Made by a program: the position numbers and the translations under genes. This document shows, one piece after another, positions 1-42,305 of a stretch of DNA of 42,305 nucleotides (position 1 is the first letter of the stretch; the number at the start of each line of letters is the position of its first letter). The stretch is from Dehalococcoidales bacterium (GTDB lineage Bacteria > Chloroflexota > Dehalococcoidia > Dehalococcoidales > RBG-16-60-22): NCBI GenBank assembly GCA_028712355.1, contig JAQTQH010000006.1, positions 1 through 42,305 on the forward strand, written 5' to 3'. The notes under the pieces are model-generated. The model saw only the letters and a program-made list of their open reading frames with translations. It searched no databases and was not told the DNA's origin.

Positions 1-50
1 AGTTTCATGGGCGCTGCTCCTTTATTGTTGTTTTATCTCTCAATAAAACC

Positions 51-557
51 TTGAAGGAAAGCGCCCTCTTTTTCAACCCCTCCTACATTTCACACAATAA
101 ATGTTACACTACCTCCAAGACCGGAGAAGCTGCCCTACCCTTGATTGAGGAGCTGGTGTCCAAGCTCGCCCCGGCGGGGCTGAAAGTCGAGGTGATTCTC
201 CTTCAGACAGTCGCCGCGCTGTCGCACTGGGTGGTTGTGGGGGAGACAGGGGCGCGCATTCCGTATACCCAGAAAGAGCTGGAGATTCTTAAAAAAGAAG
301 CACAGGATTATCTTGAAAAGACCGGGGAAAGCCTGCGTAAACAGGGCGCCGCCGTGCGGACGATGGTGGTCTTCGGGGATGCCGGAGAGGAAATCGTCAA
401 AACCGCCGATGAACTTGATGCGGATATGATTGCCATGTCCACCCACGGGCGGTCGGGCTTCAGCCGCTGGGCTTTCGGCAGCGTGACCGGGAGGGTGCTG
501 CGCGCTTCGACGAAACCGGTGCTCACGGTAAGGGCGCAGGGACCGGTAACCGCCTAG
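51..557 (+). CDS. Universal stress protein (UspA family), N-terminus aberrant, possibly decayed
   Basis: The C-terminal two thirds is a clear UspA fold: the segment around residues 125-160 holds the nucleotide-binding signature STHGRSGFSRWAFGSV followed by the final strand KPVLTVRA. UspA proteins are small cytoplasmic ATP-binding or dimerising stress proteins. The family normally begins with a strand like KKILVPLDGS carrying the conserved Asp; here residues 1-22 do not resemble it and family similarity only starts at SKTGEAALPLIEEL. The DNA just before that point (about 93-118) looks like a decayed version of that strand with a few bases missing at the Asp-Gly codons. The proposed TTG start has no convincing ribosome site. 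It could be a recent pseudogene or translate from an internal start. Family assignment is sure, functionality is not. Confidence 0.75.
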   Translation: MKESALFFNPSYISHNKCYTTSKTGEAALPLIEELVSKLAPAGLKVEVILLQTVAALSHWVVVGETGARIPYTQKELEILKKEAQDYLEKTGESLRKQGAAVRTMVVFGDAGEEIVKTADELDADMIAMSTHGRSGFSRWAFGSVTGRVLRASTKPVLTVRAQGPVTA

Positions 558-633
558 TTATTACACGTAGTGTTACCCTTTCGTGATACGCTTGTCCAAC
601 TGCGAGGTTAGCAGGTGCCTGGGAATAATTATT

Positions 634-703
634 GTCATTCCCGCGAAAGCGGGAATCCAGCGCGGGAGGGCGGGTGGATTATCGGGTCAAGCCCGAGAAT
701 AAC
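634..703. repeat. Dispersed palindromic intergenic repeat, copy A
   Basis: The left arm is an inverted repeat (TTCCCGCGAAAGCGGGAA) and the right part holds TCGGGTCAAGCCCGA. Related sequences recur at 4919-4986, 19949-20020 and 35323-35394, always between genes. This copy sits between the convergent 3' ends of the stress-protein gene and the minus-strand gene at 721. Confidence 0.7.
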
Positions 704-720
704 ATTTTTTTATCTTTTGG

Positions 721-1443
721 CTAATCCATAACAGGGCTATCAACAACAGGGATCAGTCCGTGTGGTGCCTGCAGGCTGAGGTACTTGAGCGCCTTGCGGG
801 TATCGCTGGCGACCTTCGCCTTCTCCGAGCGCTGTACGCGGTACTTGAACAGCCAGTATGTGAATTCCTTAAGCTCGCCGAGGGTAATCGAGCGGAGATT
901 GTTGTAGCGCTTTTCCCTGCGGAAGGTCTTGAGCAATTCCTCCCTGGTCTCGCCGTAGATGCGGCGGTGGGCTTCATCGGCCAGTTCTTCTTCGTTGCGA
1001 CTGCCGGAGAGCCAGCGCTCCTTGAAAACCTCGTCCTGGACTGACTGCAGGAGCGCCTCTTCCACCGTAATGCCGTAGAAGTAGTTGAGGTACTGGTGGT
1101 ACTTGCTCTTGCCGATGATGTCCTGGACTTCCTCGGCGCTCAAGATTACCGGCGGCTTGCCGGAAAAGAGAAAAGCATCCTTTTCATCTGCGGGCAGGAG
1201 CCCGTTAACCGCCTCGCACAGCCGCTCCGCCAGCAGCAGCCAGTCGAAGGCTTCGCCGTCAATCAGGTAGCGGTAGGTGCGGCCGCGGTATTCTTCTTCG
1301 GCGCTCTGCCACAGTCCCATGGCTTCCAGCAGCGCCCGGTACCATTTTGTCCCGCCGGCGATAGCTTGCTCCAGGTGCCGGATGGCTTCGGCATCAGCCG
1401 CCGCTGTTGCCCGGGAGGTGGTCAGTTCTCTATTCAGAGTCAT
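721..1443 (-). CDS. Conserved hypothetical protein, 240 aa
   Basis: I do not recognise this protein. It is soluble, highly charged and predicted largely helical, with no signal peptide, membrane segment or Cys cluster. A Tyr-rich stretch near the middle (KYHQYLNYFYGITVEEA) and a basic C-terminal third (KTFRREKRYNNLRSITL, then RVQRSEKAK) could bind nucleic acid, which is speculation. Its ATG overlaps the 3' end of the upstream gene at 1430-1711 by 14 bases, so the two are translationally coupled. Because that partner is a polymerase-X-type DNA-binding domain, a shared role in DNA metabolism is possible but unproven. Confidence 0.8.
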   Translation of the reverse strand: MTLNRELTTSRATAAADAEAIRHLEQAIAGGTKWYRALLEAMGLWQSAEEEYRGRTYRYLIDGEAFDWLLLAERLCEAVNGLLPADEKDAFLFSGKPPVILSAEEVQDIIGKSKYHQYLNYFYGITVEEALLQSVQDEVFKERWLSGSRNEEELADEAHRRIYGETREELLKTFRREKRYNNLRSITLGELKEFTYWLFKYRVQRSEKAKVASDTRKALKYLSLQAPHGLIPVVDSPVMD

Positions 1444-1711
1444 CCTGTACCTTTATCTCCGCCTTGAGCTTTTCATAAGCTGCCAGCTTACCGGTGGCCA
1501 GTATTTCTTTTATCTTCTTGCGGATGATTTCCCCGGCGCCGTCTATCTCCGTGAGCCTGTCCTCCGCTGCCAGTTGTGCTAGCGAAGTTTCCAGCGTTTC
1601 AATCGAACGGGCAACCTTCTCGTAGGCGCGGATTTTGAAGATATTGTCCTTTTTTGCCTTCAGCAGCTTCGCCAGCCCCCAAAAAATTTGCGCAACATCA
1701 GCATTGGTCAT
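1430..1711 (-). CDS. Stand-alone DNA polymerase X N-terminal (8-kDa, helix-hairpin-helix) domain protein
   Basis: The whole 93-residue protein matches the N-terminal 8-kDa domain of bacterial PolX/Pol beta. Residues 3-40 carry the pattern with KIRAYEKVARSIETL, and residues 55-75 (EIDGAGEIIRKKIKEILATG) form the helix-hairpin-helix that in PolX binds the 5'-phosphate side of a DNA gap. PolX proteins are normally about 570 residues with nucleotidyltransferase and PHP domains; neither is present here or in the neighbouring gene. The protein may bind DNA ends without polymerase activity, which is inferred. It overlaps the downstream 240-residue unknown gene by 14 bases and follows secA on the same strand. 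Confidence 0.75.
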   Translation of the reverse strand: MTNADVAQIFWGLAKLLKAKKDNIFKIRAYEKVARSIETLETSLAQLAAEDRLTEIDGAGEIIRKKIKEILATGKLAAYEKLKAEIKVQDDSE

Positions 1712-1738
1712 ATCGCGAGCTTAAACCGGCAGGCGAAC

Positions 1739-2023
1739 CTAAAATATATTTTGGCGGAGCCGGAGCCGGGCAAAGTGTCTCAGGATGGCATTCTTGCCCG
1801 CCCATGAGTTCAGTGCCCCGTAAAAGACGATGTTGTTGAACTCAGTATTGGATTCGCGCCTTTCCCGTGCAGACTTGATTCTGACCAGGGTATCGTGTTT
1901 TGCCATCAATAGACCCTTCTCGTTTTTCTGCGCTTTGGTCAGCGGCGGCTGGTCCTTGCCGGAGAGTTTTTCAATACCCTCTTTCATCTCCTGAATCAGA
2001 TTATCCAGTTCTTGGTCAGTCAT
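1739..2023 (-). CDS. Hypothetical protein, 94 aa
   Basis: This is a short, soluble, basic protein of unknown function. The first 60 residues are charged and predicted helical; the C-terminal third (FNNIVFYGALNSWAGKNAIL) is more hydrophobic. The start ATG is preceded by an AGGAAAG-type ribosome site nine bases downstream of the secA stop, so it is probably cotranscribed with secA. No family was recognised and no metal-binding or signal motifs are visible. Confidence 0.65.
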   Translation of the reverse strand: MTDQELDNLIQEMKEGIEKLSGKDQPPLTKAQKNEKGLLMAKHDTLVRIKSARERRESNTEFNNIVFYGALNSWAGKNAILRHFARLRLRQNIF

Positions 2024-2032
2024 CTTTCCTCC

Positions 2033-4891
<2,859 letters not shown>

Positions 4892-4918
4892 ATTAAATTA
4901 ATTTCCTTATATTTAGAT

Positions 4919-4986
4919 GTCATCCCTGCGGAAGCAGGTATCTACGAAAAAGGTCTACGGGTTATCGGGTCAAGCCTGATAATAAC
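4919..4986. repeat. Dispersed palindromic intergenic repeat, degenerate copy D
   Basis: The sequence GTCATCCCTGCGGAAGCAGG and the later GGGTTATCGGGTCAAGCC match the two conserved ends of the repeat seen at 634-703, with a diverged centre. It fills the gap between secA and the DUF2007 gene. Confidence 0.55.
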
Positions 4987-4990
4987 AATG

Positions 4991-5251
4991 TTAAATGTTT
5001 TCCTCGTCTCCTTCGGGAGGCTCCGCTTCATTTCTTGCTTCAATCAACTGCATTGCTTCTTCCGCGACGTGTTCCGGCACCATGACTCTGATGCCGCCCA
5101 TGGTGTTATCAATAAGGACGAATACTGAAGGTGCCAGGTTTGCCCTCAGGACGCAGGGAATGCCGAAGCTTTCCAGCAGGCCACGGATAACCTGCGCCTC
5201 CGGCTCGCTGACGGTACGATAGACTTCGGTGAGATTCTCAGTCCTGTTCAA
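4991..5251 (-). CDS. DUF2007-family putative signal-transducing protein
   Basis: The 86-residue protein has the DUF2007 pattern: a first strand LTEVYRTVSEPEAQVIRGLLES, then GIPCVLRAN, and a closing IRVMVPEHVAEEAMQLIE helix. The family folds like a small ferredoxin-type or PII-like domain, and its biochemical role is undefined. The start codon lies inside the 3' end of prs (14-base overlap), so the gene is translationally coupled to phosphoribosyl pyrophosphate synthesis. The acidic tail PPEGDEENI is typical. Confidence 0.8.
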   Translation of the reverse strand: MNRTENLTEVYRTVSEPEAQVIRGLLESFGIPCVLRANLAPSVFVLIDNTMGGIRVMVPEHVAEEAMQLIEARNEAEPPEGDEENI

Positions 5252-6182
5252 ACATCGCTCCGATGGACATGCCGGTATGGATGCGGTGGATGGCTTCGCC
5301 GAGCAGGGGGGCGAGGGAGAGGACGGTAATCTTGTCCAGCTTGCGCGCGCCGTTGACCGGGATGGTGTTGGTGACCACTAACTCTTTCACCGGGCAGGCG
5401 GCGATGCGCTGGATGGCCTGACCGGAAAGGACCGGGTGCGTGCAGCAGGAATAGACCGCGCGGACGCCCCGCTCGATGAGGGTGTTAATGACGCCCACCA
5501 GGGAGCCGGCGGTATCAATTTCATCATCAATAGTGAGCGCGGTTTTGCCGCTGACTTCACCGATGACGTTGAGGGTCTCGGTGCGGTCGTTGTTGCCGAG
5601 CCGCCGCTTTTCCATGATGGCGAGGGGGGCGTTGAGCTTGGCGGCGAGGTCGCGCGCCCGCTTACTGACGCCGATATCGGTGGCGACCACGACGAGGCCG
5701 GGGATTTTCTTCTGGTTGAAATAGTTGGCGATGGTGTAAAGGGCGGTCAATTCATCGACGGGGATGTTGAAGAAGCCCTGAATCTGGGCGGCGTGCAGGT
5801 CTACGGTGAGCAGGCGGTCGGCGCCCGCCACGGTGAGCAGGTCGGCGACGAGGCGGGCGGTGATGGGGACGCGGGGCTGGTCTTTCTTATCGGTACGCCC
5901 GTAGCCGTAGTAGGGGACGACGGCGGTGATGCGTTCCGCCGAGGCCCGCTTGAGGGCGTCTATCATGATGAGGAGCTCCATGAGGTTGTTGTTGACCGGC
6001 GCGGAAAGGGGCTGTACCACGAAGGTGTCCCGCTCGCGCACGTTTTCCAGGATGCGCACGAAGGTGTTATCATTGCTGAACTGGAAGGCTTCGCTTTTGC
6101 CTAAGGGTATTCCCAGGTAATCCGTGATTTCCCTGGCGAGGGCAGGGTTGCCGTTACCGGTGAATACCTTTAGTTCGTCCAT
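5238..6182 (-). CDS. prs: Ribose-phosphate pyrophosphokinase
   Basis: This enzyme makes PRPP from ribose 5-phosphate and ATP for nucleotide, His and Trp synthesis. Recognition features are the metal/ATP loop VDLHAAQIQGFF near residue 130, the flexible catalytic loop with KRRLGNND near residue 192, and the PRPP-binding loop TIDDEIDTAGS near residue 218. At 314 residues it has the expected length. The ATG at 6182 is followed by DELKVFTGNGNPALAREI, the canonical first strand. It is the first gene of a two-gene unit with the DUF2007 gene; the divergent upstream region contains a compound hairpin repeat. Confidence 0.96.
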   Translation of the reverse strand: MDELKVFTGNGNPALAREITDYLGIPLGKSEAFQFSNDNTFVRILENVRERDTFVVQPLSAPVNNNLMELLIMIDALKRASAERITAVVPYYGYGRTDKKDQPRVPITARLVADLLTVAGADRLLTVDLHAAQIQGFFNIPVDELTALYTIANYFNQKKIPGLVVVATDIGVSKRARDLAAKLNAPLAIMEKRRLGNNDRTETLNVIGEVSGKTALTIDDEIDTAGSLVGVINTLIERGVRAVYSCCTHPVLSGQAIQRIAACPVKELVVTNTIPVNGARKLDKITVLSLAPLLGEAIHRIHTGMSIGAMFEQD

Positions 6183-6281
6183 GGGCGGTCTCTCCTTCTA
6201 AAAGTTAAGTCACAAGCGGTGCTGCCAAGTCTAATTATAGCACTAACCGCGCACAACGTGACAACAGGGATTGATGGACCT

Positions 6282-6412
6282 CATCCTCACCCCCTGTATC
6301 CCCCTCTCCATGAAATGAAGAGGGGGAAGAGATTTTAGAGAGGGGCTTCGCCCCTCTCTTTCTTACACTCCCCCTTCCCTGAGACCGCAGGGAAGGGGGG
6401 CAGGGGGATGGG
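6282..6412. repeat. Compound hairpin intergenic repeat (three hairpins inside an outer inverted repeat)
   Basis: Three strong hairpins follow one another: CCCCCTCT...AGAGGGGG (about 6299-6326), AGAGGGGCTTCGCCCCTCT (about 6338-6357), and CCCCCTTCCCT...AGGGAAGGGGG (about 6369-6400). The outer ends (CATCC...CCCCTG and CAGGGGGATG) are roughly complementary, giving a cloverleaf-like cruciform. It occupies most of the 320-base gap between the divergent prs and J-domain genes. It resembles REP/BIME-type non-autonomous elements; no coding potential is seen. Confidence 0.7.
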
Positions 6413-6503
6413 TTACTTGATAGGTTCTGGGCTTGTTGCAAGGAGAGAGATTCTGGTTTATGATAATGGATTAGTGCTATTGCAGATAAAATAGAAGACA
6501 ATA

Positions 6504-7262
6504 GTGGCCAAGATGGAAGCACACTTTGCAAGAATATTTAGATATTATCAACTTCTGGGCGTAGATAAAAATGTTACTCAGAGTGAAATCAAAAAAGCCT
6601 ATCGAACATTAGCTAAGAAATTCCATCCTGACGTCAATAAAGATCCAAGTGCAATAGGAATTCTCAAGAAAATTAATGAAGCTTATAGCGTGTTATCCAA
6701 TCCTATAACGCGAAAAGCATATGACACAAGCGAGGCAGAATGTCCAAAGTGCTTCACTCACGAGGTATCTAAAGTTCCCTCAACCGTGACATCTCCGCAA
6801 TGGAATTGTAAACATTGCGGGTGTAAATTCAACTTTTATAAACATGAAGAACAGGGAAAAGTTAAAGAGACCCTTGAGCCAACATCGATAATTTGCCCTA
6901 GATGTAAGAATCCGTTGCTTTATGATAATTATTTGACGCTTTATCGCTGTAGTAATGGCAAATGTAAAGGTGTTTTTTCTCATGCTGATTTAGTCAGGTC
7001 TAAATCAATAAAAATAGTAAAAAAGAATGAACGTACTCCAGATAAATTTGTTCTTCCAAGAGGTTTCAGGCTAGTTCTTAAAATTACGATTGGGTTTTCA
7101 ATAACCTTGGCTTGTAGTTTGCTATTCCTCTTTTTTCTTAGCGAGTCGTTGCTTATATTTGGACTATTATTAATTGTTGTGAGCTTTGCCTTGTTTTCCT
7201 GGTGGATATATAAGTACCCTCGAATTATTGAATATATTAAGAGTTTAATACTCAGAGAATAG
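6504..7262 (+). CDS. J-domain protein with zinc-ribbon-like Cys clusters and C-terminal membrane segments
   Basis: Residues about 10-75 are a DnaJ domain: [20 protein letters not shown], the HPD motif in [10 protein letters not shown], and [17 protein letters not shown]. The HPD loop stimulates the ATPase of DnaK-type chaperones. Two Cys4-type clusters follow: CPKC with CKHCGC (about 80-110) and CPRC with CSNGKC (about 135-160). The final 60 residues hold two hydrophobic spans, so it is probably a membrane-anchored co-chaperone with the J-domain in the cytoplasm. It lacks the Gly/Phe and client-binding domains of true DnaJ. The GTG at 6504 and an ATG at 6513 are both possible starts; neither has a good ribosome site. 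The gene is visibly more AT-rich than its neighbours, suggesting transfer. Confidence 0.85.
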
Positions 7263-7348
7263 TCGGACTATGAAGATAGTGATAAAGGAAGCAGTTATAA
7301 GTCTCGCTAAGTAGTTGAATATGATTTAGCTGCTGACCGTCAGCCTCT

Positions 7349-8593
7349 TTACCCGTCAATCCCCGGTATCGGGAATTTGGTAGCCATTTCGAGGACTTCC
7401 TGGCGCACCTCACGGCATACCTCGGGCTTGCTGATATTGCGGATAACTTTCACAATCAACTCGGCGAGGCGCTTCATTTCGGCTTTGCCCAGTCCGCGCG
7501 AGGTGGCGGAAGGCGTGCCCAGGCGGATGCCGCTGGCGGTGCGGGGCGGGCGGGTATCGAACGGGATGGCGTTACGGTTGATGATAATACCTGATGCCTG
7601 CAAGGCTTCCTCGGCTTCCCTGCCGGTGACGCCGGTGCTGGTGATGTCCACGAGGATGAGGTGGTTATCCGTGCCTCCGGAGACCATGCGCAGCCCCAGC
7701 CGTTGCAATTCCGCGGATAGTGTGATGGCGTTATCCAGCACTGCCTGCTGATAGCGGGCGAACTCTGGCTGCATCGCTTCGTGGAAGGCGACCGCCTTTG
7801 CGGCGATAATGTGCATAAACGGGCCGCCCTGGATGCCGGGGAAAACGGCGGAATCTATCTTGCTGCCCAGTTCCGGTTTGCAAAGAATGAACCCGCTCCG
7901 CGGTCCGCGCAGGGTCTTGTGGGTGGTGGAGGTGACCACGTCGCAGTAGGGCACGGGACTGGGGTGCAGCCCCGCCGCGATAATCCCGGCGATATGCGCC
8001 ATGTCTACCATGAGTTTCGCGCCGACCATGTCCGCAATCTGGCGGAATTTAGCGAAATCGATAATTCTGGGGTAGGCGCTCGCCCCGGCGACAATCAGCT
8101 TGGGCTTGTGCTTCAATGCCAGCTGCTCGACCTGCTGGTAATCGATGCGTTCGGTCTCTCGGCTGACACCGTAAGATACAAAGTTATAAGACCGCCCGGA
8201 AAAACTTGCGCGGTCGCCGTGGGTCAGGTGTCCTCCGTGCGCCAGGCTCATCGCCAGCACGGTATCGCCGTGTTCCAGCAGGGCGTAGTAAGATGCCATA
8301 TTCGCCTGCGCGCCGCTGTGTGGCTGCACGTTGGCGTAGCCGGCGCCGTAAAGCTCCTTGGCGCGCCGTATGGCGAGATTTTCGATAACGTCCATGTTCT
8401 CGCAGCCGCCGTAGTAGCGGCGGTGGGGATAGCCCTCGGCGTATTTGCAGGTGATGAAAGAGCCCTGCGCTTCCAGAACGGCGCGGCTGGGATAGCTTTC
8501 GGAAGCAATCAGGTTGATGGTCTCCCGCTGTCTTTTCTTTTCTTGTTCGAGGGTGTTGCTGATTTCCGGGTCAATCTGGCTTAAAAGACTCAT
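7349..8593 (-). CDS. glyA: Serine hydroxymethyltransferase
   Basis: GlyA interconverts serine and glycine using tetrahydrofolate and PLP, supplying one-carbon units in the cytoplasm. The PLP-binding lysine is K226 in [16 protein letters not shown]. Other family landmarks are [13 protein letters not shown] near residue 27, the [15 protein letters not shown] block at about 51-65, and the GTDNHL segment near residue 306. At 414 residues it is full length. The ATG at 8593 is supported by the normal N-terminus. It is monocistronic here, flanked by divergent and convergent neighbours. Confidence 0.97.
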
Positions 8594-8739
8594 TATCCTC
8601 TCCGTGAAACGGGCGCAATCACTAATTAGTCTACATCTGCCGGCTTGTGATAGTCAATTTCGGTTGACATTAGCCATCGGCGCATATTAGAATGCCAGCA
8701 ATACGTATAAATCGGCAATTGCCTTGAGGAGAGTGCCTT

Positions 8740-9504
8740 TTGCAGCAGTCGGTGAGCTTTTTCGGCTCCTGGTTTGCTAACCCTAGCCTTACCGGTATTG
8801 CCCTCGCCCTCGTTTTCGGCTTTATCTGGCTTTTTCCTTACTGGCCGCCCTTTTTCGTGAGGCGCTATCACCTCTGGACGGTACTGCTCAGTAGCGCCCT
8901 GCTCACCCTGGCGGCGATATCTTTCATTCAAATCCCTTTGCAGAGCGGAATTGGCAAGTTTCTCGTTGCCACGTTCAGTAATGAACAGTTGAACCGCTGG
9001 CTGCTGCTGGCAGGCATCCCCCAGATACTGGTTACCGGGCTGGTCCAGGAAGGCGCCAAGCTGGCCCCCGTCGTGATTTACTGGTGGTACAAAAATAAGG
9101 AAATTATACCCGGCATGGGACTTGCTTTCGGCTCAATCGCCGGCGCCGGTTTCGGGATATTTGAGGCGCAGTGGGTTCATAATTTCATGCTGGCGACCGG
9201 ACAGACGAGCGGGCTGGGTTTTCTGGAGCGGTTTTTTGTAGTGGGTTTTCATATCTCAATCACGGCCATCGCCGGTTACGGGCTGGCGCGCGGCAAGGGC
9301 TGGCAAAACTACCTACTGGCGGCTTTCATGCATTTCCTGCTGAACTACAGCGCGGTGCTCATGCAGAAGGGACTGGCTATTGGGCTGGTTGCTGCCTATA
9401 TCGGTATAGTCTCGGTAACGGTTACGCTGGTGGGTCTCTGGCTGCGCTACCGGCAGCCGGAACTGGAAGCGGACGACTTTGACCCCACTATGCTGGATAT
9501 CTGA
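8740..9504 (+). CDS. PrsW/YhfC-like multi-pass membrane protein (putative intramembrane protease)
   Basis: The protein has about seven hydrophobic spans. Three conserved patches resemble the PrsW-type glutamic intramembrane protease superfamily: LVQEGAKLAPVVIYWW near residue 107, GAGFGIFEAQW near residue 138, and MHFLLNYSAV near residue 205. In PrsW the first patch is EExxK; here it reads QEGAK, so one of the paired Glu residues is replaced. The family cleaves membrane anti-sigma factors in some Firmicutes; substrate and activity are unknown here. The start is the TTG at 8740, which follows a GGAGAG ribosome site. A two-span small protein follows with a strong ribosome site and is probably cotranscribed. 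Confidence 0.65.
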   Translation: MQQSVSFFGSWFANPSLTGIALALVFGFIWLFPYWPPFFVRRYHLWTVLLSSALLTLAAISFIQIPLQSGIGKFLVATFSNEQLNRWLLLAGIPQILVTGLVQEGAKLAPVVIYWWYKNKEIIPGMGLAFGSIAGAGFGIFEAQWVHNFMLATGQTSGLGFLERFFVVGFHISITAIAGYGLARGKGWQNYLLAAFMHFLLNYSAVLMQKGLAIGLVAAYIGIVSVTVTLVGLWLRYRQPELEADDFDPTMLDI

Positions 9505-9516
9505 GGAGGTACGGCG

Positions 9517-9702
9517 TTGAGGGATACCAGAGGAGTAGTATCACTGGCGTTTAAAGCGGTCGCCCTGGCAATGGCAGTCGTGACCATCGTGATGATAGTC
9601 CTGGGGACGGGTAATATGAGCAGCTACGTGATGTTCCTCTCCATTGGACTCTTCGCAATTGCCCTGGCTGCCGTTATGGACTACGAAAAAAGGAAAGATT
9701 AA
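9517..9702 (+). CDS. Small two-span membrane protein, 61 aa
   Basis: TTG start preceded by GAGGAGGT at about 9502-9509, overlapping the stop of the upstream PrsW-like gene. Two hydrophobic helices (about residues 10-32 and 37-53) are separated by a short Gly-Asn-Met-rich turn, and the tail YEKRKD is basic. No family was recognised. The position suggests a partner or accessory of the upstream membrane protein. It ends two bases before the convergent Hdr-like gene. Confidence 0.65.
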   Translation: MRDTRGVVSLAFKAVALAMAVVTIVMIVLGTGNMSSYVMFLSIGLFAIALAAVMDYEKRKD

Positions 9703-9704
9703 CC

Positions 9705-11756
9705 TTAAGAAGCCGGTTCGTCTTTCTTGATGGCTTCAGCGATGAGCTCGCACAGGTCGCGGGCTTTAACATTATCTTCAACACCCTTGGCTTTCAGAGC
9801 GTCTTCAAACATCGCCAGACAGTACGGACAGGCACTCGCTACGATATCCGCGCCCGATTGAATCACTTCCTCGATACGGCGGGTGTTGAGGCGCTTGGAA
9901 GGGTCTTCTTCCAGCCACATGTGTCCGCCGCCGCCGCCGCAGCAGAAGCTGTTTTCGCCGTGGCGTCCCAGCTCCACGCTCTGCATGCCGTTGATTGACT
10001 TCAATATCTGGCGGGGCTCAGCGTAGATGTCATTGTAGCGGCCCAGATAGCAGGAATCATGGTAGGCGGCTTTCTTGTTGCCGATGCTGTCCACCTTGAG
10101 TTTACCGCTGTTAAGCAGGTCGGCGATGAACTGGGTGTGATGGATGACCTCGTAGTTGCCGCCGAACTGGGGATATTCCTTCTTCAGCGAGTTGAAGCAG
10201 TGCGGACAAGCGGTGACGATTTTCTTAACATTGTAGTTTTTGAGAAGCTCGACGTTACCCTGGCAGATGGTCTGGAAGAGGTACTCATCGCCCATGCGGC
10301 GCGCCGGGTCGCCGCAGCAGGTTTCTTCTTCACCGAGCACGGCGAACTTGACGCCCGCTGCCTGCATGATTTTCGCGAAGGACTTGGCGATTTTCATATT
10401 GCGTTCATCGAGGGCGGCAGAGCAGCCCACCCAGTAAAGAATGTCTGCATTGGCGTCTTCCGCCATCGTCTTGACGCCCAGTCCCTGGAACCAGTCGGTC
10501 CGGGTAGCGGTCGTGCCGCGGTAGGGGTGCCCGCGCGTGCCGAGACTCTTCAGCGCACCCTGCCCCGATTCGGGAATCGCGGTGCGTTCCATGGTCAGGT
10601 TGCGCCGCATGTCAATCATCTTGTCCACGTGCTCGATGTAGACCGGGCAGGCACGCATACAGGCGCGGCAGGTGGTGCAGTCCCAGATGACCTCTTCGGT
10701 AATGACATCGGTGAGCATGTCCTTGCGCGGCTCGATGGGCTTGGCGGAGAAGGGGATGGGATAGGTCTCCTGCATATGCTTGAGCAGGTCCTGGATAACC
10801 TTCTTGGGATTCAGGTTTTTACCGCTGAAATATGCCGGACAGGCATCCTGGCAGCGCCCGCAGCGGGTGCAGGCGTCCAGATCAAGGAGTTGCTTCCAGG
10901 TGAAGTTTTCCAGCTTGGAAACGCCGAAGAACTCCGTCTTCTCCAGGTCGATGGGCTGGAGCGCGCCCTTCGGTTTCAGAGAGCGGAAGTAGATGTTCAG
11001 CGGTGCAAGTACGATGTGCTGCAAGCGTGAGCGGTTGAGCCATATATAGCCTAAGATAATGGCGGCGGGCACGGTATGAATGACCGCGCGGTGCCAGACC
11101 AGGATTTCATTACGGGCGGCGATGACGAAGGTGCGCATGATATTGGAAACGAGGTAGCCTACCGGCGACCACATCCACCAGTCGGGTGGCACGACGTCGC
11201 TGCTGGCGATGCGGTAGCCCTTGACCATGAAACCGGTGAGGACAATCACGCCCGCCCAGATGAAGACCAGCGAGTCCTCCGGCTTGTTGTCCAGTCTTGC
11301 CGGTCTAAGAATATAGCGGCGGAAGACCGCCAGACACCCGCCGATGATAATCAAAGCGCCGCCGATTTCCGAGACCAGCGAGGCATAAAGGTAAATACTC
11401 TGCGGGGGCGTGGTCAGCCCGGTAATGTAGGAGAAGAGGCGGACAATCTTGCCCGTAAAAAGCAGCGCCGTCCCGCCGAAGAGGCAGGTGTGCATGATGC
11501 CGGGATAAATCTCCTTGGGGCGGATGATGCGGATGTTCGCTACCGCTACGGCGAGAGTGGTCAGCAATCTGCTCTGCCAGTTACCGGAGCGGTCCTCGGG
11601 CTGTCCCAATTTCCAGACCCGGGCGCGCCGGGCGAAACCGAGGACGAAGACCAGTACCAGCGCCGGGGCAAGAAGCAACACCGCAATAATAACCGGCAGA
11701 AACATCTGCATGATATATACTTCTTGTCCCGTCCAGAACAGTTCGCGCAAAGACAT
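9705..11756 (-). CDS. Membrane-anchored HdrD/DsrK-like Fe-S oxidoreductase fused to a NarI/DsrM-like domain
   Basis: The N-terminal 250 residues contain five or six hydrophobic helices resembling the NarI/DsrM quinone-reactive cytochrome domain, with histidines in helices that could ligate heme. Two [4Fe-4S] motifs follow: CTRCGRCQDACP near residue 299 and CTTCRACMRACP near residue 365. The C-terminal half has two CCG domains, with TCCGDPARR plus CPHC, and FCCGGGGGHMW plus CPYC. In HdrB/HdrD-type proteins CCG domains bind noncubane Fe-S clusters; in DUF224 proteins linked to ETF they pass electrons to menaquinone. It is the last gene of the Mo-oxidoreductase operon and may couple the quinone pool to cytoplasmic thiol/disulfide, ferredoxin or ETF partners. 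The substrate is unknown. Confidence 0.88.
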   Translation of the reverse strand: MSLRELFWTGQEVYIMQMFLPVIIAVLLLAPALVLVFVLGFARRARVWKLGQPEDRSGNWQSRLLTTLAVAVANIRIIRPKEIYPGIMHTCLFGGTALLFTGKIVRLFSYITGLTTPPQSIYLYASLVSEIGGALIIIGGCLAVFRRYILRPARLDNKPEDSLVFIWAGVIVLTGFMVKGYRIASSDVVPPDWWMWSPVGYLVSNIMRTFVIAARNEILVWHRAVIHTVPAAIILGYIWLNRSRLQHIVLAPLNIYFRSLKPKGALQPIDLEKTEFFGVSKLENFTWKQLLDLDACTRCGRCQDACPAYFSGKNLNPKKVIQDLLKHMQETYPIPFSAKPIEPRKDMLTDVITEEVIWDCTTCRACMRACPVYIEHVDKMIDMRRNLTMERTAIPESGQGALKSLGTRGHPYRGTTATRTDWFQGLGVKTMAEDANADILYWVGCSAALDERNMKIAKSFAKIMQAAGVKFAVLGEEETCCGDPARRMGDEYLFQTICQGNVELLKNYNVKKIVTACPHCFNSLKKEYPQFGGNYEVIHHTQFIADLLNSGKLKVDSIGNKKAAYHDSCYLGRYNDIYAEPRQILKSINGMQSVELGRHGENSFCCGGGGGHMWLEEDPSKRLNTRRIEEVIQSGADIVASACPYCLAMFEDALKAKGVEDNVKARDLCELIAEAIKKDEPAS

Positions 11757-11763
11757 ACCTCTC

Positions 11764-11979
11764 CTAAAAACTCGGATACCACGCCGTCAGGTGGGCGACG
11801 AAAAAGAGCACGATCACGCCGCCGACGAACAGGAAAGCCATGTTGACCGCCTTCTTATAGCGCAGGCTGATGCCCAGATCGAAAATCGCCAGCTTCAACC
11901 CGAACAGCACCGAGAAGGTGATGGTCGCCAGGATGCCCACTTCAACGATGACGGCTATTGTTCTCAGTAAAATACTCAT
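11764..11979 (-). CDS. Small two-span membrane protein of the respiratory operon
   Basis: This 71-residue protein has two hydrophobic helices (about residues 7-30 and 45-66) joined by a short loop containing DLGISLRYKK. It lies between the second ferredoxin gene (sharing the junction at 11979/11980) and the HdrD-like gene (seven-base gap), so it is almost certainly part of the operon. It may be a small anchoring or assembly subunit of the membrane complex. No family was recognised. Confidence 0.75.
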   Translation of the reverse strand: MSILLRTIAVIVEVGILATITFSVLFGLKLAIFDLGISLRYKKAVNMAFLFVGGVIVLFFVAHLTAWYPSF

Positions 11980-12471
11980 TTACGGCGATACCTGCACGCG
12001 TTGTTTTCTGAGCTGTGCTTTAATCTTGCAATCGGGACAGATTTCCAGGTTCAGCGCCGGCTGCCCGGCGGCAGCAATTTTCGCTTTTACACTGTTTATC
12101 ATAGCTCTGGGACCAATCGGCGCGCCGCACTCGGCGCAGCGGGCAATCTCATCCTCGTAGAGCACGGCAGCCGGGCTGCCGATTTTTTCGACTTCCAGTC
12201 CGCGCTCCAGGCTCAGGCAGTGCTCGGGGCATACTTCTACGCACTTGTTACACGCGATGCAGACCTGCTGCCGGAAGAGCATCTGTACCGCGCCGGTTGC
12301 CTTGTCTGCCGAAATAGTAAGGGCTCCCGTGGGACACTCGGCGGCGCAAATACCGCAGCCGGTGCAGCGGGCGCTCTCCATCTTTATCTTGCCGAAAGGC
12401 ACCGCCATCTTGAGCAGATCGCGGCGGCTGATTTCGCCCGTATTCGGTTCCTTGATGCTATCCATGTTCAT
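11980..12471 (-). CDS. 2[4Fe-4S] ferredoxin-type protein with C-terminal zinc-ribbon-like motif
   Basis: Two classical clusters are visible: CTGCGICAAECP near residue 37 and CIACNKCVEVCP near residue 72. A later pair, CAECGAP near residue 114 and CPDCK near residue 147, could bind zinc or a further cluster. The N-terminus has RRDLLKMAVPF, reminiscent of a Tat motif but without a convincing hydrophobic core, so export is doubtful. As the second Fe-S protein of the operon it could connect the NrfD module with the HdrD-like fusion on the cytoplasmic side. That is inference from gene order. Confidence 0.85.
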   Translation of the reverse strand: MNMDSIKEPNTGEISRRDLLKMAVPFGKIKMESARCTGCGICAAECPTGALTISADKATGAVQMLFRQQVCIACNKCVEVCPEHCLSLERGLEVEKIGSPAAVLYEDEIARCAECGAPIGPRAMINSVKAKIAAAGQPALNLEICPDCKIKAQLRKQRVQVSP

Positions 12472-12480
12472 AATTTTCTC

Positions 12481-13722
12481 TTATTTAGCCGCTTCCGCAG
12501 GCTCCGCGGGAGTTTCTGCTGGAGCAGAAGCAGGTACCGTTACCGGTTTGGGTTCCTCGGCAGGCTGCGCCGGTAATATGGGCAGATACCTCAGTCCCAG
12601 CACGAAAAGAAGTGCTACCATGGCAACCGCACCGAGGGACATCGTGGTCTCCCAGAAGGTAACCGGGAAGGAACCAGGAGTACCCCAGATACCCTGAAGC
12701 TCGCCGGGGAAGAGCTGCTGTACCTGTGCCGTGCCGGGAAGAACGATAGCGGCTCTTTCGCCGAACACGCCGATAACCACGGACAGCGAGGCCGCCAGCG
12801 CGCCTTTCACGGTCTTGCCTGCCTTAGGATGGAAAAGAATAATCAGGGGCAGCACGATGCCCATGCCGATTTGCATTATCCAGAAGAGAGGCCAGTAAGG
12901 GCCGGTAGTTAAAAAGACGGTACCCTGCCGGTGCGGGAAGTAGGTATGCACCAGCTTATCGAAGAAGACCATAATCAGCAGCACGATAATGAAATAAGAT
13001 AATAACTTGCCCAGGGAAACGAGCAACTTCGGGTCGATTTTTCGTTTGCTCGCCTTAAAAGATATAAAAGCAAGGATGATGAGCAGGGCAGTACCGGAGG
13101 TACAGGCTGCCACCACAAACTCAAACGGCTTGATGGGCGAGGTCAGGATGTCCCGCGTCTGGATAAGGCCGAAAATCGACCCGGTGAAGGTATGGACTAA
13201 GACTGCCCAGCAAACGTCTACAGTACCTATTATGACAGCCAGCCGGTGCTTGCCTTCAATCACGAGCCAGAGGTAAACAATCATCAGCAGGATGTAGCCG
13301 CCGTAGAAGATACCGTTGATGGCGAAGACCGAGGTCATGTTGTTCAGGTAGAAGAACATGAAGAGACGCCAGAACTTCTCCGGCCGCCCCAGGTCGGTGA
13401 GGACGCAAATCATGGCACCAATCATGCACAGGAGACCCACGTAAACGGCGAGCCTGCCGATGGGTTTGTATTCTTCCTTTTTGAAGACGTAGCCCAGTGA
13501 GGAGACGACGATGGCACCGGCGGAAAGACCGATGAAGTAGATGTCCAGGGTAATGAGCTGCCCCCAGGGAATAACATTGCTGATTCCCCAGACCTGCAAG
13601 CCTTTCAGATAAGCCGTCAGGTAGCTGACGATGAAAATCGCAATCACAATCCCGATGGCGAACAGCAAACTGCGGTAGCTGCGGGACTTGCCTTCGATTG
13701 GTGCGTAGCTCAGTTCTTCCAT
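12481..13722 (-). CDS. NrfD/PsrC-type polysulfide-reductase membrane subunit
   Basis: This integral membrane protein of 413 residues has about ten hydrophobic spans and the NrfD/PsrC pattern: an early WGQLITLDIYFIGLSAGA helix, LTDLGRPEKFWR, and a late FGERAAIVLPG segment. NrfD proteins carry no cofactor of their own, bind menaquinone/menaquinol and pass electrons to or from a DmsB-like subunit. The last 30 residues form an unusual Pro/Ala/Glu-rich tail (after LPILPAQPAEEP). It is separated by only 11 bases from the DmsB-like ferredoxin gene upstream. Confidence 0.9.
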   Translation of the reverse strand: MEELSYAPIEGKSRSYRSLLFAIGIVIAIFIVSYLTAYLKGLQVWGISNVIPWGQLITLDIYFIGLSAGAIVVSSLGYVFKKEEYKPIGRLAVYVGLLCMIGAMICVLTDLGRPEKFWRLFMFFYLNNMTSVFAINGIFYGGYILLMIVYLWLVIEGKHRLAVIIGTVDVCWAVLVHTFTGSIFGLIQTRDILTSPIKPFEFVVAACTSGTALLIILAFISFKASKRKIDPKLLVSLGKLLSYFIIVLLIMVFFDKLVHTYFPHRQGTVFLTTGPYWPLFWIMQIGMGIVLPLIILFHPKAGKTVKGALAASLSVVIGVFGERAAIVLPGTAQVQQLFPGELQGIWGTPGSFPVTFWETTMSLGAVAMVALLFVLGLRYLPILPAQPAEEPKPVTVPASAPAETPAEPAEAAK

Positions 13723-13733
13723 GCTTCCTCTTA

Positions 13734-14423
13734 TTATCTGGGCAGGTAAAACACCTTGGGTTCAGTGTGCATTTCTTCACGCAGGCGGAACCAGGTGCGC
13801 GTCGCCAGCAACTGGGAAACTTCGCTTTCGGGGTCATCAAGGTCGCCGAAAGCGCGGGCGCGGGTGGGACAGGCTTCCACACAAGCCGGTACCACGTCCG
13901 TGCCTACCTCTTTGCCTTCCCGGAGCGCCTGGTCGATGCGGTGGAAACAAAAAGTACACTTCTCCACGACACCGCGCACCCGCGTGGGATAGGGCCACAT
14001 GCCTCTCACCGCGAGGGTGGGGGGCAAATCAGGATGATGGTAGGGTTTGGCTTCCTGGTCTTTGAAGTTAAAATGGCGCACGCCGTAAGGGCACGCCACG
14101 ATGCAATAGCGGCAGCCGATGCATTTACGGTAATCCTGCACCACGATATGGTCCGGCTCGCGGTGGTAGGTTGCCTTCGCCGGGCAGACGGTCGTGCAGG
14201 GCGCCTGGTCGCATTGCATGCAGGGCATCGGGATAAACTCCCAGCGCTGGGTGGGATATTCGCCTTCGGCGGCGGCAATCACGCGGTGCCAGTACGGCTC
14301 GCGGCGCTTCGCCTGCTCCTCCGGGGAGCCGTGCGGGACGTCGTTTTCTGCCTTACAGGCCAGACTGCATGCCTGACAGCCGATGCATTTATCCAGGTCG
14401 ATGACCATGCCCCATCTTGCCAT
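13734..14423 (-). CDS. Four-cluster [4Fe-4S] ferredoxin subunit (PsrB/DmsB type)
   Basis: Four Cys groups of the DmsB/NrfC family are visible in order: CIGCQACSLACK near residue 15, CMQCDQAPCTTVCP near residue 68, CIGCRYCIVACPYG near residue 101, and CTFCFHR with CVEACPTRA near residues 147-175. Such subunits carry electrons between the catalytic Mo subunit and the NrfD quinone subunit, normally on the same side as the catalytic subunit; it has no own signal, so it would travel with the Tat-exported partner. It sits eight bases downstream of the catalytic subunit gene. Confidence 0.93.
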   Translation of the reverse strand: MARWGMVIDLDKCIGCQACSLACKAENDVPHGSPEEQAKRREPYWHRVIAAAEGEYPTQRWEFIPMPCMQCDQAPCTTVCPAKATYHREPDHIVVQDYRKCIGCRYCIVACPYGVRHFNFKDQEAKPYHHPDLPPTLAVRGMWPYPTRVRGVVEKCTFCFHRIDQALREGKEVGTDVVPACVEACPTRARAFGDLDDPESEVSQLLATRTWFRLREEMHTEPKVFYLPR

Positions 14424-14431
14424 GTTTTACC

Positions 14432-16723
14432 TCAAGCCCGGTACACCCGTACTCTGGTGTTATAGAAGGCGGACTGACCGCTGGTGCGGTCATAAGCCAC
14501 GCCCGTAATTTCATTGGGATTGATGCCGATTCCCTTCGCCCAGCGCCCGGCGGCGGTATGCCCCTGTCCCATGGCGATGCTGACCACATGCGGGTGCACC
14601 CCGGCGAAGATGCGGGCTTTCGCCCTGAGTTTGCCGAAGGGTGATTCCACCCAGACCTCATCGAGGTCCTTGATGTGTAGTTCGTGGGCGGTCTCTTTGT
14701 TGATTTCCACGAAGTTGCCCCAGCCCCGCGCATGCATCGCCAGATAGATTTCCTGCGCCCACGGGTAGTTCTGGACATCACTTTCTATCTTGAGCACCGG
14801 GTGATAGGTCGTCAGCACCAGCGGGTATTGTTTCTCATCGCCGAAGAAATCGGCTTTTTCGTAATGCGGCAGGTAAGCCTGTTCATCAGCGGATTTGCCC
14901 AGTTCCTTGAGGCGTGCCTCCAGGTTACCGGAGCGGAACTCGAATTTTCTGGATGGCGTCTTGAAAATACTGTCATACTTGTAATATTTATAACTCTTAT
15001 TGACCCAAACGCCGTCGTCAAGCCATTTCTGCCAGTTCATCAGGTTTTCCGTGCGGAACCGGACGAATTCCTCAGCGGTTCTCCCCATTCCAGCGAACGA
15101 CTGGGTTATCGAGCCGCCGAGCCGCCCCGCCAGCTCAAAAATAATGTCAATAATTCCCATCGTGTCGTGGAGCTTCGCTACAGCAGGCTGCTTGAGCTTC
15201 ACCTCGGCGAAGCCGGAGCCGGGCGGCGAGTGGTCATACCCCCATTCTTCGAGAAAGGTAGGGGAGGGCATGACGATATCGGCGTACTCCGCCATCTCGC
15301 TGACGGATGGGGCGATGTGCACGTAGAAGGGCAGTTTTTTCATGGCTTCTTCCCAGCGCGCTGTCGCCGGGGCGGTCATGTTGAAGTTGCTGTTAAACCC
15401 GATGGCTATTTCGGCAGGATAGGGACGACCCGCGATAATGGAGTCCGCCGCCTGATTGGTGACTGTTTCGGCAGCAGGGAAATCGGCGGTATGACCGAGG
15501 TCCAAACGTTGCTGGGACTTGCCCTTCTTCGCAGTGTCATCCTCAGCCAGGGCGGGCATAGCTTTGTATTCCGGGTTAATCTGGTAGGTGACGCCGCCGG
15601 GTACATCGATGCTGCCGACTAATGCATTAAGGCAGAAGATGGCATAGCCGGTATAAGCCCCGTTGGGCCAACCGGTGGCGCCCCTGCCGCGCCAGGCAAT
15701 TGCCGGTTTAGTAGCAGCAAACTCGCGGGCGATCTTATAAATAGTTTCGGCGGAAATGCCGGTGATGGGAGCGACCTTCTCCGGGCGATAGGACTCGATG
15801 ACCACCTGGCGGTAGGCGTCCAGGCCGGTGGTGTATTTTTCGACGAAGTCAGCATCATAAAGTTTTTCGGTGATAATGACATAGGCAATAGCCATCGCGA
15901 GGGCGGCATCGGTGCCCGGGTTGATGGGCAACCACTGGTCGGCTTTGGCGGCAGTTATCGAATACCGCGGGTCGACGACGACCACTTTGACGCGGTTGGG
16001 GCGCTCGCGGCGCATTTTGCCCCACATGCGCAGGTTGCGCGCCAGGGGCTTCTGCGACTCGACGATATTGGCGCCGAAAGCCAGGATGTAATTGGTATTG
16101 GCGAGGTCATAGGCGCTCTGGGTGAAGTTGCCGTCCGCCAGCCATTCACTCGCCATGTCCGCCTCGTTCTCCAGTCCCTCGGCGGAAATCAGGTTGGGCG
16201 TGCCGTAGGCTGCCGCGAAGCGGCGGATAACGTCCTCGTCACTGATAGTATTCAAGCCCTGGAACAGGACCAGCTTATGAGGGTTGCCGCCGGCGCGGAG
16301 CGCCTGGAGACGGTCGGTAATCTCGGTAAGCGCCTGTCCCCAGCTGATGGGCGTCCACTTAGGGTCGATACCCTTGCCCTTGGCGGTATTCGTCCGCTTC
16401 ATCGGACCCTCTAGGCGGTCGGGATCATATAACACCTGCAGCCCGATATGGGCGCGTGGGCAGTTTTCTCCTTCGGATACCTGGGAGAGTGGATTGCCGG
16501 CTATCTTGACGGCCATACCGTTGGTCACTCTGACGCGGGTGGCGCAGCGAGTGGCGCAGTTGAGACAGGAAGTGGCGACGTACTTATCGGTGATGACACC
16601 TTCGGGTGGACGTTCGATGAGAGGTTCTGCCAGCGCGGGACGCCGGGTGAAGCGGGTTGCCAGCGCTGCCGCCCCGGTGAGCGCCGAAAGCTTGATGAAA
16701 GTACGCCGATTTATGCTAAACAC
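14432..16723 (-). CDS. Tat-exported molybdopterin oxidoreductase, PsrA/PhsA-like catalytic subunit
   Basis: The N-terminus (NRRTFIKLSALTGAAALAT) is a twin-arginine signal, so the protein acts outside the cytoplasmic membrane. An N-terminal [4Fe-4S] site is formed by C53, C56, C60 and C88. The molybdopterin domain follows (VVVDPRYSITAAKADQWLPI, GTDAALAMAIAYVI), and the C-terminal dinucleotide-binding domain contains VVSIAMGQGHTAAGR. Where polysulfide and related reductases place the Mo-ligating Cys, after the GTPN motif, this protein reads SAEGLENEAD, with E185 at the aligned position. The substrate cannot be read from sequence: polysulfide, thiosulfate, tetrathionate or a quinone-linked role are all possible. 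The start is GTG at 16723 and a promoter-like site lies only a few bases upstream. Confidence 0.92.
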   Translation of the reverse strand: MFSINRRTFIKLSALTGAAALATRFTRRPALAEPLIERPPEGVITDKYVATSCLNCATRCATRVRVTNGMAVKIAGNPLSQVSEGENCPRAHIGLQVLYDPDRLEGPMKRTNTAKGKGIDPKWTPISWGQALTEITDRLQALRAGGNPHKLVLFQGLNTISDEDVIRRFAAAYGTPNLISAEGLENEADMASEWLADGNFTQSAYDLANTNYILAFGANIVESQKPLARNLRMWGKMRRERPNRVKVVVVDPRYSITAAKADQWLPINPGTDAALAMAIAYVIITEKLYDADFVEKYTTGLDAYRQVVIESYRPEKVAPITGISAETIYKIAREFAATKPAIAWRGRGATGWPNGAYTGYAIFCLNALVGSIDVPGGVTYQINPEYKAMPALAEDDTAKKGKSQQRLDLGHTADFPAAETVTNQAADSIIAGRPYPAEIAIGFNSNFNMTAPATARWEEAMKKLPFYVHIAPSVSEMAEYADIVMPSPTFLEEWGYDHSPPGSGFAEVKLKQPAVAKLHDTMGIIDIIFELAGRLGGSITQSFAGMGRTAEEFVRFRTENLMNWQKWLDDGVWVNKSYKYYKYDSIFKTPSRKFEFRSGNLEARLKELGKSADEQAYLPHYEKADFFGDEKQYPLVLTTYHPVLKIESDVQNYPWAQEIYLAMHARGWGNFVEINKETAHELHIKDLDEVWVESPFGKLRAKARIFAGVHPHVVSIAMGQGHTAAGRWAKGIGINPNEITGVAYDRTSGQSAFYNTRVRVYRA

Positions 16724-16733
16724 AACAAGAGAG

Positions 16734-16763
16734 ATTTTAACATAGAAAATATTTTTAATGCAA
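16734..16763 (-). promoter_or_regulatory. Promoter-like site for the Mo-oxidoreductase operon
   Basis: On the minus strand a TTGCAT -35-like element (16758-16763) is separated by 18 bases from a TAAAAT -10-like element (16734-16739). The predicted start would fall about four bases before the GTG, giving a nearly leaderless mRNA. This agrees with the absence of a Shine-Dalgarno match there. Confidence 0.4.
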
Positions 16764-16855
16764 ATACGGGCGGTGTTACGCGGAGCATTGATTGTAAATG
16801 TATTACGGTTCTCCCTTCTGCCATGAGCAATCCCGGTTCAGATGCGGTGTGCGCA

Positions 16856-16884
16856 TTGACATATTCATTATATAATTTTAAACT
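16856..16884 (+). promoter_or_regulatory. Promoter-like site for the DOMON lipoprotein gene
   Basis: TTGACA (16856-16861) is followed after 17 bases by TAAACT (16879-16884). A TATAAT also lies between them but is too close to the -35 element. It is about 40 bases before the proposed TTG start. Confidence 0.4.
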
Positions 16885-16922
16885 CCAATCGGGTCAGGCT
16901 AACCATGTTCAGGAGGCCGCTT

Positions 16923-17546
16923 TTGATTGAGACTAAGGGGCATTTTCAGTTTGTTCATTTATTAATAGCAGCGGCGATATCTGCTGTAGCGCTTGTTCTG
17001 GGGGCTTGCGGCGGTCAGGAGTCGGCATCAACCGCTTCTCCTGCTGCGTCTGCTACGGCGCAGCCGGGCGAAGCTTGGTCGGCGGACGGGATAATCAAGG
17101 CCGGAGAATATGCCGCCAGCAACCAGTATAGCGATTATCAAATCTTCTGGCGGAGTGATGCTAAATATGTCTATAGCGGAGTTAAAGCCAGGACCGGCGG
17201 CTTTGTTGCGATAGGACTACAACCGGGTTCACGGATGAAAAACGCCGATATGGTTCTCACCTATGTTACAAACGGGGACGTTGTTATTCATGACATGTTC
17301 AGTACGGGCGATTTTGGGCCGCACCTGGACGATACTGAACTAGGGGGCAGCAATGATATTGTGGAATACGGTGGCAGTGAAGCGGACAATTACACGACCA
17401 TCGAGTTCAAACGGGCTTTAGATACCGGAGACAGATACGATGTTCCCTTATCGGCGGGAACGAACAGGATAATATGGGCGTTTGGACTAAGTGATGGACT
17501 GTCACAAAAGCACGCCAGACGGGGCTACGGGGAAATTGGGCTGTAG
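16923..17546 (+). CDS. DOMON-domain lipoprotein
   Basis: The TTG at 16923 is preferred because AGGAGG lies six bases before it (16911-16916); an in-frame ATG at 16905 would place the ribosome site inside the gene. From this start the protein has a typical lipoprotein signal ending in the lipobox LGAC, then a Ser/Thr/Ala linker, then a DOMON-like beta-sandwich. This contains DYQIFWRSDAKYVYSGVKA, GFVAIGLQPGSRMKNADMV, DMFSTGDFGPHLDD and a late WAFGLSDG. DOMON domains bind heme b or sugars. Lying divergently next to an exported Mo enzyme, it may be an extracytoplasmic electron-transfer or sensor protein; that role is inferred. Confidence 0.78.
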   Translation: MIETKGHFQFVHLLIAAAISAVALVLGACGGQESASTASPAASATAQPGEAWSADGIIKAGEYAASNQYSDYQIFWRSDAKYVYSGVKARTGGFVAIGLQPGSRMKNADMVLTYVTNGDVVIHDMFSTGDFGPHLDDTELGGSNDIVEYGGSEADNYTTIEFKRALDTGDRYDVPLSAGTNRIIWAFGLSDGLSQKHARRGYGEIGL

Positions 17547-17748
17547 CTGTTTATAAAAGAAATCGTATTCTCTCTTGACTTGATATATTTCTTGATGTGC
17601 ACCGTGCTTAAGATGTACAAGATAACGATAAAATTACATAATTCCGCCAGTCTGGAAATTTTCGCTTACCGATTGAACCTCATAGCCGCTTGGAGTAGAA
17701 TAAGAACTGGGGAATCCTGATAGATATTTCATGAAATATTGAGGTAAA

Positions 17749-19023
17749 ATGATGCAAATCAAATTTGATACTAATGCCACTGTCAGTAATGAGGTGGAAG
17801 CAAGCGTAAAGAAGTTTTTCGAGAAAGTCGACACCGGTGAGAAAGATAAAGGCTGTCCCGCCTTTATCCATCAGGATGGAGTAAAGAAAAGCTATTATGT
17901 GCGCTGCACCTTATCAGGTAAAACCGTTGCGGGAATGGCCAGCCTTGATGCCCGGCTTAATCCGGAAGGCAGCGACACCTTCCGTGACAACCGTGAGCTA
18001 ATGCTGAAGAACAACACTTTCCTCCGCATGAGCGCCGATGCTGAAAATAAGCGCGAGTTCAATGATATTATTGCCGAATATATCACAACCTATGAGCCGG
18101 ATAAACCGCTTAAAGTCTGGGGCGGACAGCACCGTTCGAAGGCGATCATCGATGCCTACACCGTAAAAAAAGTCTCCCGCTACCACGGCTTCCGGGTTTA
18201 CTTTAATCTGTCCAAAGAGCAGCGCGCGGAGCTTGCTCTCATCTCTAACGCCAGCATCATCGCGTCAAACGACCTGTTTGACCGCCAGCTGGAAGAGGCG
18301 TTCCTTGGCCCGCATTTGAGGAGATGGTGCATCAAATCCGGGCTGCTCAAGAAAAACGAGGACTTTCTGGATGCCGGCTCCCGCGCCGAGGGGCTCACCA
18401 CCCAGCTGGCGCGCAGCTTTATCGTTAACTATTTTAAAGGAAAACAGGCGGGCGAACAGCTCAAGCCGGAACAGCTAGATATGAATGTCTACGAACCTTA
18501 CCTCTGCCTGTCCGGCATGGTCCTCGATGAAGAGTACCGCAGGCTGAACGAAGAGAAGGGCAGCGCGCTCTGGGCGGACAAGGGCTTGCTCGAAGCCGGT
18601 AAAGCCTTCGCGAGGCTCCACGCCGTCCAGTATCAGGCAATCAAAAAGAGCCCGCTCAACCGCCGCAGCTACCGCATGAAGGCATTCGTCCCCTCGGTGC
18701 TCACGTCGTGGGCGTATGTCGCCGGGCTGCTGCAGGCGCATCCCTCAAGACTGGCAATCCACGTGACGGTACCCGCCGCGCCGAAAGGCATTCCCGATCC
18801 TCTGAACGCCGAAGAGTCCGCCAATTTCAAGTACTACCAGGACCCGGAAAATATGCGCGGGCTGGGCATCCGTGCCGCCCTTAAAGACCGCCAGAGAATG
18901 GCGCAGGTCTTCCTGGCGCGGACTACTAACCCCGAACTGATGCTGGACAAGAAGCTGCTCAACCAGGCAGTGAACCAGGTCGCCGCCCTGCGGTTCTTCA
19001 GCAGGGGCTATACCACCGCGTAG
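17749..19023 (+). CDS. ParB/DGQHR-like protein, orphan, 424 aa
   Basis: Near residue 125 the segment KVWGGQHRSKAIIDA resembles the DGQHR/ParB catalytic signature (DG-H/Q-R followed by a helix). It is followed by a strand FRVYFNLSKEQRAELALISNA that matches the ParB/DndB pattern in which the conserved Asn-bearing helix follows. ParB-fold proteins act as CTPase clamps, nucleases or regulators; DGQHR proteins such as DndB accompany DNA modification and defence systems. No dnd, pgl or partition genes lie nearby, so function is unknown. The remaining 250 residues are helical and unrecognised. ATG at 17749 follows GAGGTAAA; flanking gaps of about 200 and 110 bases suggest a single-gene unit. Confidence 0.7.
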   Translation: MMQIKFDTNATVSNEVEASVKKFFEKVDTGEKDKGCPAFIHQDGVKKSYYVRCTLSGKTVAGMASLDARLNPEGSDTFRDNRELMLKNNTFLRMSADAENKREFNDIIAEYITTYEPDKPLKVWGGQHRSKAIIDAYTVKKVSRYHGFRVYFNLSKEQRAELALISNASIIASNDLFDRQLEEAFLGPHLRRWCIKSGLLKKNEDFLDAGSRAEGLTTQLARSFIVNYFKGKQAGEQLKPEQLDMNVYEPYLCLSGMVLDEEYRRLNEEKGSALWADKGLLEAGKAFARLHAVQYQAIKKSPLNRRSYRMKAFVPSVLTSWAYVAGLLQAHPSRLAIHVTVPAAPKGIPDPLNAEESANFKYYQDPENMRGLGIRAALKDRQRMAQVFLARTTNPELMLDKKLLNQAVNQVAALRFFSRGYTTA

Positions 19024-19048
19024 TAAAAGTTTCGCGTCTGATAAGAAA

Positions 19049-19077
19049 GCCTCGCGGAAGATGATGCGGGTTTTTTT
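19049..19077 (+). terminator. Probable intrinsic terminator after the DGQHR-like gene
   Basis: A short GC stem (CCTCGC paired with GCGGG, one bulged base) is followed directly by seven T residues. Confidence 0.5.
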
Positions 19078-19137
19078 ACTCCCCGCCACTTTTCGTTTTG
19101 TTGTAAAATAGAGGAGTTTTTTGAAAGGAGAAAGAAT

Positions 19138-19944
19138 ATGCCTGATGCGGAGATTCTCTATAAGGTGGAAGGGGCGGTGGCGGTGATTACTCTGAACCGT
19201 CCGGAGAGCCTGAATGCTTTTACCAACAAGATGCACGAAGATCTGCCCAAAATTATTGAAGAAGCCGGCCGTGATGAGCGGGTGCGGGCGATTGTCGTGA
19301 CCGGGGCGGGACGCTGTTTCTGCGCAGGGAACGATGTCAAAGAGACTTTCTTGAGTGAAGGACACGCCAGTAAAAGAGGCAGCCGTGAAGTTGCCTTCCG
19401 CCAGCTGTTAGGAGAACATGTTGTCCCTGGCGGGCATAAATTACTGGAGATTAACAAGCCGTCCATCGCCGCGGTCAACGGGGCGGCGGTGGGCTATGGG
19501 GTCGACCTGGCGCTTTCCTGCTCCATGAGAATCGCCTCGGACAAAGCCAAGTTCGGCGAGGTTTTCGTCAACGTGGGACTGGTTACGGATGAAGGCATGA
19601 TGATGCTGCCCCGCATCGTGGGGCTGGCGAAAGCCTATGAGCTTATCACCACCGCCGATATTATTGATGCCGCGGAAGCGGGGAAAATCGGGCTGGTCAA
19701 CCGCGTGGTGCCCCACGAGCAACTGATGACTGCCGCGATGGAAATGGCGAATAAAATAGCGAGCAAAGCGCCGATAGCCATCTCCCTGGCGATGGAAGGC
19801 ATCCGCAAGGGGCTGGACCTCGATTGGGAAAACTACATGCGCTTCCACGCGCAGGCGATTACCTTCTGCCTGAACTCGGAAGACCACCTGGAAGGCGCCC
19901 GCGCTTTCATGGAGAAGCGCCCGCCGATCTTCAAAGGGAAGTAG
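19138..19944 (+). CDS. Enoyl-CoA hydratase/isomerase family protein
   Basis: The crotonase fold is evident from VAVITLNRPESLNAF near residue 13, the oxyanion-hole strand GAGRCFCAGNDVKE near residue 56, the second oxyanion motif NGAAVGYGVDLALSCSMRIAS near residues 109-129, and LPRIVGLAKAYELI. The family acts on acyl-CoA thioesters by hydration, isomerisation or related chemistry; the substrate cannot be assigned. The segment FVNVGLVTDEGMMMLPR is typical of the hydratase/isomerase branch. The ATG at 19138 follows a strong GAAAGGAGAAAG ribosome site. No other beta-oxidation genes are adjacent. Confidence 0.93.
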   Translation: MPDAEILYKVEGAVAVITLNRPESLNAFTNKMHEDLPKIIEEAGRDERVRAIVVTGAGRCFCAGNDVKETFLSEGHASKRGSREVAFRQLLGEHVVPGGHKLLEINKPSIAAVNGAAVGYGVDLALSCSMRIASDKAKFGEVFVNVGLVTDEGMMMLPRIVGLAKAYELITTADIIDAAEAGKIGLVNRVVPHEQLMTAAMEMANKIASKAPIAISLAMEGIRKGLDLDWENYMRFHAQAITFCLNSEDHLEGARAFMEKRPPIFKGK

Positions 19945-19948
19945 CAGT

Positions 19949-20020
19949 GTCGTTCCCGCGCAAGCGGGAATCCAGTGGGGGAGGGGTGTTCTGGATTCTT
20001 GGGTCGAGCCCGGGAATGGC
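19949..20020. repeat. Dispersed palindromic intergenic repeat, copy B
   Basis: It starts with GTCGTTCCCGCGCAAGCGGG and ends with GGGTCGAGCCCGGGAATGGC, matching the ends of the copies at 634-703 and 35323-35394. It lies between the convergent 3' ends of the hydratase and XRE regulator genes. Confidence 0.7.
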
Positions 20021-20036
20021 ATTAGTTGTCACCCCC

Positions 20037-20231
20037 CTATTTTTCCGGCGTGAAGACATCCTCGATTTTAACCTGGAAAAGGGCAGCGATTTTGAATGCC
20101 AGCCGGATAGAAGGGTCGTACTTGCCGTTCTCTATTGAGACAATCGTCTGCCTTGTTACACCCAGCTGCTGTGCCAGCGCTTCCTGCGTATAGTCGCGCA
20201 TCGCCCGGTAGACCTTAAGTTTGTTCTTCAT
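20037..20231 (-). CDS. XRE-family transcriptional regulator, 64 aa
   Basis: This is a minimal Cro/CI-type helix-turn-helix protein: MKNKLKVYRAMRDYTQEALA, then QLGVTRQTIVSIENGKYDPS and the helix LAFKIAALFQVKIEDVF. I choose the ATG at 20231, which gives the canonical MKNKLK start; a longer reading frame extends upstream without support. It lies seven bases downstream of a DUF2178-like membrane protein gene. This pairing of a tiny XRE protein with a four-helix membrane protein is common, and the regulator probably controls its own pair. Confidence 0.9.
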   Translation of the reverse strand: MKNKLKVYRAMRDYTQEALAQQLGVTRQTIVSIENGKYDPSIRLAFKIAALFQVKIEDVFTPEK

Positions 20232-20238
20232 ACCAGAC

Positions 20239-20622
20239 CTACAGTTTGCCCTTGTAATAGTAGTAGAAAGCAAGGTGAATCAACATCAGGGCGCACACAG
20301 CATAGGCTAAAGTCTCCCCCACGATGCTCAGGGCAGGCGGTAGACTATTCTTGAAGGAAATCAAGATTAAACCCAGGGTCACTGCGGCAATGCTGAAGAC
20401 GCGGTAGGAGATTGCAGCCGCTTTTGCGTTGATTCTCTCGATGCGCTCATCCACCATTACCTCACGGGTCTTACTGCGGAGCAGCCGGATTAAGACCAGC
20501 GCCGCCAGCGCGCCCATTAGGGGCAGGATTACCGGCATTTCCGCCGCCACCGACCAGCCGACCAGCACCGCCAGCGCAAAGATAATAACGATGACCCAGA
20601 ACTGGTACACTCTCGCACTCAT
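20239..20622 (-). CDS. DUF2178-like four-helix membrane protein
   Basis: The 127-residue protein has four hydrophobic spans (about residues 8-26, 29-46, 71-90, 97-120). A cytoplasmic loop TREVMVDERIERINAKAAA is characteristic of the DUF2178 group. Function is unknown. It precedes the XRE regulator in a two-gene unit. The ATG at 20622 follows an AGGAGGAAT ribosome site. Confidence 0.8.
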   Translation of the reverse strand: MSARVYQFWVIVIIFALAVLVGWSVAAEMPVILPLMGALAALVLIRLLRSKTREVMVDERIERINAKAAAISYRVFSIAAVTLGLILISFKNSLPPALSIVGETLAYAVCALMLIHLAFYYYYKGKL

Positions 20623-20739
20623 GGCATTCCTCCTGACAAGTTATGATTACTAATTGTACAGCAAACTATACTAATTGTCAAGAGTTAAAGTCATGGGATA
20701 CAAATAGACAAACCGTGGCGATGCGGGAATATCTGGCGC

Positions 20740-22575
<1,836 letters not shown>

Positions 22576-22848
22576 AATTATAGAACTTCCTGAATTAGAG
22601 TTGGAAAACATGCGCAGGTACATACTGCGGATAATGGAGTGCGCAAAAGGGTGACTTCCTTAGAGCGGAAGGCTAACGAGGATACCTGAACCTGAAGCGG
22701 TGAGGATGAAAACAATCCCAGAGCCAGTGCATTTTAAGTGTGACGCATTTCCTTTAGTTTACGATCTATCTTTATTGTACACGAAATGAGGCTGATTTAC
22801 CAAAAACGTGTGCTAAAATAGAAATAAGGGTATCCAATACGGGAGTGC

Positions 22849-23439
22849 ATGATGGAGAAAATAGAGATATTCGATAGCCGTCAGAATAAGGTCGTTACCG
22901 TAGAAAAGGTGCGCAAGACCGCAGCCGAATGGCAGAAAATCCTCACGCCGGAGCAGTTAGATATTACCGAGAGAAAGGGTACGGAAATGCCGGGCACCTG
23001 CACCTTCGATGAGATTAAAGAGGCGGGAATCTATCAATGCGTGCGCTGCGGAACCGACCTTTTTCGTAACAGCACGAAGTTCCACTCCGGCACTGGCTGG
23101 CCCAGTTACTATGAGCCGGTCTCATCGCTGAACATGAGGCAGGAGCAGGACACCAGCTACGGCATGGTGCGCACGGAGGTACGCTGCGCCCGCTGCGATG
23201 CCCACCTGGGGCATGTCTTCGACGATGGGCCGCCGACCACTTACAAGCGCTACTGCATCAACTCGGCGGCGCTCAAGTTTGTGCCGGATGCCGCCAGTAA
23301 AGCTGAAAAGATTAAGGAAATCGAAGCGAAAATCGCCGATCTGCAGTCGCGCTGGCCGCCCCACTCCGTTCCGCCCCACATGTGGCAGCAGCTTGAAGCG
23401 CTGGAAGACGAACTGGATAAGGCGAACAAAGGGGGGTAG
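22849..23439 (+). CDS. msrB: Peptide-methionine (R)-S-oxide reductase with C-terminal helical extension
   Basis: MsrB reduces the R-sulfoxide of methionine in proteins. The structural zinc site is C64/C67 (CVRC) and C113/C116 (CARC). The substrate loop contains HSGTGWPSYYEP, and the catalytic Cys is C136 in KRYCINSAAL. The family usually ends soon after this motif; here about 45 extra residues form a charged, coiled-coil-like tail (KAEKIKEIEAKIADLQSRW, then LEALEDELDKANKGG). ATG at 22849 or 22852 are equivalent choices. The protein has no signal peptide and should be cytoplasmic. Confidence 0.94.
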   Translation: MMEKIEIFDSRQNKVVTVEKVRKTAAEWQKILTPEQLDITERKGTEMPGTCTFDEIKEAGIYQCVRCGTDLFRNSTKFHSGTGWPSYYEPVSSLNMRQEQDTSYGMVRTEVRCARCDAHLGHVFDDGPPTTYKRYCINSAALKFVPDAASKAEKIKEIEAKIADLQSRWPPHSVPPHMWQQLEALEDELDKANKGG

Positions 23440-23579
23440 GGAGCGGTAAGATTTCAGTCAGCCTTTCCGCGGCGGTCGGCTTCGAATAAGAAGCCCGACA
23501 TTGCATGAATATCAGCCCCTCAATTTGCCGGATACGCTATAATGAATACGAATGAAAGAATCAGGCAGGAGGTGCCGCG

Positions 23580-23783
23580 ATGAGTTGGTATGGTGATAAA
23601 GTGGCGAAGCTGAGAAATCTTTCCAATTCTCACTTCTTCCTGTTCGTTACCGTCAAGGTCCTGGGCGGAGTGAGCATCGGTCTGTTGCTGGCAAACTTGC
23701 TATCGCCGGGGACATGGTGGATTTTCATGGTTATCGCTTTGGTCATAGCGATTCCGGTCCTGTCAAAATTTTTTACCAGGTAA
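23580..23783 (+). CDS. Small membrane protein, 67 aa
   Basis: ATG at 23580 follows AGGAGGTGCCGCG. The protein has an amphipathic start (MSWYGDKVAKLRNLSNSHFF) and two hydrophobic spans ending in KFFTR. No family was recognised. It is followed closely by a DUF5652 gene and is probably cotranscribed with it. Confidence 0.7.
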   Translation: MSWYGDKVAKLRNLSNSHFFLFVTVKVLGGVSIGLLLANLLSPGTWWIFMVIALVIAIPVLSKFFTR

Positions 23784-23801
23784 TATGTGAAGGAGCATGA
23801 T

Positions 23802-24029
23802 ATGGAATTAAGTAACTGGGCATGCCCGTTTTTTCCCAACTGGGTTTTCTTTAGTGTTGTAATCCCGGTACTGGTAATATGGGAAGCGGTTTGGAAGGGA
23901 ATAGCATTGTGGAGAGCTGCCAGGAATGCTCATCCGGCATGGTTTATCTGTCTGCTGATATTCAATACCCTGGCTATTTTGCCGATAATATATATCTTCG
24001 GTTTCAGTAAGAAGAAACAGCAGGGTTAA
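23802..24029 (+). CDS. DUF5652-family small membrane protein
   Basis: The ATG at 23802 is preferred over the in-frame GTG at 23787 because AAGGAG lies between them at a proper spacing. The two-helix pattern IWEAVWKGIALWRAARNAHP then WFICLLIFNTLAILPIIYIF matches DUF5652, a family of short membrane proteins of unknown function. A Lys-rich tail follows. Confidence 0.8.
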   Translation: MELSNWACPFFPNWVFFSVVIPVLVIWEAVWKGIALWRAARNAHPAWFICLLIFNTLAILPIIYIFGFSKKKQQG

Positions 24030-24086
24030 GAGAAACAAGCGGAGATGGCCGGATTTAAACGAGTGCCTGTGAAGGAGTCCTGAATT

Positions 24087-24578
24087 ATGACAAATCATGA
24101 TGTTAACAGCCAGTGCTGTCCGGAATTTTTTCCTGAACCATGGCAGGAAAAAGAGATAACCTGGCAAGGCAAGCTCTTTATCCGGGATACGGTGGCGCAG
24201 TTCCTGCATATGCCGTTGCCCGGGGCGTTCGGCAAAGCGGTCGGCAGGATGTGGCAGAAGATAGAAGCCGCCGGCGCCAGGCCAAATGACAAAGATTTTA
24301 TTATGCTGGCGTATGACCCGTCGCCATGGAAAAGCGAACTTTATATTAATGTTACCAGGGAAGTCCCCAACGCGGAGAACGTCAGGCTTTCCGGGACATA
24401 CCTTACCAGGGTTTTTGACGGGCCGTACAATGCTGTCCCCAAGTGGATTAAAGAAATGGAACGGTACGTGACTGCAAAAGGCAAGACCGTGAAAAAATAT
24501 TATTTCTACTATACCACCTGTCCCAAGTGCGCTAAAAAATACGGGCATAATTACGTAGTAGTATTTGCGGAAGTATAG
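24087..24578 (+). CDS. Conserved hypothetical protein with CCPEF and CPKC motifs
   Basis: The 163-residue soluble protein begins near a CCPEFFPEPWQEKEITW segment and ends with TTCPKCAKKYGHNYVVVFAEV. The central part (FIMLAYDPSPWKSELYINVTRE) looks like an alpha/beta domain of the GyrI-like small-molecule-binding or SRPBCC type, but I cannot assign it firmly. Similar proteins are often loosely named hydrolases, for which there is no visible catalytic motif here. The two Cys pairs could bind a metal. A GAAGGAG ribosome site precedes the ATG. Confidence 0.7.
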   Translation: MTNHDVNSQCCPEFFPEPWQEKEITWQGKLFIRDTVAQFLHMPLPGAFGKAVGRMWQKIEAAGARPNDKDFIMLAYDPSPWKSELYINVTREVPNAENVRLSGTYLTRVFDGPYNAVPKWIKEMERYVTAKGKTVKKYYFYYTTCPKCAKKYGHNYVVVFAEV

Positions 24579-24652
24579 GATACGGTACGGCTTCCCCGGC
24601 GGTAACAGCGCCGGACGGGATGCGAACCATCAACTTAAGGAGCAAAAGACAC

Positions 24653-25564
24653 ATGGCGGAAAACATTTTCCAGACTATCGGCAACACGCCTATCGTCAGG
24701 ATAAACAGCCTCAATCCCAATAAAAACACCACGATTTATGCCAAACTTGAAGGGCTTAATCCCACCGGGAGCATCAAGGACCGGATAGCATTAAGCATGA
24801 TTCAACAGGCCGAAGCGGAGGGTAAGCTGGTAAAAGGGAAAACGATTATCGAGCCGACCTCCGGTAATACCGGGGTGGCGCTGGCCATGATTGGCACGGT
24901 TAAAGGATATGAAGTTGAAATCGTGATAAGCGAGGCGGTTTCTCTCGAGAGAAGGCAGATGATCCAGGCATTCGGCGCGAAGGTTACTTTGACGGACGGC
25001 AAACTCGGGACTGACGGAGCGATACAGAAAGCCCGGGAGTTAATCCGGGAATTTCCGCAAAAATATTTTATGCCGGACCAGTTTTCGAACGAGTATAACA
25101 AAATAGCGCATTACCGGACGACGGGTGATGAAATCTGGAAACAAACGAAAGGCAAAATAGACTATTTTGTCTCCGCGCTGGGGACTTCGGGTACCATCAT
25201 GGGCGTGGGAAAAGCGCTCAAGGAGCATAATCCGCAGATTAAAACGGTCTGCGCGCATCCGGTCAAAGGGCACTATATCCAGGGACTTAAGAATATGGAA
25301 GAAGCTATCGTCCCCTCAATCTATGACCCTTCGCAGATAGATATCACAATTATGGTCGAGACGGAAGCCGCCTACGAAATGACCCGGCGAATTGTCAAAA
25401 ACGAAGGAATCTTTGTCGGGATGAGCAGCGGGGCGGCGATGTTTGCCGCGAGTGAAATTGCTAAAAAGATAGATTCGGGAACAATCGTGGTTATCTTTCC
25501 CGACCGGGGCGAGAAATACTTAAGCACGAAGCTGTTTGGCGCCATCAAGCCGGTTAAAAATTAA
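24653..25564 (+). CDS. cysK: Cysteine synthase (O-acetylserine sulfhydrylase)
   Basis: CysK makes cysteine from O-acetylserine and sulfide with PLP. The PLP lysine is K42 in GSIKDRIALSM, the substrate loop is TSGNTGVAL (about residues 69-77), and the phosphate-binding region GTSGTIMGVG appears near residue 180. Length (303 residues) is normal for CysK/CysM. The ATG at 24653 is preferred over the in-frame ATG at 24620, because AAGGAG lies ten bases before it and MAENIFQTIGNTPIVRI is the standard start. The substrate could also be O-phosphoserine, as in some anaerobes. Confidence 0.92.
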   Translation: MAENIFQTIGNTPIVRINSLNPNKNTTIYAKLEGLNPTGSIKDRIALSMIQQAEAEGKLVKGKTIIEPTSGNTGVALAMIGTVKGYEVEIVISEAVSLERRQMIQAFGAKVTLTDGKLGTDGAIQKARELIREFPQKYFMPDQFSNEYNKIAHYRTTGDEIWKQTKGKIDYFVSALGTSGTIMGVGKALKEHNPQIKTVCAHPVKGHYIQGLKNMEEAIVPSIYDPSQIDITIMVETEAAYEMTRRIVKNEGIFVGMSSGAAMFAASEIAKKIDSGTIVVIFPDRGEKYLSTKLFGAIKPVKN

Positions 25565-25590
25565 GCCACTGCGGCTGGATTTGGCAGCAT

Positions 25591-26040
25591 TTATTTCCCT
25601 CTCCATCTTGAAATGATTGTTCTATTCTTTAAATTGTCTGGATGGCAACGGAAGCAGACTCCATTGTGACAGCTAATGACGCCTCCGCATTCCGGGCATT
25701 TCCATTTCCCCATTTCCTTTTCTAGAAAACTCTCAATGCCATACTGTCTGATAAATACCAGGTTCTCTATCATGCTCATATGATAAAAAGTACGATACCG
25801 CTTATCTAGTGCTTTAAGGCGAATGCATGGAAAATCACTACAATCATAACAGAAAGTGACAAGCCCCTTACCGAGCAGGTCGCACTGTTTGCTTATGTAC
25901 ATGCAGTTCCTGCCGCGTGGTCGGCAGCCGGCACAGTACGACTTATGAAAACCCTTCTTTTTCAGGTCATTTTGCATTGCCAGGTAGTTGGTGCATATAC
26001 CACAGTTCATCCCGCAGGGAGCAACAAGTTCTTTAAGCAT
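25591..26040 (-). CDS. DUF3795 Cys-rich protein
   Basis: The N-terminus VAPCGMNCGICTNYLA is the DUF3795 hallmark. It is followed by CAGCRPRGRNC, a CYDCSDFPCIRLKALDKRY segment, and an extra C-terminal zinc-ribbon-like region CPECGG...CFRCHP. The family is widespread in anaerobes and of unknown function; the Cys pattern suggests a zinc- or Fe-S-binding protein. ATG at 26040 gives the standard start. It is convergent with cysK, with 26 bases between. Confidence 0.88.
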   Translation of the reverse strand: MLKELVAPCGMNCGICTNYLAMQNDLKKKGFHKSYCAGCRPRGRNCMYISKQCDLLGKGLVTFCYDCSDFPCIRLKALDKRYRTFYHMSMIENLVFIRQYGIESFLEKEMGKWKCPECGGVISCHNGVCFRCHPDNLKNRTIISRWRGK

Positions 26041-26168
26041 GCTCTGTAGTTTATTATGAAATGCAGGGTAAGGTAAAGGGAATCATGAAATAACACTGGG
26101 ATTATTGCAGAAACAACAGGCAGTGCTGTTTGGATTTGAGGCAGTAGCTAAAGGGGCAAAGGTAGAGC

Positions 26169-26489
26169 TCAGGACTTTATCATCACCAGCATCATCTTGA
26201 ATCTGGTCACAGCCCGCAGAGCGTGGGGCTTGTTTGCCGGCATAATGACCATTTCGCCCTGCTTCACCGGTACCGGTTTTCTGGCGATGGTCACCTCAGC
26301 CTGACCATCGAAAATATATACCACGGCATCGAACGGTGCGGTATGTTCACTCAATCCCTGGCCTTCGTCAAAGGCGAAGAGTGTCAGAGTCCCCACGGAT
26401 TTATCAACCAGGGTCTTGCTGACAATCGAACCGGATTGATAGTCGATAAGGTCGGTAAGAGCTTTGGCGGTCCCTTTAAAATCGTTCAT
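26169..26489 (-). CDS. Small cupin-domain protein
   Basis: A single cupin barrel of 106 residues: the first motif region FDEGQGLSEHTAPFDAVVYI is followed by GQAEVTIARKPVPVKQGEM and the second motif MPANKPHALRAV. The metal ligands would be the His in SEHTAP and the His in KPHALRA, with the Glu of the first motif less clear. Such stand-alone cupins act in sugar, small-molecule or sensor roles; no substrate can be assigned. It is isolated between unrelated genes. Confidence 0.88.
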   Translation of the reverse strand: MNDFKGTAKALTDLIDYQSGSIVSKTLVDKSVGTLTLFAFDEGQGLSEHTAPFDAVVYIFDGQAEVTIARKPVPVKQGEMVIMPANKPHALRAVTRFKMMLVMIKS

Positions 26490-26511
26490 ACTATTAAATA
26501 TTCAGCGAAGC

Positions 26512-26534
26512 AAGTAGCGGCGACTAGATTTGAA
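26512..26534 (-). other. tRNA 3'-end-like remnant (copy 1)
   Basis: Read on the minus strand this is a T-loop TTCAAAT, a T-stem 3' strand CTAGT and an acceptor-like CGCCGCTAC; the 5' T-stem strand is not conserved. It matches 22 of 23 bases with 31105-31127. It lies just after a terminator on the minus strand, as the second copy does. Confidence 0.5.
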
Positions 26535-26574
26535 GCAGGCTGGAGTCTATTTTTTTGACCTAATAACAAAGAAG

Positions 26575-26603
26575 GCAGTTGTTCTATGACTGCCTTCTCA
26601 TAT
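26575..26603 (-). terminator. Intrinsic terminator of the small secreted peptide gene
   Basis: Minus-strand stem GAAGGCAGT/ACTGCCTTC followed by TTTGTTATT, about 20 bases past the stop of the gene at 26623. Confidence 0.65.
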
Positions 26604-26622
26604 CACAAATATCTGCGAGAAT

Positions 26623-26778
26623 CTATGGTTGGAATGGAGGCGGGTCTTGTACCTGTACCTGATTCACTTCGCCCTGCCCGTTTTCTCCGCGCACTTTGTC
26701 ACCACCGGCAAATACCGGTGAAGCTAAACAGAGAGTCAATACCGCTACTATCGCCATCGTTATCAAGGGTCGTTTCAT
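26623..26778 (-). CDS. Small secreted peptide, 51 aa
   Basis: The ATG at 26778 is preferred: AAGGAGAATAAG lies directly upstream, and MKRPLITMAIVAVLTLCLA is a textbook signal peptide with a likely cleavage site at SPVFA/GG. The mature product would be about 29 residues (starting GGDKVRGENGQGEVNQ and ending DPPPFQP), hydrophilic and Pro-rich at the end. No family was recognised. It has its own terminator, so it is probably a single-gene unit with an extracytoplasmic product. Role unknown. Confidence 0.65.
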   Translation of the reverse strand: MKRPLITMAIVAVLTLCLASPVFAGGDKVRGENGQGEVNQVQVQDPPPFQP

Positions 26779-27061
26779 CTTATTCTCCTTTTTCACTGCT
26801 TCTAAGTCCATGCTAACAAATAACGGAGCATTTGTAAACAGTACTTTTATCTTAGCCGGAGAACTCTGTCAGAGCCAGGTGAGGGCGAGTGGATTTAAAC
26901 TGATCTACCTCTCTTTCAATCGTGCGCGCGATGATATATAAGAATAGGGAGAAGGTCAGCAGGGATGCGGGATAAGTTTCAGGTGTATAATATCAGCTGC
27001 CATAGGGAGGAATTTAGACGATAGACTGGAAAATAGATAGCCTCGAAAGCTCGTGGTCTTT

Positions 27062-27112
27062 TTGCTGAGGATTAACTTAATATGATATACTTCTAACATA
27101 GAAATATATCAT
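27062..27112 (+). promoter_or_regulatory. Promoter and palindromic operator-like site of the MarR gene
   Basis: TTGCTG (27062-27067) and TATACT (27086-27091) are spaced by 18 bases. An inverted repeat ATGATATA (27082-27089) and TATATCAT (27105-27112), with a 15-base spacer, overlaps the -10 element, as expected for autorepression by a MarR-type dimer. The rest of the 345-base gap upstream holds no gene I can see. Confidence 0.5.
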
Positions 27113-27123
27113 AATGGAATATA

Positions 27124-27624
27124 ATGAACAAAGATGAACTTTATGACAGTCAGATAACAACTGTTGTTCACGGTTTTATGCAGGTATGGAATCGATTTGA
27201 AGCCACGCTCTCTAAAGAACTGGCGCAAATACAAAATAGCCTGCAAGGCATGCATCCGCAAAGAGAACACCAGCAAAATACCAACTATGAGCTTTTTTAT
27301 CGTGCTTGTACTGGTATTTACCCTGAAGGCAACGTAACAATGGGAGAATTCAGCAATGCCTTGTCGGTGCCGCTTAGTACTGCAACACGTATAGCCGACT
27401 GGCTTGTTAATAACGGATATTTTCAAAGAATTCCAGACGATAACGACAGAAGAGTAGTGAGAGTAGCTCTGACCGACACAGGGAAGAAGCTTTATCAAGT
27501 TATTGATCGGTATATCCGGCAGCGTATGCAGCAGATTCTTTCAAGCCTTACTGCCGAAGAGAGAACAATGTTGCTCACTCTCGTCAGCAAAGTGGTGTCA
27601 GGACTTAAAGAAGCGACCAGGTAA
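27124..27624 (+). CDS. MarR-family transcriptional regulator
   Basis: The winged-helix core runs from about residue 75 to 140: TMGEFSNALSVPLSTATRIADW is the recognition region and GYFQRIPDDNDRRVVRVALTDTGKKL is the wing, both diagnostic of MarR. Flanking helices mediate dimerisation. MarR proteins often sense small phenolic or antimicrobial compounds and repress adjacent efflux genes. It is immediately followed by an ABC-type permease and ATPase, so it probably regulates them and itself through the palindrome upstream. The region is visibly AT-richer than the housekeeping genes around it. Confidence 0.93.
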   Translation: MNKDELYDSQITTVVHGFMQVWNRFEATLSKELAQIQNSLQGMHPQREHQQNTNYELFYRACTGIYPEGNVTMGEFSNALSVPLSTATRIADWLVNNGYFQRIPDDNDRRVVRVALTDTGKKLYQVIDRYIRQRMQQILSSLTAEERTMLLTLVSKVVSGLKEATR

Positions 27625-27683
27625 ACTATTTTGACCATTTACTCCCATAATAGGAGAGTCCATAAATAGAAAAACATGGTGCT

Positions 27684-28925
27684 ATGGGAAATCTTAAACT
27701 AGCCTTATTTCTTGCTTTCAAGTCAATTATTAGAGGCAATCGCTGGGCATTTATCATGATCATTCTGATGATGTCATTAAGCTTTGCCAATCTGCTAATG
27801 ACCCCTTCTATTCTATCTGGTGTGACCAATACTCTAAACCAGCAACAGATGAATACTCTTTACGGTAATATCGTCATTGATCCTCCTTCGACCGAATATT
27901 ATCTGAGCCATGCCAGTTATATTGAGAAAAAGGTGGAACAGATACCAGGGGTGAGGGGCGTCTCGTCCCATCTTGAAGGCAACGCCCTTGTTGAATATCA
28001 GTGGAAAGAGAAAGAGTCCGTATTAGATAAGGGGAAAAGCGGGACATGGTCAGTTATTGGTATTGAACCTGAACGCGAAAAGAATGTGACTACTATCCAC
28101 GAGAGTATTATTCAGGGTAGCTATCTCGATGGCAAAGACAGGGATGAAATTATCCTCGGTGTGGAAATAGCCGGCGGCGAGACTGCGCAAACCGCCGAGT
28201 TCCTGACATTACAGGGCGTGCAAGTAGGCGATAAGGTGCGGCTGACTTACCATAATGGAGTTCAACGTGAGTATCGGGTGAAAGGTATCTTTCAAGCCAA
28301 AGAGATGTTCCAAGCAGACCGATTGGCTTTTGTGACAAAGTCTGAAATGGCATCGGTCATGGGGAGAACCGTTTATAGTGACCAGTCCAGCCAGATCCTG
28401 GTCAGCACCAGTCCGGGAGCCTCTGAAGGCCAGATTATTCAAGAAATCAGCTCTCTCGGTATTGATGCTGAAGTGAGAAAATGGAGTGAGTATGGCGGCT
28501 TGGGAGGCATTGTCTCCAGCTTCGATGTTCTCACTGCATTGATCGGTACCATAGGGTTGGTGATAGCTGGTATTGTCATGTTTATCGTCATCTACATTAA
28601 TGTGATAAATAAGAGAAGGCAGATCGGTATTCTTCGAGCTATCGGCATCAAGAGGGATGTTATCATCGGCTCTTATCTCACTCAATCGATATTCTACGCA
28701 GCTCTGGGGATTGTTTTCGGCGGGCTTATATTTGGTTATGGTATCCAGCCTTATTTTGAACTTCACCCGTTGGAACTTCCTTTAGGACAGGTAAGCCTGG
28801 CAGTTCAACCATTCACGGTTAGCAGTGCGATTTTGGGGATACTGGTAGCTGCAGTTTTAGCTGGACTTGTCCCGGTAATAAGCATTACCAGACAACACAT
28901 TATTCAAGCTATATGGGGGAATTGA
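27684..28925 (+). CDS. ABC transporter permease, FtsX/MacB family
   Basis: It has the MacB/LolC layout: one N-terminal transmembrane helix (residues about 20-40), a large extracytoplasmic MacB-PCD-like domain (about 45-270), then three transmembrane helices forming the FtsX domain. The helix pair is joined by the cytoplasmic signature NKRRQIGILRAIGIKRDVI near residue 309. Such permeases do not move substrate through the bilayer but transmit force to export peptides, lipoproteins or drugs. It forms an operon with the ATPase seven bases downstream and the MarR gene upstream. No periplasmic adaptor gene is present. Confidence 0.92.
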   Translation: MGNLKLALFLAFKSIIRGNRWAFIMIILMMSLSFANLLMTPSILSGVTNTLNQQQMNTLYGNIVIDPPSTEYYLSHASYIEKKVEQIPGVRGVSSHLEGNALVEYQWKEKESVLDKGKSGTWSVIGIEPEREKNVTTIHESIIQGSYLDGKDRDEIILGVEIAGGETAQTAEFLTLQGVQVGDKVRLTYHNGVQREYRVKGIFQAKEMFQADRLAFVTKSEMASVMGRTVYSDQSSQILVSTSPGASEGQIIQEISSLGIDAEVRKWSEYGGLGGIVSSFDVLTALIGTIGLVIAGIVMFIVIYINVINKRRQIGILRAIGIKRDVIIGSYLTQSIFYAALGIVFGGLIFGYGIQPYFELHPLELPLGQVSLAVQPFTVSSAILGILVAAVLAGLVPVISITRQHIIQAIWGN

Positions 28926-28931
28926 ATCCTG

Positions 28932-29618
28932 ATGATTTTTGTAGAAAATCTGTATAAAACATACGGGCACGATTCTGCGGCAACTCACGCGCTGAAAGGC
29001 GTTGATCTAGAGGTAAAAGCCGGGGAATTCGCAGCTATAATGGGAAGAAGTGGCTCAGGCAAGTCGACTTTGCTGCATATCCTTGGCCTTCTTGATGTGC
29101 CAAATAGCGGCAGCGTTCTTATTGACCGGAAAGACGTCTTGAAGTTAACCGAGGGACAAAAAGCGAGGTTTCGGCTAGCAGAGCTCGGCTATGTTTTTCA
29201 GGAATATTCACTCCTTCCCGAGATGACGATCCTTGAGAACGTCTATATCCCGGCGGTTTGTCTGGGTAGTGAAAATGGCTACCGCAAACGAGCCGCGGAA
29301 TTACTGGAAATAGTCGGATTGGGGGAAAGGTTGAAACACTATCCCAACGAGATTTCCGGTGGAGAGCAACAGAGGGTGTCTATTGCTCGCGCCTTGATTA
29401 ACCGGCCTAAAATACTTTTCGCTGATGAACCTACTGCCAGTTTAGACATTGCTTCAGCAACAGTAGTCCTGGAACTATTCAAAAAATTGAATAAAGAGAT
29501 GGGACAAACAATATTAATGGTGACACACGAACCTGAGGATGAAAAACATGTAGATCGTGTCATCTGGCTCAAAGATGGGATTATTGATAAGGATATTAAA
29601 TCAAATATTAATCTGTAA
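28932..29618 (+). CDS. ABC transporter ATP-binding protein, MacB/LolD type
   Basis: The Walker A motif is GRSGSGKST near residue 38, the Q-loop is VFQEYSLLPEMT, the signature is ISGGEQQRVSIARAL near residue 141 and Walker B is ILFADEPTASLD. At 228 residues it is the usual size for LolD/MacB ATPases working with FtsX-type permeases, consistent with the gene immediately upstream. The H-loop histidine lies in MVTHEPED. Energises whatever the permease exports. Confidence 0.95.
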   Translation: MIFVENLYKTYGHDSAATHALKGVDLEVKAGEFAAIMGRSGSGKSTLLHILGLLDVPNSGSVLIDRKDVLKLTEGQKARFRLAELGYVFQEYSLLPEMTILENVYIPAVCLGSENGYRKRAAELLEIVGLGERLKHYPNEISGGEQQRVSIARALINRPKILFADEPTASLDIASATVVLELFKKLNKEMGQTILMVTHEPEDEKHVDRVIWLKDGIIDKDIKSNINL

Positions 29619-29626
29619 ACATAAAG

Positions 29627-29657
29627 AAGTAGCGGCGAATGGATTCGGCCCATTGAC
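29627..29657 (-). other. tRNA 3'-end-like remnant (copy 3, internal)
   Basis: On the minus strand it reads GTC, then a five-base T-stem AATGG/CCATT around the loop GCCGAAT, then CGCCGCTACTT. The stem is perfectly paired but differs in sequence from copies 1 and 2; the acceptor-like part and flanking AAGTAGCGGCG are shared. Confidence 0.45.
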
Positions 29658-29722
29658 TAAAGGTTGTGCTTCACCCATCGGCGCAGGTCACGTTTGCTGA
29701 AAAATGATTGAGGTGGCTCGTA

Positions 29723-30037
29723 ATGATCAGGAAATTAATCGATAGATTCGGTAAACTGGTAACCGCTTCGTTTTTTGTGATGGCAATTGGATTCATTGCT
29801 TTCCTTCTCACTCCTTTGCTCTATGGAATGTGGGGGATAGATTCAGACTTGCCGGGAATGGTGCTTGTTTGTATTGGACTGGCCATTTGCATCACAGGGA
29901 TGATTCGACGAAAAAAGCCGCACGGCTGGAAGTTGGCAATTTGGGTAATCCTGGCCGTTGTCTTATTGCTGCCGGCGCTGCAATTGATTGTATCCCTGAT
30001 TTACTATCTGATGACAGGTGAACCTCTGGGGAGTTAA
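29723..30037 (+). CDS. Hypothetical membrane protein, 104 aa
   Basis: The ATG at 29723 is preferred to an in-frame TTG at 29708, because AGGTGG precedes it at good spacing. Three hydrophobic spans are visible: about residues 12-35, 42-60 and 69-95. A short basic loop (RRKKPHGWK) lies between the second and third. No family was recognised. It lies between the ABC operon and the patatin gene on the same strand. Confidence 0.65.
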   Translation: MIRKLIDRFGKLVTASFFVMAIGFIAFLLTPLLYGMWGIDSDLPGMVLVCIGLAICITGMIRRKKPHGWKLAIWVILAVVLLLPALQLIVSLIYYLMTGEPLGS

Positions 30038-30181
30038 TCTAATCCAATAGAATGTTAATAAAGCGGCCAGCGAAACAGGGTATGGATAATTGACAGCCAC
30101 GCTGCACAGGGTTTCTGATGTTTATGGTCAGATTGACTCTTGATAAAGATTTGACGCAAATCAATGTCAGGAGGAGTGGTG

Positions 30182-31009
30182 TTGAGCAGAAAGAAAGTAG
30201 GACTGGTACTGGGTAGTGGCTCGGCACGAGGGCTTGCTCATATTGGTGTGTTGAGAGTCCTCAAAGAGGAAAACATCCCTGTTGATATGATTGCCGGTAC
30301 CAGTATTGGAGCGCTCGTCGGCGCTATGTACGCGCTGAGAAGGAACATTGCTCGGGTAGAAGCAATTGCTGATAACATGAAGTGGAGTCGCTTGCTCTCG
30401 CTGGTGGATTTGACCATACCAAAGACGGGGCTTATCAGAGGGCAAAGACTGCTGGCATGGGGGAGGTCGTTGATTGGTCGTGATATCCTGTTCAGCGACT
30501 TAGAGATACCCTTCGCTTGCGTTGCGACCGATATAATGGATGGGCAGGAAACAGTCATCAATGAAGGTTCAGTAACAGAAGCAGTGCGAGCCAGCATTTC
30601 TATCCCCGGTATATTTTCGCCGGCAAAACGCGGAAACAGATACTTTGTCGACGGTGGTTTGGTGAATCCGATACCAGTGAGTATTGTAAAGAATATGGGT
30701 GCTGAATTCGTTATCGCCGTGAACATTCTTCCTGACACCGGTGGTGGAGATAGGACTTATATGGTAGAGGGGAGAGGCAAGAAGGCTCTCAAGGAGCCGA
30801 GTATCATTGACATATTGATGCAATCTATCTATATTGGGTCTCGCCCACTGATTCGGACCGCCTTGAAAAGCGCTGACATAGTCATTGAACCAGATGTGAC
30901 ATACATTGGACCTAGCGAATTTCACCGCGCGTCTGAATGTATTCTTCAGGGTGCGTTAGCCGCGGCAGATTGCATTCCAAAGTTGAAACGACTGCTAGCG
31001 GTCACCTGA
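30182..31009 (+). CDS. Patatin-like phospholipase (RssA/NTE type)
   Basis: Lipid acyl hydrolase with a Ser-Asp dyad. The oxyanion motif GSGSARGLAHIGVLRVL is at the N-terminus, the nucleophile elbow is GTSIG near residue 40, and the catalytic Asp is in VDGGLVNPIP near residue 162. The TTG at 30182 (or GTG at 30179) is preferred over an ATG at 30164 because AGGAGG lies between. About 275 residues is normal for bacterial RssA-like proteins, which lack a signal peptide. The substrate is unknown; it could act in lipid turnover. Confidence 0.92.
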   Translation: MSRKKVGLVLGSGSARGLAHIGVLRVLKEENIPVDMIAGTSIGALVGAMYALRRNIARVEAIADNMKWSRLLSLVDLTIPKTGLIRGQRLLAWGRSLIGRDILFSDLEIPFACVATDIMDGQETVINEGSVTEAVRASISIPGIFSPAKRGNRYFVDGGLVNPIPVSIVKNMGAEFVIAVNILPDTGGGDRTYMVEGRGKKALKEPSIIDILMQSIYIGSRPLIRTALKSADIVIEPDVTYIGPSEFHRASECILQGALAAADCIPKLKRLLAVT

Positions 31010-31106
31010 ATTCTTGCAAGGGTGTCCTGGTCATTATAATTTGGTGGAATTCGTCAGCGAAACCAGCCAAAAGCGAACTTATCAGCGAATATAAGCTAAA
31101 TGATAA

Positions 31107-31136
31107 GTGGCGGCGACTAGATTTGAACTAGTGACC
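31107..31136 (-). other. tRNA 3'-end-like remnant (copy 2)
   Basis: On the minus strand it reads GGTC, a perfect T-arm (ACTAG, loop TTCAAAT, CTAGT), then CGCCGCCAC. The rest of a tRNA is absent. The acceptor-like strand matches the intact tRNA-Met at 31651-31725, but the T-stem differs. Confidence 0.55.
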
Positions 31137-31139
31137 AAC

Positions 31140-31170
31140 AAAAAGGTGGATGCTCTTTCGAACATCCACC
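31140..31170 (-). terminator. Intrinsic terminator of the putative structured RNA
   Basis: Minus-strand stem GGTGGATG/CATCCACC with a ten-base loop is followed by five T residues. There is no protein gene upstream on this strand other than a 14-codon frame. Confidence 0.7.
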
Positions 31171-31298
31171 TTGATTTTACTTCCCCAACCTCAACTCACT
31201 GATGGTGAACAACACCATATAGAGTCTGTTAAAACAACTCCAAACTCACATTAACGAGTCGAGTTTGAGTTCCGCCTGCCCTGTCATTAAACAGGGCG

Positions 31299-31343
31299 TT
31301 AACTCGGAAACAGCCATACTCCGTAATATTTTTGAAGTTTCAT
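31299..31343 (-). CDS. Possible 14-codon peptide in the structured RNA
   Basis: AGGGAGGT lies five bases before an ATG; the frame encodes MKLQKYYGVWLFPS and stops at TAA immediately before a hairpin. It could be a leader peptide, a small toxin or a fragment of a dead gene. Coding status is uncertain. Confidence 0.25.
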   Translation of the reverse strand: MKLQKYYGVWLFPS

Positions 31344-31539
31344 CCTGCACCTCCCTGAAGATTGCAGAATACCAACTGGGGAGGGGTGATCGTTAGGGCT
31401 TGTCCGTTAAATGAATAATACTAAAACTAAGATAACTACCTTTAGAGACCACCAAAAAGGATTAACCTAGCTTACTAAATGCTAAAATGACCTTGTAACT
31501 AACACCCTAACAATACTTCTACTCACCCCTCCTAACCCA

Positions 31540-31567
31540 ATATTAGCACTGATGTGAATATTGTCAA
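31540..31567 (-). promoter_or_regulatory. Sigma-70-type promoter for the candidate structured RNA
   Basis: TTGACA (minus strand, 31562-31567), a 16-base spacer and TAATAT (31540-31545). The expected start point near 31533 coincides with the first base of the long-range stem. Confidence 0.55.
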
Positions 31568-31650
31568 TAGTACTTTTGTCCTATGGGAAGTAAAAAACAA
31601 CAGATACGGTGACGTGAAATTTCAGAGTGGATTGTTGAGGAATGCTAAGA

Positions 31651-31725
31651 TGGTGGCGGCGCTCGGATTTGGACCGAGGACCAAGGGCTTATGAGTCCCC
31701 TGCTCTACCACTGAGCTACGCCGCC
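31651..31725 (-). tRNA. tRNA-Met (anticodon CAT)
   Basis: The minus strand folds as a cloverleaf: acceptor GGCGGCG pairs with CGCCGCC, followed by A and an encoded CCA. The D-arm is GCTCAGTGGTAGAGC, the anticodon loop is CTCATAA (anticodon at 31691-31693), and the T-arm is CTCGG, TCCAAAT, CCGAG. The fully paired acceptor end argues against an initiator. An elongator Met is most likely; a lysidine-modified tRNA-Ile2 cannot be excluded. CCA is encoded. Confidence 0.93.
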
Positions 31726-31845
31726 AACAAGTAAAATATAGCACTCCTCTGGCTGGGGCGTCAATCTGCGGCTTGCATTCCGCCGGTGGCCTGTGCTATG
31801 ATAATCATGCTACGTTAAAAGCTGAATATGTTACCGACTAGCCTT

Positions 31846-31960
31846 CTGGTGGTTAGAGCGGAGTGGTACCACCCGTTCCCATCCCGAACACGGAAGTGAA
31901 ACGCTCCAGCGCAGACGATACTGAGGGGGTAACTCCTTGTGGAAAATATGCCACTGCCAG
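31846..31960 (+). rRNA. rrf: 5S ribosomal RNA
   Basis: The conserved loop segment CCCATCCCGAACACGGAAGT and the following GAAACGCTCCAGCGC are diagnostic of 5S rRNA. The ends CTGGTGG and CCACTGCCAG pair to form the terminal helix. Length is about 115 nt. A T-rich tract (TTATTTTTT) begins a few bases after the end. No 23S or 16S gene adjoins it; the neighbours are a divergent tRNA and clpC. Confidence 0.93.
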
Positions 31961-32121
31961 GGGGCTTATTTTTTATCTGGAAACACACGCTGATTTATCA
32001 CTCGCTATCTTATCTTCCCCGGGCAATTTACAAGCTAACCCGCTTGCTTTACAACACGGGTAGTTTAGTATAATATGAAATTAGTGGTGGCAGAGGCGGA
32101 AGAACTAAAGAGGCGGGACAT

Positions 32122-34875
<2,754 letters not shown>

Positions 34876-34886
34876 CCTCAGAGTAT

Positions 34887-34916
34887 TGTTTCCAGAGTAA
34901 GTTTTATTATATAATT
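34887..34916 (+). promoter_or_regulatory. Promoter-like site before the biotin/lipoyl carrier gene
   Basis: A TTGTTT element is followed after about 18 bases by TATAAT within an AT-rich stretch just downstream of clpC. It suggests that the carrier gene and perhaps radA can be transcribed independently. Confidence 0.35.
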
Positions 34917-35017
34917 AAGTTTGTGCGGGGTAGTTGTCCGGCGGTTGCGGCTGGCTACCCTCAATAGTTTCCGAGTCTGTTATCCGTCCAGAGAATCTAA
35001 AAAAGGAGGCTCTAAAG

Positions 35018-35239
35018 TTGTCTAAGGAAGTTGTCGAAGCCCCCATCACGGGCAAAATCATTGAGGTCAAAGTGAAGGTCGGCGCTAAGGTAAAAGAAGA
35101 AGACGAAATCTGCATCCTCGAGTCCATGAAGATGGAAAATCCCATCATCGCTCCAGTAGGCGGCACCGTCACCGAAATCGCCGTCAAGGTTGACCAGGTT
35201 GTGAAGCCGGGCGATAAGATAGCTGTTATAGAGTATTAA
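35018..35239 (+). CDS. Biotin/lipoyl-domain carrier protein, 73 aa
   Basis: The TTG at 35018 follows AAAAGGAGG with eight bases spacing and removes an unconvincing upstream extension. The product is a single biotinyl/lipoyl domain: VEAPITGKIIEVKVKVGAKV, the biotinylation motif ESMKMEN, and APVGGTVTEIAVKVDQVVK. The Lys in MKM is the expected attachment site for biotin. Stand-alone carriers of this size serve acyl-CoA carboxylases or oxaloacetate/methylmalonyl-CoA decarboxylases; no partner subunits are in the window, so the enzyme is unknown. Confidence 0.9.
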   Translation: MSKEVVEAPITGKIIEVKVKVGAKVKEEDEICILESMKMENPIIAPVGGTVTEIAVKVDQVVKPGDKIAVIEY

Positions 35240-35273
35240 CCGGAGAAATAACAACTAATCGGTTACAATATGA

Positions 35274-35305
35274 GGAGGGAGTTAATTTTACTCCCTTCTT
35301 TTTGT
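35274..35305 (+). terminator. Intrinsic terminator after the carrier gene
   Basis: Stem AGGGAGT/ACTCCCT with a seven-base loop is followed by TCTTTTTG. Confidence 0.75.
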
Positions 35306-35322
35306 TTGTACGTTTAGCAAAC

Positions 35323-35394
35323 GTCAGTCCCGCGAAAGCGGGAATTCAGCAGGGGAGGGGATGTTCTGGATTCTCAGGTGAATCCCGAGAATGA
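35323..35394. repeat. Dispersed palindromic intergenic repeat, copy C
   Basis: It begins GTCAGTCCCGCGAAAGCGGG, contains TCTGGATTCTCAGGTG as in copy B, and ends near CCCGAGAATGA. It lies between a terminator and radA. Confidence 0.7.
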
Positions 35395-35454
35395 AACTAT
35401 TAAACCCAGTCTTTTCCCCTTGCTTTAGACCGTAAAATCAGGTAGAGTCAAGGC

Positions 35455-36819
35455 GTGAGTAAATCCGGGCAGAAGACCGTATTCATCTGTGGGAACTGCG
35501 GTAAAGAAAGTCTCAAGTGGTTGGGGCGCTGCCCCGATTGCCAGCAGTGGAATACCTTTTCTGAGATGACGGTCACGGCGCAGGCCACGGCAGCGAGATC
35601 TGGTACGCTCGCCAGTCTGCCCCTCGAACTGGTTCAAATCAGCACCACCGCCGCCGACCGCATCCCACTGCCCATCGGGGAGTTCAACCGGGTGCTGGGT
35701 GGGGGGCTGGTCGCCGGGTCGCTTGTCCTCATCAGCGGCGACCCCGGCATCGGTAAGTCGACGCTTTTATTGCAGGCCGCCGCCGCGCTGGCGGACGGTG
35801 CGAGTAAAGTTCTATACATATCCGGAGAGGAGACCCAGCACCAGATTAAGCTGCGCGCCGGGCGACTCGGCATCAAGGGCGAAGGACTGTTCCTGCTCGC
35901 CGAGACCAATCTCGAAGCTATTCTGGAACATCTGGAGCAAATATCGGCGCGGCTGGTGGTGATTGACTCCATCCAGACGATGTATCTGCCCGGCATCGAA
36001 TCGGGTCCCGGCAGCGTGAGCCAGGTGCGTGAATGCACCCTGCGGCTGATGCAGTGGGCGAAGGCGAACGCCGTGCCGGTTTTCCTGTCCGGGCATGTGA
36101 CCAAGGATGGTACTATCGCCGGACCGAGAGTGCTGGAGCACATTGTGGATGTTGTCCTGTATCTGGAAGGAGAACAATTCAGTGCCTACCGGCTTCTGCG
36201 CTGCGTGAAGAACCGCTTCGGCTCCACCAACGAGGTGGGCATCTTTGAGATGAAAGGGCAGGGGCTCGTCGAAGTGGACAATCCCTCGCTGGCGTTCCTT
36301 TCGCAGCGGGGAGAAGAAGCGGTGGGTTCTGCCGTGGTGCCCACGCTGGAGGGCAGCCGGCCGCTCCTGGTAGAAGTGCAGGCACTGGCGACTCCTACCA
36401 GCTTCGGCTTACCCCGCCGCACCGCCAACGGCATCGATTTTAACCGTTTGTTGCTGCTGGTGGCCGTCCTGACCCGGCGGGCAGGCTTGCGTTTAGGCAA
36501 TCAGGATATATTAGTAAATGTCGCCGGCGGACTGAAGGTGAACGAACCCGCCGCCGATTTAGGCATCGCCCTGGCGATTGCCTCCAGCTTCCGTGATACT
36601 GGCATCGACCCGCACCTGGCGGCGGTGGGGGAGGTGGGTTTGAGCGGCGAGCTGCGCGCCGTCTCCCAGCTGGAGCGCCGCGTCTCGGAAGCCGCCCGTC
36701 TGGGCTTCAAGCGCTGCCTCGTGCCGAGGGTTGGTTCAAAAATTACTGTACCTGATATTGAGCTTGTCCGCGCCGGTACGATAAGAGAGGCAATCGGAAT
36801 AGGGGTGGGCAGGGAATAA
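35455..36819 (+). CDS. radA: DNA repair protein RadA/Sms
   Basis: RadA is a RecA-like, hexameric branch-migration helicase for recombinational repair. The N-terminal zinc finger is CGNC...CPDC (residues 12-30). The ATPase domain has Walker A GDPGIGKST near residue 98, the RadA-specific KNRFG motif in CVKNRFGSTNEVG near residue 250, and a C-terminal Lon-protease-like domain (PAADLGIALAIAS, GEVGLSGELR). Length 454 is normal. The start is GTG at 35455, with the canonical N-terminus KTVFICGNCG shortly after. In Firmicutes radA follows clpC, as here except for the inserted carrier gene. Confidence 0.96.
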   Translation: MSKSGQKTVFICGNCGKESLKWLGRCPDCQQWNTFSEMTVTAQATAARSGTLASLPLELVQISTTAADRIPLPIGEFNRVLGGGLVAGSLVLISGDPGIGKSTLLLQAAAALADGASKVLYISGEETQHQIKLRAGRLGIKGEGLFLLAETNLEAILEHLEQISARLVVIDSIQTMYLPGIESGPGSVSQVRECTLRLMQWAKANAVPVFLSGHVTKDGTIAGPRVLEHIVDVVLYLEGEQFSAYRLLRCVKNRFGSTNEVGIFEMKGQGLVEVDNPSLAFLSQRGEEAVGSAVVPTLEGSRPLLVEVQALATPTSFGLPRRTANGIDFNRLLLLVAVLTRRAGLRLGNQDILVNVAGGLKVNEPAADLGIALAIASSFRDTGIDPHLAAVGEVGLSGELRAVSQLERRVSEAARLGFKRCLVPRVGSKITVPDIELVRAGTIREAIGIGVGRE

Positions 36820-36856
36820 TCATAACAAATAGAAATAAATTAAAGGAGGGTCTAAT

Positions 36857-37324
36857 ATGTTAAAAGACTTTAAAGCTTTCATCATGCGGGGGAATGTTAT
36901 AGACATGGCGGTGGGTATCATCATCGGGGCTGCCTTCGGGCCTATCGTCGGCTCGCTGGTCAAAGATATTATTATGCCGCCGATAGGGATGGCGCTGGGC
37001 AAAGTGGATTTTACCAATCTGTTTATCGTCCTGATGCAGGGCAAGGTAGCCGGTCCTTATGCGACACTGGCGGCGGCGCAGGAAGCCGGCGCCGTGTCTA
37101 TCAACTATGGTATTTTTATCAGTACCATCATCAACTTTCTGGTCGTTGCCGCGGCAGTCTTTTTCTTCATTGTGCGGCCGATTGCCAAGATGAACGCCCG
37201 GCAAAAAGCAGCCCAGCCGGCACCGGCGCCCGCCGCGCCGACCACTAAAGAATGTCCTTTTTGTTATACCCAGATTCCCATTAAAGCCAGCCGCTGCCCG
37301 AACTGCACATCCAACCTTCAATAA
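36857..37324 (+). CDS. mscL: Large-conductance mechanosensitive channel with C-terminal zinc ribbon
   Basis: MscL opens under membrane tension to release solutes on hypo-osmotic shock. The N-terminal amphipathic helix and first membrane helix are seen in [20 protein letters not shown] and the following [19 protein letters not shown]. The second helix is [18 protein letters not shown]. After a Pro/Ala linker there is an added zinc ribbon ([19 protein letters not shown]) replacing the usual plain cytoplasmic tail. ATG at 36857 follows AAAGGAGG. It is 38 bases downstream of radA and nine bases upstream of ispD. Confidence 0.95.
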
Positions 37325-37333
37325 TAAACTACA

Positions 37334-38017
37334 ATGTGGGAAGCTCTAGTTACCGCCATTATCGTGGCGGCGGGGGAAAGCCGCCGGATGAGCGGCGTGG
37401 ACAAAATGTTCGCCACGCTCGGCGGGAAGCCGCTGCTGGCGCGCACCATCAGTGTATTCCAGGAGTCGCCGATGGTTGACCGCATTATTCTTGTCGTGCA
37501 TCAAAAGAAACTGGCAAGGTGCCGCCGGCTGGTGGCCGATGAGGGATTCAGTAAGGTCGCCGAGGTATGCCCCGGTGGTAAAAGGCGGCAGGACTCGGTG
37601 GCGGAAGGGCTCAAGCGCGCCGGTGACTGTGAATGGGTCATCATCCATGACGGCGCGCGACCCCTCGTCACGGAGAAGCTGATTGCCGACGGGCTGCAAG
37701 CCGCCCGGGCGACCGGCGCCGCCATTGCTGCCGTGCCGGTAAAAGACACGATCAAAGAGGCGGCAAAAGACTCAACTGTTATAAGAACCCTGAATCGCAA
37801 AGACCTCTGGGCGGTCCAGACGCCGCAGGTCTTCCGCTGCGACCTCATCGCAAGGGCGTACCGGCAGACTGACGGTGACGTTACCGATGACGCCGCCCTC
37901 GTGGAAAAGCTGGGTGGTAAAGTTATCCTCTACACAGGCTCTTATGCTAATATTAAAGTGACCACGCCCGATGACCTTATCGTGGCGGAAGCCCTCGGGA
38001 GCCAACGTGAAATGTAA
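37334..38017 (+). CDS. ispD: 2-C-methyl-D-erythritol 4-phosphate cytidylyltransferase
   Basis: IspD transfers CMP onto MEP in the non-mevalonate isoprenoid pathway. The nucleotide-binding N-terminus is AIIVAAGESRRMSGVDKMF, with the catalytic Arg and Lys in the GxxxRM and K positions. Further signatures are VIIHDGARPLVTEKLI near residue 100 and VQTPQVFR near residue 165. Length 227 is typical. The 3' end overlaps the ispF start by 11 bases, so the two consecutive pathway steps are coupled. Confidence 0.95.
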   Translation: MWEALVTAIIVAAGESRRMSGVDKMFATLGGKPLLARTISVFQESPMVDRIILVVHQKKLARCRRLVADEGFSKVAEVCPGGKRRQDSVAEGLKRAGDCEWVIIHDGARPLVTEKLIADGLQAARATGAAIAAVPVKDTIKEAAKDSTVIRTLNRKDLWAVQTPQVFRCDLIARAYRQTDGDVTDDAALVEKLGGKVILYTGSYANIKVTTPDDLIVAEALGSQREM

Positions 38018-38498
38018 TCTGCGCATCGGTCAGGGCTATGACGTGCACCCGCTCGTCGCCGGGCGAAAACTCGTGCTGGGCGGGGTGGCAGTACCCTTTA
38101 TAAAGGGCTTGGACGGCTGGAGCGATGCCGATGTGCTCACCCATGCCGTCATCAATGCCCTGCTGGGAGCGGCGGCGCTGGGGGACATCGGGCAGCATTT
38201 TCCGCCCGGCGAGGCGAAGTATAAAAATATATCCAGCATGGCGCTGCTGAAAGAGACCATGGCGAAGCTTGTCCAGCACGGCTGGCAGGTCGCCAATGTC
38301 GATGCTACGGTGCTTGCGGACAAGCCCAAACTGGGCGACTTAATTCCTGATATGCGCAAGAAGCTCAGCGAGGTGCTCGGTGTTGACGTCAGCCGGGTCA
38401 GTATCAAGGCGGCGAGCAGTAACGGGGTGGGGGCGGTAGGGCGGGGGGAGGGTATCGCGGCGCAGGCGATAGTCTTGATAGAAGGAAAACAGTTATGA
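38007..38498 (+). CDS. ispF: 2-C-methyl-D-erythritol 2,4-cyclodiphosphate synthase
   Basis: IspF cyclises CDP-ME 2-phosphate in the MEP pathway. The zinc ligands are in GYDVHPL (Asp and His near residues 10-12) and the His in the DADVLTHAVINALLGA segment; GDIGQHFPP and the C-terminal ASSNGVGAVGRGEGIAAQA are family signatures. The GTG at 38007 is chosen because it gives the canonical VKCNLRIGQGYDVH start; the frame is open further upstream inside ispD. The last four bases overlap the cysS ATG (ATGA). Confidence 0.95.
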   Translation: MKCNLRIGQGYDVHPLVAGRKLVLGGVAVPFIKGLDGWSDADVLTHAVINALLGAAALGDIGQHFPPGEAKYKNISSMALLKETMAKLVQHGWQVANVDATVLADKPKLGDLIPDMRKKLSEVLGVDVSRVSIKAASSNGVGAVGRGEGIAAQAIVLIEGKQL

Positions 38499-39958
38499 AG
38501 GTTACCAACACCCTTTCCGGTAAAAAAGAGGAATTCCTGCCCGCGGGCAGCGAGGTGCGGATGTATGTCTGCGGCGTTACGCCATACTCGGATGCCCACC
38601 TCGGGCACGCCATGAGCTACATTATCTTTGATGTCGTGCGGCGCTATCTGAAATTCCGCGGCTATAAAGTCAAATTCGTGCAGAATGTCACGGATATCGA
38701 TGACAAGATTATCGACCGCGCCAACAAGCTCGGTATCTCCACCCGTGAGCTTGCCGAGAAATTCACGCAGAGCTACTTCGAGGATATGCAGAGCCTGAAC
38801 GTCGCGCCCGCCGATGTCAATCCCCGCGCCACGCAGGAAATCCCCGGCATGCTGGAAATGATTAAAGGGCTGGTGGACAGGGGCTACGCCTATCCTTCGG
38901 GCGGCAGCGTCTACTTCCGCGTGCGCCATGTGCCTGACTACGGCAAGCTCTCCCACCGCACGCTGGACGCCATGAAAGCGGGTGCCCGCATCGAGCCGGG
39001 CGAGGAAAAAGAAGACCCGATGGACTTCGTCCTCTGGAAAGCCGCCAAGCCCGGCGAGCCGTCCTGGGACAGCCCCTGGGGTGCCGGCCGGCCCGGCTGG
39101 CACATCGAATGCAGCGTCATGTCCCTGAAATACCTGGGTAATACGCTGGACATCCACGGCGGCGGGCAGGACCTGGTTTTCCCGCACCACGAGAACGAGA
39201 TGGCGCAGTCGGAGAGCTACACCGGCCAGCCGTTTGTGAAATACTGGATGCACAATGGATTGGTGCAGCTCGGCGGCGAAAAGATGAGCAAGTCGCTGGG
39301 CAATTTCATGACCATCAAAGACCTGCTCAAAAAGTACAGCGCCGACGCTATCCGCATCTTTGTCCTGAGCTCGCACTACCGCAGCCCGCTGACCTATTCC
39401 GAGGAGATTCTCAGCGCTGCGGAAAAGGGCGCCGACAGACTGCGACAGGTGATACAGTCGGCGGGAAAAGCGGGCAAGTCCGGCGAGAGCATGAATCCTG
39501 AGCCTTACCGCCAGCGGTTTATCGAAGCCATGGACGACGACTTCAACTCGGCGCAGGCGGTAGCGGTGCTGTTCGACCTGGCGCGTGACATCAATCACGC
39601 CGAAGAGACCGGCATGGACACATCCCAAGCCCGCGTGGCATTCAAGGAACTGTCCGAGATACTGGGTCTGACGCTGAAGCTCACTGAGAGGGAGGAGACA
39701 CCGCTCGACATACGCCAATTGGAGCGGCTTCTTGCTGATACTGCTGAGCTTGCCAGAGAAAAAGGCTTAACAATAGATATCGCTGCGGGTGGTGCATTAG
39801 ACGTTAATACCGTGATGGACTTATTAGTGTCTGTTCGCCAACATGTACGCAAAGCCAGGCAGTTCCAGCTTGCCGATAATATCCGCAACAAACTGGCAGA
39901 GCTGGGCATAGCCATCGAGGATACTCCGCAGGGGACGGTCTGGAAGCGCAGGAGATAA
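38495..39958 (+). CDS. cysS: Cysteinyl-tRNA synthetase
   Basis: Class I aminoacyl-tRNA synthetase that charges tRNA-Cys. The HIGH-type motif is HLGH at residues 35-38, preceded by zinc ligand C26 (YVCGVTPYSDAHLGHAM). Other zinc ligands are in WHIECSVMS and PHHENEMAQ, and the second signature KMSKSLGN lies near residue 265. Length 487 is normal. It ends the radA-mscL-ispD-ispF-cysS string and is followed by a strong terminator. Confidence 0.97.
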   Translation: MKVTNTLSGKKEEFLPAGSEVRMYVCGVTPYSDAHLGHAMSYIIFDVVRRYLKFRGYKVKFVQNVTDIDDKIIDRANKLGISTRELAEKFTQSYFEDMQSLNVAPADVNPRATQEIPGMLEMIKGLVDRGYAYPSGGSVYFRVRHVPDYGKLSHRTLDAMKAGARIEPGEEKEDPMDFVLWKAAKPGEPSWDSPWGAGRPGWHIECSVMSLKYLGNTLDIHGGGQDLVFPHHENEMAQSESYTGQPFVKYWMHNGLVQLGGEKMSKSLGNFMTIKDLLKKYSADAIRIFVLSSHYRSPLTYSEEILSAAEKGADRLRQVIQSAGKAGKSGESMNPEPYRQRFIEAMDDDFNSAQAVAVLFDLARDINHAEETGMDTSQARVAFKELSEILGLTLKLTEREETPLDIRQLERLLADTAELAREKGLTIDIAAGGALDVNTVMDLLVSVRQHVRKARQFQLADNIRNKLAELGIAIEDTPQGTVWKRRR

Positions 39959-39977
39959 GTTTTCGGTTATAAAAGAA

Positions 39978-40004
39978 GGAGGCATTGCCACAGGCAATGC
40001 CTCC
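39978..40004. terminator. Bidirectional intrinsic terminator between cysS and the DUF5679 gene
   Basis: A perfect 12-bp stem GGAGGCATTGCC/GGCAATGCCTCC with a three-base loop. On the plus strand it is followed by GTTTGTTT, on the minus strand by TTCTTTT, so it can serve both convergent genes. Confidence 0.85.
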
Positions 40005-40139
40005 GTTTGTTTATCCCGGATTTCATTCTGTTTCGGCTGTCGGGATAATTAAGAGGGCAAAACAACCCTTCCCTCATCTGCTTTCCTGCAAATGAGTGTT
40101 ATACCCACAACCAATGTCGGCTAAAGCAGCTTCAGGATG

Positions 40140-40280
40140 CTACTTCTTGCCGATGCGGAATACCTTGGTTGCGCAGTTCGGGCAGGAGCCCTGGGTTGCC
40201 GGGCGGCCGTTCTTCAACGTGACCGCTTTGGGGTTCTTGATTTCTACTTTTTTCCGGCATTTCATGCAATACGCCTGCAT
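40140..40280 (-). CDS. DUF5679 small zinc-ribbon-like protein, 46 aa
   Basis: A short minus-strand frame preceded by AAGGAGGT encodes MQAYCMKCRKKVEIKNPKAV, continues with TLKNGRPATQGSCPNCATKV and ends FRIGKK. The two Cys pairs (YCMKC and SCPNC) and the central NGRPATQG match DUF5679, a widespread family of tiny proteins of unknown function. The stop is at 40140. The remainder of the gap to cysS holds the terminator and a weak hairpin. Confidence 0.85.
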   Translation of the reverse strand: MQAYCMKCRKKVEIKNPKAVTLKNGRPATQGSCPNCATKVFRIGKK

Positions 40281-40431
40281 CGTGGTACCTCCTTACGGTA
40301 TTCTATTGAATGCAAGCGTAGCAGAGACGTAGCAATTTGTCAATAGGCTGGTGAGGGAAATCGGTGAAAAATTTTGGAGTACCCGCGCGTGAGCGGGAGA
40401 TAAGTACTTTTTAGCGAGGGGGAAATGCTTT

Positions 40432-40653
40432 TTACGCGGTTGCCCAGACCGAAATGATGGATAGAACCACAAAGATAACCGTCAGCGCCACCGTAAGCTG
40501 AAAGAGGGTCTTTTCCACGCCTCTCTTCGTGCGGTAGACAGTGTCTGCCTGCCCGAAGATGCCTCCCAGCCCGCCGCCGCGCACCTGCAGGAGAATCGCC
40601 ATGATAAGGGCTAACGATACTACGATTTGGGCGATATTCAAATATGTCTGCAT
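40432..40653 (-). CDS. secG: Preprotein translocase subunit SecG
   Basis: This 73-residue protein has two membrane helices (about residues 4-22 and 50-70) separated by the conserved LLQVRGGGLGGIFGQADTVYRTKRG, typical of SecG, an accessory subunit of the SecYEG channel. It lies 10 bases downstream of gatB on the same strand, without obvious functional connection. secA is elsewhere in this window. Confidence 0.93.
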   Translation of the reverse strand: MQTYLNIAQIVVSLALIMAILLQVRGGGLGGIFGQADTVYRTKRGVEKTLFQLTVALTVIFVVLSIISVWATA

Positions 40654-40663
40654 CTCTACTATT

Positions 40664-42136
40664 CTAGCCTTCTTTCAGTTTTTTCGCAAGGATGTCCGTG
40701 ACCAGCCCGGGATTGGCACGCCCCCTGGTCATCCGCATGACCTGCCCGACGAGGAACTTGAGCGCCGCTTCCTTGCCCGCTTTGTAATCGGCGACTGGCT
40801 GCGGGTTGGCTTTTATCACTTCCGTCACGGCAGCCTCAATCTCGCTGGTATCGCTGATTTGGCTGAAGCCCCGTTCTTTTACAATATCTTGAGGATTTTT
40901 CCCCGTTCTGAACATTTCTTCAAATACTACTTTGGCGCTGACTCCAGTAATTTTCCCTTCTGCCGTTAATTGAACTAGATCGAATAGAGCAATTGGATTT
41001 ATTTTCGTTTCCATCTTGCTTACATCAGTATTTGTGGAAGCAAGCAGATGATTAAATTCACCTATTATCCAGTTGGCGACTAACTTAGCGTGTTTTTTGG
41101 GTTCAAAGCTTTGGGGTGGTCTATTCAAACAAGCTTCAAAATAGTCTGCGGTTAATGTATTACTTGTCAGCAGGTTGGCATCGTAAGCGGGCAGTCCGAA
41201 CTCTGCCATGTAGCGGTCGCGGCGGGCTTCGGGTAGTTCGGGTAGCTTCGCCTTGATTTCTTCTACCCACTCGCGGCTGATGGCGAGGGGAGGCAGGTCG
41301 GGCTCGGGGAAATAGCGGTAGTCGTGGGCGTATTCCTTGCTGCGCTGGGAGACCGTCTTGCCTTCATCATCCATCCAGCCGCGCGTCTCCTGTACCAGCT
41401 TCTTGCCCTCGCTGACAGCCTGGCGCTGGCGTTTCGCTTCGTATTCCATCGCCTGGTAGACTGCTTTGAAGCTGTTCATGTTCTTCACTTCTACCTTGGT
41501 GAGGTACTCGGCGGTATTTTCCGGGCGGATGCTGATGTTGGCATCGCAGCGGAAGCTGCCTTCCTCCATGTTGCCGGTGGAGACGCCGAGATACTGGAGG
41601 ATAGAGCGCAGCTTGATGAGGTACTGGCGGGCTTCCTCCGGCGAACGCAGATCGGGCTCGCCGACAATCTCCATGAGCGGCACGCCGGAGCGGTTGACGT
41701 CCACCAGGCTGTAGTCTTCGCCGCCGGGACCGGCGCGGTGCAGCAGCTTGGCAACGTCCTCTTCAAGGTGCACCCGGGTGATGCCTATCTTCTTCTTGAC
41801 GCCGTCAACCTCGATTGTGAGCCAGCCCTTTTTGGCGATGGGCATATCGTACTGGGAGATCTGGTAGCCTTTCATCAGGTCGGGATAGGGATAGTTCTTG
41901 CGGTCGAACTTGGTGTGCTCGGAGATGATGCAGTTGAGCGCCAGCCCGGTCATGATGACGAACTCCACCGCCTGCTTGTTGATGACGGGCAGGACGCCGG
42001 GCATGCCCAGGCAGACCGGACAGACGTGGGTATTGGGCGGTGTGCTGGCGTAATCGGTGCTGCAGCGGCAGTACATCTTGCTTTTAGTGAGGAGCTGGGC
42101 GTGTACTTCCAGACCGATGATAGTCTCGTAGTTCAT
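40664..42136 (-). CDS. gatB: Aspartyl/glutamyl-tRNA amidotransferase subunit B
   Basis: GatB is the kinase/transamidation subunit of GatCAB, which converts Glu-tRNA(Gln) and Asp-tRNA(Asn) to the amides. Signatures are [12 protein letters not shown] at the start, CRCS and CPVCLG zinc-site cysteines, [20 protein letters not shown], the block with [17 protein letters not shown], and a C-terminal YqeY-like domain. I choose the ATG at 42136, which gives the usual [12 protein letters not shown] start; the frame is open to 42175. gatA and gatC are not in the window. Confidence 0.95.
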
Positions 42137-42255
42137 ATTCCCATTCAGTATAACAACAATGAGGATTAGTGACAAGAATCTGCGTTTGCGCTTGCCCTTG
42201 CATTACGGGTAAAATACACGTGATACCGTAAAATCATAAGAAGAAGGGGTGAAGT

Positions 42256-42305
42256 ATGAGCAAATTTGTCGGTGATGAATTTGAGAAAGTAAATACCTGG
42301 AAACC
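42256..42305 (+). CDS. Unidentified gene, 5' end only
   Basis: An ATG preceded by GAAGGGGTGAAG opens a frame (MSKFVGDEFEKVNTWK) that runs off the end of the window. Too short to identify. Confidence 0.45.
   Translation, partial: MSKFVGDEFEKVNTWK

What the first reader, a model, noticed from the sequence alone, without database searches (positions are those of the whole stretch)
16160..16200. Glu in place of the usual molybdenum ligand in the Tat-exported oxidoreductase
In PsrA/PhsA/TtrA-type enzymes a Cys follows the G-x-P-N motif in a pattern like S-H-D-S-x-C-N. Here the same window reads SAEGLEN, placing E185 at the ligand site. Cys, selenocysteine, Ser and Asp ligands are established for this superfamily; Glu at this position is not one I know. 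The [4Fe-4S] cysteines C53, C56, C60 and C88 are intact, so the enzyme does not look degenerate. It may define a new subfamily, or the protein may have lost Mo like QrcB-type subunits.
Basis: partly seen in the sequence, partly recalled or inferred. Interest (0 to 1): 0.7.

Follow-up and report, generated by a model that had tools for sequence, protein, structure and literature searches.

The report
Molybdenum-enzyme subunit lacking its metal ligand
This protein looks like an exported molybdenum enzyme but has lost the cysteine that normally holds the metal; the glutamate now there varies freely in its relatives, so the protein is probably a non-catalytic electron-carrying subunit of a membrane complex linked to fatty-acid (beta-oxidation) electron flow.

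Summary
In detail: in the 763-aa Tat-exported MopB protein (16723..14432, minus) E185 sits, without gaps, where ArrA-type relatives have the Mo-ligand Cys, and C53/C56/C60/C88 are intact. The main interpretation, Glu as a new Mo ligand, is not supported. In the 30-member clade holding the protein the residue is E (18), D (8), N (2) or G (2), and ranks only 440th of 718 columns in conservation; all 20 Cys-bearing relatives have Cys. Two pairs of relatives (87% and 88.5% identical) differ there (D/N, E/G), with dN/dS 0.14 and 0.10. The clade is sister to Cys-bearing ArrA-like proteins and distinct from QrcB, so it lost the ligand independently. It keeps the [4Fe-4S] cysteines and Arg90. Its genes are linked, in Dehalococcoidia and Syntrophaceae, to a four-cluster Fe-S subunit, a 10-helix NrfD subunit resembling ActC, and an EtfD/EMO-type ETF:menaquinone oxidoreductase; no cytochrome c is nearby. 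Most likely it is an electron-conducting or structural subunit of an EtfD-linked, Qrc/ACIII-like complex. Whether pterin or Mo is bound is unresolved. New variant of a known kind.

The parts
14432..16723 (-). MopB (ArrA-like) subunit, 763 aa, Tat leader, [4Fe-4S] Cys 53/56/60/88, no Mo-ligand Cys
16166..16186 (-). SAEGLEN, residues 180-186; E185 codon GAG at 16169-16171
   Evidence: column 185 variable E/D/N/G
13734..14423 (-). QrcC/DsrO/ArrB-like Fe-S subunit, 229 aa, 16 Cys (enough for four clusters)
   Evidence: NCBIfam QrcC 219 bits, DsrO 191 bits, both below cut-off; Cys count; PDB hits ArrB and the ActB C-terminus
12481..13722 (-). NrfD-like membrane subunit, 10 predicted transmembrane helices, fold like ActC
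   Evidence: Pfam NrfD; AF2 model and Foldseek best hits ActC
11980..12471 (-). Small 4Fe-4S ferredoxin, in Chloroflexota copies of the cluster; not detected in the Syntrophaceae copies
9705..11756 (-). EtfD/EMO-type ETF:menaquinone oxidoreductase: cytochrome-b-like membrane part, two 4Fe-4S motifs, two CCG domains
   Evidence: PDB 9ojn_A E=1.8e-100; CCG; invariant His/Cys in 13 homologues

Best explanation
The protein is the exported MopB-fold subunit of an NrfD-type membrane complex; it descends from an ArrA-like enzyme and has lost the protein ligand to Mo. E185 is not a metal ligand but sits in the turn between two helices where E, D, N and G are all tolerated. Shown by sequence: lack of the ligand Cys in all 30 clade members, loss of the Arg (157) and His (181) that are invariant in Cys-bearing ArrA-like relatives, retention of the [4Fe-4S] cysteines and Arg90, and conserved linkage to the Fe-S subunit, the 10-helix NrfD subunit and EtfD. 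Inferred: electrons from acyl-CoA dehydrogenases reach EtfD via ETF, pass to a quinone or directly to the NrfD/Fe-S module, and move out to the periplasmic Fe-S/MopB arm (or run the reverse way, as in syntrophic reverse electron transport), with the MopB subunit serving as an electron-conducting or docking subunit, as proposed for ActB and QrcB, rather than as an oxidoreductase.
For: Column 185 is E18/D8/N2/G2, conservation rank 440 of 718, against Cys 20/20 in Cys-bearing relatives; N and G occur in close orthologues with dN/dS 0.10-0.14. Arg157 (8/8 in Cys-bearing ArrA-like proteins) is Leu in 30/30 and His181 (8/8) is A/G/D/E. QrcB-family proteins have E/D/Q/K/S/V/F/A/W in the same column and QrcB is described as cofactor-less (PMC6303296, PMC13059093). 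The NrfD partner has 10 helices and matches ActC better than PsrC; PMC6303296 states that the 10-helix group goes with non-standard, cofactor-less or cytochrome 'catalytic' subunits. Cluster order MopB-FeS-NrfD-(Fd)-EtfD is kept in Chloroflexota and Syntrophaceae; etfBA are adjacent in L045 and L048; the solved homologue EtfD links ETF to menaquinone.
Against: The pterin-binding framework is largely kept: 87% mean retention of columns conserved in Cys-bearing relatives, against 76% in QrcB, and Arg90 is 30/30 while QrcB loses it, so a bis-PGD, possibly with Mo, may still bind. 26 of 30 members have E or D at 185 and all 30 have an acid at 181 or 182, a bias that a purely structural role does not explain. 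Direct contact between EtfD and the NrfD complex is inferred from gene order only.
Confidence: 0.6

Rival explanations
1. A working molybdo/tungsto-enzyme that binds Mo/W-bisPGD without any protein ligand, as in AioA and IdrA, acting on an unknown periplasmic substrate.
For: Full-length ArrA-like fold (TM 0.89); Fe-S Cys and Arg90 invariant, pterin-pocket columns mostly kept; strong purifying selection; AioA and IdrA have no amino acid ligand (PMC10100899).
Against: Arg157 and His181, invariant in Cys-bearing relatives, are gone; the Asp of the DPR motif, conserved in Cys-bearing relatives, varies (D 21, Q 5, N 2, E 1, H 1); the NrfD partner is of the 10-helix type linked to non-enzymatic subunits.
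Confidence: 0.25
2. Glu/Asp at 185 is a genuine carboxylate ligand to Mo, a new ligand type in the superfamily.
For: Aligned exactly with the ligand Cys; acidic in 26 of 30 clade members; Asp is a known ligand in NarG-type enzymes (general knowledge).
Against: N in two and G in two clade members, in separate lineages that are otherwise equally conserved; below-median column conservation; the same column is also E/D in several QrcB-family proteins, a family described as cofactor-less.
Confidence: 0.06
3. The alignment is locally off and a nearby acid, 181 or 182, is the metal ligand.
For: An acid at 181 or 182 in 30 of 30 members.
Against: The acid moves between 181 and 182; phmmer, multiple alignment and hhalign all pair 185 with Cys, ungapped, between conserved GTPN and EA.
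Confidence: 0.04
4. Local mutation, pseudogene or sequencing error.
For: None found.
Against: The same lack of Cys in all orthologues from many genomes and two phyla, with dN/dS about 0.1.
Confidence: 0.01

Closest known systems
ArrA, respiratory arsenate reductase catalytic subunit (PDB 6cz7)
   Same: Closest solved structure by sequence (E 7.9e-122) and by fold (TM 0.89); collinear over its length; [4Fe-4S] cysteines and the Arg after the fourth Cys kept
   Different: Ligand Cys, the His four residues before it and the Arg at 157 are lost; 458 bits against the 1600-bit ArrA cut-off; linked to a 10-helix NrfD and to EtfD
QrcB of QrcABCD
   Same: Tat-type MopB without ligand Cys, encoded with a QrcC-like Fe-S subunit and an NrfD-type subunit
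   Different: Below the QrcB cut-off; separate clade in the tree; keeps Arg90 and all four Cys; no cytochrome c (QrcA) gene nearby
ActB of alternative complex III
   Same: MopB-like subunit without Mo/W-bisPGD, from the ArrA side of the superfamily (PMC10100899); the NrfD partner here resembles ActC
   Different: ActB is fused to the Fe-S subunit and comes with cytochromes; here the genes are separate and no cytochrome gene was seen
OmeA/OmeB of Dehalococcoides
   Same: Predicted molybdopterin-type subunit plus membrane subunit in a Dehalococcoidia complex; a Mo centre has not been confirmed there (PMC6005880)
   Different: OmeA was not compared directly here; it belongs to a hydrogenase/dehalogenase complex and no EtfD link is described in the passages read

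Membership tests
ArrA (NF041714) | Score above curated cut-off (1600 bits) | tested here: not met
   457.6 bits
ArrA (NF041714) | Mo-ligand Cys and the preceding His | tested here: not met
   E185 and A181; alignment
QrcB (NF041783) | Score above curated cut-off (440 bits) | tested here: not met
   266.1 bits; separate clade
QrcB / Qrc complex | No Mo-ligand Cys in the MopB subunit | tested here: met
QrcB / Qrc complex | Multihaem cytochrome c subunit encoded with it | tested here: not met
   No CxxCH in cluster proteins and no multi-CxxCH ORF in 11 orthologous loci
QrcB / Qrc complex | Absence of pterin cofactor | not testable with these tools
   Needs metal and pterin analysis
DMSO reductase (MopB) superfamily | Molybdopterin, Fe4S4 and dinucleotide-binding domains | tested here: met
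   PF00384, PF04879, PF01568 over cut-off; fold
AioA/IdrA (ligand-free Mo enzymes) | N-terminal [3Fe-4S] instead of [4Fe-4S] cluster (stated for IdrA in PMC10100899) | tested here: not met
   Four Cys kept in the whole clade
EtfD/EMO (gene 9705-11756) | Homology to solved EtfD, CCG domains, haem-type His and Fe-S Cys | tested here: met
   9ojn_A E 1.8e-100, CCG, invariant residues
10-helix NrfD group (QrcD/DsrP/ActC) | Ten transmembrane helices, closer to ActC than to PsrC | tested here: met

The most novel reading that the evidence does not exclude
The cluster encodes a supercomplex in which EtfD hands electrons from beta-oxidation straight to an NrfD/Fe-S/MopB arm without a diffusible quinone (neither mqnA/D nor menD above cut-off was found in this genome), and in which the acid-rich former active site (acids at 181/182, 185, 187) holds a ligand-free or carboxylate-bound metal with a new periplasmic redox role.
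Probability: 0.12. Interest if true: 0.75.

Novelty: new variant of a known kind. Interest (0 to 1): 0.42.

Why it matters
It removes a tempting but wrong claim of a Glu-ligated Mo enzyme and replaces it with a defined, unnamed lineage of ligand-less MopB subunits that arose independently of QrcB and is linked, across two phyla, to EtfD. That linkage gives a testable candidate for how electrons from fatty-acid or aromatic oxidation leave ETF in syntrophs and in Dehalococcoidia without detectable menaquinone synthesis. It also warns against annotating such genes as arsenate, thiosulfate or polysulfide reductases.

Tried and rejected
Glu as ligand: rejected on column variability. Neighbouring acids 181/182 as ligand: one of the two is always acidic but neither position is fixed; not favoured. 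Pseudogene or error: rejected by dN/dS and orthologues. QrcB membership: rejected by score, tree and lack of a cytochrome gene. ArrA and PhsA membership: below cut-offs and ligand lost. Placing bis-MGD in the model by superposition was not possible because model coordinates are not exposed. Literature searches found no description of this clade or of a Glu ligand, but only open-licence papers are held. The NrfD protein has no PDB match by sequence at E<=0.001, so fold comparison was used instead. Papers on the ArrA crystal structure and on the original Qrc description were not held.

Full report
Observation. The minus-strand ORF 16723..14432 encodes a 763-aa protein with a Tat leader and the three MopB domains. 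C53, C56, C60 and C88 are present and residues 180-186 read SAEGLEN with E185 coded GAG. Its closest solved relative by sequence is Shewanella ArrA (E 7.9e-122), then the Thermus polysulfide/thiosulfate reductase 2vpw. In the ungapped ArrA alignment E185 pairs with the ligand Cys; a profile-profile alignment of 13 clade members with 8 Cys-bearing relatives gives the same pairing. An AlphaFold2 model (mean pLDDT 90) matches ArrA best (TM-score 0.89). The factual part of the finding is therefore confirmed.

Is Glu a ligand? Orthologues came from relatives of the host genome and from GTDB genomes. In the 30 clade members aligned, column 185 is E in 18, D in 8, N in 2, G in 2; it ranks 440th of 718 columns in conservation, whereas 20 of 20 Cys-bearing relatives have Cys. 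L032 (N) and L033 (D) are 87% identical, L040 (G) and L041 (E) 88.5%, with dN/dS 0.14 and 0.10. A first-shell metal ligand should not behave like this. In the model, 185 lies in the turn between helix 181-184 and helix 187-197; E, D, N and G suit such a helix-start turn (inference). A caveat stands: 26 of 30 are acidic, and 181 or 182 is acidic in all 30. I cannot explain that bias fully.

Where it belongs. In a 47-sequence tree built without the ligand region, the clade (bootstrap/SH-aLRT 100/99) is sister (100/100) to Cys-bearing ArrA-like proteins L015, L069, L079 and L086, while QrcB proteins fall elsewhere (the 91-sequence quick tree agrees). So the Cys was most simply lost here independently of QrcB; the whole tree needs at least three Cys/non-Cys changes. 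The clade differs from Cys-bearing kin by Arg157 to Leu (30/30) and by loss of His181. It keeps all four Fe-S cysteines and Arg90, which QrcB replaces. The Asp of the DPR motif, conserved in Cys-bearing relatives (19 of 20), is N, Q, E or H in 9 of 30. Pterin binding is thus plausible but not assured.

Surroundings. Downstream genes encode a 16-Cys Fe-S subunit (QrcC 219, DsrO 191 bits), an NrfD-family protein, a small ferredoxin and a 683-aa protein that is an EtfD/EMO homologue (PDB 9ojn_A, E 1.8e-100) with conserved His and Cys residues. The NrfD protein has ten helices in its model (mean pLDDT 80) and its best structural matches are ActC subunits of alternative complex III. The gene order is kept in Dehalococcoidia and Syntrophaceae loci, with etfBA adjacent in L045 and L048. 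No multihaem cytochrome gene was seen in the cluster or in 11 orthologous loci. The genome has several ETF genes but no MqnA/MqnD and no MenD over cut-off; it is about 96% complete, so absence is tentative.

Mechanism. EtfD in mycobacteria links ETF to menaquinone (PMC13083937); Qrc and Act pair 10-helix NrfD subunits with cofactor-less MopB-like subunits (PMC6303296). By analogy, the best reading is a complex in which electrons exchange between ETF/EtfD, a quinone or direct contact, the NrfD/Fe-S module and an exported Fe-S/MopB arm. Shown: composition, linkage, lack of ligand. Inferred: direction of flow, contact of EtfD with the NrfD complex, absence of catalysis. The main rival is a ligand-free but active Mo enzyme as in AioA/IdrA (PMC10100899).

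Novelty. MopB proteins without a protein ligand or without the cofactor are known (QrcB, ActB, AioA, IdrA). This lineage, its independent origin and its link to EtfD were not found described in the open-licence papers searched. I rate it a new variant of a known kind, interest 0.42.

Noticed in passing
window 9705-11756: EtfD/EMO homologue in a genome with no detected menaquinone-synthesis genes (mqnA/D absent, menD below cut-off)
   Followed up: partly
window 16905-17546: Divergently transcribed lipoprotein-like protein with a DOMON domain next to the MopB gene; no tblastn match in the nearest relative's locus L031
   Followed up: partly
L081-L085: A second, distant (about 30% identical) MopB group in the same class with E/D at the same column and intact Fe-S cysteines in most
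   Followed up: partly
L091, L092, L094, L095: Syntrophaceae-type ArrA-like proteins with Trp at the ligand column; L073, L074, L100 have Gly: repeated absence of the Cys in this radiation
   Followed up: no
L034:12247-13968: At the place of the small ferredoxin gene, a larger polyferredoxin ORF with an FlpD (MvhD-like) domain
   Followed up: no
window 11980-12471: Small ferredoxin with SRRDLLK near its N-terminus but no clear hydrophobic stretch after it
   Followed up: no
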